Source of the DNA: Runella sp.
GTDB taxonomy: Bacteria > Bacteroidota > Bacteroidia > Cytophagales > Spirosomataceae
Direction: 5' to 3'
Length of the DNA: 64,000 bases
Assembly (NCBI RefSeq): GCF_027484545.1
Contig: NZ_JAIXST010000212.1
Location: 1 to 64,000 of the forward strand
The translations under genes were made by a program, and so were the position numbers. Position 1 is the first letter of the stretch, and every line of letters starts with the position of its first letter. Below the pieces are notes generated by a model that did no database searches, was not told the origin of the DNA, and saw nothing but the letters and a program-made list of their open reading frames with translations. Shown here piece by piece: positions 1 through 64,000 of the stretch.

Positions 1-133
1 AATACCAAAAAAGAATATAACAAATAATATAAGGCTCGTCAGAGAAGATTTTAACTTTGATAGACAAAAGGCAAAGAGCTGTTTTGCAAGAAGTTAAACT
101 GTTTTATGAAAAAGCCCTGAGCAATTACTAAAG

Positions 134-1439
134 TTGACCGTTTTGACCAAATTTCTCTACTTACTGATTTGTGCAGGATGCGTGGCTTGCCAAACCCAAT
201 CCACTTCCCAACAAGCCTGGACTGCTACAGACGACGTTCCTTTGTGTCGTAGTGTTGCCACTCTTGCGGGAATGGACGATTTGCCCGTTCCCTCTTTTCG
301 AGATAACATCGGAAACAGTCACTTAACCATTACTACGCAAAGCAAAGAGGCACAACGATGGTTTGATCAGGGAATCAATTTGTTGCATGGGTTTTGGCAC
401 GTAGAAGCTTACCGAGCGTTCCGTCAGGTTATCAAAATCGACAGTACCTGTGCCATGGGCTACTGGGGACTTGCGATGTGTCAGCCAGGGTTTGGAGGGG
501 CTGATAATACGATTTGGACGAATGCCATCAACAAAGCAGATGCTTTGAAAAACAAGAGCCTGTCACTGGAAAAAGCATTCATCGAAGCAGGCGATGTGTT
601 GGTAAAACAGGGGCTTGGGCCCGCACAAACGTCCTTCCGAAATTTATACAAATCGTATCCCGACGAGCCGGAGGCTATCGCGTTTGCTTCGATTATTCTT
701 CGTCAACATCAAAATGAAGCGACTCAGTTGGAGGTAAAGGCCTTATTGGAAAATGCCCTAAAACGCTTTCCTAGTCATACCGGCTTGTTACACTATTATG
801 TTCACGTGATGGAATTGCGTCCTGAGTTTGCCAAAGCTGAAGCAACAGCGGAGAAAATGGTAAAATTGGCAGCCAATTCTCCACACTTAGTACACATGCC
901 TGGACACCTCTATTTTTTGGCGGGTGATTACGATAAAGCTGTGGCCGTATATACCCAAGCCCGGAAGCAGGAAGTTGCTTATCATGCGGCTGAACATATT
1001 CCCTTGGCGGCTAACCAAAACTATTTGCACAACCTTCACTTTTTGGCCGTGACCCAAGCCGAGCGCGGCGATTATGAGGCTGATTTGGAAGCGGCAAACC
1101 AACTTGCCAATACAACCTTGAGTACTACTGTACCCAACGAAGGGGCAGCTTTGATAATGAAACTTTGATATTATGAGCATGGCTCGTTATGAACTCGCCG
1201 GTTGGATAGATAACATAAACCCTGCCCAGCCTTTCAACGATATGGCTTGGAAAGAGGCTCTAAATCTTGAAAAATATATTCTGTACGACGAGCCGCCACG
1301 GTTGATGTATCCCATGGGAGAAAGTTTGGGGAGATTGCATCAGTACCGAAATGAAAAAAGCAAGGCGAAACAAGCCTATGCACTGGCACTGCAAAAACGC
1401 CCCAAAAGCCCGATGATTTTGAAGTTGATGAATAAATAA
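134..1439 (+). pseudogene. Secreted TPR protein, frameshifted and probably internally shortened
   Basis: The first open frame (TTG at 134 to TGA at 1168) encodes an N-terminal export segment (LYLLICAGC) followed by helix pairs of TPR type, including the family phrase LVHMPGHLYFLAGDYDKA. A second frame (1173-1439) carries what looks like the C-terminus of the same family (YDEPPRLMYPMGESLGRL plus a last TPR). Removing one T near 1164-1166 would fuse the frames. From memory, relatives are about 540-600 residues and the two parts total about 430, so residues also seem missing between them. The frame has no ATG start. I infer a decayed gene; a sequencing error at the short T run could explain the frameshift but not the short length. 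Function unknown. Confidence 0.6.
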
Positions 1440-1515
1440 AGTTCAACTTATCGGTGAACCGAAACTTGATTGCCTTTTGAGGCAGCAGTCAACATCAAAT
1501 AATGAGTAGGCTTTT

Positions 1516-1704
1516 TTATTTAGAAACGTTGGTCGTATCCACTGCAATGGAATCGGATTCAGTTGTTACATCAAAGGCTCTTACAATTTGTTTTTTCTTA
1601 TTCCAGGGAGCCGTTGTACGACGCGCCATATCAATGGCAATCAGTGCAACAATGGATACAAAAACGATAGTGGCGATAATAAATATTTTGCGGTTGCGAT
1701 TCAT
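1516..1704 (-). CDS. Small single-pass membrane protein, unknown
   Basis: I use the internal ATG at 1704, giving MNRNRKIFIIATIVFVSI..., 62 residues. The longer track start would run through a heptad-repeat array and lacks a membrane-protein-like N-terminus. One hydrophobic helix (about residues 8-25) is followed by a positively charged stretch (MARRTTAPWNKKKQ) and a Thr/Ser/Asp-rich tail, as in a small inner-membrane protein with a short soluble tail. It lies downstream of sixA on the same strand, about 85 bp apart. No family recognised. Confidence 0.55.
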   Translation of the reverse strand: MNRNRKIFIIATIVFVSIVALIAIDMARRTTAPWNKKKQIVRAFDVTTESDSIAVDTTNVSK

Positions 1705-1713
1705 AAAGTGTAG

Positions 1714-1774
1714 GAGCGAGTAGTGAGGAGCGAGAATCAATGACCGCACAGGCAGCCCCGTTCTCACTCCTCAC
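1714..1774. repeat. Degenerate heptad array, inverted halves (locus 1)
   Basis: The left half reads as consecutive 7-mers GAGCGAG TAGTGAG GAGCGAG. About 26 bp later the right half reads TTCTCAC TCCTCAC, nearly the reverse complement (13 of 14 bases), so the two halves can form a hairpin. On the minus strand the left half runs almost into the ATG at 1704. The same 7-bp grammar occurs at 48359, 58425 and, more loosely, 52135. Confidence 0.7.
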
Positions 1775-1789
1775 CACAGCGGTGGGCCG

Positions 1790-2293
1790 CTACTGATTTT
1801 TAAATTGTTTGGGAGAATCGTAACTAATAAATTTACCCGTACGAGCAGATACAGCAGCCCATTCCAGATTCTCGAATTCAATGGTTACTACGCCACCTTT
1901 CGACATGGAGCCGATATCGGCGCCGGTGAGGTATTCGGAGAAATAGCTAACGTCGGGATTATGTCCGAAAACCATCAGATACTGACATGATTCGGGCGCC
2001 GTATTGACAGCGGCTAAATAGGATTTAGGGCCGTTGTCGTAAAGTCCCCGCGTAGTTTGAATGAGTTCTTTAGCATAGTCCAGTTGTTCAGCCATGAGTT
2101 GGGCCGTTTGCAAGGCCCGTGCTGCTGAACTGCTTATTAAAACATCAGGGTGTAAACCTTTGTCAGCCAAAAACTTTCCCATTCGGGCAGCATCCAACAT
2201 TCCGGGCGTGGTAAGCTCGCGCTCGAAGTCCTTAAAGTAAGGCAACCCTTCTTCGGCTTTGGCGTGGCGAACAATATACAGGTAGCGTTTCAT
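1790..2293 (-). CDS. sixA: SixA-like phosphohistidine phosphatase
   Basis: A histidine-phosphatase (phosphoglycerate-mutase-like) protein of 167 residues from the ATG at 2293 (MKRYLYIVRHAKAEEG). The catalytic RHA motif is at residues 9-11, and the second histidine is in VFGHNPDVSYF. It is short and single-domain like SixA, which removes phosphate from histidine-containing phosphotransfer proteins; the physiological target here is unknown. The longer ORF start would overlap the upstream promoter. It is divergent from the 2352 membrane gene, with overlapping promoter regions between them. Confidence 0.8.
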   Translation of the reverse strand: MKRYLYIVRHAKAEEGLPYFKDFERELTTPGMLDAARMGKFLADKGLHPDVLISSSAARALQTAQLMAEQLDYAKELIQTTRGLYDNGPKSYLAAVNTAPESCQYLMVFGHNPDVSYFSEYLTGADIGSMSKGGVVTIEFENLEWAAVSARTGKFISYDSPKQFKNQ

Positions 2294-2309
2294 TGATGAA
2301 ATGTTTTGG

Positions 2310-2340
2310 CAAAAATAGGCTATCTTTGTCGGCTCGCCAA
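2310..2340 (-). promoter_or_regulatory. Bacteroidetes-type promoter for sixA
   Basis: On the minus strand, TTG is followed by 20 bp and then TATTTTTG, matching the Bacteroidetes -33/-7 pattern (TTTG, TAnnTTTG). It lies 17 bp upstream of the chosen sixA ATG, which supports that start. Confidence 0.65.
2321..2328 (+). promoter_or_regulatory. -7 promoter element for the 2352 membrane gene
   Basis: TATCTTTG fits TAnnTTTG and lies 23 bp before the ATG. No good -33 box is seen at the usual distance. It is embedded in the divergent sixA promoter, so the two promoters physically overlap. Confidence 0.4.
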
Positions 2341-2351
2341 GTGTCGTACGC

Positions 2352-4091
2352 ATGAAATTTTTGAACTATCTCGTTGCATTACTGCTGTTTATTGTTGTTT
2401 CCGTTTTTTACCGCTTCGTCCATCAGAATGCTGTTAATGTTCCATATTTTGATGATTATGCCTATTTAGAATACATCATTAAATTCATTCAGGCGCCCAA
2501 TGCGTGGGATTTTTTGCGCGAATTGGAATACAAGCACAACGGCCACGGTGTCATTACAGCTAAATTGGTGTTTTGGATGGATTATCTTCTAACGGGGCAA
2601 GCCAACTACCGAACTCTAATTTTAGTCGGCAGCAGTTTAGTGGCTTTTTTGTTTCTTTATTTTTGGAAAATACTGTCAGCCAATAAATTACCTTTCTTTT
2701 TTGTTCTTCCTATTGGTCTTTTTCTCTTTACCCCGGCTTATCACGAAAATATCTTTTGGGCGGCGGCTCTGTGGCAATACACCGTTTCTTTTGTTATAGG
2801 GGTTCTTACTTATTATCTATTGGCAAAGCCTACTCGTTGGTCGCTGGCTGGGGCAATCGTTTCAGGGTTCCTGTTGACCTACACCAACGGAAATGGTTTG
2901 TTTGGTATGTATATTGGCGTGTTGATACCCTTACTGCAAAGCCGTTATCGAACCGCCGGTATTTGGCTTTTGGCCTGTATGCTGACTACTGCGATTTTTT
3001 ATTGGTACTATCCTTTTGGATTTGGGTCATTGGGGCAGGAGAAAAGCCTTAGAAATTCACTGCTTACCATTATCTCTTTCTTTGGAGCAAGCGCTTCCTA
3101 TCTGCGGGGACGTTTGCCTGAGGTGGTCGTTTTAGGCGGTGCGATTACCCTTACTCTAATAACATTGGCGATTTGGCTGGGAGTTTTATACGTAAAGAGC
3201 GTTTTGCTGGGTTTTTTGCAATGCGGACGCTTGCAAAGAATGAATGTTAAGGTGCCTTTTCTGTTATCAACATTTACAAAAAGTCGGGAAAATGTGTCGC
3301 TTTTGACCCTACTTGCTTGGTTGTTGGTGACGGGGTTAGGCGTAGCAACCGCTCGGGCGGGTCAAAATTTGGAAACGCCGGGTCGGTACATGATTTACTC
3401 CGTAATGGCTGTAGTGGCGCTGTACGTCACTTTTTTGATTCTGCTACCCAAACGCGGGCAGTGGATTTTGGCGGGCGGAATGACCGTTTTTGGAAGTTTG
3501 TTTCTGCTGGGAACGTATCTTTTTGCCGCTCCTGATATTATTAATTTTCGTAATTCACTCTTAGCCGATGCTTTTTCCCTTCAACAACATCAACGGGTAA
3601 GTGGTAAGCTGGAAACGATGACGAATTTGGTGGTAAAGAAGTACTTTGACGAAGCTGTTGAGAAAGGCATTTACGTTTTTCCCGAAACGCCCGTTAGCCC
3701 AAATCAAATTACTGATTTTGATTCTTCTCAAGTCAAGGCAGAGCCTATGACTTTTGAAATAGATACTTTACCGGCTTATGGAGGAATTCTGATTAACAAA
3801 ATCAAGAATGAAAGTGCATCTATTCAGCAAGGAGATTCCAAAAATGGATTATTTCTTATTCTGAAAAATGATTCAGCAACCTATCTGACAGCAGTACGAC
3901 AAACGCCCAATCGGGATAGAAAAGCATTTTTGAAAAGCGGCTATTATTTTAGAGAAGGTTTTGAAGCATTGGTGTATCAGGACAATGTCCCTGCGGGAAC
4001 GTATCATTTGGGATTGTTATACTGCGAAGGAGAAAAACGCCGACTTGTTTATACACCGCAACAACTTAACATTCAAGATTTTCAGAAATAA
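2352..4091 (+). CDS. Polytopic membrane protein, GT-C glycosyltransferase-like
   Basis: 579 residues. An N-terminal membrane helix is followed by an extracytoplasmic loop with a DD pair (NVPYFDDYAYLEY), then about ten further hydrophobic helices to about residue 400, and a soluble C-terminal region of about 170 residues with beta-rich character. The first loop with adjacent acidic residues plus multiple helices is the general plan of GT-C lipid-linked-sugar transferases, but no specific family signature is recognised, so the activity is an inference. Divergent from sixA; prfC follows 103 bp downstream with its own promoter. Confidence 0.55.
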   Translation: MKFLNYLVALLLFIVVSVFYRFVHQNAVNVPYFDDYAYLEYIIKFIQAPNAWDFLRELEYKHNGHGVITAKLVFWMDYLLTGQANYRTLILVGSSLVAFLFLYFWKILSANKLPFFFVLPIGLFLFTPAYHENIFWAAALWQYTVSFVIGVLTYYLLAKPTRWSLAGAIVSGFLLTYTNGNGLFGMYIGVLIPLLQSRYRTAGIWLLACMLTTAIFYWYYPFGFGSLGQEKSLRNSLLTIISFFGASASYLRGRLPEVVVLGGAITLTLITLAIWLGVLYVKSVLLGFLQCGRLQRMNVKVPFLLSTFTKSRENVSLLTLLAWLLVTGLGVATARAGQNLETPGRYMIYSVMAVVALYVTFLILLPKRGQWILAGGMTVFGSLFLLGTYLFAAPDIINFRNSLLADAFSLQQHQRVSGKLETMTNLVVKKYFDEAVEKGIYVFPETPVSPNQITDFDSSQVKAEPMTFEIDTLPAYGGILINKIKNESASIQQGDSKNGLFLILKNDSATYLTAVRQTPNRDRKAFLKSGYYFREGFEALVYQDNVPAGTYHLGLLYCEGEKRRLVYTPQQLNIQDFQK

Positions 4092-4117
4092 GAAACTGCT
4101 TTTTAGTTTTAAGCCGC

Positions 4118-4125
4118 TAACTTTG
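4118..4125 (+). promoter_or_regulatory. -7 promoter element for prfC
   Basis: TAACTTTG is an exact TAnnTTTG match 69 bp before the prfC start. The -33 region is weak (CTG at about the right distance), leaving a leader of roughly 60 nt. Confidence 0.5.
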
Positions 4126-4194
4126 CGGACTTTTTAATAAATCCAATCTTGCCAAGGCAAATTGAGGTAAACTCAATATTTTAATTTCCTCACA

Positions 4195-5790
4195 ATGAGT
4201 ACTGTAGAACAAGAAATAGCCAAACGGCGCACCTTTGCCATCATCAGTCACCCGGATGCGGGAAAGACGACTTTGACTGAAAAATTACTTCTTTTTGGAG
4301 GCGCTATTCAAACGGCGGGGGCTGTGAAGTCCAATAAAATCAAGAAAACGGCCACCTCCGACTTCATGGAAATTGAAAAACAACGGGGGATTTCGGTGGC
4401 AACCTCGGTAATGACTTTTGAATACAATAGTCTACTTATCAATATTTTAGATACACCGGGTCACAAAGATTTTGCCGAAGATACTTACCGTACATTGACG
4501 GCGGTCGACTCGGTTATTTTGGTGATTGACTGCGTGAAAGGGGTGGAGGAACAAACCGAGCGCCTGATGGAAGTGTGCCGGATGCGTGATACCCCCGTGA
4601 TTATATTTATCAATAAAATGGATAGAGAAGGTCAAAACCCGTTTGATTTGTTGGATGAACTGGAGCAAAAACTGAACCTGAAAGTACGTCCGCTTACGTG
4701 GCCGGTCAACGGAGGAGCGACTTTTAAGGGCGTATACCACTTGTTGGAGAAACAAATGTATTTTTTCAAAGGAAACAAAACGAAAATTGAAGAAGAGGTA
4801 GTTTTGTTGGAATTGGATTCGGATGAGTTGGATAAAAAAGTAGGCGAACGCGATGCCGCTCAACTCCGAGAAGATGTGGAACTGATTGAAGGGGTGTATG
4901 AAGAATTTAACCGGGAAGATTATTTGTCGGGAAAAATAGCCCCCGTTTTCTTTGGCAGTGCGGTCAACAATTTTGGGGTGCGGGAATTATTGGAAGCCTT
5001 TTGCCAAATTTCTCCTTTTCCGATTGCCCGTCAAACTAACGTGCGTTTAGTAGAGCCTTTGGAGAAGAAATTTACAGGTTTTATTTTCAAAATCCACGCC
5101 AACATCGACCCGCGCCACCGGGACCGTATTGCGTTTTTACGGGTGTGTTCAGGTGTATTTGAGCGGGGTAAATTTTATCATCATACGCGGTTAGACAAAG
5201 ATGTACGTTTCTCTAACCCCTATAGTTTTATGGCTTCTGCCAAAGAAGTAATTGATGAAGGTTTTCCAGGCGACGTGGTCGGTTTGTATGACACCGGGAC
5301 CTTTAAAATCGGCGATACGCTTACGGAAGGAGAAAATTTACAATATGCGGGTATTCCGAGTTTTTCACCCGAAATTTTCAAAGAATTAATCAACCTTGAC
5401 CCGATGAAATCCAAGCAACTGGAAAAAGGGGTACAGCAGTTGACCGACGAAGGGGTAGCCCAATTGTTTACGGTGCAACCTGGAAATCGGAAAGTAGTGG
5501 GAACAGTTGGTGAACTGCAATTTGAAGTGATTCAATACCGCCTTGAACATGAGTACGGAGCCAAATGCCGTTGGGTTCCCATGAACACGACACGTGCTTG
5601 TTGGATTACCTGCGAAGACCCTAAAAAATTACAGGAGTTTATCCGATTGAAAGGAACACAGATTGGCTACGATAAAGATGATAATCCGGTTTTTCTGGCA
5701 GATTCAGAGTGGATGCTTCGAATGAATCGGACCAACAATCCGGAAATACAGTTTCATACAACGTCGGAATTCAAAGTAATGGCAGACTAA
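4195..5790 (+). CDS. prfC: Peptide chain release factor 3 (RF3)
   Basis: 531 residues, the normal RF3 length. The translational GTPase motifs are present in order: G1 HPDAGKTTL (about residues 19-27), G2 region [10 protein letters not shown]3 DTPGHKDF, G4 NKMD. EF-Tu-like domain 2 and the RF3 C-terminal domain follow (GELQFEV, RWV). RF3 recycles RF1 and RF2 from the ribosome after peptide release. Monocistronic, with its own promoter and a strong intrinsic terminator. Confidence 0.97.
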
Positions 5791-5797
5791 ACATAAG

Positions 5798-5822
5798 GCG
5801 GGGTAACACCCCGCTTTTTTTT
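5798..5822 (+). terminator. Intrinsic terminator of prfC
   Basis: Hairpin GCGGGGTAACACCCCGC followed by a run of eight T, starting 8 bp after the prfC stop. Confidence 0.9.
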
Positions 5823-5851
5823 ATTTTGATACATTTAGGGGCTAAAACCAA

Positions 5852-5886
5852 AATAAAAAAGCTGCCCGAAATTATCGAACAGCTTT
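5852..5886 (-). terminator. Intrinsic terminator of the beta-phosphoglucomutase gene
   Basis: On the minus strand, AAAGCTG ... CAGCTTTTTT forms a 7-bp stem followed by a U run. It lies about 100 bp past the pgmB stop; the region between it and pgmB shows nothing else. Confidence 0.7.
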
Positions 5887-5987
5887 CCGACTATATCCAC
5901 ACCATTATTAGTTGTGCAAATATAGATAGAAAACAATTTATTCCAAAAAAAATCCTGTCTTTTTTTGAGAGCCCGGACCCACGAAAA

Positions 5988-6644
5988 TTACTCAGAAAAC
6001 AAGGTTTTTTTTAAGTCAGCAGGAGCTAAATTGTTTAGATTGGCTAAAACTATATCTGCTTCTTTTAAAACGTCAGGGTGGCCGATACCAACCGTTTTCA
6101 TCCCTGCTCTTTTGCCCGATTCAATCCCTGCAACAGCATCTTCAAAGACCACACATTCGTCGGGAGAAACCCCCAATTCTTCGGCCCCTTTCAAAAATAC
6201 TTCGGGGTCGGGCTTGCCTTTGGAAATTTTGGTGCCGTCGATAATCACATCAAAAGCATCCACAATTCCGATGTGTTCCAAAATAGGTCTGGCGTTTTTG
6301 CTGACTGAGCCAAGGCCAATTTTGATACCTGCGTCTCGTGTTTCCTTGAGAAATTTTTGGATGCCCGGCAAAATATCGTCGGGAGTCATTTGATTGACCA
6401 ATTCTACATACCACTGATTTTTGAGCGTAGCGTAGGTTTCTTTCGTGGCATCATCCAATGTTACTCCACCTTCTGCAAGAATTCGGTCGAGTGATTCGGT
6501 TCGGCTGACGCCCTTGAGGCTTTCGTTAAATTCTTCCGAAATATCAAATCCCAGTTTTTCATTGGCCAGTCGCCTCCAAGCTTGATAATGAAAATGTGCG
6601 GTATCGACAATCACTCCGTCGAGGTCAAAAAGAAATGCCTGCAT
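5988..6644 (-). CDS. pgmB: Beta-phosphoglucomutase (HAD superfamily)
   Basis: 218 residues, typical for the family. The HAD motif I is FDLDGVIVDT (residues 6-15) and the PGM-type cap contains HYQAWRRLA and the KGVSRTESL loop. Motif III is in KGKPDPEVFL and motif IV in VVFEDAVAGIESGKRAGM. It interconverts beta-glucose-1-phosphate and glucose-6-phosphate in maltose/trehalose breakdown. No sugar phosphorylase is adjacent, so the pathway partner is elsewhere. Confidence 0.9.
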   Translation of the reverse strand: MQAFLFDLDGVIVDTAHFHYQAWRRLANEKLGFDISEEFNESLKGVSRTESLDRILAEGGVTLDDATKETYATLKNQWYVELVNQMTPDDILPGIQKFLKETRDAGIKIGLGSVSKNARPILEHIGIVDAFDVIIDGTKISKGKPDPEVFLKGAEELGVSPDECVVFEDAVAGIESGKRAGMKTVGIGHPDVLKEADIVLANLNNLAPADLKKTLFSE

Positions 6645-6669
6645 GGCGCATCATAGGTTTGGTGAAGCG

Positions 6670-6677
6670 CAAAAATA
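6670..6677 (-). promoter_or_regulatory. -7 promoter element for pgmB
   Basis: Minus-strand TATTTTTG, 25 bp upstream of the pgmB ATG; the -33 box is not convincing. Confidence 0.4.
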
Positions 6678-6710
6678 AGGCAGAAAAGGGGAATTTAAGA
6701 CGAATAAGAA

Positions 6711-7589
6711 TTATTTCGTAGGAAAACCGCTCTTTTTTAACGTTTCAAAAAGTGATTGAACATCTTTGATGCGTTGATCACCGTTAAGCGAAAAATACCA
6801 AAACGTTTCCAGTTCGCCTCGGTGCATCGACTGATTCATGTCGCCGCTTTGGGATTTGTGCGAAGCCTTCACCCAGTCAGCCACAATCATGTAGCTGTGT
6901 TTGAGATCTTCTCCAAACCCGTACGAGCGATCAAACTCAAAGACGGGAGCGGTAGCGCTGATTTTGGTTTCGGGATAGCTTTCCAGTTCCGTAAAACGGA
7001 AAGTGGAATTTTTATTGGCCGATTGTCCGCCTAAGATAATCGGCTTTTTTGTGCCTTTGTAGCGTTGAACGGCGCGTAATGCGCAGAGGGAGGCTGATTT
7101 ATGATGAGCGTGTTGCCCTTCGTGCGGTACCAGGCAAAAGATGTAATCGTACTGCCCTTTGGCCAAAATCTCGTCCAATCGGCGTTCAATGTAACTGATA
7201 TCCCAGCGCTTTCCTTCCAAATAAGGCTTTTCGTTGCGGTTGTAATAATCGTCAATTTGGTCAAAAAAGAAGTAATTGCCAATCCCCAAAATTTCTCCGG
7301 CCGCCATCATTTCTTTTTTTCGAATCAAGGGTAAATTTTTGCGACCTACCACCGAATCAAGCATATTCATTCCGTAATACATCGAAGCCACCATGCCGTT
7401 GAAACCGCTGGAAGCGTCGGTAATCAAGGCCAAATCGGCGGAGCCCTTCAATTCGTGCGTAATTTTAAAAACCGTAACGGGAAACATCGTTTCATCGTCA
7501 GGGTGAGCCGTCACAATGAGGACTTTGGGGCCTTGAGCAAAGCCGCTGAAGGAAGCCAAAAAAAGAAGAAAATAAAAGTGGATTTTCAT
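6711..7589 (-). CDS. Exported PIG-L/LmbE family deacetylase
   Basis: 292 residues with a signal peptide (MKIHFYFLLFLASFSGFAQG). The metal-binding motif is VTAHPDDET at about residue 27, and a later histidine-rich block HEGQHAHHKS supplies the remaining zinc ligand. The family removes acetyl groups from N-acetylglucosamine-type or related substrates; here it would act in the periplasm. The substrate is not predictable from the sequence. No operon partner. Confidence 0.85.
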   Translation of the reverse strand: MKIHFYFLLFLASFSGFAQGPKVLIVTAHPDDETMFPVTVFKITHELKGSADLALITDASSGFNGMVASMYYGMNMLDSVVGRKNLPLIRKKEMMAAGEILGIGNYFFFDQIDDYYNRNEKPYLEGKRWDISYIERRLDEILAKGQYDYIFCLVPHEGQHAHHKSASLCALRAVQRYKGTKKPIILGGQSANKNSTFRFTELESYPETKISATAPVFEFDRSYGFGEDLKHSYMIVADWVKASHKSQSGDMNQSMHRGELETFWYFSLNGDQRIKDVQSLFETLKKSGFPTK

Positions 7590-7698
7590 CGAAAAAATGA
7601 TTTAGGGAGCTAATAGACGGTTTTTCAACAAAAAAAGCCATCTTGCAATTATAATACTATTCCTACTCTACGTTATTGGTTACTAAAGCACAATAAAA

Positions 7699-8580
7699 AT
7701 GAAATTTCCTTTTAAGATAGGTCTTTTTTGCAGTCTTTTTCTTAGTTACAATTGTTTAGTTGCCCAAAATAAGCCCACTATTTCTGAAACACTAAATCAG
7801 AACAAAGCTACTCTTCAAACTCGTCTGGCCGAAGACCAAGCCAAAGGTAATTTAAGCACCACTGATGCGGTCCAAACCAATGCCGAACAGCAAATCCGCT
7901 ATTTTGATAAATACGCCATAGAAGCGCAGGAAGGTCAGACATTGATTTTTGAAGTAGAATCGTCGGTTTATCGAGTTATGTTAGGCCTTCAAAGCCCAGA
8001 CGGGAAAACGGTATACAGCTTTGACCCTGCTACTCCCTTTGATGAATACAGTTTTCATCGGTTTCCGTTTAAAGTGACTGTCGGCGGTACGTATTACTTA
8101 TTTGTAACCAGTGCAGATGCTCAAAAAACGGGCTATTATCTGGTTCGCAAAAGCATTTTAACACCTTCCACATCTTCCTACGCCCCCAATACTCCGTTAG
8201 CCCAACGGCTCAAACAACTCATAGCCTTACGAAAATTGGATTTTAGTGCTATTATCGGACCCACCCTGCGAGTTTTTGAGAATGGTGCTAAAAAGATAGC
8301 GTATCAAACCAACTTTCTTTTGGATAATAAGGCAACGGCTGAAATTATCGTCAATCAGGAAACCAAAGCGCATTTTTATCTCTCGTCGCTTTTTGGAACG
8401 TTGCCCGATGAAGCAACCGCTAAACAAAAATTGGAAGAGGTTTGGGCAGCGCTCAAACCCTTGGCACTCAAATACAATTGGCTTGTCCAAAGCGAAGACA
8501 ACAAATACTCGGCCTCGTCTGCCGAAGACTATATCGAAATCAGGGTGGAAGATCGAAAAGTGCTGTTTGAATATTATTAG
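7699..8580 (+). CDS. Secreted protein, unknown
   Basis: 293 residues with a clear signal peptide ending around LVAQ. The middle has a beta-rich module (about residues 70-150) resembling bacterial pre-peptidase-like beta sandwiches (GQTLIFEVESSVYRVMLGLQSPDG; GGTYYLFVTSADAQ). That resemblance is my inference from the pattern. The C-terminal half is mixed and ends with an Asp/Glu-rich stretch. No catalytic motif. It precedes a secreted esterase gene by 35 bp on the same strand, so the two may be co-transcribed. Confidence 0.7.
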   Translation: MKFPFKIGLFCSLFLSYNCLVAQNKPTISETLNQNKATLQTRLAEDQAKGNLSTTDAVQTNAEQQIRYFDKYAIEAQEGQTLIFEVESSVYRVMLGLQSPDGKTVYSFDPATPFDEYSFHRFPFKVTVGGTYYLFVTSADAQKTGYYLVRKSILTPSTSSYAPNTPLAQRLKQLIALRKLDFSAIIGPTLRVFENGAKKIAYQTNFLLDNKATAEIIVNQETKAHFYLSSLFGTLPDEATAKQKLEEVWAALKPLALKYNWLVQSEDNKYSASSAEDYIEIRVEDRKVLFEYY

Positions 8581-8615
8581 AAATCAAGTTTCAACTATAA
8601 ATAAGGAAATTATAG

Positions 8616-10487
8616 ATGTACACGAAATCTACTTTTGTCTTAAAATTTTGCTTTTTTTTATCTTTTGTTAACCTGAGTATTTGCCAAAACGCGCAAGCAC
8701 AACTTGCCATTACTTTTCCATTCGAGGGCGCTGTTTTTCAACGAAATACGTCAAATTTAGCTACTTTAAACATAGGGGGAAGTTACACGGGAGCAGTAGA
8801 CCGTATTGAGGCACGGCTCACCTCAGTAAGCGGCGGAAACAGCTTAGATTGGACCGTCATTCATACCAACCCTACGGGCGGAACCTTCACGGGCAGTCTG
8901 TTTGGCGTGACGGGAGGCTGGTATACGCTTGAGGTACGTTCCGTTTTGTTTAACAACGTACTTCAAACGGTGTCGCTTTCGCGGGTTGGCGTAGGAGAGG
9001 TATTTATTATATCGGGTCAATCCAACGTGCAGGGCGTCGAAAATCATGGCAATAAAGCTTCGGCGGATGTGCAAGGGCGGGTAAAATACGTGAATTGGGT
9101 ATTGCCTTGTCCCAATGTGGTTTGTCAAAATGCCGAGCCTCCTTTTCCGCAATTTTCTGCGCTGAATAGTGCAGCTTCGGGAGTGATGCTCTCGCCCAAC
9201 GGAGTATCCTCCTGGGCGTGGGGAGAATTGGGCGATGCTTTGATTGCGCGTTATAATGTTCCGATTCTATTTTTAAATACGGCGGCCAGTGGTTCAACCG
9301 TTGGCAATTGGAGTCGAAGTTCCGACGGGTTGCCTTCCAATCACGTACAAATTGGCGGGCAATACGGTGGTAATATTAACTTTCCTTATTATTACCTGCG
9401 AAAAGCACTTAATTTTTATGCGGCAATGTTTGGCGTAAGAGCCGTACTTTGGCACCAAGGCGAATCTGACAGCATCAAAAATCACAATACAGATCCTAAT
9501 GACAATACCTCTTCTGCCGAATATCGCGATAGTTTGCAATATGTCATTAGCCGCTCGCGCAATCATTCCAATAAGGTACTTTTATCGTGGGCCATCGCGA
9601 GAGTATCTTACTTCCAAACAACTAATGCTGAAGTGATAGCGGGGCAAAATCTGACCATCAGTCCCCCTAATAAAATATTCCCCGGCCCTGATACAGACAA
9701 TCTCCAAATTCCCCGTCCCGACGGCGTTCATCTTCAAAACGTGGCCGGGGGGATTCAGGGAATATCAGAATTGGCAAACCGATGGAATACGTCACTGGAC
9801 AATACTTTTTTTGCCAATGCTACTCCGTACGCGGCCACAACACCGCCTTCGCTTACTTTAAATTGTGCCTCGGGAACCTATTCCATTACAGCTCCGAGCG
9901 GGTATCAGTATTTTTGGGTCAATGGAAATGGAGACGTGTCAGCTACTTTTTCTAATAATCAAACCATTGCGCCGGGACCGGGTACATATCGGGTTTATTT
10001 AAAAGATATTTTCGGAAATACCATTGTTACGCCATCGGTTACTGTTCCTAATAGCCTACCATCCCCTCCTTCCTTGTCAGCAAGTTCATCTTCTGTTGTG
10101 GCAGGTCAGCCAGTTACTCTGTATGCGCAGGGGTGCATGGGGAGCGTGAGCTGGTCAGTCGGTCAGATTGGGAATAGTGTAGTGCAGAATCCTTCCCAAA
10201 ATACTTCTTACAGTGCGTCATGCAGCATTGGAGGATGTGCTTCTATTCAAAGTTCTATTCAGATAAGTGCGTGTCCTGTCAATACAACTGTTACTTCTTC
10301 TTATGCTTCAGGTGCAACAATCAACATCAAAGCCTCCAATGCAATTACCGGAGTTAACAGTATCAATGCAGGTGCACTAGTTACGTACGATGCCAAAAAT
10401 TCGGTCACTCTTCAGCCTGGTTTTGTGGCGGAAAAAAACACTACCTTTTTGGCAACAGTCGGTGCAGGATGCAGTAACTCTAACTAA
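8616..10487 (+). CDS. Secreted SASA/SGNH acetylesterase with C-terminal beta modules
   Basis: 623 residues. A signal peptide and an N-terminal beta domain are followed by a sialate-O-acetylesterase-type hydrolase: Ser block ISGQSNVQG (about residue 132), WHQGESDS in the middle, and the Asp/His block RPDGVHLQN near 370. Ig-like segments follow. The C-terminus ends in the pattern ...NSVTLQPGFVAEKNTTF...GAGC, which I recall as a C-terminal anchoring or secretion module common in Cytophagales. It probably deacetylates carbohydrate outside the cell; the exact sugar is unknown. Confidence 0.8.
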   Translation: MYTKSTFVLKFCFFLSFVNLSICQNAQAQLAITFPFEGAVFQRNTSNLATLNIGGSYTGAVDRIEARLTSVSGGNSLDWTVIHTNPTGGTFTGSLFGVTGGWYTLEVRSVLFNNVLQTVSLSRVGVGEVFIISGQSNVQGVENHGNKASADVQGRVKYVNWVLPCPNVVCQNAEPPFPQFSALNSAASGVMLSPNGVSSWAWGELGDALIARYNVPILFLNTAASGSTVGNWSRSSDGLPSNHVQIGGQYGGNINFPYYYLRKALNFYAAMFGVRAVLWHQGESDSIKNHNTDPNDNTSSAEYRDSLQYVISRSRNHSNKVLLSWAIARVSYFQTTNAEVIAGQNLTISPPNKIFPGPDTDNLQIPRPDGVHLQNVAGGIQGISELANRWNTSLDNTFFANATPYAATTPPSLTLNCASGTYSITAPSGYQYFWVNGNGDVSATFSNNQTIAPGPGTYRVYLKDIFGNTIVTPSVTVPNSLPSPPSLSASSSSVVAGQPVTLYAQGCMGSVSWSVGQIGNSVVQNPSQNTSYSASCSIGGCASIQSSIQISACPVNTTVTSSYASGATINIKASNAITGVNSINAGALVTYDAKNSVTLQPGFVAEKNTTFLATVGAGCSNSN

Positions 10488-10511
10488 AGTTTACTTTACG
10501 GGCTAAAATTT

Positions 10512-10519
10512 TAACTTTG
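10512..10519 (+). promoter_or_regulatory. -7 promoter element for the 10546 SGNH gene
   Basis: TAACTTTG, an exact TAnnTTTG match 26 bp before the ATG at 10546. The TTG at 10528 used by the ORF track would leave almost no leader, which favours the ATG. Confidence 0.5.
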
Positions 10520-10545
10520 CGTAACGATTGTTTCCTTCTCCCGCA

Positions 10546-11406
10546 ATGCTGTTTTTATATCCCCTTATTTATACCTTCAGCGGTATTTGCTTTCTGGTAT
10601 TTGTTGTGTACCAATACCTGGTCCGAAAACTGAGATTCCATCGTCCCAAAAACTTTCCGTACAAAGGACAGGTTCCCAATCCTGCTGCTAAGGGAAAAAA
10701 AGCGGTTGTTTGCATCGGCGACAGTATCACACACGGCAACGTAAGCGCCAATTATGTGGATATGCTTGAGCGATGGATGGGAGAAGACTTCTTTTTCTAC
10801 AATGCAGGTGTCAATTCAGATCTGACTTATACGGTTTTAGACCGATTGGAGGCTATCATTGCTGCGCAGCCTGATTTTGTGACGTTGCTTATCGGCACCA
10901 ACGACGTAAATGCTACTGTAAGTAAAGCCTCTTTAAAAAAATACTATCAGTTTCATAAAATTACTCCTGGCGCTTTACCTGATTTTGAGAGCTTTCAACA
11001 AAATTATGTCGAGATTGTTCGCCAATTGAAAACGCAAACTAAGGCACAAATTGCCGTACTATCATTGCCCGTGATGGGCGAAAACCTGCAAAATGAAGCC
11101 AATCTCAAAGCTGACGTGTATAGCGAATTTATCAAAACACTGGCTGCTAATGAACAGGTAACTTACTTGCCCGTGCGTGAACGGATGAAAGACTTTCTGA
11201 AAAGTCATCCCAAAAAGCTAAGTTACGAGTACAAAGACACGATAAAACTAATGTATTTGAGCGTGATTAAGCACGAGTTATTGGGGCAGAATTGGGATAA
11301 AATAGGTTTGTCGCACGGCATGGATTTGACACAGGATAATCTTCATTTCAATACGCGCGGTGCGGCAATGATTGCGTCGTTGGTGGAGAAGTGGTTGAAA
11401 CAATAA
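10546..11406 (+). CDS. Membrane-anchored SGNH/GDSL hydrolase
   Basis: 286 residues from the ATG at 10546. An N-terminal transmembrane helix (MLFLYPLIYTFSGICFLVFVV) anchors an SGNH hydrolase domain with block I CIGDSITHG (about residue 60), Gly block NAGVNSD, block III LIGTNDVNA and block V DNLHFNTRG. It is probably a lipase- or esterase-type enzyme facing the periplasm. It stands alone after the SASA esterase, with its own promoter, so the two need not act together. Confidence 0.85.
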   Translation: MLFLYPLIYTFSGICFLVFVVYQYLVRKLRFHRPKNFPYKGQVPNPAAKGKKAVVCIGDSITHGNVSANYVDMLERWMGEDFFFYNAGVNSDLTYTVLDRLEAIIAAQPDFVTLLIGTNDVNATVSKASLKKYYQFHKITPGALPDFESFQQNYVEIVRQLKTQTKAQIAVLSLPVMGENLQNEANLKADVYSEFIKTLAANEQVTYLPVRERMKDFLKSHPKKLSYEYKDTIKLMYLSVIKHELLGQNWDKIGLSHGMDLTQDNLHFNTRGAAMIASLVEKWLKQ

Positions 11407-11482
11407 ACAGAGCCAAGGATAGATTTAGTATATGATATATTAGTTGACTGGATAGACAAACGTAGAAGTTTACCACCCCCTA

Positions 11483-11498
11483 CCCCCGCCAGCGGGGG
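11483..11498. repeat. GC-rich hairpin
   Basis: CCCCCGC CA GCGGGGG forms a perfect 7-bp stem in an otherwise empty 159-bp gap between two genes. It resembles the C/G-rich intergenic hairpins at 39729 and 36130. Confidence 0.6.
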
Positions 11499-11565
11499 AT
11501 AAATTGCACGCTACACCTTGGTAGAGCACTTTTGGGTTGTGTTGGTAATAAAAAAAATACAAAAA

Positions 11566-12858
11566 ATGCAAAAGCAAGTCTGTATAATAGGAGCGGGGTC
11601 GTCGGGGATAACAGCGGCCAAAACCCTAAAAGATAATGGGATAAGTTTTGATTGTTTTGAGAAAGGCTCAAAAATCGGTGGAAATTGGCGGTACGATAAT
11701 GACAACGGATTGTCGTCGGCCTATCGGTCGCTGCACATCAATACCAACCGCGACGTGATGGCCTATAGCGACTATTTTCTTACGCGCGATATGCCCATGT
11801 TTCCTCACCATAGTCACATTGTCAAGTATTTTGAAGAATACGTGGAGCATTTTGGATTACTCGAAAGCATTACGTTCAATAATGCGGTTTTGGACGTAAC
11901 CCGTAATGAAAACGGTAGGTATCGGGTCACGACCGAAAAAGGGGAAGTCAAAGACTATCAATCCATTATTGTAGCCAACGGGCACCATTGGAACCCTCGT
12001 TATCCTGAACCCGCTTTTCCGGGAGAGTTTACGGGCGAAAGCCTTCATGTGCATGATTACCGTGTACCCGAGCAAATTATGTACAAAAACCTGCTGATTG
12101 TAGGAATGGGTAATTCGGCCGTAGACATAGCCTGTGAAGCGGCCAAACTGCATTCGGGTCGTGTTACAATTTCGAGTCGCAGCGGAGCCTATATTGTACC
12201 CAACTGGTTTATGAGTATGCCGTTCGATAATCTGGCCAATCCGCTTACTGCCAAATTGCCTTTGGTCGTGCAACGGTTGTTGTTGAAAACCTCTCTTTTT
12301 CTGGCACAAGGTCGACAGGAAGCATACGGGGTGCCGTTACCGAAACGTCCGCCTTTGCAGGAACATCCCACTTTGTCGCAGGAGTTGCTGAATCTCAGCG
12401 GTCGGGGACTGATTGATTATAAACCCAATATCAAGGAGTTCAAAGGTAAAGAAGTGGTATTTGAAGACGGTACAAGTGAGAAGTATGACATGATTATCTA
12501 TGCCACAGGTTACAAAGTAACATTCCCTTTTTTGACAGATAAGACCTTCGACGTAGGCGGTACAAACGATTTACGACTGTATAAAAAGGTCATTCACCCC
12601 GATTGGCCCAATTTGTTTTTTCTGGGCTTGATGCAGCCTTTGGGAGCTATTATGCCTTTGGCTGAAATGCAGGCAAAATGGATTGCCAAATTGATAAAAG
12701 GCAAGTGCAAACTGCCGGATGTAAACGAAATGACGCGGGACATTGAGCGTGATCGGCAAAAAATGATAAAGCGTTACAATGCTTCACCGCGTCATACCTT
12801 ACAGGTTGATTTTTTTCCTTATAAAGAAAGTATTGAAAAAGAAATGCGGAGGGTGTGA
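11566..12858 (+). CDS. Flavin-containing monooxygenase
   Basis: 430 residues from the ATG at 11566; the track start upstream adds a non-homologous leader. FAD site VCIIGAGSSGITAAK (residues 5-19), FMO fingerprint FTGESLHVHDY (about 152-162), NADPH site IVGMGNSAVDIA just after, and the late motif YATGYK. This is the class B flavoprotein monooxygenase layout, oxidising soft nucleophiles (N or S) or acting as a Baeyer-Villiger enzyme. The substrate is not predictable. No neighbour is functionally linked. Confidence 0.9.
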   Translation: MQKQVCIIGAGSSGITAAKTLKDNGISFDCFEKGSKIGGNWRYDNDNGLSSAYRSLHINTNRDVMAYSDYFLTRDMPMFPHHSHIVKYFEEYVEHFGLLESITFNNAVLDVTRNENGRYRVTTEKGEVKDYQSIIVANGHHWNPRYPEPAFPGEFTGESLHVHDYRVPEQIMYKNLLIVGMGNSAVDIACEAAKLHSGRVTISSRSGAYIVPNWFMSMPFDNLANPLTAKLPLVVQRLLLKTSLFLAQGRQEAYGVPLPKRPPLQEHPTLSQELLNLSGRGLIDYKPNIKEFKGKEVVFEDGTSEKYDMIIYATGYKVTFPFLTDKTFDVGGTNDLRLYKKVIHPDWPNLFFLGLMQPLGAIMPLAEMQAKWIAKLIKGKCKLPDVNEMTRDIERDRQKMIKRYNASPRHTLQVDFFPYKESIEKEMRRV

Positions 12859-12901
12859 CATGGCACTTATCTGGCGATGTAAATTAAGATAGTATTTTTG
12901 T

Positions 12902-12909
12902 TAATTTTG
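12902..12909 (+). promoter_or_regulatory. -7 promoter element for the Uma2 gene
   Basis: TAATTTTG fits TAnnTTTG, 9 bp before the ATG at 12919, which would give a very short leader. The -33 box is poor. Confidence 0.35.
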
Positions 12910-12918
12910 TAGAAAAGA

Positions 12919-13578
12919 ATGTTAAAAATGACCGGTGCACAACTTCCTTCCAATATCCCCCCTCATGCCTACTTACTCATTCAGGAATGGCAGAAGGAGC
13001 TTGAGGCCGAGCAAAAACTGCGCCATCACTTCTATGAAATTGTAGATGAGAATTCCAAGATGGAGTTTATCAATGGAACCATCATTTTCAATTCGCCTGT
13101 TAAAAAAGCACATAGTGTAGCCACAGGCCGTATTTTTTCGCTGGTGTCGGGCTATGCAGAATACCTTGAACTTGGTTGGGCCGGAATTGAAAAAATATTA
13201 GTGTCTCTTACCCGTAATGACTATGAGCCGGATGTATGTTTTTGGCGAAAAGAAATAGCCGATACGTTTGAAGAGGAGCAAATGCACTTTCCCGCGCCGG
13301 ATTTTGTGGTCGAAGTTTTATCTAAAAAAACGGCCAAAATTGACCGAACTGTCAAGTTTGTAGATTATGAAGCACACGGCGTAAGTGAGTATTGGATTGT
13401 AGAGCCCGTCAAGAAAGTAATAGAACAATATGTGCTTATCAACGGCAATTATCATTTACGGTTTAAAGGGTCGGCAGGAATAATTAAAAGTGAGGTAATC
13501 GCAGGTTTTGAAATAGAGGTAGAAGATATTTTTGGCAATACTCCCGTTTTAAAACTGCTAAAGTACCTACTGAAATAG
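12919..13578 (+). CDS. Uma2 family (DUF820) putative endonuclease
   Basis: 219 residues. The Uma2 fold is a PD-(D/E)XK nuclease: the acidic residue in NDYEPDVCFW, PDFVVEVLSKKT supplying E-x-K, then KFVDYEAHGVSEYWIVEP, which is diagnostic. The N-terminal segment KMEFINGTIIFNSPVKKAHS also fits. The family is very abundant in cyanobacteria and common in some Bacteroidota; its role is unresolved. It ends 12 bp from the convergent HAD gene. Confidence 0.85.
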   Translation: MLKMTGAQLPSNIPPHAYLLIQEWQKELEAEQKLRHHFYEIVDENSKMEFINGTIIFNSPVKKAHSVATGRIFSLVSGYAEYLELGWAGIEKILVSLTRNDYEPDVCFWRKEIADTFEEEQMHFPAPDFVVEVLSKKTAKIDRTVKFVDYEAHGVSEYWIVEPVKKVIEQYVLINGNYHLRFKGSAGIIKSEVIAGFEIEVEDIFGNTPVLKLLKYLLK

Positions 13579-13590
13579 CGATAATCTTCA

Positions 13591-14442
13591 CTAAACAACC
13601 GCCGATTCGCAGATATAAGTAGGCAGAATTCCTGTGCTTCTGATTCGGATTTCGGCATCTTCGGCAGGAATATTACCCGTTAAAACAAGTACGGTATCAA
13701 GCCCGAATTTATTCCCTCCCGAAATATCCGTACGGAGCGTATCCCCAATCATTACAATGTCTTTTTTGCCAATGGCAGGATTTTGTGCCACGACACGTTC
13801 ATAAGCAAACATGAACATTTGCGCATCCGGTTTGCCAAAACGGATAAACTGCTTACCTACAATGCTTTCCAACATATCTGCTACGCCTCCGATGGCAATG
13901 GCTACGTGTGTTTTGGAGGTGGGATAGGTGACGTCGGTATTCGCCACAATCACCGGAATATTTCTTCTTCGCAGCAAATTGACTGTTTTGTTGAGGTCAT
14001 TGTTCCAGTCAAAACCTTCATCGTCTAACAAAACCAGCGCACTGATATCAGATACGGATTCTAAATTTAATTCGCTGATTGACAATGCTTTTCTTTCGGA
14101 AGATTCAATGTAGTGCGCTGAATCTTCGGTTCCCAAATAAGCCACTGTTCCGTGATTGACTTTCAATTCCAGATACTCGCGCGCCAACATTCCCGACGAG
14201 ATGATGTTATCGGGCGTAATGTCCATCAATCCCATTCGCCAATACGATTCTGCCAGTTGTTGCGGACTGCGCGAGGCATCGTTGGTCAGTATATAAAACT
14301 GTTTTTGGTTTTCCCGTAAATAGGTAAACGTGTCTGCTATACCTGCAATCAGTCCGTGTGAGTTTTTCAGGACCCCAAAAGCATCGAAAAAGAATACTTG
14401 ATAACGTTGGGCTACTTCGGCAAAAGGTTCGATGGCAAGCAT
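13591..14442 (-). CDS. HAD-IIA family phosphatase
   Basis: 283 residues. Motif I is FFFDAFGVLKNSHG, with D-x-F in place of the usual D-x-D. The cap region contains QFYILTNDASRS, motif III is around FIRFGKPDAQMF and motif IV is IVMIGDTLRTDISGGNKFG. This matches the NagD-like class IIA HADs, which dephosphorylate small metabolites. Single gene, ending 12 bp from the convergent Uma2 gene. Confidence 0.85.
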   Translation of the reverse strand: MLAIEPFAEVAQRYQVFFFDAFGVLKNSHGLIAGIADTFTYLRENQKQFYILTNDASRSPQQLAESYWRMGLMDITPDNIISSGMLAREYLELKVNHGTVAYLGTEDSAHYIESSERKALSISELNLESVSDISALVLLDDEGFDWNNDLNKTVNLLRRRNIPVIVANTDVTYPTSKTHVAIAIGGVADMLESIVGKQFIRFGKPDAQMFMFAYERVVAQNPAIGKKDIVMIGDTLRTDISGGNKFGLDTVLVLTGNIPAEDAEIRIRSTGILPTYICESAVV

Positions 14443-14474
14443 TATTGGATAGTTGAAAGATTTATCAATTCAAA

Positions 14475-14810
14475 TTATGCTACGGCATATCCAGAATAAG
14501 GACGAGCGTATTCCGGAAGAAAGCCAAGGATAATATCTGATTTTGCAATCCCTCGTTCCACCAGCTCTTCTCCTACGTCGGTAGAGCTGTGGTTTTCTAA
14601 AATAACAATTTTTCCGTCAGGTCTTATGTGGAAGTGCATAAACACTTTTATAAAATACTTTTCCCCATCTCCCCAACCACTCAATAACATTTGATAATGG
14701 TGGTTTTTTACATCTTTAATGACATAACTATCAGGGTCTTTGAGAATTACGGGGCGCTGACTTTTGATAATATCCAAAATTGCCTTTTCGTATTTTTTTA
14801 TCTTTTCCAT
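14475..14810 (-). CDS. xisI: XisI-like protein
   Basis: 111 residues and full length for the family. The signature is the central HHYQMLLSGWGDGEKYFIKVFMHFHIRPDGKIVILENHSSTDVG, which I recognise in parts as XisI (fdxN-element excision controlling factor). Its start overlaps the end of xisH by 13 bp, so the two are probably translationally coupled. In heterocystous cyanobacteria XisI works with XisH and the recombinase XisF in excising the fdxN element; no such element or recombinase is seen nearby, so the role here is unknown. Confidence 0.85.
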   Translation of the reverse strand: MEKIKKYEKAILDIIKSQRPVILKDPDSYVIKDVKNHHYQMLLSGWGDGEKYFIKVFMHFHIRPDGKIVILENHSSTDVGEELVERGIAKSDIILGFLPEYARPYSGYAVA

Positions 14811-15217
14811 GACACAATAGTTTTTGTTTTACTGTCAAAAACAAGAATGTTTACTTGATACTCTTTCACAACTTCTAAAATGAAAGGGAAGCCTTCAATA
14901 CGCTCATCAGCATAGAGAGGAATGGCTAAATATAAAGTTCTATCCGGATCAAAACGCCGTAAAATAGAAATATTTACCAAGTATTGCCCTAATACACTAT
15001 GAAACTCATAAGGAAGAGAAGGCTTGGCGAAAGTTTTAACTTCTATAGCGATTCGTTCTAAGCCTTTTTCAGCAGCTAATAACTTCTCCGCTCCCAAGTC
15101 AATATCATAATCTATTTGTTGCTCTTTATGATAAACGGAATAAGGGTCGTGCGTAATTGTCCAGTCCTCTTTTTCTAAAGCCTCTCGTACTGCATCATGA
15201 AAAATATCTTTTGCCAT
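14798..15217 (-). CDS. xisH: XisH-like protein (PD-(D/E)XK fold)
   Basis: 139 residues. MAKDIFHDAVREALEKEDWTITHDPY at the N-terminus and IAIEVKTFAKPS (E-x-K) are family hallmarks, and the C-terminus ends FDSKTKTIVSWKR as in typical XisH. The fold resembles restriction-type nucleases. It is first gene of a two-gene unit with xisI. Confidence 0.85.
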   Translation of the reverse strand: MAKDIFHDAVREALEKEDWTITHDPYSVYHKEQQIDYDIDLGAEKLLAAEKGLERIAIEVKTFAKPSLPYEFHSVLGQYLVNISILRRFDPDRTLYLAIPLYADERIEGFPFILEVVKEYQVNILVFDSKTKTIVSWKR

Positions 15218-15292
15218 TTTATCTATGCAAATATACTTAGATGTAAAATAGAACTGCTTAAAACCATCGTTTGTTTTCTAATCACAGAATCT

Positions 15293-16333
15293 TTACAAGC
15301 CCAGTCTTTCTAAAATAGGCTCTACACTGAAATTCTTGATAGACGGAAAATAAGTAGCGTAGGCTTCGTGTTGTAATTTGGTGGCATAGGTTCGGTGAAA
15401 AAAGTAGCGTCCGTACTTAATGACATAGTTCAGAATAAAAAAGCGATACGCTTCGGGCAGGAAACGAATTTCGCGCTCCGTAAGCGGGTAAATTTTGTGG
15501 TATTCTTCCAAAAACCACCCAAATCGCTCTTCGGCCAGTGGTTCAATCAAATACGAAAACACCGTGCGGTCGCCCGCATCGGAGCATACCCGACTGAAAA
15601 AATAAAAATCCATGACGCGGTAACTGATGCGGAACCAGTCATAATCCCAACGGGAAAACAACTCCAATTTTTCGGTCAACGAAAAATTTCCAATGTTCCA
15701 GTCCAAAAATACGGGCATGGTTTCTACCGAATTTGCCACCATTTTTTTACGGTGTTCTAAAAAAAGGTTGCACTGTTCTCGAAGCGCTTCAATGTTCATT
15801 CGGTGTTCGTACTGACCCGTGTCGGTGTCCAACAAATCCAGTAGGTCTTGAATATCAGAACGTAAGGTTTTAGACGACTTCGGCATTACCGTACTCACGC
15901 TGGCGCAGGCCTTATGAAACTTGGCAATTTGACTGCCCATTTTTCGGATATGGTGCTCTTCCAAACGGCGCGGTAATTTTTCAGCAACGCGGATGGGGTT
16001 GTAAAAAACTACCCAAACATCCATTCCCTCGAATTGGTGGCGATAAACGAACACCTGATTGTTTTTCACTAACGACTTGGCCAATACATTCTCAAACGGA
16101 TACAACAGGTTGTTGGCCAAGGTGTGAATAAGGCGGTGATCCTCCTTAAAATGTTCAAACTTTCCAAAATAGGAGAGTTTAGCAATGACCCGATCACCAC
16201 CTTCGAAGGTAATTCGAAAAACGTGGTTGGTGGAAACGCGGGCACTTATGTCTTCAATTTGTTCAATGGGCCGGGTGGAATCAAAGTCCGCCCAAGCAAA
16301 TCTGATGATGGAGGGATAATCTACAAAACGCAT
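15293..16333 (-). CDS. Aminoglycoside-phosphotransferase-like kinase, unknown substrate
   Basis: 346 residues. It has the APH/choline-kinase fold layout: an N-terminal lobe with VIAKLSYFGKFEHFKEDHRLI, the catalytic loop FLDWNIGNFS (D and N kept, the usual HGD histidine replaced by L), and the metal-binding segment WDYDW. It is probably a small-molecule kinase. The catalytic loop is mildly atypical. It ends 14 bp before the mpl stop on the same strand, i.e. downstream of mpl, and may be co-transcribed with it. Confidence 0.7.
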   Translation of the reverse strand: MRFVDYPSIIRFAWADFDSTRPIEQIEDISARVSTNHVFRITFEGGDRVIAKLSYFGKFEHFKEDHRLIHTLANNLLYPFENVLAKSLVKNNQVFVYRHQFEGMDVWVVFYNPIRVAEKLPRRLEEHHIRKMGSQIAKFHKACASVSTVMPKSSKTLRSDIQDLLDLLDTDTGQYEHRMNIEALREQCNLFLEHRKKMVANSVETMPVFLDWNIGNFSLTEKLELFSRWDYDWFRISYRVMDFYFFSRVCSDAGDRTVFSYLIEPLAEERFGWFLEEYHKIYPLTEREIRFLPEAYRFFILNYVIKYGRYFFHRTYATKLQHEAYATYFPSIKNFSVEPILERLGL

Positions 16334-16347
16334 AATTTCTAATTAGT

Positions 16348-17715
16348 TCAAGTAATAATCGTTGTGGCCAACGCCTTCAAATCCAAACCTCCAAACGTAC
16401 CCGAACTCATCATTAACAGGTTTTTATTCTCCCATTTTTTTGACAGCAAAAACTTTAGCAGTTCTGCCTGATTAGTAAATACGTGTAGATTTTCCCGTTG
16501 AAATGCCGCTTTGACGTCGGCGGGTTCAATAGGTTCTAGGCGTTTGTGGGCCAATGTGTGCGGATTATAATATACCACGGCTACATCGGCGGTATCTAAT
16601 TTGTGGGCATATTGGCTCAGGAAAGTTTTGTTCAAACTGCTGAACGTGTGCAGTTCTACGCAAGCTACCAATTTTCGCTTGGGAAACTGTGATTTAGCCG
16701 CTTTTGTAGTGGCCTCCACTTTGGAGGGAGCGTGGGCAAAATCTTTAAAAACGGCTATATTGCTGCTTTTTGCCAACGTTTCCATCCGATTAACCGCTCC
16801 CTTGAAGGTTTGGATGGCACGATAAAATTGATCTTGGGTCAACCCCAGTTCTTCACAAACGGCCAACGCACCGCTGATATTTTTCATGTTGTGCTCTCCA
16901 AATATCAACAGGGGTACATCGCCGTAGGCTTGAGTGGTCAGGAACGTTTGCCCATTTACAATTTTATGAGGATGCGCTTCGTAAGGTACGGGACGGACAT
17001 CGGTTCGCTCGTTTTTGCCAATAACGTCGAGCATATCGTCCGTTTCGTCAAAAATCAGAATGCCCGATTTAGAGAGAGAATTTGCTAATTTTTCAAACTG
17101 TTTGACGTAGCTTTCCCACGTAGGAAACACGTTAAAATGGTCCCAGGCGATACCGCTGATAAGGGCAACGTGCGGATGATAATGCAAAAATTTAGGAGAA
17201 AGATCGGTAGGAGAAGCGGGGTATTCATCACCTTCAATGATAATCACGGGGGCATTCTCCGAAAGTTTAACCATGGTTTCGAAGCCTTCCAACTGAGCCC
17301 CTACCAAATAGTCAAACGTGCGGTTGTTGACGCGCATTGCGTGCAATATGATGGAAGTGATAGTGGTTTTTCCGTGACTTCCTGCAATGACAACGCGCTG
17401 TTTATTAAGACTTTGTTGGTAAATGTATTCAGGATAAGAATAAATGGGCAGTCCCAGTTCCTGTGCCCTAGCCAATTCGGGATTGTCTTTGCGAGCGTGC
17501 ATTCCCAGAATAATGGCATCCAGTCCTGCGTGAATTTTTTCGGGAAACCAACCGATTTCGGCAGGAAGTAAGCCTAAATTAGAAAGTCGTGTATGGGCAG
17601 GGTCGTAAATTTCGTCGTCCGAACCGGTAATTTGATAACCTTGACGGTGTAAAGCGATGGCTAAATTGTGCATGACGCTTCCACCGATGGCGATAAAGTG
17701 AACTTTTTGACTCAT
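16348..17715 (-). CDS. mpl: UDP-N-acetylmuramate:L-Ala-gamma-D-Glu-meso-DAP ligase
   Basis: 455 residues from the ATG at 17715 (MSQKVHFIAIGGSVMHNLA), the usual start for the family; the track start adds 18 non-homologous residues. The Mur-ligase ATP loop is GSHGKTTITS, and GMHARKDNPEL followed by IYSYPEYIY separates Mpl from MurC. It reattaches recovered murein tripeptide to UDP-MurNAc for cell-wall recycling. A strong promoter lies just upstream, divergent from tsaB. Confidence 0.9.
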   Translation of the reverse strand: MSQKVHFIAIGGSVMHNLAIALHRQGYQITGSDDEIYDPAHTRLSNLGLLPAEIGWFPEKIHAGLDAIILGMHARKDNPELARAQELGLPIYSYPEYIYQQSLNKQRVVIAGSHGKTTITSIILHAMRVNNRTFDYLVGAQLEGFETMVKLSENAPVIIIEGDEYPASPTDLSPKFLHYHPHVALISGIAWDHFNVFPTWESYVKQFEKLANSLSKSGILIFDETDDMLDVIGKNERTDVRPVPYEAHPHKIVNGQTFLTTQAYGDVPLLIFGEHNMKNISGALAVCEELGLTQDQFYRAIQTFKGAVNRMETLAKSSNIAVFKDFAHAPSKVEATTKAAKSQFPKRKLVACVELHTFSSLNKTFLSQYAHKLDTADVAVVYYNPHTLAHKRLEPIEPADVKAAFQRENLHVFTNQAELLKFLLSKKWENKNLLMMSSGTFGGLDLKALATTIIT

Positions 17716-17740
17716 TTTGAAGGGCGAATAATTAAGTTTG

Positions 17741-17770
17741 CAAAAATAACTGTAAACTCGGAACTTCAAA
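17741..17770 (-). promoter_or_regulatory. Bacteroidetes-type promoter for mpl
   Basis: Minus-strand TTTG, 18 bp, then TATTTTTG: a near-consensus Bacteroidetes promoter ending 25 bp before the mpl ATG. Confidence 0.7.
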
Positions 17771-17801
17771 CGTAAAACTTCCGCATCGGCGGATTCGAAA
17801 A

Positions 17802-18494
17802 GTGCCCTTACTACTTAGCATAGATACTTCCACGCGTGGCTGCTCGGTGGCTTTACACCAAAATGGCCAATTAGTAGTCAATTATGACCTCTTGGCCGAG
17901 AAATCGTCTTCGGGAATGCTCACCACACTCATTGGAAATGCGGTTGAACACGCTGGGTTTGAATTGGCCGAGGTAGATGCTTTTGCCGTAGCCAAAGGCC
18001 CGGGCTCTTATACGGGGCTTCGCATTGCCGTTTCTACGGCCAAAGGACTGTGCTTTGCCCTTGAAAAGCCACTCATTGCCGTCAATACCCTCGAAGCGTT
18101 GGCGTTGCAGGTGAGCAGTTTTTACTCGGATAATTACCTTTTTTGTCCCTTATTGGACGCCCGGCGAATGGAAGTGTATTGCGCTCTGTTTGACAAAAAC
18201 CTAAACAGTGTGGAACCCACTCAAGCCAAAATCATGGATGCCGATTCCTTTAAAGAGGTCTTAGCTAAGCAACCTGTGGTGTTTTTTGGAGATGGAGCAG
18301 CGAAATGTGAATCCATTTTTGAAACAAATTCCAATGCCGTTTTTCCTGAAATTTCCGTTTATCCATCGGCTAGAACAGTAGGGCAATTAGCCACGGTCTT
18401 GTTTGAAAATCAACAGTTTGAGGATGTCGTAACTTTTGAACCCTATTATTTAAAAGATTTCATGACCACTACCCCTAAGAAAAGAGTGCTGTAG
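17802..18494 (+). CDS. tsaB: tRNA threonylcarbamoyladenosine biosynthesis protein TsaB
   Basis: 230 residues, GTG start. N-terminus LLSIDTSTRGCSVALHQNG and the diagnostic FAVAKGPGSYTGLRIAVSTAKGL. TsaB partners TsaD and TsaE to make t6A37 in ANN-decoding tRNAs. The residues after about 110 are the degenerate second ASKHA half, as normal for TsaB. Divergent from mpl. Confidence 0.95.
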   Translation: MPLLLSIDTSTRGCSVALHQNGQLVVNYDLLAEKSSSGMLTTLIGNAVEHAGFELAEVDAFAVAKGPGSYTGLRIAVSTAKGLCFALEKPLIAVNTLEALALQVSSFYSDNYLFCPLLDARRMEVYCALFDKNLNSVEPTQAKIMDADSFKEVLAKQPVVFFGDGAAKCESIFETNSNAVFPEISVYPSARTVGQLATVLFENQQFEDVVTFEPYYLKDFMTTTPKKRVL

Positions 18495-18554
18495 TGCAAT
18501 AAAGTAATATTTCCAAAACGGTATCGTTAGAGAAGTTAAAATCAGTATGTATTC

Positions 18555-19661
18555 ATGAAAAAAAACAGTATCTACTTCTTCTGTATTTTGTTGCTAACTG
18601 CTGCCTGTTCCAAAAAGAATGAACCATTGCCCAAAGGGATAGATGCGGTTTTTGTAGGAAGCAGCGACAATAAACTGTACGCATTGAATGCCAAAACAGG
18701 CGCGTTTATGTGGGATTTTGTCACCAAAGGAGCCGTACATTCGTCTCCTACGTTGGCAATTGGGATGGTGATTGTGGGGAGTTCGGACGAAAAAGTGTAT
18801 GCCTTAGACATCAAAACGGGAGCAAAAGTGTGGGAATTTCCGATGGAAATGGGGATTTCTTCTGCTCCGTTTGTAGTAGACGGTACGGTGTACGTAGGCA
18901 TGGGTACTACCACCAAGTTTACCAGCAAACTGTACGCCTTGGACGTAGTGACAGGGGCTAAAAAATGGGAATTTACGGCCGATGGACTGAGCGTATCTTC
19001 ACCCACGATTGTCAATGGGAAAGTGTATATAGGAGGCTTTACAAACCTATACGCTCTGGATGCTAAAAAAGGAACCAAGTTGTGGGAATTCGCTACAGGC
19101 TCGGGGGTAGATTCGTCGCCCGCCGTGGCGGATGGCTACGTGTATGTGGGCAGCAACGATTATAATGTGTACGCCTTAGAAACGGAAACCGGGACTAAAA
19201 AATGGCAATTTTCTACCGGAGGAGAAGTAAGTTCTTCACCGACAGTGGCCGATGGTAGCGTATTTATAGGCAGTTTTGATCGCAAATTGTACGCGTTGGA
19301 TTCAAAGACAGGAGCAAAAAAATGGGAGTTTAAAACCGACGGCCCCGTTTTCTCCTCGCCTACGGTATCCAACGGAATTGTGTATACGGGTAGTAACGAC
19401 CTTAAACTATATGCGTTGAATGCAAAAACAGGGGTGAAAAAATGGGAGTCATGGACAACTAACAACATTCGTTCCTCACCAACAGTAACGGATAGTGTGG
19501 CCTATATCGGCAGTTTGGACGGTAAATTGTACGCTATAGACCTGCAAACCGGGAATAAGAAATGGAGTTTTCAGACGGGCGGCGGCATTTACTCATCTCC
19601 TGCCGTTCTAAACAGCGCGGCTAAAACCTATTACCCGGGTGTAAGCGGCATACAGCAGTAG
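18555..19661 (+). CDS. Lipoprotein with an eight-bladed PQQ-type beta-propeller
   Basis: 368 residues. Lipoprotein signal MKKNSIYFFCILLLTAAC (lipobox LTAAC). The rest is eight consecutive units of about 40 residues of the form (V/I)Y(V/I)GS.D.KLYALDAKTG.KKWEF.T.G.V.SSPTV.DG, the PQQ-repeat consensus. The units are unusually alike. Eight blades matches the quinoprotein/BamB propellers, but no cofactor-binding residues of a dehydrogenase are evident, so a binding or scaffold role is more likely. It lies 60 bp after tsaB, probably read with it. Confidence 0.85.
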   Translation: MKKNSIYFFCILLLTAACSKKNEPLPKGIDAVFVGSSDNKLYALNAKTGAFMWDFVTKGAVHSSPTLAIGMVIVGSSDEKVYALDIKTGAKVWEFPMEMGISSAPFVVDGTVYVGMGTTTKFTSKLYALDVVTGAKKWEFTADGLSVSSPTIVNGKVYIGGFTNLYALDAKKGTKLWEFATGSGVDSSPAVADGYVYVGSNDYNVYALETETGTKKWQFSTGGEVSSSPTVADGSVFIGSFDRKLYALDSKTGAKKWEFKTDGPVFSSPTVSNGIVYTGSNDLKLYALNAKTGVKKWESWTTNNIRSSPTVTDSVAYIGSLDGKLYAIDLQTGNKKWSFQTGGGIYSSPAVLNSAAKTYYPGVSGIQQ

Positions 19662-19733
19662 TACAAAGTAAATCCATAAAAAGTGAACTTTTCCGAACGT
19701 CATCGGTGTTCCATCAGAACCCATACAAAAAAG

Positions 19734-20105
19734 GGGGCCGCCCTGGTTTTGACAGCGAGTTGAAGCAATACGTATAAGCACGTCGGGACGTGAGCGCGAG
19801 TCCTGTTAAAAACACGCTTAAAACAATAGCTGGCGAATATAGCTACGCTATGGCTGCCTAATCCGGAGTGATTAAGCTTTAGCCATCGTTCCTCCAACCT
19901 CCGCCTTGCTGGTTGGGTCAAGGAGCGTCGAAACGCGAGGCTGGTCGGGTGGATGGTGTTGATACCCGACGAGACACAACACCTAAGGTGGAGGATGAGG
20001 TCTGATTTGAACCTTGCCTACGCTCGAAAATCCAATCAAATCTAAGCGTGTAGAAGGCGTACGGTTTCCTTGTTCTGGACGTGGGTTCGACTCCCACCGG
20101 CTCCA
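19734..20105 (+). ncRNA. ssrA: tmRNA (ssrA)
   Basis: The 5' end GGGGCCG pairs with the 3' CGGCTCC to form the tRNA-like acceptor stem; the T arm is GTGGG-TTCGACT-CCCAC just before it, and the discriminator A is at 20105. The tag frame is at 19829-19861: after the resume codon GCT it reads A-GEYSYAMAA and a stop, very close to known Bacteroidota tags. It rescues stalled ribosomes with SmpB. Its 3' end is the attachment site of the integrative element that begins here; the gene itself is intact. Confidence 0.95.
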
Positions 20106-20108
20106 CAA
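20084..20108. repeat. attL (3' end of ssrA)
   Basis: A 25-bp segment covering the T loop to the 3' end of ssrA. It shares an exact 15-bp core CCACCGGCTCCACAA with attR at 25337 and matches 23 of 25 bases overall. It marks the left junction of the element. Confidence 0.9.
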
Positions 20109-20119
20109 CTTAAACATTT

Positions 20120-20158
20120 AACCTCTTGACTTTCAAATAGTTAAGAGGTTTTGTTTTT
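20120..20158 (+). terminator. Replacement ssrA terminator carried by the element
   Basis: AACCTCTTGAC / GTTAAGAGGTT (10 of 11 paired) followed by TTGTTTTTT. It lies 15 bp past the ssrA 3' end, inside the element. Confidence 0.8.
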
Positions 20159-20162
20159 TCGT

Positions 20163-20215
20163 GGGGACAGTTTGGGGGACACTTTTAGAAAAACGTTTGA
20201 ATTTGGGACACTTTT
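20163..20215. repeat. Left integrase arm-type repeats
   Basis: GGGGACAG and GGGGACAC lie 12 bp apart, followed by a third copy as TTTGGGACACTTTT at 20202. The same sequence occurs as a 12-bp tandem near attR (25195-25223) in the same orientation. Placement close to both att cores suggests tyrosine-integrase arm sites. Confidence 0.6.
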
Positions 20216-20306
20216 GCAGAACGTCTTTTTATTTAGTTGTCAAAACAATTAATGATTGTTTAGTTTTGTTAAGTTCTACCTACTGCAAAACTACCTGCTC
20301 TCAAAA

Positions 20307-20536
20307 GTGAGGTTTTGTGAGGTTTTACCGATAGATACCCTCCCCCCTTATTTATGCTGGTAAATATGCAAGGGGTGGACACGGGTAAACCGATTTGAAA
20401 CCCTAAACTTTTCACTCCCCCCTCCTATACGTTCAATTTAATGGCTCAAAATCTAAGGTTTTCTAAGGTTCTACCCGCCAAAAAGTGAAGTTTTGTGAAG
20501 TTCTTCAACCCAAAATGTAAGGTTTTGTAAGGTTTT
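20307..20536. repeat. Four paired 10-bp iterons
   Basis: Each pair is two abutting 10-mers of consensus (G/C)T(G/A)A(G/A)GTTTT: GTGAGGTTTT twice at 20307, CTAAGGTTTT/CTAAGGTTCT at 20453, GTGAAGTTTT/GTGAAGTTCT at 20485, GTAAGGTTTT twice at 20517. The last three pairs start exactly 32 bp apart. One-turn spacing within pairs and three-turn spacing between pairs is what a protein binding one DNA face would need. Likely Rep or integrase/excisionase sites. Confidence 0.8.
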
Positions 20537-20651
20537 CAGGCTCTTTCCACCTGATAGGATACCCCCCTGTTTTCTAATACTGACAAAACACACGTAGAAG
20601 GGGACAAGGGTCAAAGCATACAAACCGCCTGAACTTTTATATACCCCCCTC
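20307..20651. repeat. Twin C-tract/hairpin modules, origin-like
   Basis: The block after iteron pair 1 (20307-20427) and the block after pair 4 (20517-20651) have the same order of parts: iteron pair, GATA-rich spacer, run of six C, AT-rich stem-loop, AAGGGG...GGAC/ACAAGGGT, then CTAAACTTTT or CTGAACTTTT and a second run of six C. The first stem is CCCCTT.ATTTA / TAAAT..AAGGGG; the second is GTTTT / AAAAC between C and G runs. This looks like a duplicated module, possibly the double- and single-strand origins of a rolling-circle replicon. No gene is seen in this 680-bp stretch. Confidence 0.6.
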
Positions 20652-20787
20652 AATCATTCGGTTTACTTTCGGTTATAAGTTCTGCATTTACCTTGCATTT
20701 ACGTTGATTTCTTAACCTCCTATCTAATTACTTTCAAATCAGATAGGAAATTAAGGTTGTTAGCTGTTCGATCCTGCTGTTTCTCTT

Positions 20788-21990
20788 TCAACCAAACTTT
20801 AAATTTAATTGTACCATTATTTCCCGCTGTTGTGGCGTTGGTTTGAACACCTCCCTAAACTCAAATAATTTGGTTTGGTTTATGCTGTGGAATACCCGCC
20901 TTTTAAAGTTGTTGCGTGGGTTGCTGTCGCTGTTTCTGCACTGTTTTTTGTGGCAGAATACCGCACCTTTGCGACGGTGTTCGATGGGTGTTCCACATAC
21001 CTTGCAATGCCTTTGAAGGGTACTTGGAGGGGTGTTGGCGGGCGTTGGATTGATTGGACGTTTTACCACTTTACTTGAAGTAGTAAAATGTCCTAAGTTT
21101 TTATTTTTGGAGTCGGGTAAAACGTCCGAAGTTTTTAACAGTTCTCCTACCTTATCCGCTATCAATTGGCCTACTGTTTCACGAACACCCAAACCGTATT
21201 TTTTAATTATTTGCTCGAACCGTTCCCGATAATAGTTGCGCTGTTTGCGGTCGGTCAAGTCACGCCAAAAGTTCGGGTTCATACCTTGTTCATATACCCG
21301 TCGTTCAGACCGTGACATTTGCCCCGTGTTCAACTTTTCCCCAATTAGTAAACCTCTATACGTCTCACACAATTTAACGCCCAATAGACGCAATTTTGAC
21401 ACGTCCAACAAATCCGCCAACGTCCGAACCTCCACCTCTGCCAAATGTACCATTGCCATTGTTTTTACTTCAAACCTTAGTACGTTGGTGTTTAAAGTGT
21501 ATTGCCGTTTTTTGTCATAAAGTTTCACAATATAGTTTTGTTTAATCCATTGCATAAGATAGCCCTTACCGCCAAAGGTTCGCATTTCGGGGAGTTTGAA
21601 CCGATAGTTCAGGATATTATCCAAGAACCTGGAGGGGGAGGTATCAAGTAAGATATTTACCCCAAACTCTACATTGTGGAGGCTCACGCGGTCGGGGGAG
21701 GTTTCCAATAGCGTCATAATGTCCCCAATCGTCTGAACTAATCGCTGATAGGTAAATGAGTCGTAATTGTGCGCTCCGTCGTTGGCGAACTTATGCAAAC
21801 TCCCCGTTACCTCCACCATTCCCGACGGGTACAATCCAATTTTCAGGTTTTTAAATTCAGCGGCTCTACTACCGTCCTTTTGTTCGCCTGTGTCGGGGTT
21901 TATCTTGCCCATAAAATCAAAGTTGGGGTTTTGGCGTAACCGTTCGGCAAAACCTTTATCGTTTATTCGTACCTTTACAAAGTCAATCAT
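20788..21990 (-). CDS. Replication initiator resembling phage gene II/X family
   Basis: 400 residues. Residues about 45-115 (EFKNLKIGLYPSGMVEVTGSLHKF ... VSLHNVEFGVNILL) follow the pattern of the replication/nicking proteins of filamentous phages and related plasmids, as do IVKLYDKKRQY and LRFEVKTMAM further on. The C-terminus adds a zinc-binding segment CKVCGTPIEHRRKGAVFCHKKQC. The match is by pattern memory only. It lies next to the iteron and C-tract region, where an origin is expected. Genes II/X initiate rolling-circle replication. Confidence 0.6.
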   Translation of the reverse strand: MIDFVKVRINDKGFAERLRQNPNFDFMGKINPDTGEQKDGSRAAEFKNLKIGLYPSGMVEVTGSLHKFANDGAHNYDSFTYQRLVQTIGDIMTLLETSPDRVSLHNVEFGVNILLDTSPSRFLDNILNYRFKLPEMRTFGGKGYLMQWIKQNYIVKLYDKKRQYTLNTNVLRFEVKTMAMVHLAEVEVRTLADLLDVSKLRLLGVKLCETYRGLLIGEKLNTGQMSRSERRVYEQGMNPNFWRDLTDRKQRNYYRERFEQIIKKYGLGVRETVGQLIADKVGELLKTSDVLPDSKNKNLGHFTTSSKVVKRPINPTPANTPPSTLQRHCKVCGTPIEHRRKGAVFCHKKQCRNSDSNPRNNFKRRVFHSINQTKLFEFREVFKPTPQQREIMVQLNLKFG

Positions 21991-22014
21991 TCGCCTGTCG
22001 GGGTGTGATTGGTC

Positions 22015-22026
22015 AAAAATCGAACA
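22015..22026 (-). promoter_or_regulatory. Shared leader motif, rep copy
   Basis: AAAAATCGAACA on the plus strand (TGTTCGATTTTT as read toward rep), 24 bp before the rep ATG. Identical 12-mers precede two other genes of the element. Confidence 0.6.
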
Positions 22027-22035
22027 TGATTGAAC

Positions 22036-22069
22036 AAAAAGGGCGCGGGGTTATCCCATGCCCTTTTTT
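22036..22069 (-). terminator. Terminator between the 139-aa gene and rep
   Basis: AAAAAGGGC ... GCCCTTTTTT: a 9-bp stem with A and T flanks working on both strands. It would limit read-through from the upstream genes into rep. Confidence 0.75.
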
Positions 22070-22074
22070 ATTCG

Positions 22075-22494
22075 TTAGATGCTCATTTGAGTTTTGACCG
22101 CGTTGATAAACTCCCCCAAAAATCGCTCACGTTCTGACGGGTATAGGTTATACCCACTAAAGAAATAAACCCGCAACTCTCGAAAGTCAGACGAAAACCA
22201 AAACAGTATTAAAGAAAGTTTTTTGTTTCCGCTGCTGAACTCACAATGATTCCCAAAATACCATCTTTCCCGCGTTGGGGAGGGTACTAACCCCGTAAAG
22301 AACAAATACTTTTTGTTTTGGATTCTGCCATGAATGATTTGTTCAGCTCCGTTTCGTCTGATTCTCGGATCGTGGGTTTCTTCCACTTTCAACTCGTTGG
22401 GGAGTTTGGTAAAGGGGACTAAATCGGGCTGTTTCTCATAGTAGTTCGTTTCTACATTCAGCAAAAATCGAACGGTTTTGTAGTCTGCTATCAT
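22075..22494 (-). CDS. Element protein, unknown (139 aa)
   Basis: No family recognised. Soluble, with a basic middle (DPRIRRNGAEQIIHGRI) and an aromatic-rich C-terminal half (YLFFTGLVPSPTRERWYFGN; LSLILFWFSSDFRELRVYFFSGYN). It starts 4 bp after the HTH gene stop, so it is almost certainly co-translated with it. An intrinsic terminator follows before rep. A replication-accessory or maintenance role would suit the position but is only a guess. Confidence 0.7.
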   Translation of the reverse strand: MIADYKTVRFLLNVETNYYEKQPDLVPFTKLPNELKVEETHDPRIRRNGAEQIIHGRIQNKKYLFFTGLVPSPTRERWYFGNHCEFSSGNKKLSLILFWFSSDFRELRVYFFSGYNLYPSERERFLGEFINAVKTQMSI

Positions 22495-22498
22495 GCCC

Positions 22499-22789
22499 CT
22501 ATCGTTTCCCCGCGTTGATTTGTTGAACTGCTGCCTCTACGTCGGTCTGATAGTACCGTACCCGCGTTCCAATACGGTTGGCGGTAATTTTGCCGCCCAT
22601 TGTCCATTCGTGCAACGTAGGCAAGGATACGCCCAAGAAACGCGCGGTTTCCTGTCGGGTCAATAGTTTGGGGGAGTGTGGAGGCCGAACCGCTGCCTCA
22701 ATAATGGGTCGAACCGTACGTTCAACCGCTGCCTCAATTAGCCCTGTCAATTCATCGGGCGTGAAGGTTGTACTAATTACTGTTGTCAT
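22499..22789 (-). CDS. Excisionase-type helix-turn-helix protein
   Basis: 96 residues. An amphipathic N-terminal region (VERTVRPIIEAAV) is followed by a MerR/HTH_17-type DNA-binding domain: LLTRQETARFLGVSLPTLHEWTMGGKITANRIGTRVRYY. Such proteins act as excisionases or element regulators in Bacteroidota mobile elements. First gene of the HTH/139-aa unit. Confidence 0.85.
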   Translation of the reverse strand: MTTVISTTFTPDELTGLIEAAVERTVRPIIEAAVRPPHSPKLLTRQETARFLGVSLPTLHEWTMGGKITANRIGTRVRYYQTDVEAAVQQINAGKR

Positions 22790-22894
22790 CGTTTTATTTT
22801 TTGATTAGGATGCAAAACAGCAAAGAGAAGTAAGGTTAATTTTTCCGACGGATAAAAGATGTATAATTTACGGATAAAAAACAGGCAAATTCAA

Positions 22895-23767
22895 TCAAAT
22901 TTCTGCACTAAAATCTATACCCCGTATATCAATAGCCTCTTTAGGAGGCAATTTTTCTGCCATGCCTCCCGTCTTTCTGTATTTCTGTATTTCGCGTTGT
23001 ATGGTTTTTATGTCGGGTAGGTCTGTAAACGATTCAATTAAAAACTTAGCCAACAATTCGGGCGTATAGTTAAGGGGTATTTCTCCTTTCGTAGTTTGTT
23101 TTTCACTTAGTTTAGCAAACAAATGATACAGCGCACTATTTGAGGCATTCCATTGCAGTTTTGTTCGTTCTACTGTATTCTTTGGGGTTTCTTCTACTAC
23201 CTCCACCGTTGGCGGTTGTTCTATTGTTTCGCCCTTCAATTCTGCCAACTCTTTACGTTTTTCAGCTATCCATTTATCGGCATTTTTTTTAACTCTAAGA
23301 TATGCAATTTTGGGCGGATGTTCATCCGTATAAAAATACATTTTTTCAAAAAAGGAAGTTACTTTATCTAACCATTCATCAAGGTCACCACGATAACTGT
23401 TATAGTGAAAGTCTAAAAAGAGTTCTACTTGGTCAGTCTCATAATATTCAAATAATCTATTAAAAAACGCCTGTAATACTTTTAATTCAGTCATTTCCGC
23501 AAAAGTATGTTTCCAATATCCCTGTTCTGCAAATTTTCCATCTGCTGTTAGATTCTCCTCTGTCTTAAAAAAGTACCGCAAATGAAATGGTTTAATTTCT
23601 TCAACAAAGGGGTCTGTGTCTAAATTGGGGGTTTCTTCATCATAAACCTCATAGGGGTTTTTCCTATATGTATAATACACCTCGTTTTTTATAGGTAAAA
23701 AACCTTTAGGTGCATTGAATACAAATAAACGTAATGGAGGTGTTACCCAAATAATCTGTTTTTTCAT
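22895..23767 (-). CDS. Element protein, possibly RteC-like
   Basis: 290 residues. The N-terminal two thirds are rich in aromatic and charged residues (HLRYFFKTEENL; VLQAFFNRLFEYYETDQVELFLDFHYNS). After a Glu/Pro/Val-rich linker (about 180-205), the C-terminal segment LQWNASNSALYHLFAKLSE ... TIQREIQKYRK recalls the helical C-terminus of RteC, the excision/transfer regulator of Bacteroides conjugative transposons. The resemblance is weak and by eye. The gene has the shared leader motif 4 bp before its ATG. Confidence 0.5.
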   Translation of the reverse strand: MKKQIIWVTPPLRLFVFNAPKGFLPIKNEVYYTYRKNPYEVYDEETPNLDTDPFVEEIKPFHLRYFFKTEENLTADGKFAEQGYWKHTFAEMTELKVLQAFFNRLFEYYETDQVELFLDFHYNSYRGDLDEWLDKVTSFFEKMYFYTDEHPPKIAYLRVKKNADKWIAEKRKELAELKGETIEQPPTVEVVEETPKNTVERTKLQWNASNSALYHLFAKLSEKQTTKGEIPLNYTPELLAKFLIESFTDLPDIKTIQREIQKYRKTGGMAEKLPPKEAIDIRGIDFSAEI

Positions 23768-23771
23768 TTCA

Positions 23772-23783
23772 AAAAATCGAACA
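23772..23783 (-). promoter_or_regulatory. Shared leader motif, 290-aa gene copy
   Basis: AAAAATCGAACA on the plus strand, 4 bp before the start codon at 23767. Confidence 0.6.
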
Positions 23784-23790
23784 AGTAAAA

Positions 23791-23817
23791 CCCCCTACGC
23801 GGTCTGTTGGTAGGGGG
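23791..23817 (-). terminator. Hairpin downstream of the integrase start-side neighbour
   Basis: CCCCCTAC ... GTAGGGGG, a perfect 8-bp stem in the 64-bp gap after the integrase stop. On the minus strand it is followed by GGTTTTAC, so it is a modest terminator for the integrase transcript. Confidence 0.55.
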
Positions 23818-23831
23818 AGGTATGAGTTTAA

Positions 23832-25145
23832 TTAGTTGGCAATACGGAACGGTTCATCCTTTGAGGGGGTGTTTTTCTTCCATAGTTCCCGTAGGTTGTT
23901 GGCATTTTCGCGGGGTGTCACTTTGATATACTTCATAAACGACGATTCGGTACGGTGTCCAGTTATCTTCATAATGGAAGTAGAAGGAAAACCCGCCAAA
24001 TATTGATTTGTGGCAAACGAACGTCGCGCAGTGTGCGTTGTTATCATTTCCCATTTTGGATGGTTTACGGTCTGCCTTATGCCCCCTTTAGTGATGGATT
24101 CGGATACCGTTTCCTCAAACCCCGCCATTTTCCCCAACTCTTTGAGATAGTCGTTCATCTTTTGATTGCTGATAGGTTGGGGGAGGCTGTTAGGGGTTTT
24201 ACCTTCGTATCGTTTCAATATTGCCTCTACCTGCCAATGTATCGGAATTACGACAACCTCCCCCGTCTTTTGGGTTTCCATCTCGATAAACTCCCCGTCA
24301 ATGTTTTCTTTTTTGATACGGGTAAAATCTGAAAACCGTAACCCCGTCCAACAACCCACTAAAAATAAGTCTCTGATTTTTTCGAGTCGCGGGTTCATAT
24401 TCAAATCAAGTTCAAAAAGGGTGTTTAATTCGCGCTGATTCAAATAGATTGCGTCGGAGGACTCTGATACTACCTTAAACTTTTTTGTGCTGAAATTGGG
24501 CATTAAACCGCGTTCCCGTGCCTCTAAGAAAAACGTTTTGAGCGTTCGAATGTGTTTCCCGATTGTATTGGTTGCAAAGTTCTGTTTTACAAGAAACTGT
24601 TGAAACTGTGTATAGAAATAGTAGTCAATCTGGGCGAAACTAAATTCTCTGTTTTTGTAGTTCTTATCCTTAAACTCTTTCAATACCCGCAACGATTGGC
24701 GGTAAACCCTCAATGTCGTTTTTGTGACGGGTTTCGCGGTTTTGTCGTTCAGTTTGGTTTCGTACTCTTTTAGAAAACCTTCAATGAATCCAAACAAATC
24801 CAATGGTTTGACTTCTTCCTTTTTCGGGGTTTTGTTGAGGCTCTGATTCAATAAGTCGCGGTAAGTCTCCAACGTTGGCGGCTGTTGGTCGTTATCGTTC
24901 ATATATTGACGTAGTATATTTTCCGCTACTGTCTCAATGTTGGAAAGACGGGTATTAAATTCGGGATAGGTCGGGTTCTTCTTAGTTTGTTTGGCTCGTT
25001 GGGTTTTAGAGTCCCAAAATAACGGGTCAATGGTTTCTCCTGTTGGATACTTGGTAAGACGTACACCATTGTAACTAACAAACAACAAAATAGGGGTAGG
25101 GCTGTCGGCCTCCTTATCACGGAGGTAAAAGTTTATCTTTGCCAT
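23832..25145 (-). CDS. int: Tyrosine recombinase (integrase)
   Basis: 437 residues, the usual size for Bacteroidota element integrases. An arm-binding N-terminus is followed by a SAM-like core-binding domain (about 105-215) and the catalytic domain. Active-site residues are all visible: R in CWTGLRFSD, K in QKTGEVV, H-x-x-R in THTARRSF, H in KITGHRT, and the nucleophile Y in FMKYIKV. It lies next to attR with 12-bp tandem arm repeats immediately upstream, the arrangement of an element that integrates into a tRNA-like 3' end. Confidence 0.95.
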   Translation of the reverse strand: MAKINFYLRDKEADSPTPILLFVSYNGVRLTKYPTGETIDPLFWDSKTQRAKQTKKNPTYPEFNTRLSNIETVAENILRQYMNDNDQQPPTLETYRDLLNQSLNKTPKKEEVKPLDLFGFIEGFLKEYETKLNDKTAKPVTKTTLRVYRQSLRVLKEFKDKNYKNREFSFAQIDYYFYTQFQQFLVKQNFATNTIGKHIRTLKTFFLEARERGLMPNFSTKKFKVVSESSDAIYLNQRELNTLFELDLNMNPRLEKIRDLFLVGCWTGLRFSDFTRIKKENIDGEFIEMETQKTGEVVVIPIHWQVEAILKRYEGKTPNSLPQPISNQKMNDYLKELGKMAGFEETVSESITKGGIRQTVNHPKWEMITTHTARRSFATNQYLAGFPSTSIMKITGHRTESSFMKYIKVTPRENANNLRELWKKNTPSKDEPFRIAN

Positions 25146-25158
25146 ATCTGAAACGGTT

Positions 25159-25170
25159 AAAAATCGAACA
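25159..25170 (-). promoter_or_regulatory. Shared leader motif, integrase copy
   Basis: AAAAATCGAACA on the plus strand, 13 bp before the integrase ATG. Confidence 0.6.
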
Positions 25171-25194
25171 GAACAAAGATAGTAAACTTTATTT

Positions 25195-25223
25195 TTTGGG
25201 GGACACTTTGGGGGACACTTTTT
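25195..25223. repeat. Right integrase arm-type repeats
   Basis: TTTGGGGGACAC occurs twice in direct tandem with a 12-bp period, between the integrase start and attR. It matches the left-end copies at 20163-20215. The remaining 100 bp to attR are AT-rich with no gene. Confidence 0.65.
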
Positions 25224-25326
25224 GTTAATTTAATCTTATTTCTCTTTATCCCTCTTTACTATTGACTTTTATAAATAATTGATTATCAGTGTATTTTAGT
25301 AGCATTGGGTAAGGTACAATTTTATA

Positions 25327-25351
25327 GGTTCGAGTACCACCGGCTCCACAA
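25327..25351. repeat. attR
   Basis: Second copy of the ssrA 3'-end segment, with an exact 15-bp core and two mismatches to attL in the T-loop side. That side would come from attP, so the free element should itself mimic the ssrA end. Confidence 0.85.
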
Positions 25352-25387
25352 AACCCGCTAAATCTTATGATTTAGCGGGTTTTTCTA
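25352..25387 (+). terminator. Displaced original ssrA terminator
   Basis: AACCCGCTAAATC / GATTTAGCGGGTT is a perfect 13-bp stem followed by TTTTCT, starting directly after the attR core. Joined to attB, it would lie directly behind the ssrA 3' end. Confidence 0.85.
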
Positions 25388-25444
25388 ATTGTTTTAGATA
25401 AATTATCAATATTTTATGCCATTTTCGATTAAAATTGATTCTTC

Positions 25445-25717
25445 ATGGAAGCCACGTACTACTTAGACGAAAGCGAACTTGATTATAAGTTTTTCAAATC
25501 CCTCAAATCAACCTTCAAGGGGAAGAGGCTTACGCTCAACTTAAAAGCTGAATCGCCGGATAAAATGACGGTATCGGCATTTGAGCAGAAGATTCAGCAG
25601 CGTCAAAATAGCCCTGTATCGTATCTTTTTGAGGGAGATAGTTTTGACGATATAACAAGCCAACTTCTTAAAGGAGAGTCTGTTGATATAGAAAAGTATA
25701 AGAAGGTTAAGCCATGA
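25445..25717 (+). CDS. Antitoxin of a YoeB-type toxin-antitoxin pair
   Basis: 90 residues. It overlaps the toxin start by 4 bp (ATGA), the usual coupling of antitoxin-toxin operons. The sequence does not look like YefM/Phd: an N-terminal YYLDESELDYKFFKSLKSTFKGKRLTLNL is followed by a C-terminal acidic tail suitable for wrapping a toxin. The antitoxin role is inferred from position and size. Confidence 0.7.
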   Translation: MEATYYLDESELDYKFFKSLKSTFKGKRLTLNLKAESPDKMTVSAFEQKIQQRQNSPVSYLFEGDSFDDITSQLLKGESVDIEKYKKVKP

Positions 25718-25977
25718 GGAGTGTCGAATTCAAACAGGATTCATTTGAAGAACTGGCTCAGTGGGTAACCCAAGACCGTAAAACATATCAACGTATTGTG
25801 AGACTTATCAGTGAGGTAAGGCGTGCTCCCTTTGAGGGTATCGGAAAACCAGAACCTTTACGCGGCAATTTAAGCGGTTGTTGGTCTCGTAGGATTGATG
25901 ATGGCAATCGCATGGTGTACGAAGTAACCGCTGATATAATTGTGATTCTGTCTCTGATGGGGCATTACGATGATTAG
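25714..25977 (+). CDS. YoeB/Txe family mRNA interferase toxin
   Basis: 87 residues, normal length. VEFKQDSFEELAQW at the N-terminus, PFEGIGKPEPLRGNLSGCWSRRIDDGNRMVYEV in the middle (read in parts), and ILSLMGHYDD at the end are YoeB hallmarks: the catalytic E, R and the terminal H-Y are present. YoeB cleaves mRNA on the ribosome. The toxin looks intact. Confidence 0.9.
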   Translation: MRSVEFKQDSFEELAQWVTQDRKTYQRIVRLISEVRRAPFEGIGKPEPLRGNLSGCWSRRIDDGNRMVYEVTADIIVILSLMGHYDD

Positions 25978-26005
25978 CTATTAACACTTCTCGAAGTTCT
26001 CCGCC

Positions 26006-26069
26006 GTTGTTGGTCTTATGACCGACAATCTTTGCTTCAAAAGGGTTGTTGGTGAAAATACCGACAATA
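26006..26069. repeat. Two GTTGTTGGT-type mini-hairpins
   Basis: GTTGTTGGT-CTTATG-ACCGACAA at 26006 and GTTGTTGGT-GAAAAT-ACCGACAA at 26045, 39 bp apart. The arms are the same and only the 6-base loops differ. They lie between the toxin gene and the type IIG RM gene, overlapping the likely RM promoter region. Confidence 0.6.
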
Positions 26070-26104
26070 GCGTAACTTTTTAAATTCCTGATTTGCCCAA
26101 TCGT

Positions 26105-26112
26105 TAAATTTG
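26105..26112 (+). promoter_or_regulatory. -7 promoter element for the type IIG RM gene
   Basis: TAAATTTG (TAnnTTTG), 31 bp before the ATG at 26144. Another near match, TAACTTTT at 26073 with TTG 21 bp upstream, is a possible alternative. Both argue for the ATG at 26144 over the track's TTG at 26120. Confidence 0.4.
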
Positions 26113-26143
26113 CCTTACATTGGCTTATCTTAACGATTTTAAT

Positions 26144-29100
26144 ATGCTTCTTAAATCCCTCACACCCACTGAATCACTCGAAAAAGTTTATCGCTTACAA
26201 TCTGGCAACCGCGAACAGATTGACCGATTCAAAGCCAACTTCACAACCCTGCTGAATCGCATCAACGAACAGGAAAGCGAAGAGAACGTAAAAGGGCATT
26301 TAATGGACTTTCTCAAAGAGGTCTATTACAAAGACGCGTATTTGATAGCCACCAAGGGAAAAACCGATTTTGTGATTCATACCGGCAAAGAAGCCAACGC
26401 CCCCGCCGGGGTACTCTTTGAGGTCAAACGTCCGACCAATAAAGGAGAAATGATTACGCGCGAAAACCTGAACACCAAAGCCATGCAGGAGTTAATCCTG
26501 TATTATTTTCGCGAACGTACCAAAGACAAAAACAGCGATTTACGCTATTGTGTCATTACCAACGTGTATGAATGGTTCATTTTTGACGCGGCTCTGTTCG
26601 AGCGGGTATTTTACAAAAACGCCCATTTAATTAAAGAATATAGGGCTTGGGCGTCGGGGCAAAAAGTGAGTACCAACAATGAACTGTTTTACAACGAAAT
26701 TGCCAAACCGTTTTTGGCCGAGCTGAAGGAGGAAATACCGTTCACCTACTTTGACATTCGCAATTTTAAAAAAATCGTTGCCGATAGCAATACAGCCAAT
26801 GATAAGGCGCTCTTACCCCTTTACAAAATCGTGTCGCCTACGCATCTGCTGAAGCTGCCAACGACGACGGACAGTAATAAACTCAACCCTAAATTTTATT
26901 CCGAACTGCTGCACCTGATTGGCTTGGAGGAGGTAAAAGACGGCGGAAAAAAAGTGATTCGACGCAAAGAAGCCGATAAACGGGACGAGGGGTCATTGCT
27001 CGAAAATACCATTATCCAACTTGATACAGCGGGCAAACTCTACCACCTCCCCGACCGGGCGCAATACGGAGCCACTACGGATGAACAACTGTTCAGCGTT
27101 GCCTTAGAACTTTGTATTACGTGGGTCAATCGAATCTTGTTTCTTAAACTGTTGGAATCGCAGTTGGTCAGTTACCACAACCAAGACAAAACGTATTCTT
27201 TCCTGAACCGCGAAACGATTGCCGATTTTGACGAACTCTTTAAACTGTTTTTTCAGGTCTTAGCCAAACGCCCCTCCGAACGCCGTTCTTCTATCCAAAC
27301 CAAGTTTGGCCGTATTCCTTACCTGAACAGCTCTTTGTTTGAAATTAGCGAATTGGAAGACGCCACCATCAATATCAATAGCCTCGACGATAGCCAAACC
27401 TTACCGCTGTTGAGTAAAAGCGTACTGAACGACAACCCCGCCTATAAAAACGCCAAACAAGTGCCAACGCTCTCTTACCTGTTTGCGTTTTTGGATGCTT
27501 ATGATTTTGCCTCGGAAAGCCGTGAGACGATTCAGGAAAAAAACAGGTCGTTGATTAATGCCTCCGTATTGGGGCTGATTTTTGAGAAAATCAACGGCTA
27601 CAAAGACGGTTCTTTTTATACGCCCGGATTCATCACCGAATACATGTGCCGCGAAACCATTCGTAAGGCGGTGGTTCAGAAGTTCAACGATGCCAAAGGC
27701 TGGAACTGTGCCGATTTTGCCGCGTTGGAAGACAAAGACCTTGATAGAAATGAAGCCAACGCCCTGATCAATGAACTTGCCCTCTGTGATCCTGCCGTGG
27801 GGTCTGGCCACTTTCTGGTATCGGGACTCAACGAACTCATCGCTATCAAGTCGGAACTGGGTATTTTGCAGGATGAAACAGGAAAACGGCTGAAAGGCTA
27901 TACCGTTAGCGTTCTGAATGATGAGTTGATTGTTCTGGATGATGACGAAACGCCGTTTCAATATTTTCTGCAAGCCACTGGAAAACCAACGCCCGAACGC
28001 CAACGCATCCAAAAGACTTTGTTCCACGAAAAACAAACGCTGATTGAAAACTGTCTTTTCGGAGTGGACATTAACCCCAACTCCGTAAAAATTTGCCGTT
28101 TGCGCCTGTGGATTGAGTTATTGAAAAATGCCTATTATACCGAAGAATCGGGTTTTACGGAACTGGAAACCCTCCCCAACATTGACATCAATATCAAGCA
28201 GGGAAACAGCCTTTTGAGCAAATTTAGCCTTACAGAAGACCTGACTGACGTTTTTCAAAAGCAGAAATTTAGTTTTAAAACTTACAAGGATGCTGTTACT
28301 GCGTACAAAAATGTGCGCGATAAAGACGCAAAAAGTGAATTATTAAGGTTTATAGGAGAAATAAAAGAGCAGTTTCGCGATAAAATTATTAATACTGACC
28401 ATCGTCGAAAAAAACTCTCTGTACTACGTGGACAACGTGATGTTTTGGATATTGATACTGACCTATTTGGTACTAAAATTCGCGGTACTAAAATGGTCAA
28501 AGACACTAAATTGATTGAGGATGAAAAGATAAAGTTAGATAAACAAATTGAACAAGCCGAATTAGAATGGGCAAATATTGAAAGTAATGCCCTCTATCGG
28601 GGTTCGTTTGAGTGGCGGTTTGAGTTTCCCGAAGTACTGAACGAAAAAGGCGATTTTGTGGGTTTTGACGCGGTTATCGGTAATCCACCTTACATCCGAC
28701 AGGAGGATTTAGGAGAATCAAAAACATTACTGAAAAAAGATTTCCCCAAAACCTACACGGGTACGGCTGACCTTTACGTGATGTTCGTGGAGCATGGTTT
28801 ACGCATTTTACGCCCCAATGGTCAATTCGTGTTCATCATTCCAAACAAATGGATGAGAGCGGGCTACGGTGAAAACCTCCGTAAATGGCTGAAAACGTTG
28901 GCGATTGAACAAATTGCCGACTTTGGTGATTTGCCCGTTTTTGACGAGGCTACCACCTACCCAAGCATTTTGAGTATTCGTAACGCGCCTGCTTCCAATC
29001 ATTTTCAAGCGGCTCAGATAGATACGTTAAAATATGATGTTGGGTTATCTGATTATGTCCAAGCGAACCGTTTCGAGGTAAATTTTGAAAGTTTAAAAGA

Positions 29101-29959
29101 CGATAGTTGGCAACTCACTAACGGAGCAGTACAGCAACTAATGACCAAATTACGGACAACGGGAACCCCACTTAATGATTATGTAAAGGGTCAAATATAT
29201 TACGGCATAAAGACAGGGCTCAATGAAGCCTTCGTAATTGATGCCGCTACCAAAGATAAATTGATTACGGAAGACGCGCGAAGTGCTGAAGTTATCAAGC
29301 CGTTTTTGGGAGGTAGAGATGTAAAACGTTACCACCCTCCCACGGTTGATAAATTTTTGATATTATTCCGTTCCGGCAGCACAAAAGCAATGTTTGGTAA
29401 GGTGGATGAAGAACCGGCATGGAAACGGCTCCAAAACAATTACCCAGCTATTTGCCAACATCTTGAACCTTTTAAAGACAAAGCAAAAATACGAACAGAT
29501 AAGGGTGAATATTGGTGGGAATTAAGGGCTTGTGCTTACTATGACGAGTTTGAGAAGCCTAAAATTGTCTACCCTAATATTTGTCGACAACCTGAATTTA
29601 TCATTGATAAAGCCTCTTTTTACACAAATCAAAAGTGTTTTATAATTGCCATGGATGATAAATTTCTATTGGCAGTACTCAATAGTAAAGTTACCTACTT
29701 CCTTTTTCAACAGCTATTGCCTACGCTTAGAGGCGGGTTTTATGAACCAAGCAGTATTTATTTTAAAACTTTCCCTATCCCTCACGCATCACCTGAAAAA
29801 AAAGAGTCAATTATCGAATTAGTCAACCAAATAATCACGAACAAATCCAACAATGGCGCGGCCCCCGCCGACACCACCGCCTTAGAATCAGAAATAGACC
29901 GTTTGGTGTATGCGCTGTATGGCTTAACGGAGGAGGAAATCGCGATAGTAGAGGGGTAA
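26144..29959 (+). CDS. Type IIG restriction-modification enzyme (Eco57I-like)
   Basis: 1271 residues from the ATG at 26144. The N-terminal nuclease domain has the PD-(D/E)XK signature (KTDFVIHTG ... FEVKRP, about 75-100). The methyltransferase core follows: motif I DPAVGSGHFLVSG (about 548-560) and motif IV GNPPYIRQ (about 845), the N6-adenine type. A TaqI/Eco57I-like target-recognition region occupies the last 300 residues (YYGIKTGLNEAFVID; PFLGGRDVKRY). A single chain methylates and cuts, so no separate R or S gene is needed. The target sequence is unknown. It looks intact. Confidence 0.9.
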   Translation: MLLKSLTPTESLEKVYRLQSGNREQIDRFKANFTTLLNRINEQESEENVKGHLMDFLKEVYYKDAYLIATKGKTDFVIHTGKEANAPAGVLFEVKRPTNKGEMITRENLNTKAMQELILYYFRERTKDKNSDLRYCVITNVYEWFIFDAALFERVFYKNAHLIKEYRAWASGQKVSTNNELFYNEIAKPFLAELKEEIPFTYFDIRNFKKIVADSNTANDKALLPLYKIVSPTHLLKLPTTTDSNKLNPKFYSELLHLIGLEEVKDGGKKVIRRKEADKRDEGSLLENTIIQLDTAGKLYHLPDRAQYGATTDEQLFSVALELCITWVNRILFLKLLESQLVSYHNQDKTYSFLNRETIADFDELFKLFFQVLAKRPSERRSSIQTKFGRIPYLNSSLFEISELEDATININSLDDSQTLPLLSKSVLNDNPAYKNAKQVPTLSYLFAFLDAYDFASESRETIQEKNRSLINASVLGLIFEKINGYKDGSFYTPGFITEYMCRETIRKAVVQKFNDAKGWNCADFAALEDKDLDRNEANALINELALCDPAVGSGHFLVSGLNELIAIKSELGILQDETGKRLKGYTVSVLNDELIVLDDDETPFQYFLQATGKPTPERQRIQKTLFHEKQTLIENCLFGVDINPNSVKICRLRLWIELLKNAYYTEESGFTELETLPNIDINIKQGNSLLSKFSLTEDLTDVFQKQKFSFKTYKDAVTAYKNVRDKDAKSELLRFIGEIKEQFRDKIINTDHRRKKLSVLRGQRDVLDIDTDLFGTKIRGTKMVKDTKLIEDEKIKLDKQIEQAELEWANIESNALYRGSFEWRFEFPEVLNEKGDFVGFDAVIGNPPYIRQEDLGESKTLLKKDFPKTYTGTADLYVMFVEHGLRILRPNGQFVFIIPNKWMRAGYGENLRKWLKTLAIEQIADFGDLPVFDEATTYPSILSIRNAPASNHFQAAQIDTLKYDVGLSDYVQANRFEVNFESLKDDSWQLTNGAVQQLMTKLRTTGTPLNDYVKGQIYYGIKTGLNEAFVIDAATKDKLITEDARSAEVIKPFLGGRDVKRYHPPTVDKFLILFRSGSTKAMFGKVDEEPAWKRLQNNYPAICQHLEPFKDKAKIRTDKGEYWWELRACAYYDEFEKPKIVYPNICRQPEFIIDKASFYTNQKCFIIAMDDKFLLAVLNSKVTYFLFQQLLPTLRGGFYEPSSIYFKTFPIPHASPEKKESIIELVNQIITNKSNNGAAPADTTALESEIDRLVYALYGLTEEEIAIVEG
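29880..29956. repeat. Direct repeat, left copy (3' end of the RM gene)
   Basis: The last codons of the RM gene. They include CTGTATGGCTTAACGGAGGA and further bases, 35 bp in all (29915-29949), that recur exactly at 30771-30805. Homology extends to about 77 bp with few differences. Confidence 0.85.
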
Positions 29960-30050
29960 AAACGCAGTCAGGGTCTAAAAGCCTTGGTAACAACACCCTA
30001 TCGATTTTGAGAAAGTTGCACTTTAGTGAAACATTTTATAAATTTACAAC

Positions 30051-30398
30051 GTGGAAGGAAATCAGAAAAAACGAACAATTCTTTTCTACAAAGACTACTT
30101 TCAGGAATTCTTTGTAAAACAGCGTGACAAGGTGAAAGACAAAATTGTTTGGACACTTCAACTTATTGAAGAGCTTCCGAAAATTCCAGAAACCTATTTG
30201 AAGCATTTAGAAAATACAGATGGGCTATACGAGTTAAGGATTCAACAAGGCAGTGATATTTTTCGCATTTTCTGTTTTTTTGACCAAGGACAATTAGTTG
30301 TATTAGCCAACGGTTTTCAAAAGAAAACACAAAAGACCCCTAAAAGTGAAATTGAGAAAGCATTAAAAATCAAACAAGAATATGAAAGCGAAAAATAG
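30051..30398 (+). CDS. higB: HigB-like toxin (Gp49/RelE superfamily)
   Basis: 115 residues, GTG start. The pattern is that of Gp49-like HigB toxins: LPKIPETYLKHLENTDGLYELRIQ, then DIFRIFCFFDQGQLVVLANGFQKKTQKTP. These cleave ribosome-associated mRNA. Toxin-first order with the HTH antitoxin second is the normal higBA order. Overlaps higA by 17 bp. Confidence 0.88.
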   Translation: MEGNQKKRTILFYKDYFQEFFVKQRDKVKDKIVWTLQLIEELPKIPETYLKHLENTDGLYELRIQQGSDIFRIFCFFDQGQLVVLANGFQKKTQKTPKSEIEKALKIKQEYESEK

Positions 30399-30684
30399 TG
30401 TCTTGACCCTTGATCAATTCAAGGATAAAAACTACGGAATACCTGGAACCGCAAAACGAGATGCCCTTGAAGCTGGCTATGAAAACTTTAAAATAGGTGC
30501 TTTGATTCACGAAGCAAGGCTGGTGAAAGGTCTAACGCAAGAAGAACTTGCTGAAAAAGTAGGCATGACAAAATCTTATATTTCTAAGATTGAAAACAAC
30601 ATTAAGGAAGTCAGACTTTCAACGCTTCAAAAAATTGTAGAACTTGGTTTAGGTGGACATTTACAACTAAACATAAAATTGTAA
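30382..30684 (+). CDS. higA: HigA-like XRE-family antitoxin
   Basis: 100 residues. The helix-turn-helix is IGALIHEARLVKGLTQEELAEKVGMTKSYISKIENN (read in parts), in the C-terminal half. An N-terminal segment (VLTLDQFKDKNYGIPGTAKRD) would bind the toxin. It probably represses its own operon. Confidence 0.9.
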   Translation: MKAKNSVLTLDQFKDKNYGIPGTAKRDALEAGYENFKIGALIHEARLVKGLTQEELAEKVGMTKSYISKIENNIKEVRLSTLQKIVELGLGGHLQLNIKL

Positions 30685-30689
30685 AGATA

Positions 30690-30818
30690 AAAATCCTAAC
30701 CGCCAAAGCTGCCGATAGTAACGCCGATACATCAGCCTTAGAAGCCGAAATAGACCGCTTGGAGTATGCCCTGTATGGCTTAACGGAGGAGGAAATCGCG
30801 ATAGTGGAGGGGAAATAA
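30690..30818 (+). pseudogene. Fragment: duplicated 3' end of a type IIG RM gene
   Basis: In frame it reads ...SALEAEIDRLEYALYGLTEEEIAIVEGK-stop, nearly identical to the last 40 residues of the RM enzyme upstream (SEIDRLVYALYGLTEEEIAIVEG). It has no start. The 35-bp exact match at 30771-30805 and the neighbouring homology make a direct repeat bracketing higBA. It may be the remnant of a second RM gene or the footprint of the event that placed higBA here. Confidence 0.85.
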
Positions 30819-30826
30819 GTCAGCTT

Positions 30827-31091
30827 TTAGGCTGCGTTTTGATTTTTCCATTGTATTTCAACGCCTAACGGTTGCATAAGTACGGCCAATTCGCCCGCAT
30901 CGGCGGTTCGACAAGTATTGACTCCTGCGGTATTCGTATTGTTCAATGACAAAGGCATCGGGTTCCGGACGGTCCGCCGCGCGGTCGTTACGGTGTATTT
31001 GTAGCGTGCCGTTGATTTGCTCAATCAATTCAATTATCGAACCGCCGTTGCGGGCGCATAATACGACTGCTACGGTTGGTTGTCGTTCCAT
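30827..31091 (-). pseudogene. Small protein, probably frameshifted at a GC-rich mini-hairpin
   Basis: One frame gives MERQPTVAVVLCARNGG... to about residue 35; another continues sensibly as LNNTNTAGVNTCRTADAGELAVLMQPLGVEIQW to the stop at 30827. The switch lies at or just after the hairpin at 30968-30986. Neither single frame looks complete. No family recognised. It follows the 31108 gene on the same strand. Confidence 0.45.
30968..30986. repeat. GACGGTCCGCCG mini-hairpin, copy 1
   Basis: GACGGTCCGCCGCGCGGTC, nearly the same as the copy at 31802-31825. GACCG occurs at both ends on the minus strand, as if a short palindrome had been inserted with a 5-bp duplication. Confidence 0.55.
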
Positions 31092-31107
31092 TACCTATGC
31101 CGCGTTT

Positions 31108-31347
31108 TCAAATGTCAAATGAATTTTGAGTTTTGGGCGGTTCGCCGCTGCGAGCGTCCAATAGTTGGCCTAACTTTTGGAGGTTTTCGTTTCTTATGTC
31201 CACGTATTGCCTTACGTGGGCATCATTGATGCCGTTGGCGCGGTATTGCTCAATTATTTCGGTGTCCATTTCAATCAACTGAAATAGTTTGGCTACGGCG
31301 GCGGCGCGTTGTTCATTGTTTAAAATCAATTCATTAATTTCTTCCAT
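31108..31347 (-). CDS. Small helical protein, unknown
   Basis: 79 residues from the ATG at 31347, which lies 4 bp after the stop of the nucleotidyltransferase-like gene; that spacing decides the start. MEEINELILNNEQRAAAVAKLFQLIEM is strongly helical and the rest is polar (VRQYVDIRNENLQKLGQLLDA). No family recognised. Probably the partner of the upstream gene. Confidence 0.6.
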   Translation of the reverse strand: MEEINELILNNEQRAAAVAKLFQLIEMDTEIIEQYRANGINDAHVRQYVDIRNENLQKLGQLLDARSGEPPKTQNSFDI

Positions 31348-31351
31348 GGGT

Positions 31352-31825
31352 CTAAAAATTGAGTTGAATAATTCCTTTTGGGCGTTTTGTAACATATTCG
31401 GTCGTAAAATCAAACAACCAACGTTTACACTCTATTTGGTAAATGTTGTGCAAAGGATGATTGGATGGATACACCTTTACAAAACAGCCATCAGTTCCTA
31501 ACTTGCGTGAGTATCTGCGTAATCGAAATTTCTCTATTTCTTGCTCATGCTGTTGGTAACTTTCAAAGTCAATAAAAGTTAAAAAGTCAATGTCGTTAGG
31601 GTTAAATTTTCGGCTTATAAAACTTCCATCTATCCATTGTACAAAATCGGCCCCAATCACTTGTTTTAAGGAGTCCATATAGGATAAATAGTTGTTAAAC
31701 CATCTTTGACGTTTACTCATTTCAGAAAACTCTTTTACAAACACCTGTTCAAACGTTTCAAAGTCTGTCAGTATCACTTCATAGGGCGTAAGGTATCCGT
31801 GTTGACGGTCCGCCGCAGCGGTCAA
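31352..31825 (-). CDS. Nucleotidyltransferase-like (MNT-type) protein, N-terminus rearranged
   Basis: About 157 residues. The nucleotidyltransferase motif is DGSFISRKFNPNDIDFLTFID (read in parts): G-S followed by D-x-D. HGYLTPYEVI near the N-terminus is a conserved feature as I remember the family. The ORF can start only from a TTG at 31825. If 13 bp are removed, an ATG at 31838 reads MTFDRQHGYLTPYE, so I infer an insertion at the N-terminus. Whether the protein is still made is unclear. Confidence 0.65.
   Translation of the reverse strand: MTAAADRQHGYLTPYEVILTDFETFEQVFVKEFSEMSKRQRWFNNYLSYMDSLKQVIGADFVQWIDGSFISRKFNPNDIDFLTFIDFESYQQHEQEIEKFRLRRYSRKLGTDGCFVKVYPSNHPLHNIYQIECKRWLFDFTTEYVTKRPKGIIQLNF
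31802..31825. repeat. GACGGTCCGCCG mini-hairpin, copy 2
   Basis: TTGAC..CCGC / GCGG..TCAA palindrome at the N-terminus of the nucleotidyltransferase-like gene. On the minus strand GACCG is repeated 13 bp apart across it. Confidence 0.55.
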
Positions 31826-31902
31826 ATGTCATACTGTATTTAATTCAAATTTACGGTATTTACTTTTAATTGGCAATACTCTTCCAAAGTCTGCTTTCAC
31901 AG

Positions 31903-32160
31903 TTATCCCTCCGCCAACTCAAGCACTTCATCCCCCAAATTCACATTCGGTTTAAAGATTCGGGTGAGGCGTTGAAAGGCGTCCTGCTTGGCCTTGAGAT
32001 CGTTTCCGTTAAAGATTTTAAAGGTATCCCAGTCCACAAAAGCGGTATTGGTAGGCTCGTATAATAGACGAAATTGGCGGGCATCCAATTTCGGCACGTA
32101 AATGACCGTTAGAGTAATGCTCGGTTGGTTTCGCGGGTAAAATGTCCAGGTTACTTTCAT
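31903..32160 (-). CDS. Small protein, unknown
   Basis: 85 residues, ATG start. MKVTWTFYPRNQPSITLTVIYVP then KLDARQFRLLYEP and a C-terminal helix. It has a compact beta-alpha look but no motif I recognise. It lies between the accessory stretch and the SMP-30 gene; the 150 bp upstream hold nothing identifiable. Confidence 0.5.
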   Translation of the reverse strand: MKVTWTFYPRNQPSITLTVIYVPKLDARQFRLLYEPTNTAFVDWDTFKIFNGNDLKAKQDAFQRLTRIFKPNVNLGDEVLELAEG

Positions 32161-32309
32161 GGTTTTAGCGAATGGAGTGCGTGAATAGATACAAACCTAC
32201 TCCAAAGTTAACGGGTAGGTTGGGATGAATGCTAATTGTGGTAGATTCCCCTGCGTTTTTCAGTAGAATATGCGCCAAAGGGTACTTATATGCCCAAAAA
32301 TAACTACCA

Positions 32310-33215
32310 ATGAATCAATATCGTAACGCTTTACTTTTTTCTTTTTCAATCTTTATGGGTTCCTCTGCTGCCAATGCTCAGGAGGATGCTGCCAAATTGG
32401 TGGCGCCCGGTGCGATTCTTCAACAGGTTTCCAAACAATTTAAGTTTACGGAAGGCCCTGCGGTGGACAAAAAAGGAAATATCTATTTTACCGACCAACC
32501 TAACGATAAAATCTGGAAATACGATACGGAAGGAAATTTGTCGCTCTATATGGAAAAAACAGGGCGTTCCAACGGGTTGTACATTGATAAAAAAGGCAAT
32601 ATCATTTCCTGTGCCGACGAAAAAAATGAGATGTGGTCAATTTCTCCCAAAGGCAAAACAACCGTTTTGGTGGATGGTTTTCAGGGGCGTACCTTCAACG
32701 GACCCAATGATTTATGGATTCATCCCAAAGGCGGTATTTATTTTACGGATCCTTTTTATCCGCGCGATTATTGGGAGCGAAAAAAGCCGGATATGGAAAA
32801 ACAAAACGTCTATTTTTTGCCCAAAGGGAAAAAAGAGCCGGTCTTGGTGGACGATAATTTGAAGCAGCCCAATGGCATCGTAGGCACACCTGATGGTAAA
32901 TATCTCTACGTAGCTGATATTCGCGACAACAAAACCTACAAATACGGAATTAATGCCGATGGCACTTTGTCAAATCGCCAACTTTTTGTGGCTCAGGGTT
33001 CAGACGGAATCACACTGGACAATTTGGGCAATCTCTACATTACCGGTCGCGGCGTGACCGTCTACGACCCAACGGGTAAGAAAATTACCAATATTCTGGT
33101 TCCGTCAGGTTGGGTAGGTAACGTATGTTTTGGAGGAAAAGACCGTAACCTATTGTTTATCACGGCCTCTGAGTCTATTTATACACTGCAAATGCAGGTG
33201 AAAGGAGTAGAGTAG
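32310..33215 (+). CDS. Exported SMP-30/gluconolactonase family protein
   Basis: 301 residues with a signal peptide (cleavage near SSAANAQ). The six-bladed SMP-30 propeller motifs are present: KFTEGPAVDKKG (metal-binding E), FNGPNDLW (N) and QGSDGITLDNLGN (D). Members hydrolyse sugar lactones; here in the periplasm. The substrate is unknown. Single gene, convergent with cspA. Confidence 0.88.
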   Translation: MNQYRNALLFSFSIFMGSSAANAQEDAAKLVAPGAILQQVSKQFKFTEGPAVDKKGNIYFTDQPNDKIWKYDTEGNLSLYMEKTGRSNGLYIDKKGNIISCADEKNEMWSISPKGKTTVLVDGFQGRTFNGPNDLWIHPKGGIYFTDPFYPRDYWERKKPDMEKQNVYFLPKGKKEPVLVDDNLKQPNGIVGTPDGKYLYVADIRDNKTYKYGINADGTLSNRQLFVAQGSDGITLDNLGNLYITGRGVTVYDPTGKKITNILVPSGWVGNVCFGGKDRNLLFITASESIYTLQMQVKGVE

Positions 33216-33239
33216 TAAAACTTATGATTTTAATACAAA

Positions 33240-33274
33240 AAAGAAGGCTGTCTCCAATGAAGGAGACAGCCTCT
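33240..33274. terminator. Bidirectional terminator between the SMP-30 gene and cspA
   Basis: AGGCTGTCTCC / GGAGACAGCCT is a perfect 11-bp stem; the minus strand is followed by TTCTTTTTT. It serves cspA best and the SMP-30 gene as a stem. Confidence 0.8.
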
Positions 33275-33299
33275 TACAGAGTCATTTATATGAATAAAA

Positions 33300-33491
33300 T
33301 TAGATAACTTTTACGTTAACTGCATTTAAACCTTTCTTACCGTTTTCTACGTCGAAAGACACATTGTCATTCTCACGAATGTCTTCATTAAGACCTGTTA
33401 CGTGTACAAAAATGTCTGCGCCACCATTAGATGGAGTAATAAAACCAAATCCTTTGGTGTCATTAAAAAATTTTACTGTTCCTTCTTGCAT
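33300..33491 (-). CDS. cspA: Cold-shock protein
   Basis: 63 residues from the ATG at 33491 (MQEGTVKFFNDTKGFGFITP). RNA-binding motifs RNP1 KGFGFI and RNP2 DIFVHV are intact. A single OB-fold RNA chaperone. The 166-bp region upstream, shared with the divergent hydrolase gene, is AT-rich and probably the cold-shock leader. Confidence 0.95.
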   Translation of the reverse strand: MQEGTVKFFNDTKGFGFITPSNGGADIFVHVTGLNEDIRENDNVSFDVENGKKGLNAVNVKVI

Positions 33492-33657
33492 TCTATTATT
33501 CTTTATTAAGTATTGAGAATCAAAGGTATGGTAAAATAATGGCAATACCTAATTTACATTTTTTTATTTTCGGAAGGGAATTCAAAACCCTCAGAAATAA
33601 GGACAAAAAAACTATATTTGTCTATATTTTAAAAAAAATTAAAAACCACCCATTTAT

Positions 33658-36117
33658 ATGAAACCTACCTTTTACTTACTTCTTTTAGTAGGATTATTAT
33701 GTACCAATATCAGCTACGCCCAAACTACCCATGCATTTACGGAAGGACTCGTGGTAGGGCCTTGTCATCAATACGGGCGCGAGGCTATTTACAAGGACCA
33801 ATTGACCTATCAATTAATTCATAAAACCTTTGCGGTACCTGCCGAAGGAAAAACATTTTTGACGGATGCGCAAGGAAAAGAACTGAAATGGCAGCGGGTA
33901 GTGGCCGATACTGCCAAACGATTTCGACATGCAGCATTGAGCAATGGCTACCTATATTTGACCTACACCGCTCCCAAAGAGATTATGGCGTTATTGCAGG
34001 TAGCAGGCCACGCAGGATTGTATTTCAATGGCGTACCGCGCGGAGGCGATGCCAACCAATATGGCTACATGTATAGCCCCGTTAAGCTCAAAAAAGGGGT
34101 GAACGAAATTTTGGTACGGGTGGGCATGGGCGGACGCTTTCAAGGTGTTATGGCTAATTTGATTTTTCCTGCTAAAAATATCCTGATAAGTACACCGGAT
34201 ATAACACTGCCGCATATCGTTCTTACTGAAAATGCCGAGCCTGTTTGGGGAGGAATTGTATTGTTCAATTTGACCGAAAAGCCATTGACTGATTTACGGC
34301 TCCGTGCGGTGATACAGGGCAAAGAAATCATTACCGATGTACCCGCCGTCACCGCCCTGAATTCTCGAAAAGTAGGTTTTAAAATGGATTTGAGTGCCGT
34401 TCAGCAAAAAGGCGAAGTGGCTTGTGAACTTACGTTACTGCAAAATGGCAAAGCGATTGATCAAAAGACAATTCCATTGCAGGCCGTTTCGTCCAATGAG
34501 CACTACAGCAATACGTTTATCAGCGCCATAGATGGCAGTGTTCAGTATTTCGGCGTGGCTCCCCAAAAAGGCGGGCAAAAGGATACGGCAGCCCTGTTTT
34601 TATCCGTACACGGTGCCGGGGTGGAGGCGATTGGGCAGGCAAGGGCTTATAAATCAAAAGATTGGGGTACCTTGGTAGCTCCTACTAACCGCCGCCCCAG
34701 AGGTTTCAATTGGGAAGATTGGGGCCGAATAGACGCACTTGAAGTGTTGGAAGTTGCTAAAAAGAAGTTCAATCCGAATCCCCAAAAGATTTACCTTACG
34801 GGGCACTCCATGGGAGGGCACGGCAGCTGGTATTTAGGCGCTACTTATCCCGGTAAATGGGCAGGAGTGGCACCCTGCGCGGGTTATCCAACCTTGATGG
34901 GGTATGGGTCCGCCGACGGTAAAATTCCCGAAAATAGTACCGACAAAGTAGAACAAATGTTACTTCGAGCCAGCAATCCGAGTAACGTAATGGCGTTGGC
35001 TTCCAATTACAAAGCCAGCGGTATTTATATTTTGCACGGTGATGCCGACCGTACGGTTTCGGTCGAATACGCCCGCACCATGCGTAACACATTGGGGGCT
35101 TTTCACAATGATTTCTCGTACTACGAATATCCCAACGGTTCGCATTGGTACGGTGACCACAGTGTGGATTGGCCTGCGCTGTTTGACTTCTTTCAATGGC
35201 ATCGCAGCAAGAAAGTGGAGGAAATAGACGTGATTGATTTCACCACGGCCAATCCCGGGATTTCTTCTAATTATCATTGGGCAGGGATAGAACAGCAGGA
35301 AATTCCGCTTAATTATAGCCGTGTTCAGGCCAAACGTACACTAAACGACAAAAGCATTACGGTAACTACCGATAACGTACGGACGTTTATGGTACTGCCG
35401 GGGGCCTTTCCAAAAGGGCAATCTTTTAAATTAAAAATAGACGAAGTGGAAGTGTGTTCGGATTGTAAATTGGGCGACCAACCTTTGTATTTTACCAAAA
35501 ACGGGAAGTGGGCAACTGCTGAAAAACCTACCATAGCTCAACGCGGTTCGCATCGAAACGGCACATTTAAAGCCGCCTTCAACCATCGGATGGTATTTGT
35601 GTACGGAACTGCGGGAACCAAAGAAGAAAATGAATGGGCCTATAACAAAGCTCGTTACGATGCGGAAACTTGGTATTATCGCGGCAACGGTGCGGTGGAT
35701 ATGATTCCTGACCGTGAATTTACACCCGCCGGGTACGCCGACCGAGGAGTAATTCTATTTGGAAATGCCACCACAAACAGCGCTTGGACTACTTTGCTTT
35801 CCAACAGCCCGATTCAAATTCAGCGAGGCAGTATCAAAGTAGGAGAGGAGCAACTGACAGGTGATAACTTGGGCGCTTATTTTACCTATCCTCGTCCTGA
35901 CAGCCCTTTTGCTTCGGTGGCCGTAGTTTCCGGTTCCGGTTTAGCAGGAATGTTGGCGACGGAGTCTAACCAATACTTTACCGGAGGTAGCGGTTTTCCT
36001 GATTACTTCATTTTTGGAACGGATATGCTCAAAGAAGGAACCAAAGGCGTTAAACTCGCAGGCTTTTTTGATAACAATTGGCAGGTGACGAAGAGTGATG
36101 CGGTGAAAGCGCAATAG
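33658..36117 (+). CDS. Large secreted alpha/beta hydrolase (prolyl oligopeptidase/esterase type)
   Basis: 819 residues with a signal peptide (ISYAQ). The N-terminal half is beta-rich; the alpha/beta-hydrolase domain starts near 305. Nucleophile elbow YLTGHSMGGHGSW (about 383), acid loop ILHGDADRTV, and histidine YPNGSHWYGDH, so the triad is complete. The C-terminal part (after about 530) is another beta module. It could be a peptidase or a carbohydrate or polyester esterase; the sequence does not decide. Confidence 0.85.
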   Translation: MKPTFYLLLLVGLLCTNISYAQTTHAFTEGLVVGPCHQYGREAIYKDQLTYQLIHKTFAVPAEGKTFLTDAQGKELKWQRVVADTAKRFRHAALSNGYLYLTYTAPKEIMALLQVAGHAGLYFNGVPRGGDANQYGYMYSPVKLKKGVNEILVRVGMGGRFQGVMANLIFPAKNILISTPDITLPHIVLTENAEPVWGGIVLFNLTEKPLTDLRLRAVIQGKEIITDVPAVTALNSRKVGFKMDLSAVQQKGEVACELTLLQNGKAIDQKTIPLQAVSSNEHYSNTFISAIDGSVQYFGVAPQKGGQKDTAALFLSVHGAGVEAIGQARAYKSKDWGTLVAPTNRRPRGFNWEDWGRIDALEVLEVAKKKFNPNPQKIYLTGHSMGGHGSWYLGATYPGKWAGVAPCAGYPTLMGYGSADGKIPENSTDKVEQMLLRASNPSNVMALASNYKASGIYILHGDADRTVSVEYARTMRNTLGAFHNDFSYYEYPNGSHWYGDHSVDWPALFDFFQWHRSKKVEEIDVIDFTTANPGISSNYHWAGIEQQEIPLNYSRVQAKRTLNDKSITVTTDNVRTFMVLPGAFPKGQSFKLKIDEVEVCSDCKLGDQPLYFTKNGKWATAEKPTIAQRGSHRNGTFKAAFNHRMVFVYGTAGTKEENEWAYNKARYDAETWYYRGNGAVDMIPDREFTPAGYADRGVILFGNATTNSAWTTLLSNSPIQIQRGSIKVGEEQLTGDNLGAYFTYPRPDSPFASVAVVSGSGLAGMLATESNQYFTGGSGFPDYFIFGTDMLKEGTKGVKLAGFFDNNWQVTKSDAVKAQ

Positions 36118-36129
36118 AGCTTCTTTCAG

Positions 36130-36152
36130 CCCTTCTCTTTATTGGAGAAGGG
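36130..36152. terminator. Hairpin between convergent genes
   Basis: CCCTTCTC / GAGAAGGG, 8-bp stem, with the stop codon of the minus-strand ATPase gene in the loop. No T run follows, so termination is uncertain; it may be an intergenic repeat. Confidence 0.5.
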
Positions 36153-38052
36153 TTAATGATAAATTCGCCTCAAACCATTTTACGCTTTCTTTCAACTCTT
36201 CAATCGTATCATGCATTTCTTCGCCTGCCTTTAGATATTCATTAGGATATTCATCTTTCAAATATTCCATTGTTAAGAAATAAATAGGTTTTAGATGGTC
36301 TTTTAACTCTGGAGTTTCTTGAAAGAGTTTGTAAATAGTATGATACTGTTTCATAGAAATTAGTATCAAATAAAACTCTTGGAGTTGCCAAAAAAGAAGG
36401 TTTTTTAGTTCTTTAACAAAAAAATATGAATAATATTTTAAAGCAAGTTCAATATTGCCCAAAAGAACCAAATGAATAGCTAGCGGGAAAAAGGCATTAA
36501 TTCCATTAGCTTGATTTGATAAATCAAGAGCTACCTTACGTAAATATGCCTTGGAATAATTAGAAATTTTAGATTGGAAATTCTGAACTTCTGAAACAAT
36601 TTCTTTATATATTCTTCTTGTAGATTCAAATAATACTTCGCTATGCCTTTCTTTAAGTAATTCTAAATACTTTTCTCCGTATCCATTATTTTTTAAAAAA
36701 TCAATTGCATTAAGAATTAACTTAAGTTTTTCAGGTAAAACTTCCTCATTCTCCACCATCGAATAAGCCAACGTCCTATCAAAAACCGTATTTAATTCGT
36801 ACGTTCCCTTCTCTAAGTTATTCTCAAATCGTTCAAAAAGTTGTTTGAGGTCGGTAGTGTCGCACCAGCCTTCCAGAAACTTTACAAACCAAATCACTCG
36901 CTGTTTGTCTTGGCGGGTAGAGTAGCGCATTAAGTACCAAATATTGAAAAATCGTTCCTGTAAACGATAGAGATGGGTGCGGCCTGTGGTGCGGGGTTCT
37001 ATTTCAATGATTTGGTTATCCACTAATTGTTTGAGTTGGGCTGATATTTGATTGGTTTTTAAACCTTGTCTTTCCGAGCGGGCCAATTCGGCAATCTCAC
37101 TCACGGTCACGGCATCCCACGCCCGTGCCACAGCATCTACGATGAGTTGCTGCTGTGGTTTGAGGTCGTCCATGCGGTGTTTGTAGAGGGGCGTTACCCG
37201 GTCCAAAATCACCTCCAAGTCTTTAAAACTATCCTGTTTTTCGTTGTCCATAAAGACATCAAAGAGCATCACCATCGTACGTATCACGCCGCCCGATAGT
37301 TTACGCATCACCTCAATGCGCGGACGTTCGGTTTTGAGCATTTCTTGAAATGTCTCGCTTTTGCCTTCGTTTTCGGCCAATTTCTCAAAAAGCGGAATCG
37401 TCTCATCGGTGGTCATGCCTTTGAGCCGAATCTGATAAAAGAAGTCAAAAAATGGCTCTTTGTAATCAAACGTATGTTCGAGCAAGGTAGCTGAGGCACC
37501 CACCAATCGTAGGTGGGGCGAATTCATCAGAATATTGCGGAGGCGGTGCGTGGCGGTTTTGCCAATTTTCTCCAAAAATTGCCCAAAATTGTCGTGAAAA
37601 ACAATGATTTTCTGTTGGTTCTGCTTCAAATAATCCACTAAAATTTCAAAGGCTTTTTGGTCATAGTCGGCTTCGAACTCCTGCTTTCGCATTTCATTCA
37701 AAAGCGTTTCGTAAGCAGGGTGGTCTTCGGCAAGGATTTTGGCAATGTGTTCAAAAAACGCCGCCAAATCGGGCATCGAATACTGTTCTTCGTTAAAAAG
37801 TACAGGAATGAGCCATTTATTGAGTTTTTCATCGTCCAGTACCGCATATTTGAGACGCAGTAAAAGCGTCGTTTTACCCATGCCTCTTTGCCCTAAAATC
37901 ATGTAGTGCTGCGGTGGGTGCTGCATGGTATCCTCCTGAATATCCGTAAATAGTTGTTCAAAAACAGCCGTTCTCACTACAAACTCTGCTTTGAGTTGCA
38001 GTGGTTCTTTTTGAGGAGGATTAAATAGGTATTTTAGTTTTTTATCAGACAT
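36139..38052 (-). CDS. STAND-like P-loop ATPase with winged helix
   Basis: 637 residues from the ATG at 38052, which overlaps the upstream ATPase gene by 8 bp. Walker A is ILGQRGMGKTTLL (about 53-63) and Walker B is QKIIVFHDNFG (D then N rather than E). The arginine-region stretch LRNILMNSPHLRLVGASAT follows. After the ATPase come a winged-helix (about 320-385, ATVSEIAELARSERQ-like) and a helical, TPR-like C-terminal half. This is the plan of signal-transducing NTPases, a group with many defence or regulatory roles. Function unknown. Confidence 0.75.
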   Translation of the reverse strand: MSDKKLKYLFNPPQKEPLQLKAEFVVRTAVFEQLFTDIQEDTMQHPPQHYMILGQRGMGKTTLLLRLKYAVLDDEKLNKWLIPVLFNEEQYSMPDLAAFFEHIAKILAEDHPAYETLLNEMRKQEFEADYDQKAFEILVDYLKQNQQKIIVFHDNFGQFLEKIGKTATHRLRNILMNSPHLRLVGASATLLEHTFDYKEPFFDFFYQIRLKGMTTDETIPLFEKLAENEGKSETFQEMLKTERPRIEVMRKLSGGVIRTMVMLFDVFMDNEKQDSFKDLEVILDRVTPLYKHRMDDLKPQQQLIVDAVARAWDAVTVSEIAELARSERQGLKTNQISAQLKQLVDNQIIEIEPRTTGRTHLYRLQERFFNIWYLMRYSTRQDKQRVIWFVKFLEGWCDTTDLKQLFERFENNLEKGTYELNTVFDRTLAYSMVENEEVLPEKLKLILNAIDFLKNNGYGEKYLELLKERHSEVLFESTRRIYKEIVSEVQNFQSKISNYSKAYLRKVALDLSNQANGINAFFPLAIHLVLLGNIELALKYYSYFFVKELKNLLFWQLQEFYLILISMKQYHTIYKLFQETPELKDHLKPIYFLTMEYLKDEYPNEYLKAGEEMHDTIEELKESVKWFEANLSLTLLQ

Positions 38053-39223
38053 TTTTTGACCACCACTTTTTGAGGATTGGAGAATAAAACCGCCATTGTT
38101 TCTCGTTTGTTTCGGCAATGTACCCGTCATATTCGAGGGTAAGCAGGATATTTTTGAACGATTCTTCGAGGCGATGCTTCACGGCCAAATCGTACAATTC
38201 CAACTCAGCTACGGATTGATATTCAGCGAGCTTTTTGAGTAGTTCGTGTACCAGTGCCAACTCGTTTCGATTAAAAACCTGACTTAAACGTCCACGGTAG
38301 TGTTCGAGGTAAATGCTTCCGTTGAGAACCAACTCATTGAAAGCTTGGTCAATAAAAGCCCTGTTTACTTCGCGAGCATCAATACGATGTAAATCACGGA
38401 TTTCTTTGATGGCCAGTTGAATATGAAACGGAATCAGCCATTCAATTTTCTCTTTCAATAAGTACGTTAAAACCTCGTTCGAAGCCTCAATTTGATAGTT
38501 TTCGAGTAACGTTTTGGCTAACTCTAACGCATCTTTTAACGATAACGGACGTAGTTTATAGGTCTGAATATCATTGACATCCGCAGTTGCGTTGAGCTTT
38601 TTGACTACAGAAAGTAAGCCAATGGAACCCGTATAAATGAACTTGATTTTTTGATTGTACTTGTCATTTTGGCGGATGGCGCGATTTTGCTTCAGGAAAT
38701 TTCGAGCAGCCTGTTCGCCTTGCTCGTCACGGATGTGTTCAATAGTAACCGGGAATTCATCAATCATCAACAGAATTTTGCGATTGTCTAAATCCGCTTT
38801 TTCGAGAAAGTCCTTGAATTTTTCGTAGTAATCCAGCTTTTCATCGGCTTTTTCATTGAAGTCTATTTTGACTCCACCCACTTCGACGTTGTCAATGCTG
38901 CTTAGAAAACTTTTGATTTTCTTACCTGCCTTTTCGATAGTTTTTAGAAAACGATTCTTGTTTTCGATGTCAAAGATGGCTTTGAGGAGTACTTTAAAAA
39001 AGGTTTGACTATCACTAACATCTTCTGTATCTACATAAACACAGTAGTATTCGTCGGCAGGATTGTCTTTGATGTAATGGATAATGGATGTTTTGCCCAC
39101 TCGCCTAGGAGCTGAAAGCAACAAGTTTTGTCCTTCTTCAAGGGCTTCGTAAATTTCATCCACAATGTCGTCCCGAAGAAAGAAATTATCACCTGTTGCA
39201 GTTTTACCAATGCTTAATTTCAT
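38045..39223 (-). CDS. P-loop ATPase of the archaeal-ATPase (ATPase_2) type
   Basis: 392 residues. Walker A is LLLSAPRRVGKTSII (about 34-48) and Walker B is ILLMIDEFPV; the sensor region KIKFIYTGSIGLL follows. The C-terminal third is a winged-helix module (LELYDLAVKHRLEESFKNILLTLEYDGYI) typical of the family. First gene of a two-gene operon with the STAND-like ATPase. The role is unknown; the promoter has a five-box TTGCA array. Confidence 0.8.
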   Translation of the reverse strand: MKLSIGKTATGDNFFLRDDIVDEIYEALEEGQNLLLSAPRRVGKTSIIHYIKDNPADEYYCVYVDTEDVSDSQTFFKVLLKAIFDIENKNRFLKTIEKAGKKIKSFLSSIDNVEVGGVKIDFNEKADEKLDYYEKFKDFLEKADLDNRKILLMIDEFPVTIEHIRDEQGEQAARNFLKQNRAIRQNDKYNQKIKFIYTGSIGLLSVVKKLNATADVNDIQTYKLRPLSLKDALELAKTLLENYQIEASNEVLTYLLKEKIEWLIPFHIQLAIKEIRDLHRIDAREVNRAFIDQAFNELVLNGSIYLEHYRGRLSQVFNRNELALVHELLKKLAEYQSVAELELYDLAVKHRLEESFKNILLTLEYDGYIAETNEKQWRFYSPILKKWWSKNV

Positions 39224-39248
39224 AAGTAGAATCTTTTTGTAAAAGTAA

Positions 39249-39308
39249 GTTGCATTACTTTTATTGCAAAAATTTATTGCATTTTTTTTATTGCAAAGTC
39301 TTGTTGCA
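39249..39308 (-). promoter_or_regulatory. Five TTGCA boxes upstream of the two-ATPase operon
   Basis: (A/G)TTGCA occurs at 39249, 39263, 39276, 39290 and 39303, spaced 14, 13, 14 and 13 bp. On the coding (minus) strand these are TGCAA(T/C) boxes separated by A-rich spacers, ending 26 bp before the ATG. An iteron-like operator array. Confidence 0.75.
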
Positions 39309-39310
39309 AA

Positions 39311-39338
39311 TAAAAAAAGGAGCTTTTAAGGCTCCTTA
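39311..39338 (-). terminator. Terminator of the copper cluster
   Basis: AAGGAGC ... GCTCCTT with a run of seven T on the minus strand, about 20 bp past the HMA gene stop. Confidence 0.75.
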
Positions 39339-39357
39339 CAAATGACAATGCTACTTT

Positions 39358-39711
39358 TTAATGCGCGTGCGATTCTGCCGTTTTTTGGCAGCAACTTGGT
39401 AACTTATCATGAGCCGTTTGGCTGCATTGCAGATTGTCGGCGTCATAACCCGTATCGGTAATTACTTTCCGAATTTGAGTTTCGTCGGTTTTTTTAGGAT
39501 TGTATTTTACTGTTACTACCTTATCCTCCAGGTTTAATACGGCTTCGGTGATGCCTTTGCTGAGCGTCAGGTTTTTCTCGATGCGTTCTTTGCACATCTC
39601 ACAAACGGCCGAAGTTTTGATTTTGACCTCTTTGTCTTTGCTTGGTTTATTGGCAGTTGAACTAAATACCACTCCCAAAATCAAGGCGAATACGAATGTT
39701 AACTGTTTCAT
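39358..39711 (-). CDS. Periplasmic heavy-metal-associated (HMA) protein
   Basis: 117 residues. Signal peptide, then an HMA ferredoxin-like domain with the metal site SAVCEMCKERIEKNL (CxxC) and the end GYDADNLQ. The C-terminus adds CSQ, SCCQKT and a His-rich tail (ESHAH), extra metal ligands. It probably carries Cu(I) in the periplasm. Last gene of the copper cluster. Confidence 0.88.
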   Translation of the reverse strand: MKQLTFVFALILGVVFSSTANKPSKDKEVKIKTSAVCEMCKERIEKNLTLSKGITEAVLNLEDKVVTVKYNPKKTDETQIRKVITDTGYDADNLQCSQTAHDKLPSCCQKTAESHAH

Positions 39712-39728
39712 TGGTTTATAGCCCCCAA

Positions 39729-39739
39729 CCCCGAAGGGG
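39729..39739. repeat. CCCC-GAA-GGGG hairpin with T run
   Basis: CCCCGAAGGGG followed by AGTTTTTTT in the 90-bp gap between the HMA and TonB-receptor genes. It resembles the C/G-rich hairpin at 11483. Confidence 0.5.
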
Positions 39740-39801
39740 AGTTTTTTTGTTGTCCATGCCTTGGGGTTATAAGGGATGGTTTGTGAAAATTGATTTTTAC
39801 T

Positions 39802-42057
39802 TTAGTCTTTTACTTTTATTCTTATGCCGGCATAAATTACCCGCCCTACTACCGGGCCCCACGTTTGACCTGCGTCAAAATATTTACTGAACGGGTCTTC
39901 TGCGTGAATGATTGGATTCATTTGTTTAAAATTCGCTAAATTTTCTCCTCCTAAATATACCTCAAACTTTTTGAATGCTCTGGATACTTGTCCGTTTATG
40001 TTTATAAACGATTGAGAATACAAAATAGGCATAGGTTTGCGATCAACAGTTGCCTGTAAGGATTTCATGGGGTCATTTATTCTCGCTTTTCCGTTCCATT
40101 GGAAGGTTAAATCGGCTTTCCACTTATCATAAGGCAAGGTGTATCCAATGTTAAAAAGGATACGTTCTCTCGGAATCATCATTCGTTGCATCAAACGTAC
40201 ATCGTTGGCGGGCTGTCCCATGGTTTGCCACACATCAAACAAACGGTATGCCAATTTCACTTCAGTACGTTTTGATAACAACGTATTCAGTTCAACCTGA
40301 AAGCTATTTGAGTAGGATTTTCCCTTCAGATTGTAAAAATATAAATGCGACGCCAACGGAGTGGCGTGGTCAGTATCGGCAATAAGTTGGTTTTGAAAGT
40401 TGGTGCGGTAGTAATCCACCACCACATCCCAGTGTTTATCAAACCAGTGAAAAGTTTGGGTTAGACTGATGCCGTAGTTCCAGGAAACTTCGGGATTGAT
40501 TCTTCCTCCCCAAAAACGAACGGCTCGCCCGCTAACCAAATAGCCGTAGTTCTCAGCGAAAGCATTGGGAGTCCGCTGCCCTCGTCCCGCTGATATGCGT
40601 AGAGCCGTGTGTTCCAAAAGTTGCCAACGTGCGTGCAGGCGCGGCGTGACAAAGGCACCGAACAAATTATTATAATCAGCACGTAAGCCGGCTACGAGGG
40701 TAAACTTCTCCAAATGATTGAAGGTATATTCAAAAAACGCTCCCGGAACTGATTCGGTTCGAGTCATCAAACTATCCTTGTACGTTTCACGGTAATCATC
40801 CAACAGATAACTCAACCCCGTTTTAAACTGATGATTAGTATTGCTGATAATGGACTGGTAAATTAAATTTCCGTACAGCGTCCGTTGGCGACCGTCGTAA
40901 TTGGCAAATCCAAAATAGGAATCTGTATTATGCTGTGAGGCATTCAGAATCAATCCTAATCCTTTATAAGGTTGGTCTTGGTATAATTTTGCCGTTTTTG
41001 AAAACAACTCGATTCGGTTGGTTTGGTTACCAAACCCATAAAATTTGGCGGTTCCTCGGTGCTCAGAAGGGTAAAACCCGATTTGACCGCCAATCCGATT
41101 TTCGGCCAATGCTTTTACCCCAAATTGCACCATAATTTTGTCGCTTTTGTATTGCCAACGATTTATTCCGTTGAACTGTGTATAAAGCGGTAAGTCCATA
41201 AATCCATCACCGTTGTGGTCAATGCGGTTTTGCAAAGTACTGACGTGGGTTAGAAAACCCGTTGACCATTTTTCGGATAACTTACGATTGATATTTAAAT
41301 TGAGTTCTCCACGGCCTAAATGGTTGACATACGCATTGAAATACATTTTTTCGCGTGCATCGGGTTTCACTAATTCCACATTGATGGCACCCGTCAGGCT
41401 TTCGTAGCCATTGACTACCGAACCTGCACCTTTGGCTACGTCAATGGACTGAATCCATGTTCCGGGAATGTAATTCATCCCAAAAGTCGAAGCTAACCCG
41501 CGAATGGTGGGGACGTTCTCGACGTTGGTTTGGACGTATTGGCCACCTAATCCTAAAAATTGAATTTGCTTTGCACCCGTCACGGCATCACTGTAACTTA
41601 CTGAAACGGAAGCATTGGTTTCAAAACTTTCGGATAAATTGCAGCAAGCCGCTTTAGCCAATGCTTTGGTGGTAATGATTTCGGTTTGAATGGGATTCAG
41701 TCGATCGATTTGAGTGGATGTAGCTCGAACTATGACCTCGCCCAACTGTCCCTGAGGCTTCATCACGATTTCGAAATTGCTTTCGGAAGTTACCTTTATG
41801 GAGTCGGTTTTGAATCCAATATAGCTCAAAACCAATACATTAGATTTAGCCGAACGGGCAATGTTAAATTTTCCTACGGAATCTGTGATTGTAGCCAACG
41901 AGGTACCGCTCCAAAATACATTTACCCCCACTAAGGCCGATTTTTTCCCTGCTTCATTACGCTCATAAACGGTTCCTGTTACGCGTTGTGCGTTTAAGGT
42001 AGTGAGTAAAAAGCAATGAGTAATAAGTATAAAAAGGACAGCTATTTTTGTTTTCAT
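39802..42057 (-). CDS. TonB-dependent outer-membrane receptor, copper-linked
   Basis: 751 residues. Signal peptide ending LNAQ, a carboxypeptidase-regulatory-like domain (RVTGTVYERNEAG...VLSYIGFKTDSI), plug domain (about 115-225) with CCNLSESFETNASVSVS, then a 22-strand-type barrel ending IYAGIRIKV. It imports a substrate using TonB energy. Position after a multicopper oxidase and before an HMA protein suggests copper or a copper chelate; this is an inference. Confidence 0.85.
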   Translation of the reverse strand: MKTKIAVLFILITHCFLLTTLNAQRVTGTVYERNEAGKKSALVGVNVFWSGTSLATITDSVGKFNIARSAKSNVLVLSYIGFKTDSIKVTSESNFEIVMKPQGQLGEVIVRATSTQIDRLNPIQTEIITTKALAKAACCNLSESFETNASVSVSYSDAVTGAKQIQFLGLGGQYVQTNVENVPTIRGLASTFGMNYIPGTWIQSIDVAKGAGSVVNGYESLTGAINVELVKPDAREKMYFNAYVNHLGRGELNLNINRKLSEKWSTGFLTHVSTLQNRIDHNGDGFMDLPLYTQFNGINRWQYKSDKIMVQFGVKALAENRIGGQIGFYPSEHRGTAKFYGFGNQTNRIELFSKTAKLYQDQPYKGLGLILNASQHNTDSYFGFANYDGRQRTLYGNLIYQSIISNTNHQFKTGLSYLLDDYRETYKDSLMTRTESVPGAFFEYTFNHLEKFTLVAGLRADYNNLFGAFVTPRLHARWQLLEHTALRISAGRGQRTPNAFAENYGYLVSGRAVRFWGGRINPEVSWNYGISLTQTFHWFDKHWDVVVDYYRTNFQNQLIADTDHATPLASHLYFYNLKGKSYSNSFQVELNTLLSKRTEVKLAYRLFDVWQTMGQPANDVRLMQRMMIPRERILFNIGYTLPYDKWKADLTFQWNGKARINDPMKSLQATVDRKPMPILYSQSFININGQVSRAFKKFEVYLGGENLANFKQMNPIIHAEDPFSKYFDAGQTWGPVVGRVIYAGIRIKVKD

Positions 42058-42084
42058 TTCAACATTTTCTAAAATTAAAAATTT

Positions 42085-44316
42085 CTAATAATTAAGTGAG
42101 AAACCTGCGCCAAAGCCCATATCGCTGTCGTAATGGGTTGAAAACCCTACGTTTTTGTTAATAATGAAGCGAAGTCCGGCCATGTATTCTTTGTCGGTAT
42201 TCCACATTAAGTTCATTCGCAGGCGACTACTAATCGGAATGTCTTTTCGCTCTATCTGAAAGCGTAGATTGCCGTCAGTAAACACTTCGGCTTGAGCAAT
42301 GATAAGCATGGGCAACGTGTAATTCACCCCAAAACTAAGCACTGCTCGATTATCTTTGGTGTTGCTTTGCCCGAAAAGATTTGTTTCTTTTTGATCAAAA
42401 CCGAGCTTTCGGAAACGCCAATCAAAGCCCACAAACGGCATTAACCATTGCATTTTACCGATGTACCTTCCGATATGGGTCTCGGTTTCGTAACCGTGTT
42501 TATCATGGTAGCCCAAGCGCCACTCTGTACCTATACTCCAACTTGTATTTGAGTACATTGCTTCGCCATCATTGCCGTTTGTCTCAAAACCATTCTCTGC
42601 CATCAAATGAAATGTTCGGTCATCGGCAAATAATTTGCGCTTGGCCAGCTTAGGATGGGGAATTTCAGGGTTCTTTGGACTGTTTTCGTAACTAAAAATT
42701 CGCCCCATTCCTGCCATCATATGGTATAAAATATGACAATGAAAAAACCAATCACCGCTCTCGGTAGCAGCAAATTCTAAGGTGTCAGTTTCCATTGGCA
42801 TGATATCAATGACATTTTTTAAAGGAGCATAATCACCTTGTCCGTTGAGTACCCTAAAATCGTGGCCGTGTAAGTGCATAGGGTGACGCATCATTGAACC
42901 ATTGTAAAGTATCATCCGCACGGTTTCCCCTTTTTTTATTAGAATGCGTTCGCTTTCCGAAACCACTTTATTATTTAAACTCCACACGTAACGATTCATG
43001 TTTCCTGACAATTCAAAACGCAGTTGTTTAACCGGAGCATTCTTTGATAAATTGGTTTTTGTGGGCGATTTCAACATAGCATAGTTCAACGTAACAGTTG
43101 TTTGTGATTGCCCCATTGCATGCTTATCAGTTGCCGTGTCGGAGGAAGGAGAACCTGTAATTTCGGGATACATGACCATGTTCATGTCCATTTGATTTAA
43201 GCTCATACTCATTCCCATATCGTCCAAATCACCATTCATCTTCATCATCCCATTCATCATTTTCATGCCCTCAAAATAGGTGAGTTTTGGTAACGGGTTG
43301 GCTTTTAATTTATTACCGGTCCCCAAAAACAAGGAGGCGGATTTTGTTCGATCCTCAGACGTAGCTAAAAACTCATAGGAAGTGTTTTTGTCAGGAATGG
43401 TAACAATGACATCGTAGGTTTCTGAAACAGCGATAATTAATCTATCTACCTCAACGGGTTCTACATCATTACCGTCGTTGGCCACAACCGTTATTTTACC
43501 ACCTGCATACGTAAGCCAGAAATAAGTGGATGCTCCACCGTTTGAAATTCTTAATCGGATTTTATCACCGGCTTTAAATTGTGTAAGTTGACTTTCATTC
43601 CTGCCATTGATGAGAAATTTGCTGTAATAAACATCGCTCACGTCCATGGCATTCATTCGCATCCACTCATTGACAATTTTAGTCTTAAAATAGCCTTTCT
43701 TCAGGGCTTCGGTGTAGCTTTGTGTACTGCCTTTTTGAATCGCAAACCAATCAGTAGCATTGTGTAACATACGGTGCACGTTTTCGGGCTTCATATCTGT
43801 CCACTCACTCAATATAATGGGCAGTGTGGGGAGATCGGATTCGTCTTTTCTGTTCAGAATCATGGAGCCATACATACCGATTTGCTCCTGTAAACTCGAA
43901 TGACTATGGTACCAATGGGTGCCGTGCTGACTTATAAGAAACTTATACAAATGCGTTGTATGTGGTTTGATTGGCATCTGTGTCAGGTTAGGCACACCAT
44001 CATATTGATTGGGTAAAAACAAACCGTGCCAATGCAAAGACGTTTCTTCGTTCAGTTCGTTATGAACGTAAATCTCTGCCGTGTCGTCTTCGGTAAAAGT
44101 CAGGGTGGGCATAGGTATTTGCCCATTTACGGCAATGGCTCTTTTGGGTTTGTTACCAAATAGTACGGTAGTGTCTCGAATATATAAATCGTAATGAACT
44201 ACTTTGGGTTTACTTGTACCACCTTTTTGAGGTACGGGCATGGAATACTGCTTCTGTTGGGCAAAAACAGGAATCAAAATAACTAAAAAAATAAAAATGT
44301 TTGCTAAAAATCTCAT
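42085..44316 (-). CDS. Multicopper oxidase with fused CopB-like beta-barrel
   Basis: 743 residues from the ATG at 44316 (MRFLANIFIFLVILIPVFAQ signal). The copper sites are TSLHWHGLF, THWYHSHSS, RHPMHLHGHDF and FFHCHILYHMMAGM, all four type 1-3 ligand clusters. A Met-rich segment (MKMMNGMMKMNGDLDDMGMS) near 360 is typical of CopA/CueO copper-oxidising enzymes. After about residue 580 the sequence becomes a barrel-like module (YETETHIGRYIGKMQW ... GFSLNY) resembling the outer-membrane protein CopB. It likely oxidises Cu(I) at the cell surface. Confidence 0.85.
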   Translation of the reverse strand: MRFLANIFIFLVILIPVFAQQKQYSMPVPQKGGTSKPKVVHYDLYIRDTTVLFGNKPKRAIAVNGQIPMPTLTFTEDDTAEIYVHNELNEETSLHWHGLFLPNQYDGVPNLTQMPIKPHTTHLYKFLISQHGTHWYHSHSSLQEQIGMYGSMILNRKDESDLPTLPIILSEWTDMKPENVHRMLHNATDWFAIQKGSTQSYTEALKKGYFKTKIVNEWMRMNAMDVSDVYYSKFLINGRNESQLTQFKAGDKIRLRISNGGASTYFWLTYAGGKITVVANDGNDVEPVEVDRLIIAVSETYDVIVTIPDKNTSYEFLATSEDRTKSASLFLGTGNKLKANPLPKLTYFEGMKMMNGMMKMNGDLDDMGMSMSLNQMDMNMVMYPEITGSPSSDTATDKHAMGQSQTTVTLNYAMLKSPTKTNLSKNAPVKQLRFELSGNMNRYVWSLNNKVVSESERILIKKGETVRMILYNGSMMRHPMHLHGHDFRVLNGQGDYAPLKNVIDIMPMETDTLEFAATESGDWFFHCHILYHMMAGMGRIFSYENSPKNPEIPHPKLAKRKLFADDRTFHLMAENGFETNGNDGEAMYSNTSWSIGTEWRLGYHDKHGYETETHIGRYIGKMQWLMPFVGFDWRFRKLGFDQKETNLFGQSNTKDNRAVLSFGVNYTLPMLIIAQAEVFTDGNLRFQIERKDIPISSRLRMNLMWNTDKEYMAGLRFIINKNVGFSTHYDSDMGFGAGFSLNY

Positions 44317-44326
44317 TATCAATAGT

Positions 44327-44881
44327 TTACATGCTTTCAAATGTAAACGCTACACTTAGATATACCCAGCTCATTTTGATTTCACCTTTGTTTGATTTAA
44401 TTGGAAGGACTTCGTACGTTAGTGTCTCCACTAATTCTTTATTTGTTGCGGGCTTTACAGTCAGTCGAATTATGTCATCTTCCTGCTTATAATCGTCAGC
44501 TAAGTGCATGTCCCATGTTTTGCTTAATATCAATGTCCATTCTTTTTCATTTGGAATCGTAAAAAAGCCGTACCTCCCTTTCGAGATATGTTTGCCTTGA
44601 ATCATCACATCTTTTGAAAATTCAATCCAAGTGGCTTTGTGCGCCCCCGTTGCCCACACCTGATTGTAGGCAACCAAACCATTCCAAATAGTACGACCCC
44701 TGACGCTCGGCGAGCCGTAATCAATATGAACGTGATTGTCACCCACCATCGCCATTGCTGACAAACGTGGGCTTTTAGGCTTAGCAGCAGTTTTAGTAGT
44801 GTCCGCTTTTAGATGCTCGTGTTGGGCAAACAAACCGTTTGTTAAAAAAAGAGAAATACTGAAAATGATTAAAAGTTTCAT
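44327..44881 (-). CDS. DUF2911 domain protein, exported
   Basis: 184 residues from the ATG at 44881 with a signal peptide. DUF2911 features: VHIDYGSPSVRGRTIWNGLVAYNQVWATGAHKATWIEF (read in parts), then GRYGFFTIP and EWTLIL. The function of the family is unknown. It lies 10 bp before the multicopper oxidase start and adds a His-rich start (AQHEHLK). Part of the copper operon. Confidence 0.88.
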   Translation of the reverse strand: MKLLIIFSISLFLTNGLFAQHEHLKADTTKTAAKPKSPRLSAMAMVGDNHVHIDYGSPSVRGRTIWNGLVAYNQVWATGAHKATWIEFSKDVMIQGKHISKGRYGFFTIPNEKEWTLILSKTWDMHLADDYKQEDDIIRLTVKPATNKELVETLTYEVLPIKSNKGEIKMSWVYLSVAFTFESM

Positions 44882-44901
44882 AATAAATTTGAGTTGTAAG
44901 T

Positions 44902-45972
44902 TCAAAATTTCAAAACAATTCCGTTGGGTTTTGCCCCTACTTTAATGTCTTTGATTTTTGTATGTTTCATTGCATCAATGACAGATACTGAAGCGGCATC
45001 CTGATTGGTTACATAAGCAGTTGAACCTTTAAATGCAATAGCGTGGGCTCCGGCGGCAGTTATCAACGTGCCACCATGCGCAAATTTTCCGTTAGAGTCT
45101 TGCTTCCACCAATGTACTTTTCCTACTATTGGGTCGGTTATCCAAAGTTCTTTCAATTCAGCATTGTAGGCCGCATATCCCGGCATAAAACCCAACTCAA
45201 CGGTTTCTACTACTTTCAACGTCTTTACGTCAATGATTGAAACAGTTTGTCCATCTTCGTTGTCCACGTACATCCGATTATCGGCACCCATCCACGCACC
45301 TACGGGATTTTTGCCCACCGAAATCGTAGCCGTAACAGCTTTAGTAGTGGGATGAATGGCAGAAACGGTGTTTTCTTCGCCGTTGGCAACAAAAGCAATG
45401 GAGCCATCTGCCGAAAATGTTATCTCAGCAGGTTCTTTACCTACCTTAATGGTATTTTTAAGGGCGTATGTGGTGGCATCATAGACTAAAATTTTACCAT
45501 CATGATCCATTTGTGAAGTCCAAATCTCTTTACCATCGGGGGTATAAATGGCGTTGTGGTTCATCTTCGGGAGTTCAATCAGCTTGATATTTTGTCCTTT
45601 CACCGCATCCACAATCAGCACTTTTGCTGTGCTTTTATGAGTAGGATCGGCGCCGTGTCCGCCGCTCAGGTTGATACCGGGGTCGGCAATAGCGATTTGG
45701 TTTTGAGCAGGATTTAAGTAAATGTGGTGCGGATAGGCCAAAAATATCCCTGAACCATGTGCCATGCCCGTCATTCCATCTGTAAGCTGCACCAAATCCG
45801 TTACCTCATTGGTATTGAGATTGATGATGGACAGGGTACTGCTTTCCCCATTTACTACATAAGCTGCCGGGTAATCAATATTCAGTTTGGGCGTTGCCGA
45901 ACCCATATCCATGCAGGCGGAGACGATAAAACTACTTATCCACACTACGAGAATTTTGATAAATCTTTTCAT
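44902..45972 (-). CDS. YncE-like beta-propeller lipoprotein
   Basis: 356 residues. Lipoprotein signal ending IVSAC. Seven repeats of YVTN-type: AYVVNGESSTLSIINLNTNEV, ITFSADGSIAFVANGEENTVSAI, AYVTNQDAASVSVIDAMKHTKI. Such propellers are exported binding or electron-transfer scaffolds. Co-located with DUF3347 and the multicopper oxidase, hence a probable metal-handling role. Confidence 0.85.
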   Translation of the reverse strand: MKRFIKILVVWISSFIVSACMDMGSATPKLNIDYPAAYVVNGESSTLSIINLNTNEVTDLVQLTDGMTGMAHGSGIFLAYPHHIYLNPAQNQIAIADPGINLSGGHGADPTHKSTAKVLIVDAVKGQNIKLIELPKMNHNAIYTPDGKEIWTSQMDHDGKILVYDATTYALKNTIKVGKEPAEITFSADGSIAFVANGEENTVSAIHPTTKAVTATISVGKNPVGAWMGADNRMYVDNEDGQTVSIIDVKTLKVVETVELGFMPGYAAYNAELKELWITDPIVGKVHWWKQDSNGKFAHGGTLITAAGAHAIAFKGSTAYVTNQDAASVSVIDAMKHTKIKDIKVGAKPNGIVLKF

Positions 45973-45979
45973 AGGAATA

Positions 45980-46522
45980 TTAGTTTAAAGTTTCGGTTAC
46001 TTTTCCGCAAGTCAGCATCATTTTACCGTAGTATGGGTTTTTGATGGCCGAATTATCACTCAACCAGTACGCTTTTTTCATAGGGCAATACTGCTGATAC
46101 ACCGGCTTGTCGTTAATTTTCAGTGCCTTCAAAACTGCAAAAAGATTGTTAGATAAATCGTTGAAACGGGCGCGTTGTTGCTCGGTGTCTTGAGTTTTGG
46201 CAATGAACTCGGCATCCAATTTAATCTTGGGGGCCAATGGCATATACAAATCGTGTTGCTCTTTGGTCATATTGGCGACATCAATTTTGGTAAATTCCTG
46301 CAAAAAATCGTTGGCTTTTTGTTGCGCTGTTTTGCCGTCGGTAGCTACCAAAGCGTCTTTTATACCATAATAATGAACCAACAAGGAATTGATTTGAACT
46401 TTAATGTCGGTAATTATCCCTGCCTTAGCAGCATTGTTACTTAAGGCTACATTTGCACGAGAATGACTGATAATAAATGCTGAATGAAAAATAAGCATGG
46501 CAAAAATGAATGTCTTTTTCAT
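45980..46522 (-). CDS. DUF3347 domain protein, exported
   Basis: 180 residues with a signal peptide. The family features are IQVNSLLVHYYGIKDALVATDGKTAQQ and the C-terminal YCPMKKAYWLSDNSAIKNPYYGKMMLTCGKV (read in parts); the CPM and C in this block are likely metal ligands. DUF3347 accompanies Cu/Ag efflux proteins in Bacteroidota. First gene of the main copper operon, 7 bp before the propeller gene. Confidence 0.88.
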   Translation of the reverse strand: MKKTFIFAMLIFHSAFIISHSRANVALSNNAAKAGIITDIKVQINSLLVHYYGIKDALVATDGKTAQQKANDFLQEFTKIDVANMTKEQHDLYMPLAPKIKLDAEFIAKTQDTEQQRARFNDLSNNLFAVLKALKINDKPVYQQYCPMKKAYWLSDNSAIKNPYYGKMMLTCGKVTETLN

Positions 46523-46606
46523 GTTTTTTTGTTTAATTTAAAATTAACCCTACAATTTCTATGATGTCCATCTTTGGCTTCATAGGTATTATTTTATTGT
46601 ACCATA

Positions 46607-46662
46607 CAAAGGTATGTGGAGACGGCCTGTAGAACTTTACACATTTATCGCAATGTTTTACA
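46607..46662 (-). promoter_or_regulatory. Copper operon promoter with a candidate AraC operator
   Basis: Minus-strand TACCTTTG (46607-46614) is a TAnnTTTG -7 box about 85 bp before the DUF3347 ATG. Upstream, TGTAAA occurs twice exactly 21 bp apart (46657-46662 and 46636-46641), the proximal copy overlapping where a -33 box would be. A two-turn direct repeat at that place is the classical layout for an AraC-family activator. Confidence 0.55.
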
Positions 46663-46675
46663 TCATTTTGGATTC

Positions 46676-47245
46676 TCAAACCTGGTCTAAGGAAAGGCGA
46701 TTTTTCGCCGCTGCCTGTTTGAATTGACTGGGTGTCAGACCTGTTACTTTTTTAAATTGATTAGACAAATGCCCTACACTGCTGTACTGTAGCTCATCGG
46801 CAATTTGGCTCAGACTTTGCTCGTCGTACATCAATAACTCTTTGACCCGCTCAATTTTTTGACGAATGATGTATTGCTCAATGGTACTGCCTTCGTGAGT
46901 AGAAAACAACGTGCTTAACCCGCTATAATCACGGCTCAATTTTTCAGATAAATAATCGGAAAAATTGCTTTTGAAATGCTCATGTTGCGGGTTGTGAATC
47001 AATTCAATGACCACATTTTTGATTTTCTCTACGATGCGACTTTGTTTGTCGTCCAGCAATTCAAAACCGTGTCGGTTCAGTAATTCAGCAAGAGTTTCTA
47101 ATTGAGAAGAACTTAAATTTTCGGCGGTTTGAATCTCTCCCAGTTCGGTACTCATCACGTGGGCACCTACTTGTCTAAATGAGTCCTCAACCACCATCTT
47201 GCAGCGGTCGCAGACCATGTTTTTGATATGGAATAGTATAGACAT
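46676..47245 (-). CDS. AraC-family regulator with metal-binding-like N-terminus
   Basis: 189 residues. Residues 1-70 look like an HMA/ferredoxin-like domain (LFHIKNMVCDRCKMVVEDSFRQVG, CxxC), and residues about 85-180 are the AraC DNA-binding domain: IERVKELLMYDEQSLSQIADELQYSSVGHLSNQFKKVTGLTPSQFKQ (read in parts). A compact copper sensor fused to a DNA-binding domain is the simplest reading. It lies directly upstream of the copper operon it probably controls. Confidence 0.82.
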   Translation of the reverse strand: MSILFHIKNMVCDRCKMVVEDSFRQVGAHVMSTELGEIQTAENLSSSQLETLAELLNRHGFELLDDKQSRIVEKIKNVVIELIHNPQHEHFKSNFSDYLSEKLSRDYSGLSTLFSTHEGSTIEQYIIRQKIERVKELLMYDEQSLSQIADELQYSSVGHLSNQFKKVTGLTPSQFKQAAAKNRLSLDQV

Positions 47246-47323
47246 TGTTCAATCAGTTAGATTAGACATAAACACCAATTGCCCGTAAGCCGACTGCCTA
47301 CGAGAAGAAACAAATGGATTACT

Positions 47324-47770
47324 CTAAATCAAAAAAGATTGAACAAAAGAAAGCAGACTTCGCCCGTGAAACAGCGAAGAAAAGGAAGATAAATGGGCAG
47401 AAGAGTCCGTACCGGAGGAAAAAAGCGAAATAATTGCTTTGAATACGGCTATGAATGCTCCAATGACTGCATCACTGGCTACTTTAAGGATTTTGGCCAC
47501 CCATTGTGCCAACGAAGACGAAACATCTACGTTTTCGTAGCTTTGGTCATCGTCACAACACGCTTGTTTTTGGAGTGAAGTCTTATATGAAATAGGAGAC
47601 TTTGAATGCTCTTGCTGACAACCCTTAGCACCTTCTTTTTGTAAAGCTGCCAAGTGCAATGACTTGCCCCGCATCATGCAGTGATGCTCAATCACACCAA
47701 ACCCCGTACTCGCCGTCAGTATGAGCAGAGCCAAGAGAATAGTGAAGTAATTGCGGAGTGTCGTTTTCAT
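47324..47770 (-). CDS. HYC_CC_PP-like membrane protein
   Basis: 148 residues. N-terminal signal or membrane segment, then VIEHHCMMRGK (HHC where the family has HYC), a Cys-rich stretch with CQQEHSK and QACCDD (CC), then a second hydrophobic segment. The proline pair of the family name is not evident, so it is a divergent member. The Cys/His sites suggest metal binding. Upstream member of the copper cluster. Confidence 0.65.
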   Translation of the reverse strand: MKTTLRNYFTILLALLILTASTGFGVIEHHCMMRGKSLHLAALQKEGAKGCQQEHSKSPISYKTSLQKQACCDDDQSYENVDVSSSLAQWVAKILKVASDAVIGAFIAVFKAIISLFSSGTDSSAHLSSFSSLFHGRSLLSFVQSFLI

Positions 47771-47861
47771 TCGTTTACTTTTGCCGAGGAGAAAAAGTAG
47801 GTAAAGATAAAAAGATATTCAATTTGTCAACACCAACGGGGTAGATTTTGTTTCACAAAAT

Positions 47862-47926
47862 AAAAAGGTGACCAATAACATATCAGTCACCTTTTCAAAA
47901 AAAGCGGTGCTTCCATACCGCTTTTC
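47862..47926 (-). terminator. Two tandem terminators behind rplT
   Basis: On the minus strand AAAGCGGT...ACCGCTTTTTTT (47901-47924) is followed by AAAAGGTGAC...GTCACCTTTTTA (47862-47895). Both have U runs. The remaining gap to the 47770 gene holds nothing identifiable. Confidence 0.85.
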
Positions 47927-47932
47927 CAAATC

Positions 47933-48277
47933 TTATTTTACTTTTTCGACTACTGCCTTGAAAGCCTCAGGATGATTCATCGCGAGGTCAGCAAGAACTT
48001 TACGGTTCAGTTCTACCCCTGCGGCGTGAACTTTACCCATCAATGCAGAATAAGATAATCCCTCTTGACGAGCAGCAGCGTTGATACGCTGAATCCACAA
48101 CGCGCGGAAATTTCTTTTCTTTTGTTTACGACCTGTATAAGCATAGGCAAGCCCTTTTTCAACGGCGTTTTTAGCTACGGTCCAAACGTTTTTACGACGG
48201 CCATAGTAACCTTTGGCCAGTTTTAAGATTTTTTTGCGGCGAGCTCTCGACGCGACGTGATTTACCGAACGTGGCAT
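47933..48277 (-). CDS. rplT: 50S ribosomal protein L20
   Basis: 114 residues, standard length. [43 protein letters not shown] (read in parts) and the C-terminal [17 protein letters not shown]. It binds 23S rRNA early in 50S assembly and in many bacteria represses its operon. It follows rpmI with a 150-bp gap holding a heptad array. Confidence 0.98.
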
Positions 48278-48358
48278 AATTTTGTTAGTTTTTTGACGGT
48301 TGGTGGCTTACTTTAGAAACACTTTATGGACCAACAATCGGGTGAAACAATAAACCGG

Positions 48359-48429
48359 TAGTGAGTAGTGAGTAGTGAGTAGTGAGTGTTTTTTATTCTC
48401 GCTCCTCAATTCTGACTTCTCTCTCCATT
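48359..48429. repeat. Heptad array with inverted halves between rpmI and rplT (locus 2)
   Basis: TAGTGAG four times in exact 7-bp tandem (48359-48386), then a short T-rich spacer and ATTCTCG CTCCTCA ATTCTGA CTTCTCT (48395 on), close to the reverse complement. It abuts the rpmI stop. Confidence 0.75.
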
Positions 48430-48622
48430 AGATTTTGAGCATCAATTTGATGCGATCCATATTCGTGTCATCAACTACGGTAAAGCCAACGAGGTTGCGT
48501 TTACGCTTAGTTGATTTTTTGGTCAGAATATGGCTGTGAAAAGCGTGTTTACGCTTAATCTTGCCAGTGCCAGTCATTTTAAAACGCTTCTTGGCACCTG
48601 AATTGGTTTTAACTTTTGGCAT
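48428..48622 (-). CDS. rpmI: 50S ribosomal protein L35
   Basis: 64 residues. [33 protein letters not shown] (read in parts) is diagnostic. The usual preceding infC is not here; instead a strong promoter lies just upstream and DUF6702 follows. Confidence 0.97.
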
Positions 48623-48669
48623 GATACTGAACTTTTTTAAAGTAATTGAAAAAGTAAAAATTTGGGATG

Positions 48670-48700
48670 CAAAGTTAATGGTTTCCAGTCAGAAAACCAA
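48670..48700 (-). promoter_or_regulatory. Bacteroidetes promoter for rpmI-rplT
   Basis: Minus-strand TTG, 20 bp, TAACTTTG: both boxes at ideal spacing. About 48 bp of leader to the rpmI ATG. Confidence 0.75.
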
Positions 48701-48745
48701 TCAAGTAATTGATTTTCTGATTCCACCCAAAAATAGCAGAGTTAC

Positions 48746-49282
48746 CTATATTCCTAAAGCGATGGTAGATTCGTCTTTTTTGAAGATATACGACTTCTTT
48801 TGACCCTGATAATTGAGGTTGACCAAATTGATCTGGTCTTCAAAAAGGTCGTGCATGATGGAGTTTTGAACAGAAAAACCTGTAATTGCTTCCTGCATAG
48901 GGATCTCAATGTAAATCCAAGTAGCGTCTGCTTCCTGTTCCTTACCTACGTATGAGTAGTTTTTCTTCTGCTTTTGAGAGGTAAGAAGGGCAAAATGTTT
49001 ACGGATGTATTTCTCTACCAAGGGGTCGTTTTTGTCATTATTAACAACTACGATTTTTTGACCGTTATTATCTTTCGAAAGCGCTTTTTCAAAATCATCC
49101 GTAAAAACGCGAATGCTTATTTCAAAAGATTTCTCCTTTGCATTGAAATCCATGCGCGTAATGCTGGTATGGAAATCGTGGAGACGAAAAGAGACCAGGA
49201 GCGAAGTAAGGCAAAGTACCCACATAGACCCCTTCAGGGTGACAAAGTGGGTACTTTGCCTGTAAACTAATGCTTTAAGCAT
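48746..49282 (-). CDS. DUF6702 family protein
   Basis: 178 residues from the ATG at 49282; the longer track start overlaps rseP. An N-terminal hydrophobic segment (SMWVLCLTSLLVSF) is followed by HDFHTSITRMDFNAKEKSFEISIRVFTDDFE (read in parts), the family hallmark. Its function is not known. It lies 16 bp after rseP on the same strand. Confidence 0.8.
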   Translation of the reverse strand: MLKALVYRQSTHFVTLKGSMWVLCLTSLLVSFRLHDFHTSITRMDFNAKEKSFEISIRVFTDDFEKALSKDNNGQKIVVVNNDKNDPLVEKYIRKHFALLTSQKQKKNYSYVGKEQEADATWIYIEIPMQEAITGFSVQNSIMHDLFEDQINLVNLNYQGQKKSYIFKKDESTIALGI

Positions 49283-49298
49283 ATTGATAGAGGGTTTG

Positions 49299-50606
49299 CT
49301 AACGGAATAATTTGAAAATATCATTGCCAAAAGCAAATACCATGAGTCCTAACAAGATGACCATACCTACCTTTTGGGCTCCTTCTAAAAACTTGTCGGA
49401 AGGCTTATGACCGGTTACCATTTCATAAATCAACAATACAGAGTGACCGCCGTCAAGAGCAGGAATAGGAAGAATATTCATAAACGCCAATACCATTGAC
49501 AAAAGACCTGTGAGGAACCAAAAACGTCCCCAATCCCAAATGCCGCCAAACATTTGTGCAATGCCGATGGGGCCGCTTAACGCTTTAGATGCCGACACTT
49601 CACCACGGAATATTTTGCCAAATCCCCGAATGTTATCAGTAACAACGCTGAACGCTTTTCCTGCACCTACTGCAATGGATTCACCGAATGAATAATCAAT
49701 GTGCGTAATCTTTAAATCTTTTTCAGGATAAAAACCAATGGTACCTTCGGGTGAAACTTTTATCGGTAAAGGAATCATCTGCCCCGCACGCTCTACAGTA
49801 AGCGTAACCGTTTGATTTTTAGATTTATCTAACGCATCCTGAATTTCGTGGTAATAATTGATGGGTGTTTCATTGAGTTTAACAATTTTATCACCTGTTT
49901 TCAACCCGGCTTTATCGGCAGGCATGGCAGGTACTAATTCCCCTACTTTGAAGGGGAAAATAGGGTCAATAAACTCCCGCGCATTTTTCTTATCGCTAAC
50001 TTTCTCAATGAAGTCATTGGGAACATAGACATCTATCCGTTCGCCGCCGCGTTCAACGGTATAATAGCTGTTTGATTCTAAAAATACTTTGCGTACTTCG
50101 GCAAAGTCATCGAATGACTTTCCGTTAATGGCCACTATTTTGTCGCCTGTGCGAAGTCCAATTTCCTGACCTAATTTATGGGCTACAATTCCGTATTTAA
50201 CGTCTTTTGCGGCAATATAATCGTGGCCTTCATAATAAGTGAGGGTAATAAAAATGATAACTCCAGTAATTACATTGACAATAATCCCTCCAAGCATCAC
50301 AATCAGACGTTGCCAGGCGGGTTTGGCGCGAAATTCCCACGGTTCCGGTTCAGCAGTCAGGTTTTTGGTATCTAAAGATTCATCAACCATCCCCGAAATT
50401 TTCACAAATCCACCCAATGGAATGGCGCCGATACCATATTCAGTTTCCCCGCGTTGAATAGACCATATTTTGGGCGGAAATCCGATGAAGTATTTTTCCA
50501 CTCGCATTCCAAACATCTTGGCTGTGATGAGGTGCCCCCACTCGTGTAATCCTACTAATATTGACAGTCCTAAAATCAACTGTCCCACCATAATTAAAAT
50601 TTCCAT
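49299..50606 (-). CDS. rseP: Site-2 protease RseP
   Basis: 435 residues. Zinc site LHEWGHLITAK (HExxH) in the first membrane segment, two PDZ domains (about 120-310; the second with VPAMPADKAGLKTGDKIVKLNE), and the C-terminal FMNILPIPALDGGHSVL. An intramembrane protease for regulated cleavage of anti-sigma factors. In a run dxr, a small ORF, rseP, DUF6702, all on the minus strand. Confidence 0.95.
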   Translation of the reverse strand: MEILIMVGQLILGLSILVGLHEWGHLITAKMFGMRVEKYFIGFPPKIWSIQRGETEYGIGAIPLGGFVKISGMVDESLDTKNLTAEPEPWEFRAKPAWQRLIVMLGGIIVNVITGVIIFITLTYYEGHDYIAAKDVKYGIVAHKLGQEIGLRTGDKIVAINGKSFDDFAEVRKVFLESNSYYTVERGGERIDVYVPNDFIEKVSDKKNAREFIDPIFPFKVGELVPAMPADKAGLKTGDKIVKLNETPINYYHEIQDALDKSKNQTVTLTVERAGQMIPLPIKVSPEGTIGFYPEKDLKITHIDYSFGESIAVGAGKAFSVVTDNIRGFGKIFRGEVSASKALSGPIGIAQMFGGIWDWGRFWFLTGLLSMVLAFMNILPIPALDGGHSVLLIYEMVTGHKPSDKFLEGAQKVGMVILLGLMVFAFGNDIFKLFR

Positions 50607-50633
50607 TCTGTGTTCGTTTGTGCTGCTGCACGG

Positions 50634-50768
50634 TTAATTGTTGTTTTTCTTAATCCACTTGTTGATATTCCAACCTATTCCAAGAATGAGGACTCCGAAT
50701 ACCAAACCAATGATAGCACCTTCTATAAATGTATCCCACTTCGGGACTCGAATCAAAATAGTGTTCAT
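50634..50768 (-). CDS. Small membrane protein, 44 aa (not in the ORF track)
   Basis: ATG at 50768 to TAA at 50634: MNTILIRVPKWDTFIEGAII... ending IKKNNN. A single hydrophobic helix (AIIGLVFGVLILGIGW) with a short positively charged tail. It sits between dxr and rseP in their direction, with an upstream frame ending across its ATG (TAATG). The protein-like composition and placement favour a real gene; no family recognised. Confidence 0.5.
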   Translation of the reverse strand: MNTILIRVPKWDTFIEGAIIGLVFGVLILGIGWNINKWIKKNNN

Positions 50769-50903
50769 TATGAAATATCTTCAAAAACGTTTCTCAAATC
50801 AATCTCTAATCCTTCTAACACTTCGCCGCCGTTGATAATTCCAAACGGTAGTTTTTCAGGATTGGTATTTTGAGGGGTAAAAATTATGTAGTTTGGCCCT
50901 GTC

Positions 50904-52070
50904 CTACGTCGAAATGACAAATTGCTCTGCCACTTTCCGCGTTTCTGCATCGGTTTCGATGTAGTCATTGAGCGTTGGCTGCTGTATAAACGTCACGCGT
51001 TGCATACAAGTTTCGATAAGGTCCGACATTTCCAGAAACCCAATTTCGTCGCGCAGGAAAGCTGCTACGGCTATTTCATTCGCGGCGTTGACGATGCATG
51101 CCATGTTGCCACCCTGTTCCATTGCGTCAAATGCGAATTGCAAATTACGAAAAGTTTTCAGATCAGGTTGTTCGAAAGTAAGTGCAGGGTATTGGGTGAA
51201 GTCAAAACGCGGAAAATTGGCCTTAATTCGGTGCGGATAGGTCAACGCAAATTGAATCGGTAAGCGCATATCTGGAAGACCCATTTGTGCTTTGATACTT
51301 CCGTCTTCAAATTGTACCATCGAATGGATAATACTTTGCGGATGGACAATTACCTCAATTTGAGAGGCTTCCAAACCAAACAGCCATTTGGCTTCAATGA
51401 TTTCAAACCCTTTATTCATCAATGAAGCAGAATCAATTGTAATCTTCGCCCCCATACTCCAATTGGGATGCTTGAGCGCCTGTGCTTTAGTGACGTGTAA
51501 GAGTTCGTCGCGTGTTTTTCCACGAAAAGGTCCTCCCGACGCTGTCAAAAGAATTTTTTCGATGGGGTTGTGAAATTCGCCTACAATGCACTGAAATATG
51601 GCAGAATGTTCGGAGTCAACGGGATAAATATTAACGCCTTTTTCGCGGGCCAGAGCCGTTACCAATTCTCCGGCTACTACCAGCGTTTCTTTGTTGGCAA
51701 GGGCAATTTGCTTCCCTGCTTCAATGGCTTTTATGGTAGGAATTAATCCGGAATAGCCTACCATCGAAGTCAAAACAGTGTCAATGGAGTCCATCTGAAC
51801 TACGTCAGCAATGGCCTTGTTGCCGGCATAGACTTGAATACCAAGCGGGTCGAGTGCATCGAAAACTTTGTCATAGAGGTCTTCATTGGCAATCACAACC
51901 ACATTGGGTCGAAACTGAGCGGCTTGCTCAATGAGCAGGTCAGCGTTGTTTTGAGCCGTGAGAATCTCAATCGTAAATGAGTCGGGATTAGCGGCTACTA
52001 CGTCGAGGGCTTGGGTTCCTATTGAACCCGTTGAGCCGAGAATGGCTAAATGTTTTTGAGGAAACTTCAT
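50904..52070 (-). CDS. dxr: 1-deoxy-D-xylulose 5-phosphate reductoisomerase
   Basis: 388 residues, full length. NADPH site AILGSTGSIGTQALDV (residues 9-24), LANKETLVVAGEL, and the active-site block YPVDSEHSAIFQC; SMGAKITIDSASLMNKG follows. It makes 2-C-methyl-D-erythritol 4-phosphate in the MEP isoprenoid pathway. Likely heads the dxr-rseP run. Confidence 0.97.
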   Translation of the reverse strand: MKFPQKHLAILGSTGSIGTQALDVVAANPDSFTIEILTAQNNADLLIEQAAQFRPNVVVIANEDLYDKVFDALDPLGIQVYAGNKAIADVVQMDSIDTVLTSMVGYSGLIPTIKAIEAGKQIALANKETLVVAGELVTALAREKGVNIYPVDSEHSAIFQCIVGEFHNPIEKILLTASGGPFRGKTRDELLHVTKAQALKHPNWSMGAKITIDSASLMNKGFEIIEAKWLFGLEASQIEVIVHPQSIIHSMVQFEDGSIKAQMGLPDMRLPIQFALTYPHRIKANFPRFDFTQYPALTFEQPDLKTFRNLQFAFDAMEQGGNMACIVNAANEIAVAAFLRDEIGFLEMSDLIETCMQRVTFIQQPTLNDYIETDAETRKVAEQFVIST

Positions 52071-52092
52071 GCAATGAGCAAATAATCGAGAG

Positions 52093-52100
52093 CAAAATTA
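52093..52100 (-). promoter_or_regulatory. -7 promoter element for dxr
   Basis: Minus-strand TAATTTTG, about 23 bp before the dxr ATG. The -33 box is not convincing. Confidence 0.4.
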
Positions 52101-52134
52101 CACATTCTTCTCGCTTTTAGGTGCTTACGGGTCT

Positions 52135-52197
52135 GTTAATCGTTATCTGTTATTGGTTATCGGTGGTGTTGGTTTGATTATCAGTTAATTAACGATT
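52135..52197. repeat. Degenerate heptad array (locus 5)
   Basis: Consecutive 7-mers GTTAATC GTTATCT GTTATTG GTTATCG GTGGTGT TGGTTTG ATTATCA GTTAATT in the 272-bp gap between dxr and the esterase gene. The later units drift. It shares the 7-bp period but not the sequence of loci 1-3. Nothing else is evident in this gap. Confidence 0.55.
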
Positions 52198-52342
52198 TTA
52201 CCTGCCATATTTAATGCCTAATGGACAAAGTCGCAGTTTAGTTTTTGCGTATCAACCAAATCAAACGGAGTGAAAAGAACAAAGCAATGAATAGTAAAAG
52301 AGTCGATTTTCTGCGCTTTTGAATTTTTTAAACAAAAATACT

Positions 52343-53125
52343 ATGAAAACTTTATCCGCTTTTTTTACCGCTATTGTTCTTTTTTTGGGAATTATAGCAG
52401 CCGTTGCTCCTAAGCCCACGCTTTATATTATCGGGGATTCTACCGTCAAAAATGGCTCTGGAAAAGGGCAGGATAACATGTGGGGTTGGGGAAGTTTTCT
52501 CCACGAACATTTTGATACGACGCGTATCCATATTGAAAATCATGCTATTGGCGGTCGCAGCAGTCGTACGTTTATTACGGAAGGACGTTGGGATAAAATT
52601 GTGGCGAATCTGAAATCGGGTGACTTTGTTATTATGCAGTTTGGACACAACGATAACAGCGCCATCAATGACTCTACCCGGGCACGCGGAACCATCAAAG
52701 GAATAGGTGAAGAAGTGGAAGAAATTGATAATATTCTGACCAAAAAACACGAAGTGGTTCATTCGTATGGCTGGTACATGCGTAAATACGTGGATGAAAC
52801 CAAAGCGAAGGGAGCTATTGCAATTGTTTGCTCACCCGTACCGCGCAACAGCTGGAAAGAAGGTAAAATTGCTACTTCCGAAGCGGGAAATCGGCAATGG
52901 GCAGAAGCGGTTGCCAAATCTAACGGCGCTTTTTACGTGGATTTGTTTGGGCTGATTGTGCCTCATTACGAAGCAATCGGTGAGGAGAAAGTAAAGACGG
53001 AATTCTTTACTTCCAAAGACAACACCCATACCAACGAAGCCGGTGCAAAACTGAATGTAAACTCGGTGGTAGCAGGACTAAAATCCCTGAAAGGTAGTCC
53101 TTTGATACAGTATTTGAAACACTAA
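52343..53125 (+). CDS. Rhamnogalacturonan-acetylesterase-like SGNH hydrolase
   Basis: 260 residues from the ATG at 52343 (MKTLSAFFTAIVLFLG signal). Block I IIGDSTVKNGSG (about residue 25), GGRSSRTFITEGRW, block III MQFGHNDNS and block V DNTHTNEAG. It removes acetyl groups from pectin-type polysaccharides in the family; exported. It lies 62 bp before a GH95 gene, so a glycan-degradation pair is likely. Confidence 0.85.
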   Translation: MKTLSAFFTAIVLFLGIIAAVAPKPTLYIIGDSTVKNGSGKGQDNMWGWGSFLHEHFDTTRIHIENHAIGGRSSRTFITEGRWDKIVANLKSGDFVIMQFGHNDNSAINDSTRARGTIKGIGEEVEEIDNILTKKHEVVHSYGWYMRKYVDETKAKGAIAIVCSPVPRNSWKEGKIATSEAGNRQWAEAVAKSNGAFYVDLFGLIVPHYEAIGEEKVKTEFFTSKDNTHTNEAGAKLNVNSVVAGLKSLKGSPLIQYLKH

Positions 53126-53187
53126 TTGTAACCACATAGAAACATAGTTCATATAGTTTCTATTGGTTCGGTAAACATCTCCTTCTG

Positions 53188-55695
53188 ATGAAAAAAAGAC
53201 TTTTGCCTTTTGCTCTTTGCCTTTTGCCTCTTTTTAACACTTTTTCTCAAGCGCCCATTCACTACAAACAACCTGCCCGTAACTGGAACGAAGCGTTGCC
53301 CGTAGGAAACGGAAGGCTGGGGGTAATGACGTTTGGTCGAGTCAATGAAGAATTACTCCAACTGAATGAGGAGACTCTTTGGTCAGGTGGGCCGGTGGAG
53401 AAAAATCCAAATCCTGATGCCATCAAACATTTGCCTGCGGTACGAGAAGCCTTAAATCGGGAAGACTACGAAGCAGCCTCTAAAGAATTGCAAAAGATAC
53501 AGGGGCTTTACACGGAAGCTTATCAGCCGTTGGGAAATTTGTTGATAAAACAGCCTTTCGACGCGCAGCCTACTGCTTATTTTCGAGATTTGGACATTCA
53601 AAATGCCACGGCGCATACGCAATTTACGATTGATGGCGTCACGTACAGTCGAGAATTGTTTGTCTCGGCACCTGACCAAGTAATTGTGCTTCGATTGACA
53701 GCTTCGCAAAAAGGGAAACTGAATTTTTCGGCTTCTACCCAAAGCCCTCATCCGATGTCGAAGTTGGTCGTTGGCAAAAATGAATTGAGTATGCGGGGCA
53801 AAGCGCCTGCTCATGCAGATCCTAATTATGTGAGTTATAATGCCAAACCGGTTTATTACGAAGACCCCACTGGTTGCAAAGGAATGCGGTTTGACTGGCG
53901 GGTAAAGGTGCAAACTACCGATGGGAAAGTGACTGCCGATACCTCAGGAATTTCGATTAGCGATGCAACAGAAGCGATTTTACTGGTGACGGCCGCTACA
54001 AGTTTTAATGGTTTTGATAAATGTCCGGACAGTCAGGGACGGGACGAAAAAGCCTTGGTGGAATCCTACCTAAAACGGGCTTCCGGTAAGTCAATCACGG
54101 CGATTCGCAACGCACATATTGCTGATTATCAGAAATTTTTTAATCGAATGAAACTCAAATTGGGTACATCGGGTGAAGCGGCTTTTTTGCCGATGGATTC
54201 ACGTCTGATGCGCTACGCTCAGATGGGTAATGACCCCGAATTGGAAGCATTGTATTTTCAGTTTGGCCGCTATTTATTGATTTCAAGTTCTCGCCCGGGC
54301 GGTATTCCCGCCAATTTGCAGGGAATTTGGAACCCGATGACGCGCCCGCCGTGGAGCAGCAATTATACTACTAACATCAACGCTGAAATGAATTATTGGC
54401 CTGCCGAACCGGCTAATCTTTCAGATTTGCACACTACGTTTACCGATTGGATTGCGGGTGCTGCTGCAACGGGCCGAGAAACCGCCAAGAATTTCTACGG
54501 AATGAGCGGCTGGACAGTACATCATAATTCCGACATCTGGGGTGCTTCCAATCCTGTGGGTGACAAAGGAAAAGGAAGCCCATCGTGGGCCAACTGGAGC
54601 ATGGGCGGCGCGTGGCTGAGTCAGCATCTGTGGGAACATTATGCGTATTCGGGAGATGAAAATTACTTGAAAAATTACGCCTATCCACTCATGCGGGATG
54701 CCGCGCAGTTTTGTTTGGACTGGTTAGTGAAAGATGCTAACGACAATTGGATTACGTCGCCTGCGACCTCTCCCGAAAACGTTTTTATTACTGAAAAAGG
54801 CGTAAAACAGTCGGTTTCGGTAGCTACGACGATGGATATGGCACTGGTGTACGATTTGTTTACCAACGTGATTCATGCTTCCGAGCATTTGAAAATGGAC
54901 GCTGATTTGCGTAAAACGTTGGAAGAAAGACTTCAACATTTGTTTCCGTTGCAAATTGGCAAAAAAGGAAATTTGCAGGAATGGTACAAAGATTGGGAAG
55001 ATCAAGATCCTCAACACCGCCATGTATCGCACTTGTTTGCGCTGCATCCGGGGCATTACATTTCGCCCCTGCGTACTCCTAAATTTACGGATGCGGCTCG
55101 TAAAACGCTTGAAATCAGAGGCGATGGAGGAACGGGCTGGAGTAAGTCGTGGAAAATCAATTTTTGGGCACGTCTCCACGATGGTAATCACGCCCACAAA
55201 CTTTTGCAGGAACTGCTCAAACTGACTGGTGTGGAAGGCACAGATTATGCCAACGGAGGCGGTACCTATTTGAATTTATTTTGTGCTCATCCGCCTTTTC
55301 AGATTGACGGGAATTTTGGCGGAACGTCGGGAATTGCTGAAATGCTGCTTCAAAGTCAGGATGGCGTCATCAATTTGCTTCCTGCCTTGCCCGATGTATG
55401 GGCAACGGGGGAAGTGAAGGGCCTGAAAGCTCGTGGCGGTTTTGAAATAGATATGACGTGGAAAGACAAGAAAATCACCCGCATCATTGTAAAATCGGCA
55501 TTTGGGGGCAATTGCCGGTTAAAATTGCCCAACGTACTGACCAACGCGAAATTTCAAACGGCTAAGGGCAAAAACTCTAACCATTTCTTCCAAGTATTTG
55601 AAAATAAGTATCAAACCACTACGCCCGAAGCCGGCAGTTTTGTGTATGATTTGAGTACGGAGATAAATAAGATTTATATTTTGGGTGGAAATTAA
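53188..55695 (+). CDS. Glycoside hydrolase family 95 (alpha-L-fucosidase type)
   Basis: 835 residues with a signal peptide. Start of the fold: WNEALPVGNGRLGVMTFG (about 30-45), then the (alpha/alpha)6 region with NYTTNINAEMNYWPAEPANL, TVHHNSDIWG, HRHVSHLFALHPG and QIDGNFGGTSGIAEMLLQS, carrying the Asn/Asp catalytic residues. GH95 enzymes cleave alpha-L-fucosides or alpha-L-galactosides. It probably acts in the periplasm on pectin-type or fucosylated glycans together with the upstream esterase. Confidence 0.92.
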   Translation: MKKRLLPFALCLLPLFNTFSQAPIHYKQPARNWNEALPVGNGRLGVMTFGRVNEELLQLNEETLWSGGPVEKNPNPDAIKHLPAVREALNREDYEAASKELQKIQGLYTEAYQPLGNLLIKQPFDAQPTAYFRDLDIQNATAHTQFTIDGVTYSRELFVSAPDQVIVLRLTASQKGKLNFSASTQSPHPMSKLVVGKNELSMRGKAPAHADPNYVSYNAKPVYYEDPTGCKGMRFDWRVKVQTTDGKVTADTSGISISDATEAILLVTAATSFNGFDKCPDSQGRDEKALVESYLKRASGKSITAIRNAHIADYQKFFNRMKLKLGTSGEAAFLPMDSRLMRYAQMGNDPELEALYFQFGRYLLISSSRPGGIPANLQGIWNPMTRPPWSSNYTTNINAEMNYWPAEPANLSDLHTTFTDWIAGAAATGRETAKNFYGMSGWTVHHNSDIWGASNPVGDKGKGSPSWANWSMGGAWLSQHLWEHYAYSGDENYLKNYAYPLMRDAAQFCLDWLVKDANDNWITSPATSPENVFITEKGVKQSVSVATTMDMALVYDLFTNVIHASEHLKMDADLRKTLEERLQHLFPLQIGKKGNLQEWYKDWEDQDPQHRHVSHLFALHPGHYISPLRTPKFTDAARKTLEIRGDGGTGWSKSWKINFWARLHDGNHAHKLLQELLKLTGVEGTDYANGGGTYLNLFCAHPPFQIDGNFGGTSGIAEMLLQSQDGVINLLPALPDVWATGEVKGLKARGGFEIDMTWKDKKITRIIVKSAFGGNCRLKLPNVLTNAKFQTAKGKNSNHFFQVFENKYQTTTPEAGSFVYDLSTEINKIYILGGN

Positions 55696-55703
55696 GCGTT
55701 TTT

Positions 55704-55738
55704 CAGCTTTGACAAAGTTTACAACTTTGTCAAAGCTG
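55704..55738. terminator. Long perfect hairpin between GH95 and folP
   Basis: CAGCTTTGACAAAGTT-TAC-AACTTTGTCAAAGCTG, 16-bp perfect arms with a 3-base loop, between the convergent GH95 and folP genes. No clear T run. It may be a terminator or an intergenic repeat. Confidence 0.65.
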
Positions 55739-55761
55739 CCGTTTGGATTCCATGATAAAAT

Positions 55762-56601
55762 CTAAGAAGTGTGACTTTGAAGTAACTGTACCAATTTCAC
55801 CGCTTCAACGGCTTCTTTTACATCATGTACGCGTAAAATACTTGCGCCATTCAGCAGAGCTATTGTATTTAAAACGGTCGTTCCATTGAGCGATTGGTCT
55901 GCTGTAATGTTGAGCTTTCGCCAAATCATGGATTTTCTGGATACTCCTATTAAAAGGGGGACGTTCAGAATTTGAAAAGCTTTTAGCTCGTTCAGCAACA
56001 CATAATTTTGGTCGGCGTTTTTCGCAAATCCAAATCCCATATCTGCTACGATGTCTTTTACGCCAAGCTGTTGAAGTTGGTAAATTTTGGTTTGTAATTC
56101 TCGTAATACGTCAGTTACCAAATCGTCATATTGATTCAATTCTTTCATGGTTTGCGGTGTTCCGCGACTGTGCATGAGAATATAAGGAACATGAAGGGCC
56201 GCTACGGTTTCAAACATGTTGGCATCCATATTACCGCCTGCTATGTCATTAATAATGTGAGCCCCGGCTGCAATAGATTCCCGCGCTACCGTCGAACGAA
56301 AGGTGTCAATGGAAATAATGGCGTCTGGAAATCGCTTTTGTATCATCTCCACCACAGGCAAAACGCGTTTGAGCTCTTCTTCTTCACTCACCGCATCGGC
56401 CCCCGGGCGCGTTGAATGTCCGCCTAAATCAAGGATGGATGCTCCTTCGGAAATCATGCGTTCTGCTTTCTTATAGGCATCTTCTACCTGCAATACACGA
56501 CTCCCCGAATAGAAAGAATCAGGGGTGACGTTAAGAATCCCCATGACCTGTGGCGTAGACAAGTCCAGTAATTTACCGCCGATGTTCAGCGTTTTTTTCA
56601 T
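55762..56601 (-). CDS. folP: Dihydropteroate synthase
   Basis: 279 residues, standard. GILNVTPDSFYSGS (about residues 21-34), LDLGGHSTRPGAD, and DIVADMGFGFAKN. It joins pterin pyrophosphate and p-aminobenzoate in folate synthesis. Divergent from the DUF1599 gene. Confidence 0.96.
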   Translation of the reverse strand: MKKTLNIGGKLLDLSTPQVMGILNVTPDSFYSGSRVLQVEDAYKKAERMISEGASILDLGGHSTRPGADAVSEEEELKRVLPVVEMIQKRFPDAIISIDTFRSTVARESIAAGAHIINDIAGGNMDANMFETVAALHVPYILMHSRGTPQTMKELNQYDDLVTDVLRELQTKIYQLQQLGVKDIVADMGFGFAKNADQNYVLLNELKAFQILNVPLLIGVSRKSMIWRKLNITADQSLNGTTVLNTIALLNGASILRVHDVKEAVEAVKLVQLLQSHTS

Positions 56602-56620
56602 AATTTAGCGGCCAGATTAA

Positions 56621-56692
56621 TTAGCGAATTAGTGAATGAATGGATGAGCGAATAAACATTCACTCATTTACTAATGAATTCATTCACTCATT
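56621..56692. repeat. Octad array with inverted halves (locus 4)
   Basis: Nine consecutive 8-mers: TTAGCGAA TTAGTGAA TGAATGGA TGAGCGAA TAAACATT CACTCATT TACTAATG AATTCATT CACTCATT. The second half runs as the complement of the first. The array ends one base before the ATG of the DUF1599 gene. Confidence 0.7.
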
Positions 56693-56693
56693 C

Positions 56694-57236
56694 ATGGAAA
56701 AAACCGAGCGCGAATATCGGAGTGTTATCACTCGATGCAAAGATATTTTTACGAAAAAAAACCAAGACTATGGTCCGTCGTGGCGAATCCTGCGACTTCC
56801 TTCCATTACTGATCAAATTTTTATTAAAGCACAACGCATCAGGACGCTTCAGGAAAATGGTTTTTCGAAAGTGGACGAAGGAGAAGCTCCGGAGTTTATG
56901 GGTATCATTAATTATTGCGTAATGGCCTTGATTCAGATTCAGTTAGGGGATGATAAACGTACAGATTTGACAGCAGAGGCACTTACCGAATTGTACGATG
57001 TACAGATGAATGAAGTCTATGAATTGCTGTTTAATAAAAACCACGATTACGCTGAAGCTTGGCGCGATATGCGCGTAAGCAGCATGACGGATATTATTTT
57101 GATGAAGTTGTTTCGTATCAAACAAATTGAAGACAATGCGGGCAAAACCCTTATTTCGGAAGGCGTAAAGTCGGGGTATCAGGACATTATTAACTATTCA
57201 GTCTTTTGTTTGATAAAACTTGGATTGGCAGCTTAA
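56694..57236 (+). CDS. DUF1599 protein with internal duplication
   Basis: 180 residues from the ATG at 56694; the track start at 56640 lies inside the octad array. Two copies of one unit: KKNQDYGPSWRILRLPSITDQI...GIINYCVMALIQ and NKNHDYAEAWRDMRVSSMTDII...DIINYSVFCLIK. The function of DUF1599 is unknown; D-Y and R-x-M-D motifs recur. Upstream of BT_3928 and aroK on the same strand. Confidence 0.85.
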   Translation: MEKTEREYRSVITRCKDIFTKKNQDYGPSWRILRLPSITDQIFIKAQRIRTLQENGFSKVDEGEAPEFMGIINYCVMALIQIQLGDDKRTDLTAEALTELYDVQMNEVYELLFNKNHDYAEAWRDMRVSSMTDIILMKLFRIKQIEDNAGKTLISEGVKSGYQDIINYSVFCLIKLGLAA

Positions 57237-57329
57237 CTTTTCATTAACAAGTTATTTGGCTTGATTTTTGAAAATTGCGTTGTAAATTAACCCTTAGAAT
57301 AACAGAAAAATAACGAACCTAATAATTGA

Positions 57330-58418
57330 ATGAAAATTTTAGCCCACATTGTTCGCTTCTTGGTTGGAGGCATTTTTATTTTTTCGGGATTGGTCAAACT
57401 CAATGACCCCGTTGGAACCCAAATAAAATTAGAAGAATATTTCGAGGTATTCGCGGCTGATATGCCCGTCATGCACGATTTTTGGATGTCATTAGTGCCT
57501 TTTGCCTTGTATTTTTCGGTATTGATGTGTGCGGCTGAGGTGATTTTAGGCGTGGCGTTGATTGTCTCTTGGCGATTGAAACAGGTGAGTTGGGTGTTAT
57601 TGTTACTCGTTGTTTTCTTTACGTTTTTGACGTTCTATTCAGCTTACTACAATAAAGTGACCGATTGCGGCTGCTTCGGCGACTTCCTGAAATTGAAGCC
57701 CTGGACCTCTTTCACCAAAGACATTGTCCTGCTGGTGCTGATTTTATTTATTATTTGGCAGCGTAAAGTTTTTCGGAATCTTCGCACTGGTTCGTTGGTA
57801 GCTTTCTCGGCTATTTTCTCGGTGGCATTGGCTTTTTATGCGATTCGTTATTTGCCGCCAATTGATTTTCTGCCTTATAAAATCGGCAATAACATTCCTC
57901 AACTGATGCAGCCTTCGGAGCCGTTGCGCTACAAGTACATCATGGAAAAAGATGGGAAAACGGAAGAATTTGAGAAATTTCCATCCGATACGACCTATAA
58001 GTACAAAGAAATGGTACTTATCAATGAAAACGCTAAGCCCAAGATTACGGATTATAAAGTGTGGAACAATGACGGTGATTTTACACAAGAGACTTTCAAG
58101 GGTAAAAAACTCATTATTATCATTAAAAACGGAACGGACCTCAACGGCGCAAGTTTAGCCGAAATTCGTTCTCTGATCAATTCAGTAAAAGGCAGTGGAG
58201 TTGAACCGTTGATTTTAACATCCGACAGCGATGCTGAAATTCAGGAAATTCGGAAGGCGTATTTATTGGATGTGCCTTACTATTTTGCCGATGGTACCGT
58301 ATTGAAAACTATTTCCCGTTCTAATCCGGGCATTTGGCTGCTGGAAGATGGAACGGTAAAAGGCAAATGGCATTACAATACAACGCCTGATAAAGAGAAC
58401 GTTTTGAGTAAATTGTAA
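57330..58418 (+). CDS. BT_3928-like membrane protein (DoxX/MauE-type)
   Basis: 362 residues. Four membrane helices in the first 200 residues (IVRFLVGGIFIFSGLVKLNDPVG) and a fifth, with a Cys pair in TDCGCFGDFLK like MauE/DoxX redox-linked proteins. The C-terminal half (from about 200) is a thioredoxin-like soluble region without a CxxC. In Bacteroidota it is often found near aroK. Function unknown. Confidence 0.85.
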   Translation: MKILAHIVRFLVGGIFIFSGLVKLNDPVGTQIKLEEYFEVFAADMPVMHDFWMSLVPFALYFSVLMCAAEVILGVALIVSWRLKQVSWVLLLLVVFFTFLTFYSAYYNKVTDCGCFGDFLKLKPWTSFTKDIVLLVLILFIIWQRKVFRNLRTGSLVAFSAIFSVALAFYAIRYLPPIDFLPYKIGNNIPQLMQPSEPLRYKYIMEKDGKTEEFEKFPSDTTYKYKEMVLINENAKPKITDYKVWNNDGDFTQETFKGKKLIIIIKNGTDLNGASLAEIRSLINSVKGSGVEPLILTSDSDAEIQEIRKAYLLDVPYYFADGTVLKTISRSNPGIWLLEDGTVKGKWHYNTTPDKENVLSKL

Positions 58419-58424
58419 AATTAG

Positions 58425-58507
58425 GAGCGAGAAGTTAGGAGTCAGTAGCGAGGTGTCAGGAGATATTCTCCCCACTATTGACTCCTCACTACTGACTACT
58501 GACTTCT
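58425..58507. repeat. Heptad array with inverted halves (locus 3)
   Basis: Left half GAGCGAG AAGTTAG GAGTCAG TAGCGAG GTGTCAG, right half ACTATTG ACTCCTC ACTACTG ACTACTG ACTTCT, near the reverse complement (about 21 of 24 bases). It runs directly into the aroK ATG. Confidence 0.75.
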
Positions 58508-59020
58508 ATGAAAAATATATTCTTAATTGGTCTTCCTTCTTCGGGCAAAACTACGCTGGGCAAACAACTCGCGCGGCACATTCGGTATCGTTTTGTGGAT
58601 ACAGATGTACTGATTGTCAAAGAAGAAGACATGAGTATCAACGAGATTTTTAAGACAAAAGGAGAGGCTTATTTTCGAGAAGCAGAAGCGAGGGTTTTAC
58701 GCGCCATCCGCCCTGATTCTAAGTTGATTGTGGCAACGGGCGGTGGAATGCCCTGTTTCCATGGAAATATGGAGTATATAAAAGCCAATGGAATCAGTGT
58801 TTTTTTGAACGTAAGACCCGAACAAATCGTAGAGCGTATGCTGCGTCATGAGACCAATGACCGACCCTTATACCAAAAAAACGACCATCAACTTCTTTCA
58901 AATCTGCAACAAAAACATAAGGAGAGGTTACCGATTTATAGCCAAGCTGATTGGGTATTGGAAGGGGAAGATATTCATATTCGACAATTGATTGAAGTAT
59001 TACAAGAGGCGATGGAGTAG
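58508..59020 (+). CDS. aroK: Shikimate kinase
   Basis: 170 residues. P-loop GLPSSGKTTLGKQLA (residues 8-22), DTDVLIVKEE, substrate Arg-containing GEAYFREAEARVL, and TGGGMPC. Fifth step of the aromatic amino acid pathway. The ATG follows a heptad array with only a few bases. Confidence 0.95.
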   Translation: MKNIFLIGLPSSGKTTLGKQLARHIRYRFVDTDVLIVKEEDMSINEIFKTKGEAYFREAEARVLRAIRPDSKLIVATGGGMPCFHGNMEYIKANGISVFLNVRPEQIVERMLRHETNDRPLYQKNDHQLLSNLQQKHKERLPIYSQADWVLEGEDIHIRQLIEVLQEAME

Positions 59021-59105
59021 CTTTTACATTAGGATTTGTAATTTCTTCTAGAAGATGGTTTCTTTGCCATTTAGTTATAAAAAAGCTCATTCTACCCATA
59101 CACTA

Positions 59106-59750
59106 ATGAATTACGAAAGAATTTACGAATACCGCTTCAAGCAAGTTGCGCACGAAAAGAAAAAAGTCATTTGGACGATTATCGCCGAATACTTCTATAC
59201 CAAACTGGGGAAACCCCAGCGAATTCTGGATTCGGCAGGCGGTATGTGTGAATTTATCAATGCCGTTCCCTCTCCCGAAAAATGGACGGTGGACATTGTT
59301 GAAGCTATTAAAAACTACGCTTCTCCCGAAGTCAATCTCATTATTGGGGATATTTTGAAAGTTGATTTACCTGAAAATTACTTTGATGCAGTCTTTATTT
59401 CCAACTTCCTCGAACACCTTCACAGTCAGGAAGAAGTCGCTTTTTTTCTGGAAAGAATGTATAAATGCTTGAAACCGGGCGGTAAAATTGGTATCATTGG
59501 CCCCAACTTCAAATACTGTTACAAGCAATATTTTGATTTTGCCGATCACACCGTCGTATTGTCGGAGTTAGGAGTCGAAGAACATTTGTTTGGAGCTGGG
59601 TTTAAAATCAGTGAATCACATGCCCGTTTTCTGCCGCTGTCTTTTAGAGGCGGTCTTCCTGTTCACCCATTATTGGTAAAACTGTACTTGGCAATGCCCT
59701 TTACGTGGTGGGTATTAGGTAAACAGTTTTTGATTGTGGGAGAGAAATAA
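59106..59750 (+). CDS. Class I SAM-dependent methyltransferase
   Basis: 214 residues from the ATG at 59106 (MNYERIYEYRF). Motif I is degenerate (RILDSAGGMCEFINAV), motif II is WTVDIVEAI, and FDAVFISNFLEHLHS is motif IV. Such enzymes of membrane-glycan clusters often modify lipid-linked intermediates or sugars; here two polytopic proteins follow, but the substrate is unknown. Confidence 0.8.
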   Translation: MNYERIYEYRFKQVAHEKKKVIWTIIAEYFYTKLGKPQRILDSAGGMCEFINAVPSPEKWTVDIVEAIKNYASPEVNLIIGDILKVDLPENYFDAVFISNFLEHLHSQEEVAFFLERMYKCLKPGGKIGIIGPNFKYCYKQYFDFADHTVVLSELGVEEHLFGAGFKISESHARFLPLSFRGGLPVHPLLVKLYLAMPFTWWVLGKQFLIVGEK

Positions 59751-59759
59751 TCGTATTTT

Positions 59760-61010
59760 ATGTCAACACTTACTGTTTTTTATGTCAAACTAGTATTGGT
59801 GATAGCCTCATCAATAGTGGTTTGGTTAGGAGCGCGTGCCGATTCGTTTTGGAAAAAATTAGAAGAAAATCAACGAGGCGCAGCAGTCATTGGAATTGGA
59901 TTGTTAGTTTGTCGGCTACTGCCCTTCATTGCTATTTATTTGGTGCTTCATCAAACACCGCGCGGTGATGTTCCTTTCTTTTGGGGAAAAGCAACTGTAG
60001 CTTACAAATGGGGTTTGGTCTATCGGGATTTTGCTTCTTACCATGCTCCCCTGTTTTCTTACATTATTACCCTGCCGCTTCTGTTGTGGTACAGTTCCAA
60101 AGCCATCGTATTGCTGATGGTTTTGATTGAGGCTGCGATTGTTTGGGGAACCTATCGTACTTACCGAACTATAAAAACAGATACGCTTAAATCAGTTGTG
60201 TTGTATTTAGTTTTGTCAGGACCTATGATCATGGTGATCCTTGGCGGACAGGAAGATATTTGGCTGTGGGGCATAGCAGTGTGGATGTTGTATTATTATC
60301 GTCGTACCAAAGATGATGGTTTGGGATTAGGAACGCGTTTTTCGGTGGGGTTGCTTACCATTAAAGTTACGTTTGGATTTTGGCTTTTTCCCCTGTGGTT
60401 TTTGCTCAAAAAACAAGGAATGTTTCTCTTGGGAATGATTGTTGTAGGCGTTCCTTCGCTGGTACTTTTATACGCAGTAATGGGATTGGATTTTTTGATG
60501 CCATTACAAATGACGGCTAATCTCCTGACTCCTAATCTTTTTACGGTTTTTCGCCCGCTTATTACCGCCATCTCTGGACATGGACCTGATTTGGCCTTTT
60601 TTAGCTGGGCAGGGTTGGCGCTTACCCTTTCTGTAGCTACTTGGATAACGTATCAGGCTCGAAATAAATCATTAAGTCAAGGCTTGCCTTTGGCGTTTTT
60701 GGCTACGTATGTTGCCATGACCATTTTCCAGTCTTCGTCGGTGGGTTACTATGCTTTTACGTATATGTTGCCTTTGATTTTGGAATTAGTTGATTGGAAA
60801 AATCGTCGAGATGTGGCCATTTTGTTATTTTTTAATGCGTTACTTGTGGTACAGCCTTTCCTGTTTACTCACTTAGGTAATCCTACTTACGATGATATTT
60901 CGTTAATCTCCAATCCTTTATTTTTATTGGAATATACCTTACAGATTTTAAATGTCGCTTGTTTTGGGTGGTATTTGTTGAAAGTATATCAGAAAGCCAC
61001 CACGCACTAA
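59760..61010 (+). CDS. Polytopic GT-C-like membrane protein A
   Basis: 416 residues, about 10-11 hydrophobic helices. In the first outer loop, DVPFFWGKATVAYKWGLVYRDFASYHAPLFSYI has the acidic and Tyr/Asp features of GT-C transferases. It is clearly paralogous to the next gene (VYRDF.xY.P.F.Y and KAIxLLMxLxEx). Probably a lipid-linked-sugar transferase or flippase-type protein. Third in a run after the methyltransferase. Confidence 0.65.
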   Translation: MSTLTVFYVKLVLVIASSIVVWLGARADSFWKKLEENQRGAAVIGIGLLVCRLLPFIAIYLVLHQTPRGDVPFFWGKATVAYKWGLVYRDFASYHAPLFSYIITLPLLLWYSSKAIVLLMVLIEAAIVWGTYRTYRTIKTDTLKSVVLYLVLSGPMIMVILGGQEDIWLWGIAVWMLYYYRRTKDDGLGLGTRFSVGLLTIKVTFGFWLFPLWFLLKKQGMFLLGMIVVGVPSLVLLYAVMGLDFLMPLQMTANLLTPNLFTVFRPLITAISGHGPDLAFFSWAGLALTLSVATWITYQARNKSLSQGLPLAFLATYVAMTIFQSSSVGYYAFTYMLPLILELVDWKNRRDVAILLFFNALLVVQPFLFTHLGNPTYDDISLISNPLFLLEYTLQILNVACFGWYLLKVYQKATTH

Positions 61011-61024
61011 TCCTCCGCCAGAGC

Positions 61025-62269
61025 ATGTTTGTTATTGTTGCCAAGACCATTATCTCCCTGATTTGTGCAGGTTTAGTCATTGCGATATTGGTTTATCGTC
61101 AGGTCATTGAGAAATGGTTGGCGCAGTACAACGAACGTTTGGTATTGGCAGGAGCTTGGTCGATTACACGTTTGCTTCCTTTTCTTCTGATATTCGTTGT
61201 TTTAGACTTTACTCCGTTTTCCGATTTAGACGGTTTTTTTGGACAGGCCCGCGAAGCGGTACAACTTAAAATGGTGTATCGGGATTTCCACTGTATGTAT
61301 TCTCCCGTTTTTCCGTACCTCAATGCGCTGGCACTTTGGTTTTGGATGGACAAAAAAGCCATTATTCTACTGATGATTTTAATGGAAGGCCTGGCGCTTT
61401 GGACTACTAACCATTTTTATGAAAAACAACTGTCAAAACCCGAACGACTTTATCGAAGCCTGATTTATTTGTTGTCGCCGGGTTCTTTGGTTTTTTGTGT
61501 GTTGGGAGGGCAGGAAGACGAATGGATGTGGTTGATGTTGGTGGGGGCTTATTTGGTATGGCAACGTACCCAGCGCGTTGAATGGTTTGGAGCAGGGCTG
61601 GTGGTTGGATTTATGTTTACCAAAGCTGTGTTTATTTTAGTAGGTCCTGCGTTGTTATTGTTAGTGCCTAAACCCATCAGATGGATCGGGTCAGCGGCAA
61701 TAGTTGGTTTAATTTGCTTAGCTATTTTAATTCATTACACCGAGTGGCTTTGGTTGGATCAGCCATTGCACGAAGCTGCCACGCTCCGCGCTCCTAATTG
61801 GCTGTCAGTTCTTAATCCTTTGACTTTTAATGTATTGAATGCAGGAGCCAAAGGTTGGAATTGGATTGGGTTGCTTGCTACGATGGGCGGTGGCACATGG
61901 TTGGCCTATCAAGTTCGTCATTTAGATTTTCCTCGTGCTTTTTCGGCGGTATTCGTTGTGATTTTTGCTACGATGATGGTAGCTCAACAGAGTGCTTACA
62001 GTAATTATATTTTCATTTTTTTGCTTCCTCTTACATTTGTTTGGATTGATTTTAGAAATCGGAAAGAAGTGAGTTGGTTTCTGGTTTTTAACGTACTTTC
62101 GGTCGTCCACCCTTCCCTTTGGTGGCGACTCAAAAGCCCCTATTATGAATCACCTGCCGCTATTTTGGCGCAGCCAATTTATGGATTAGACTATGCTTTG
62201 CAGGTGGGGGTTGTTATCTGCACCGTCTATTTTCTTCGGTTTGTGTGGAAGAAGGCATTGGTTTTTTAA
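61025..62269 (+). CDS. Polytopic GT-C-like membrane protein B, paralogue of A
   Basis: 414 residues from the ATG at 61025; the TTG at 60959 used by the track overlaps gene A. Same layout: FSDLDGFFGQAREAVQLKMVYRDFHCMYSPVFPYL. Fourteen bp after the stop of gene A, so a tandem duplication that has diverged. Function as for A. Confidence 0.65.
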   Translation: MFVIVAKTIISLICAGLVIAILVYRQVIEKWLAQYNERLVLAGAWSITRLLPFLLIFVVLDFTPFSDLDGFFGQAREAVQLKMVYRDFHCMYSPVFPYLNALALWFWMDKKAIILLMILMEGLALWTTNHFYEKQLSKPERLYRSLIYLLSPGSLVFCVLGGQEDEWMWLMLVGAYLVWQRTQRVEWFGAGLVVGFMFTKAVFILVGPALLLLVPKPIRWIGSAAIVGLICLAILIHYTEWLWLDQPLHEAATLRAPNWLSVLNPLTFNVLNAGAKGWNWIGLLATMGGGTWLAYQVRHLDFPRAFSAVFVVIFATMMVAQQSAYSNYIFIFLLPLTFVWIDFRNRKEVSWFLVFNVLSVVHPSLWWRLKSPYYESPAAILAQPIYGLDYALQVGVVICTVYFLRFVWKKALVF

Positions 62270-62270
62270 G

Positions 62271-62278
62271 TACCTTTG
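62271..62278 (+). promoter_or_regulatory. -7 promoter element for nusB
   Basis: TACCTTTG fits TAnnTTTG, 63 bp before the nusB ATG and just past the preceding stop. Confidence 0.4.
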
Positions 62279-62340
62279 CGGCTGGAAACACAAGCAAGTT
62301 CTTTTCCTTGCTGCTTATTTGTACAAACTCTCAGGACTGA

Positions 62341-63513
62341 ATGTTAAGTCGAAGACATCTCCGTATAAAGGTTTTACAGAGCCTTTATGCCCTTCAAGCT
62401 GCCCGTGAGGCAGATTATCAATTGGCCATAGATTTCATTACGGAGTCGTTTAAGCCCAATCTCAACACCATGACTCCGCAAGACCCCGTCAAGCTGGAGG
62501 GAATGCGAAAAATCACTACACTTTTATTGGATGAACACCATCGGAAAGGTGAAATCTCCAACGATGAAGATGCCCCTACGGAGGCCATTGTTACCGCAAA
62601 AAATGCCCTCAAATACTACTTAGACCTATTTCGGAAAGATAAGCAGCGCATTGCGAAGCAATTAACGCCCGAAGTAGAAGCTATTCACAATACGTATTTG
62701 CTGTTGTTACAACTTTTTATTGAGTTCGGAAGCTTTTCGCAAGCCGAACGCGAACGCCAATACGATGACCCTGACAATAATCCTATTGCCAAAGCGGCGG
62801 GTTTTGACACTAATCGTGTTGTGATTGCGTTGACAGAAAGCAAGGGCCTGCAAAATGAATTTATTCGTAAAGGAATTATGTGGGGAAATGAAGTGAACGG
62901 TTTGATTCGTAAGTTGTTTCGCGATGTGTTCCGCCAAGACGAGGCTTATCGGGCGTATTGTGCTCAGAAAGAGCATACGGTCGAAGAAGATCAGCAACTG
63001 ATGCAACATGCGCTTCGGGAAGTGATTTTGAAGAACGAGGAAGTCATCAGTTTCTTTGAATTAAAAGATTTGTATTGGAGCGAGAATGGCGATTTGGCCC
63101 GTAAAATGGTGAGTAAAACACTGAAATCCGCTACCGAGCCTGATGGTGTATTGCTGGTACCCCTTACCGACGATTGGGAGGAAGATCGTTATTTTATGGA
63201 GGAACTGTTTGAACAAACAGTGACTTACAATGACGAGTACGAAGGTTATATTGCAGAACCCCTTAAAAACTGGGATGTAGAGCGACTTTCGGCCATGGAT
63301 TATCTGATTCTGAAAATGAGCGTTTCGGAAATGATTAACTTTCCAGGAATTCCCGTAAAAGTGACAATAAATGAAGCAATTGAAATCGCTAAAGAATATA
63401 GTACGCCAAAAAGTGGTAAATTTGTGAACGGAATTTTAGATACTCTCTCTAAAAATCTCATCAAAGAAGGTAAAATTCGGAAAAGTGGGAGAGGACTGTT
63501 GGACAATAAATAA
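62341..63513 (+). CDS. nusB: Transcription antitermination factor NusB (long form)
   Basis: 390 residues. The N-terminus MLSRRHLRIKVLQSLYALQA is the start of the NusB fold, and the recognised NusB core is at the C-terminus (WDVERLSAMDYLILKMSVSEMINFPGIPVKVTINEAIEIAKEYSTPKSGKFVNGILD, read in parts). The middle is an added acidic, helical region. Long NusB is normal in this phylum. It supports rRNA antitermination with NusE. Confidence 0.93.
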   Translation: MLSRRHLRIKVLQSLYALQAAREADYQLAIDFITESFKPNLNTMTPQDPVKLEGMRKITTLLLDEHHRKGEISNDEDAPTEAIVTAKNALKYYLDLFRKDKQRIAKQLTPEVEAIHNTYLLLLQLFIEFGSFSQAERERQYDDPDNNPIAKAAGFDTNRVVIALTESKGLQNEFIRKGIMWGNEVNGLIRKLFRDVFRQDEAYRAYCAQKEHTVEEDQQLMQHALREVILKNEEVISFFELKDLYWSENGDLARKMVSKTLKSATEPDGVLLVPLTDDWEEDRYFMEELFEQTVTYNDEYEGYIAEPLKNWDVERLSAMDYLILKMSVSEMINFPGIPVKVTINEAIEIAKEYSTPKSGKFVNGILDTLSKNLIKEGKIRKSGRGLLDNK

Positions 63514-63520
63514 TAAAACA

Positions 63521-63823
63521 ATGAACAATTCAGCAAGAACGTTAATCGCTTTTTTGGCGGGAGTAGCCACGGGAGCAGCAGTAGGGATTTTGTACGCGCC
63601 TGCCGAAGGGCAAGTGACCCGTGACAAACTCTCTTATCGACTTTCCAAGTACCGCGACCAATTACAGGCACTTATTTCAGACTTATTGGAAGGGAAAGAT
63701 TTGCCCGAAAGCATGGCAAAATCAGAAGGCCAAAAAGTAGTAACGGATGCCCGTGAAAAAGCCGAACGTTTGCTCGAAGATGTAGATCGTTTGATGGCAC
63801 AAATCAAAGGACAGTCTGCTTAG
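63521..63823 (+). CDS. YtxH domain protein
   Basis: 100 residues from the ATG at 63521 (MNNSARTLIAFLAGVATGAAVGILYAPAEG), 7 bp after nusB. One membrane helix with the glycine-rich YtxH turn GAAVGILYAPAEG, then a soluble coiled-coil-like tail. The function is unknown; often linked to stress or envelope. Confidence 0.8.
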   Translation: MNNSARTLIAFLAGVATGAAVGILYAPAEGQVTRDKLSYRLSKYRDQLQALISDLLEGKDLPESMAKSEGQKVVTDAREKAERLLEDVDRLMAQIKGQSA

Positions 63824-63898
63824 TCGTTGTTAAGTTTGGGGTTTTGAGTTTATGGTTTATTACCCAAATAATATAACATTTAACTATTTCACTTGCAA

Positions 63899-64000
63899 AT
63901 GAAACGTTTGTTTTTTTTAGTGTTGCCTTTATTGGGATTGTTTGCCTGCGGAAGCAATCAGGACAAGTCGGCTACGAGCAGCTTGGAAGATAAACTTCCC
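63899..64000 (+). CDS. Lipoprotein, partial at the window end
   Basis: Starts MKRLFFLVLPLLGLFACGSNQ; lipobox LFAC gives a lipoprotein. Only 34 codons are in the window; too little to name. Confidence 0.7.
   Translation, partial: MKRLFFLVLPLLGLFACGSNQDKSATSSLEDKLP

What the first reader, a model, noticed from the sequence alone, without database searches (positions are those of the whole stretch)
20094..25351. Compact 5.2-kb replicon-like element in the 3' end of ssrA
Seen: 15-bp perfect core repeats exactly at the ssrA 3' end, a complete tyrosine integrase beside attR, and leftward genes for an HTH protein, unknowns and a Rep with gene II/X-like features. No capsid, Zot, relaxase or coupling gene is present. 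Established: tyrosine integrases often use tmRNA ends. Inference: an integrating rolling-circle replicon or satellite, not a phage or a standard ICE. The combination looks uncommon and may be undescribed.
Basis: partly seen in the sequence, partly recalled or inferred. Interest (0 to 1): 0.8.

Follow-up and report, generated by a model that had tools for sequence, protein, structure and literature searches.

The report
Compact integrating Rep element in ssrA
A 5.2-kb mobile DNA element sits in the tail of the ssrA (tmRNA) gene of a Runella-type bacterium; it carries only what it needs to jump in, jump out and probably copy itself, and it belongs to a large family across the Bacteroidota, whose longer members often carry anti-phage defence genes.

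Summary
ssrA lies at 19734-20106. A 25-bp repeat (23/25; last 15 bp perfect) frames 5243 bp; its core occurs nowhere else in the 7.1-Mb genome. Relatives carry the empty site: ssrA followed directly by its terminator, and in one relative also by the same gene pair that follows attR here. The element brings a replacement terminator behind ssrA and matching GGGGGACACTTTT arm-like sites inside both ends. Genes: tyrosine integrase, orf290, excisionase-like HTH, orf139, and a 400-aa Rep.

The Rep hits no Pfam, NCBIfam or PDB family directly. One profile step links it to filamentous-phage gene II initiators (PF05144): hhalign 99%, E 6e-18, to three Bacteroidota homologues, two passing the Pfam cut-off. 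Direct comparison with M13-type gpII was negative; structure prediction failed.

The layout int - regulator - HTH - Rep recurs: 34 of 40 Rep loci have the integrase upstream on the same strand; 16 have a tRNA/tmRNA 3'-end copy 4.7-10.9 kb away. Several neighbour defence genes. No capsid, Zot, relaxase or coupling gene. Best reading: an integrating, rolling-circle-replicating element, the Bacteroidota counterpart of compact streptococcal IMEs with RCR-type relaxases. Transfer route unknown.

The parts
19734..20106 (+). ssrA (tmRNA), the integration target; its 3' end forms attL and stays intact
   Evidence: ARAGORN
20084..20108 (+). attL (25 bp; 15-bp perfect core at 20094-20108)
20120..20150 (+). 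Element-borne intrinsic terminator directly behind ssrA that replaces the native one
   Evidence: the same element-type terminator follows ssrA in G003 and G007
20163..20186 (+). Arm-type integrase site candidate GGGGACAGTTTGGGGGACACTTTT (a further GGGACACTTTT at 20205)
   Evidence: repeats D4/D11; same motif at the same place in G007 and the R. aurantiaca element; function inferred
20301..20540 (+). Iteron-like repeats AGGTTTTGTGAGGTTTTACC, partly at 32-bp spacing; candidate replication origin / Rep-binding region
   Evidence: within the window repeated only in this non-coding stretch, and present at the att end of the R. aurantiaca and CRIBMP elements; function inferred
20788..21990 (-). rep, 400 aa, gene II/Phage_CRI-related initiator with a Cys-rich C-terminal tail
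22075..22494 (-). orf139, no known family; counterparts upstream of rep in other Spirosomaceae elements
22499..22789 (-). HTH_17 / excisionase-family protein (96 aa), probable Xis/regulator
   Evidence: Pfam 1.9e-9, TIGR01764 1.1e-8, PHROG excisionase 8.7e-8:
22895..23767 (-). orf290, variable regulator slot between int and HTH; C-terminal third conserved in some relatives
23832..25145 (-). Tyrosine integrase, 437 aa (Arm-DNA-bind_5 + SAM_5 + catalytic domain)
25199..25222 (+). Second arm-type site candidate GGGGGACACTTTGGGGGACACTTTT, inside attR
   Evidence: repeat D4 (87%)
25327..25351 (+). attR (25 bp; 15-bp perfect core at 25337-25351)
25350..25383 (+). Native ssrA terminator, displaced by the insertion (15-bp stem)
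   Evidence: the equivalent hairpin follows ssrA directly in empty-site genomes

Best explanation
This is a site-specifically integrating mobile element. Shown by comparison: it lies between a duplicated ssrA 3' end, and the empty site exists in relatives. Inferred from families: the integrase recombines attP with the ssrA 3' end, and the excisionase-like HTH protein tips the reaction to excision, giving a circle of about 5.2 kb. Inferred: the gene II-related Rep nicks an origin in the iteron-bearing region next to attL and replicates the circle by a rolling-circle mechanism, so that it is not lost while excised. Inferred, least certain: the element moves between cells with help from another element, most likely a conjugative system that accepts the Rep-nicked strand, as proposed for streptococcal IMEs with RCR-type relaxases. 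Longer members of the family carry defence genes; this copy has no recognised cargo.
For: Repeat and its uniqueness. Empty sites in other Runella genomes, and in G004 ssrA + terminator + the same gene pair contiguous. Integrase and excisionase families. Rep family in 17/59 relatives and 29/396 phylum genomes. Same-strand integrase upstream of rep at 34 of 40 loci, most with an HTH between. tRNA/tmRNA 3'-end copies at the other side in 16 loci, 4.7-10.9 kb. Rep to PF05144 through homologues L091 (26.7 bits) and L093 (57.8 bits), cut-off 21.7, and hhalign E 6e-18. Candidate origin at the att end, conserved in the R. aurantiaca element although other genes separate it from rep there. Defence genes in or next to relatives. 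Same compact layout published for streptococcal IMEs (PMC5357655; PMC5704250).
Against: Rep hits no Pfam or NCBIfam family directly, shows no profile similarity to IKe/VGJphi replication proteins, and its structure could not be predicted (pLDDT 40), so nicking and rolling-circle replication are untested. The iterons are seen repeated only in the closest Runella elements. No excised circle could be looked for. No TraG-type VirB4 (PF19044) and no PF03432 relaxase is in the host genome, so no resident helper is evident.
Confidence: 0.72

Rival explanations
1. Non-canonical IME in the strict sense: Rep is chiefly a relaxase that nicks an oriT inside the iteron region, and the element is mobilised by Bacteroidota ICEs; replication is secondary.
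For: [quoted passage not shown] Several Runella genomes carry TraG-type conjugative genes.
Against: No coupling-protein gene in the element. No VirB4-type gene and no PF03432 relaxase in this host. oriT not identified. Homology to the streptococcal PHA00330 relaxases was not tested.
Confidence: 0.35
2. Phage satellite: the element replicates after infection and is packaged by a helper phage (a filamentous one, given the gene II-like Rep, or another).
For: Gene II-type Rep; size near that of filamentous phage genomes; defence genes near relatives recall phage satellites.
Against: No Zot above the curated cut-off in 36 related genomes. No match of this Rep in IMG/VR; six scans in all gave one weak relative (L102). 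No capsid, packaging or interference gene.
Confidence: 0.12
3. Decayed island: an old insertion that no longer moves.
For: No excision evidence is available. The same genome holds broken copies (C91 rep with an internal stop, C138 fragment).
Against: All five genes here are open, both att sites and arm-like sites are present, and the layout matches intact relatives.
Confidence: 0.15
4. The repeat is a chance match and the region is ordinary chromosome.
For: None found beyond the shortness of the 15-bp core.
Against: Empty sites, the unique core, integrase adjacency, displaced terminator, and 15 parallel cases at tRNA/tmRNA 3' ends.
Confidence: 0.01

Closest known systems
Streptococcal IMEs with tyrosine integrase and RCR-initiator relaxase (Rel_PHA00330, Rel_PF01719, MobT classes; PMC5357655)
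   Same: Compact int - excisionase - RCR-initiator order, 3' ends of tRNA or other conserved genes as targets, often no other mobility gene
   Different: Different phylum and Rep family; no coupling gene in this element, whereas 83 of 118 there carry TcpA (TcpA was not searched by profile in the relatives); an extra regulator slot (orf290) is not mentioned in the passages read
Filamentous phages (Inoviridae) and their Phage_CRI/gene II initiators
   Same: Rep related by profile chain to PF05144
   Different: No coat, pI/Zot or assembly genes; integrates with its own tyrosine integrase
Bacteroides mobilisable elements NBU1/NBU2, Tn4555
   Same: Same phylum, integrase plus small regulators, integrated
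   Different: Those carry canonical MobP relaxases (PMC5704250); here no canonical relaxase was found and the Rep is of another family
Actinobacterial AICEs such as pSAM2 (from general knowledge)
   Same: int, xis and a rolling-circle rep in one integrated element at a tRNA gene
   Different: Those carry a TraB/FtsK-like transfer protein; homology was not tested

Membership tests
Integrated element at ssrA (tyrosine integrase type) | att repeats with an intact target gene 3' end | tested here: met
Integrated element at ssrA (tyrosine integrase type) | Empty site in relatives | tested here: met
Integrated element at ssrA (tyrosine integrase type) | Complete integrase gene next to an att site | tested here: met
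Non-canonical IME (RCR-type relaxase) | Compact int - excisionase - RCR initiator order | tested here: met
   compared with PMC5357655
Non-canonical IME (RCR-type relaxase) | Rep belongs to a described relaxase superfamily (PHA00330, PF01719, PF02486, PF02407) | tested here: inconclusive
   No Pfam hit to any; PHA00330 is not in the libraries searched
Non-canonical IME (RCR-type relaxase) | Demonstrated mobilisation / oriT | not testable with these tools
   needs mating assays
Gene II / Phage_CRI (PF05144) initiators | Direct match to the family model | tested here: not met
   no hit for this Rep or its 19 aligned relatives
Gene II / Phage_CRI (PF05144) initiators | Profile link through homologues that do match | tested here: met
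   but no link to M13-type gpII directly
Gene II / Phage_CRI (PF05144) initiators | Nicking activity, catalytic tyrosine | not testable with these tools
   K156, Y158, K160 and E174 invariant in 24 sequences; activity unknown
Filamentous phage (inovirus) | Zot/pI assembly ATPase and coat genes | tested here: not met
   for the element; for the genome and 35 relatives
ICE | T4SS, coupling protein, relaxase in the element | tested here: not met

The most novel reading that the evidence does not exclude
A Bacteroidota-wide class of very small integrating elements in which one gene II-related protein serves both as plasmid-like replicator and as mobilisation relaxase, and which spreads interchangeable anti-phage defence genes between tRNA/tmRNA sites.
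Probability: 0.35. Interest if true: 0.72.

Novelty: new variant of a known kind. Interest (0 to 1): 0.58.

Why it matters
The family appears widespread in Bacteroidota (29 of 396 sampled genomes, 17 of 59 near relatives) but its Rep hits no Pfam or NCBIfam model directly, so annotation pipelines would miss it. If mobile, it would be a minimal vehicle for defence genes and would extend compact RCR-Rep integrative elements from streptococci to another phylum. The 5.2-kb copy has no recognised cargo, which makes it a convenient minimal test case.

Tried and rejected
Direct Pfam, NCBIfam and PDB searches for Rep: nothing. hhalign against VGJphi and IKe replication proteins: no signal; the VGJphi translation used looked odd, so weigh that comparison lightly. 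AlphaFold of Rep (3 sequences, pLDDT 40) and orf139 (1 sequence, pLDDT 42): too poor; the PDB fold search on the Rep model gave only meaningless weak matches. Six viral-contig scans: one weak relative. Plasmids: no match to this Rep; a divergent homologue (L093) matches one Parabacteroides plasmid. RteC identity of orf290: one of 18 slot proteins hits RteC (7e-7), but the comparison of the orf290 group with L028 was weak, so not claimed. Iteron motif as a family-wide origin: rejected; repeated copies are confined to the closest Runella elements, and in some members rep ends within 20-150 bp of the att site. Literature: the searches made found no description of this family; the library holds open-access papers only.

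Full report
What is there. The window lies in a Runella-type genome (G000; the closest named relatives are Runella aurantiaca and Runella sp. CRIBMP). ssrA is complete at 19734-20106. A 25-bp repeat covering its 3' end recurs at 25327-25351 (23/25 identical, last 15 bp perfect). The 14-bp core is found only at these two places in the genome. Between them lie five leftward genes: integrase (437 aa), orf290, an excisionase-like HTH protein (96 aa), orf139 and Rep (400 aa).

Integration is shown by comparison. In other Runella genomes ssrA ends in ...GGCTCCACAA and is followed at once by a hairpin terminator. In the window that kind of hairpin lies outside attR at 25350-25383, and an unrelated hairpin of the element (20120-20150) stands behind ssrA instead. 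In G004, ssrA is followed by its terminator and then by the same toxin-antitoxin-like gene pair that follows attR here (82% identity over about 600 bp). The same element-type terminator stands behind ssrA in G003 and G007, with the GGGGACAGTTTGGGGGACACTTTT arm-like motif also in G007; G012 has an integrase fragment near ssrA. ssrA is thus a repeated target in this genus.

The family. Rep homologues occur in 17 of 59 relatives and, with a profile, in 29 of 396 Bacteroidota genomes. Of 40 Rep loci examined, 34 have a tyrosine integrase upstream on the same strand, most with an HTH protein between. Sixteen loci, this one included, have a copy of a tRNA or tmRNA 3' end at the far side, 4.7-10.9 kb away: tRNA-Arg, Thr, Met, Glu, Leu, Cys and ssrA. 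Integrase and Rep distances correlate (Mantel r 0.42, 0 of 2000 permutations), yet modules are also exchanged: the CRIBMP element has a 75% identical Rep but a 47% identical integrase. Genes next to the core in relatives include type I, IIG and III restriction enzymes, a TIR-type effector and PADLOC candidates PDC-S49 and PDC-M63A. Not all of these were shown to lie within att sites: those of L074, L082 and L040 do by the coordinates; L081 and L086 have no att assignment.

What Rep is. It has no direct family hit. Its profile reaches Bacteroidota proteins L091 and L093, which pass the Phage_CRI (PF05144) cut-off, and hhalign of 24 Rep sequences against L091-L093 gives 99% probability over 206 columns from the N-terminus. 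Conserved features are GSLHK(Y/F), NLEFGVN, K-x-Y-D-K and LRFE. I infer a gene II-type rolling-circle initiator; nicking was not tested and the structure prediction failed. The repeated AGGTTTT..AGGTT motif between rep and attL is a candidate origin. It recurs at the att end of the R. aurantiaca element although two large genes lie between it and rep there.

How it probably works. Integrase and the HTH protein integrate and excise the circle, and Rep keeps it replicating. The transfer route is open. Conjugative help is my first choice because streptococcal IMEs with the same compact order are thought to use RCR-type proteins as relaxases (PMC5357655, PMC5704250). A filamentous helper phage is unlikely: no Zot above cut-off in 36 genomes. 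This host has no TraG-type VirB4 and no PF03432 relaxase.

Verdict. Observation confirmed, interpretation supported; the element is not uncommon. It is a new variant of a known kind: the layout is known from streptococci, while the Rep family, host phylum and apparent link to defence genes were not found described in the open-access literature searched.

Noticed in passing
25445-32160: Behind attR lies a run of defence-type genes: YoeB-like toxin with partner, a 1279-aa type IIG restriction enzyme, a toxin-antitoxin-like pair (30051-30684) and a PDC-M63A/DUF6932 gene (31352-31825).
   Followed up: partly
L131:4209-5310 (G004): The toxin-antitoxin pair behind ssrA is itself bounded by a second, degraded copy of the ssrA 3' end: a 0.7-kb islet with no integrase.
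   Followed up: partly
L023:1-3480 and L024:7166-7621 (own genome, contigs C91 and C138): Further relatives of the element in the same genome: a rep with an internal stop and an element-type terminator next to tRNA-Asp, and a fragment 88% identical to the origin region.
   Followed up: partly
L143:6018-6296: The R. aurantiaca element holds a shortened 92-aa remnant of the type IIG restriction gene that lies outside attR in the window (92% DNA identity).
   Followed up: no
L036:5098-6951: A related element carries a tandem series of near-equal 100-aa ORFs of unknown family.
   Followed up: no
L043 (MT835707.1): A 28-kb record filed as a bacteriophage carries a Rep of this family with integrase and HTH genes; it may be an integrated element rather than a phage.
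   Followed up: no
L076:7312-11742: Another member sits at ssrA in the opposite orientation (integrase next to ssrA), suggesting independent choice of this target.
   Followed up: no

Follow-up and report, generated by a model that had tools for sequence, protein, structure and literature searches.

What is the function of two different P-loop ATPase genes that overlap each other and are preceded by a dense array of TTGCA boxes? Such a pair lies in the window (the whole 64,000-nucleotide stretch of a Runella contig analysed here), and an earlier note had read it as a self-regulated defence or conflict module. We favour, with slightly better than even confidence, an autoregulated two-component module of STAND-type ATPases, probably of the conflict or defence type. 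NCBIfam has no name for either window protein, and nothing relevant to this ATPase pair was found in the literature. The unit is laid out as follows:

39250..39309, minus strand: operator array; its five TTGCA/TGCAA half-sites make up imperfect dyads of 22 bp that repeat every 27 bp
38045..39223, minus strand: ATPase1, an AAA_14/SSO1545-type ATPase with a C-terminal wHTH, 392 aa
38045..38052, minus strand: 8-bp overlap of the ATPase1 stop with the ATPase2 start; translational coupling
36139..38052, minus strand: ATPase2, a STAND-like ATPase with a wHTH, a variable TPR-like region and a conserved C-terminal cap

The five boxes start at 39250, 39264, 39277, 39291 and 39304, which bears out the alternating 14/13-bp spacing and 27-bp superperiod first described for them; their arrangement can be refined. 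A description as five equal direct repeats was rejected: read on the coding strand, each box is one half of an inverted repeat, and these imperfect dyads (TTTGCA-N10-TGCAA) recur every 27 bp. From the array end to the ATPase1 ATG is 27 bp. The spaced TTGCA triple has three matches in the window, compared to none in 100 shuffles, and none elsewhere in the 7.1-Mb genome. A whole-genome scan with the dyad TTTGCAATAAAAAAAATGCAA found no other site with two or fewer mismatches, and three stray sites at three mismatches. We considered the array as a regulator of other genes of the same genome and rejected this, finding no convincing sites. The 8-bp gene overlap claimed by the earlier note is exact (38045-38052); it measures 4-25 bp in the other members examined, with one case of 44 bp.

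A repeat array was found 5' of ATPase1 in nearly all relatives read, later-fetched loci included, with a few left unjudged due to a misplaced start or a contig end. The motifs fall into at least six classes, first spotted by eye; 36 of the 109 upstream regions were not classable automatically, and automatic counting of GAC versus TGC is noisy. Examples are TTGCAATA; TTGACAATA...TATTGTCAA; TATACAAATTTGTATA; GTACAACAAATTTGTTGTAC; GAATAAATTC; and CCAACAAA...TTTGTTGG. A strict inverted-repeat score was only weakly raised and separated less well, being too strict for imperfect arrays, and a general, motif-free repeat score was used instead; its median z was 2.28 for ATPase1 promoters versus 0.58 for neighbouring control promoters (p=2e-5), and -0.06 for the regions 5' of ATPase2. 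At one locus (L161) a tandem repeat of TCACTCTTCGTTATTCACTCTTCACTTT adjoins the array and inflates the repeat score; it is unrelated to the operator class.

Which protein might read these arrays is suggested by the ATPase2 recognition helix. ATPase2 has 637 aa from its ATG; residue numbers here count one codon earlier, from 38055.

36940..37164, minus strand: ATPase2 wHTH, approximately residues 298-372, with recognition helix TNQISAQLKQL
37051..37053, minus strand: codon of ATPase2 residue 335 (Asn; 334 from the ATG), the putative specificity residue

Residue 335, which opens the recognition helix (334-346 in the AF2 model), is Lys in all 16 representatives with GAC arrays, and Asn in all four with TACAAC arrays and three of four with TGC arrays, the fourth of these (L103) being misclassed, with an array that on inspection is GAC-type. 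It is the top ATPase2 column for separating GAC from TGC (z 15.2, next 5.9), and the best ATPase1 column reaches only 4.2. Loci fetched later agree (L216 is Asn/TGC; L213, L217, L218, L224 and L106 are Lys/GAC), with one exception, L110, which has Lys with TTGCAA and a helix that aligns poorly. This covariation is partly confounded by phylogeny. Three loci (L086, L106 and L110) have ATPase2 without ATPase1, and all three keep an array. Because of the covariation and the retention of arrays at such loci, ATPase2 is probably the protein that binds the array.

The array also appears to be fitted to the promoter. The pattern TTG-N18-22-TAnnTTTG occurs within the array in 54 of the 109 upstream regions; about 1.2 would be expected from simple shuffles, a weak null since the half-sites themselves contain TTG. 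The Bacteroidetes promoter consensus is TTTG/TAnnTTTG (PMC6847099), and in Bacteroidota consecutive half-sites provide the -33 element with its TTG and the -7 element with its TTTG; such double use of the half-sites would explain the 27-bp period. The window array is a near match only, with extra spacing. This placement over the promoter suggests repression by occlusion, i.e. autorepression, in Bacteroidota. There is thus good support for the term 'self-regulated' in the earlier note: nearly all readable relatives have an array, it covers the promoter, and its class covaries with the ATPase2 recognition helix.

AF2 modelling and domain searches agree in part with the architectures first proposed. 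ATPase1 matches Pfam AAA_14 (29.5 bits, cutoff 27), with a Walker A at approximately residues 38-46 (APRRVGKTS) and a Walker B DE at 155-156, these residues being invariant among relatives. In ATPase2 the models nSTAND_NTPase5, AAA_16 and ATPase_2 were all sub-threshold and DAP3 was just above its cutoff; Pfam TPR is clear in its relatives. The AF2 models (pLDDT 89 for ATPase1, 86 for ATPase2) predict a wHTH in both proteins, as expected from the earlier note, followed in ATPase2 by TPR-like helices and then the C-terminal cap; the ATPase1 model has no TPR-like helices. The best Foldseek matches of both are the archaeal SSO1545 (2fna) and PABY2304 (2qen), which lack a TPR region and any known array or partner, at approximately 15% identity. 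Further matches of the models are Orc1/Cdc6, CED-4, Apaf-1 and Dark, and for ATPase2 also EfAvs5. Domain searches found no effector domain in either ATPase, as had been supposed from the sequence.

The TPR-like region of ATPase2 is far more variable than the parts on either side of it.

36301..36795, minus strand: ATPase2 hypervariable TPR-like region, residues 421-585, putative sensor
36142..36300, minus strand: ATPase2 conserved C-terminal cap, residues 586-638, 74-79% identity to orthologues

In the comparison with G031 at the same locus, ATPase1 is 93-98% identical, and ATPase2 is 96-99% identical over residues 1-420, 55% over 421-480, 29% over 481-560, and again 79% over 586-638. With G095, G111 and G094 as references, identity falls to 6-12% over residues 481-560 and is 84-96% over the first 420. 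Two Spirosoma lineages with other array classes repeat this pattern of variable TPR and conserved flanks, so that over the three lineages the N-terminal side shows 81-99% identity and most of the TPR region 6-55%. Such variability resembles that of arms-race recognition regions, as in immune receptors; relaxed constraint may be an alternative source of the divergence.

The pair is a discrete unit with a wide and sporadic distribution. At least 147 relatives turned up among 84,980 species scanned, at unrelated loci in Bacteroidota, Proteobacteria, Campylobacterota, Fusobacteriota, Acidobacteriota, Planctomycetota and other phyla. Of 200 family genomes, 32 have ATPase1 and 31 have ATPase2, and the two genes are nearly always neighbours. 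TPR proteins overwhelmed a phylum search with the profile of the whole ATPase2, and the N-terminal profile used instead (A6) has matches in 29 of 222 family genomes. ATPase1 is immediately upstream of ATPase2 in 77 of the 80 retained relatives, and no conserved third gene lies beside the pair in the relatives examined. Of 12 Runella genomes that have the flanking esterase, several show an empty site and run from the esterase stop through a terminator hairpin to the HMA gene. This marks the unit as a discrete, approximately 3.2-kb cassette that is gained or lost. In the window the cassette is situated between terminators. Three TATAC-class pairs of Runella and Spirosoma (L076, L078 and L081) lie directly 3' of what appears by eye to be a class II fumarase gene in both genera, a possible preferred insertion site at a terminator. 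Phage or prophage carriage was considered and rejected: no homologue of the pair was found in 50,697 phage records or in viral contigs, which therefore give no sign of it.

In their way of working, the closest known systems would be the IniR/MalT regulators and the STAND defence proteins. The pair belongs to the STAND class by fold, with an SSO1545/Orc/CED-4-type P-loop ATPase followed by a winged helix according to AF2 and Foldseek; the C-terminal repeats of the class are found in ATPase2 and are missing from ATPase1. Like the STAND defence NTPases (Avs, bNACHT, nSTAND), it has the sensor layout of ATPase, wHTH and repeats, a hypervariable sensor region, and structural matches to CED-4, Apaf-1, Dark and EfAvs5; it differs in comprising two separate STAND-like proteins with no fused effector and a private, co-diversifying operator array, and in being recognised by neither PADLOC nor NCBIfam models. 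In PADLOC-DB 2.0 neither protein significantly matches a system, the best being partial matches to mad8 (E=1.2e-4 and 7e-3). The pair looks like an undescribed, unnamed relative of the phage-defence sensor ATPases, outside the catalogued defence systems.

Among other explanations, the one that survives best, unlikely as we find it, is a pair of ligand-responsive regulators like MalT and IniR, physiological rather than immune, which controls its own operon only. In mycobacterial IniR, a trehalose-responsive regulator of an adjacent operon, an SSO1545-like ATPase is combined with a helical repeat like that of MalT and with a domain that binds DNA; with E. coli MalT it shares oligomerisation (PMC5760070). 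The SSO1545 matches of both our ATPases and the mostly housekeeping contexts fit this reading. However, the HTH of IniR and MalT is of the LuxR type and C-terminal, and these proteins control operons other than their own, whereas the ATPase2 wHTH lies between ATPase and TPR; neither Pfam nor the AF2 model shows an HTH at the ATPase2 C-terminus, which forms a conserved helical cap, and the array is found only 5' of its own operon, with no other target site in the genome. Patchiness within the family also argues against this reading, as does the TPR region, whose divergence at orthologous loci far outpaces that of the other parts; a metabolite sensor would not usually behave so.

Somewhat less probable again is a toxin-antitoxin or addiction module, in which one ATPase would be harmful and the other would both counteract it and repress the operon. 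Its organisation of overlapping genes under an autoregulatory operator array is similar, and in Arcicella aurantiaca (L086) the ATPase1 slot is occupied by a gene of a toxin family, Abi_2 (HEPN; 28.9 bits, cutoff 25.6), AbiF being known for toxicity (PMC12373285). A TTGCA-type array precedes this Abi_2 gene, which is followed after 7 bp by an ATPase2 that is 69% identical to that of the window; the exchange is a single case. Described AbiF is under small-RNA control (PMC12373285), and no small RNA was detected at the Arcicella locus. Against an addiction module, type II systems consist of a small toxin and a neutralising partner, and the ATPase/TPR proteins of 390-970 aa are unlike known pairs, with no toxin domain by Pfam; moreover, the putative repressor is the second, larger gene, and ATPase2 stands alone in two loci. 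A relic of a plasmid or mobile replicon, with iteron-like array and Orc/Cdc6-like initiators, is suggested by the array directly 5' of Orc/Cdc6-fold ATPases with wHTH and by the discrete mobile cassette, but is highly improbable given an array fitted to the promoter, single chromosomal two-gene units without replication or partition genes, and the hypervariable TPR region.

Under the preferred reading of an autoregulated STAND-type module, (i) an ATPase2 oligomer would bind the upstream array through its wHTH; (ii) the operon would be kept low, because the bound dyads cover the promoter; (iii) the hypervariable TPR region would sense a fast-evolving ligand (most likely a product of a phage or mobile element, or a perturbation that such a product causes), and changes in nucleotide state and oligomerisation would lead to derepression, activation of the partner, or both; and (iv) the coupled ATPase1 would be the output or a co-receptor, and a replaceable one, as the arrangement with Abi_2 HEPN in Arcicella suggests. 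As to how it might act, its fold relatives of the Orc/Cdc6 and CED-4 type make ATP-driven assembly, on DNA or on protein, the likeliest guess.

Links to defence are found at some loci. A Moraxella osloensis plasmid (AP031474) carries the pair with a clear 27-bp array and a third gene that overlaps ATPase2 and matches PD-Lambda-4_A (5.6e-127), its N-terminus matching Avs4 (2.3e-67). At the equivalent site of plasmid CP024184, ATPase1 is interrupted by an IS5 element, and the pair is followed by dUTPase, PRTase-CE, ORC-CDC6-like, CARF and N6-methylase genes. The region (L223-L226) is a variable defence-like site beside a DUF389/mechanosensitive-channel pair, where the same ATPase pair has differing downstream genes and TIR and SIR2 genes lie nearby. 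At another locus (L108) a TIR gene precedes ATPase1. The nearest neighbours are nevertheless mostly housekeeping genes; of 105, PADLOC models at 1e-10 pick out a small minority (a raw count, without a background rate). Defence-island enrichment judged from these neighbours is weak, and this context weakens the defence reading. The 'defence or conflict module' of the earlier note is thus plausible as a prediction, favoured by the hypervariable TPR region, patchiness, the Arcicella Abi_2 and the Moraxella plasmid operons. The contrary picture also drawn there, of homologues that are always single genes, lack the array and have housekeeping surroundings, is contradicted by the pairing and the arrays and holds in part for context.

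A bolder proposal, about which we are slightly more doubtful than confident, is that of a widespread NLR-like immune module, with a hypervariable, self-repressing ATPase receptor, a co-diversifying array that has a readable amino-acid/base code, and a replaceable output (ATPase1 or Abi_2). If true, a widespread sensor-ATPase system is absent from the defence catalogue searched, its receptor diversification is visible between same-locus orthologues, and its operator code is open to single-residue swaps; STAND transcription regulators (IniR, MalT) would be linked to STAND immune receptors, and the pair is defined well enough that its trigger may be found by comparing hypervariable regions.

Elsewhere in the window, a type IIG restriction-methylation enzyme (26120-29959, plus strand; PADLOC 960 bits) lies approximately 6 kb from the pair and gives the region one defence gene. 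Directly after it comes a HigB/HigA-like toxin-antitoxin pair (Gp49 and HTH_3; 30051-30684, plus strand), adjoined by a DUF6932 protein (95 bits; 31352-31825, minus strand). On the other side of the ATPase pair is an apparent copper/metal cluster (39358-47770) with an HMA-domain protein, a TonB receptor, a multicopper-oxidase-like protein and a regulator (46676-47245) that looks by eye like a fusion of an HMA-like domain with an AraC HTH. A tmRNA gene lies at 19734-20108 (Rfam RF00023).
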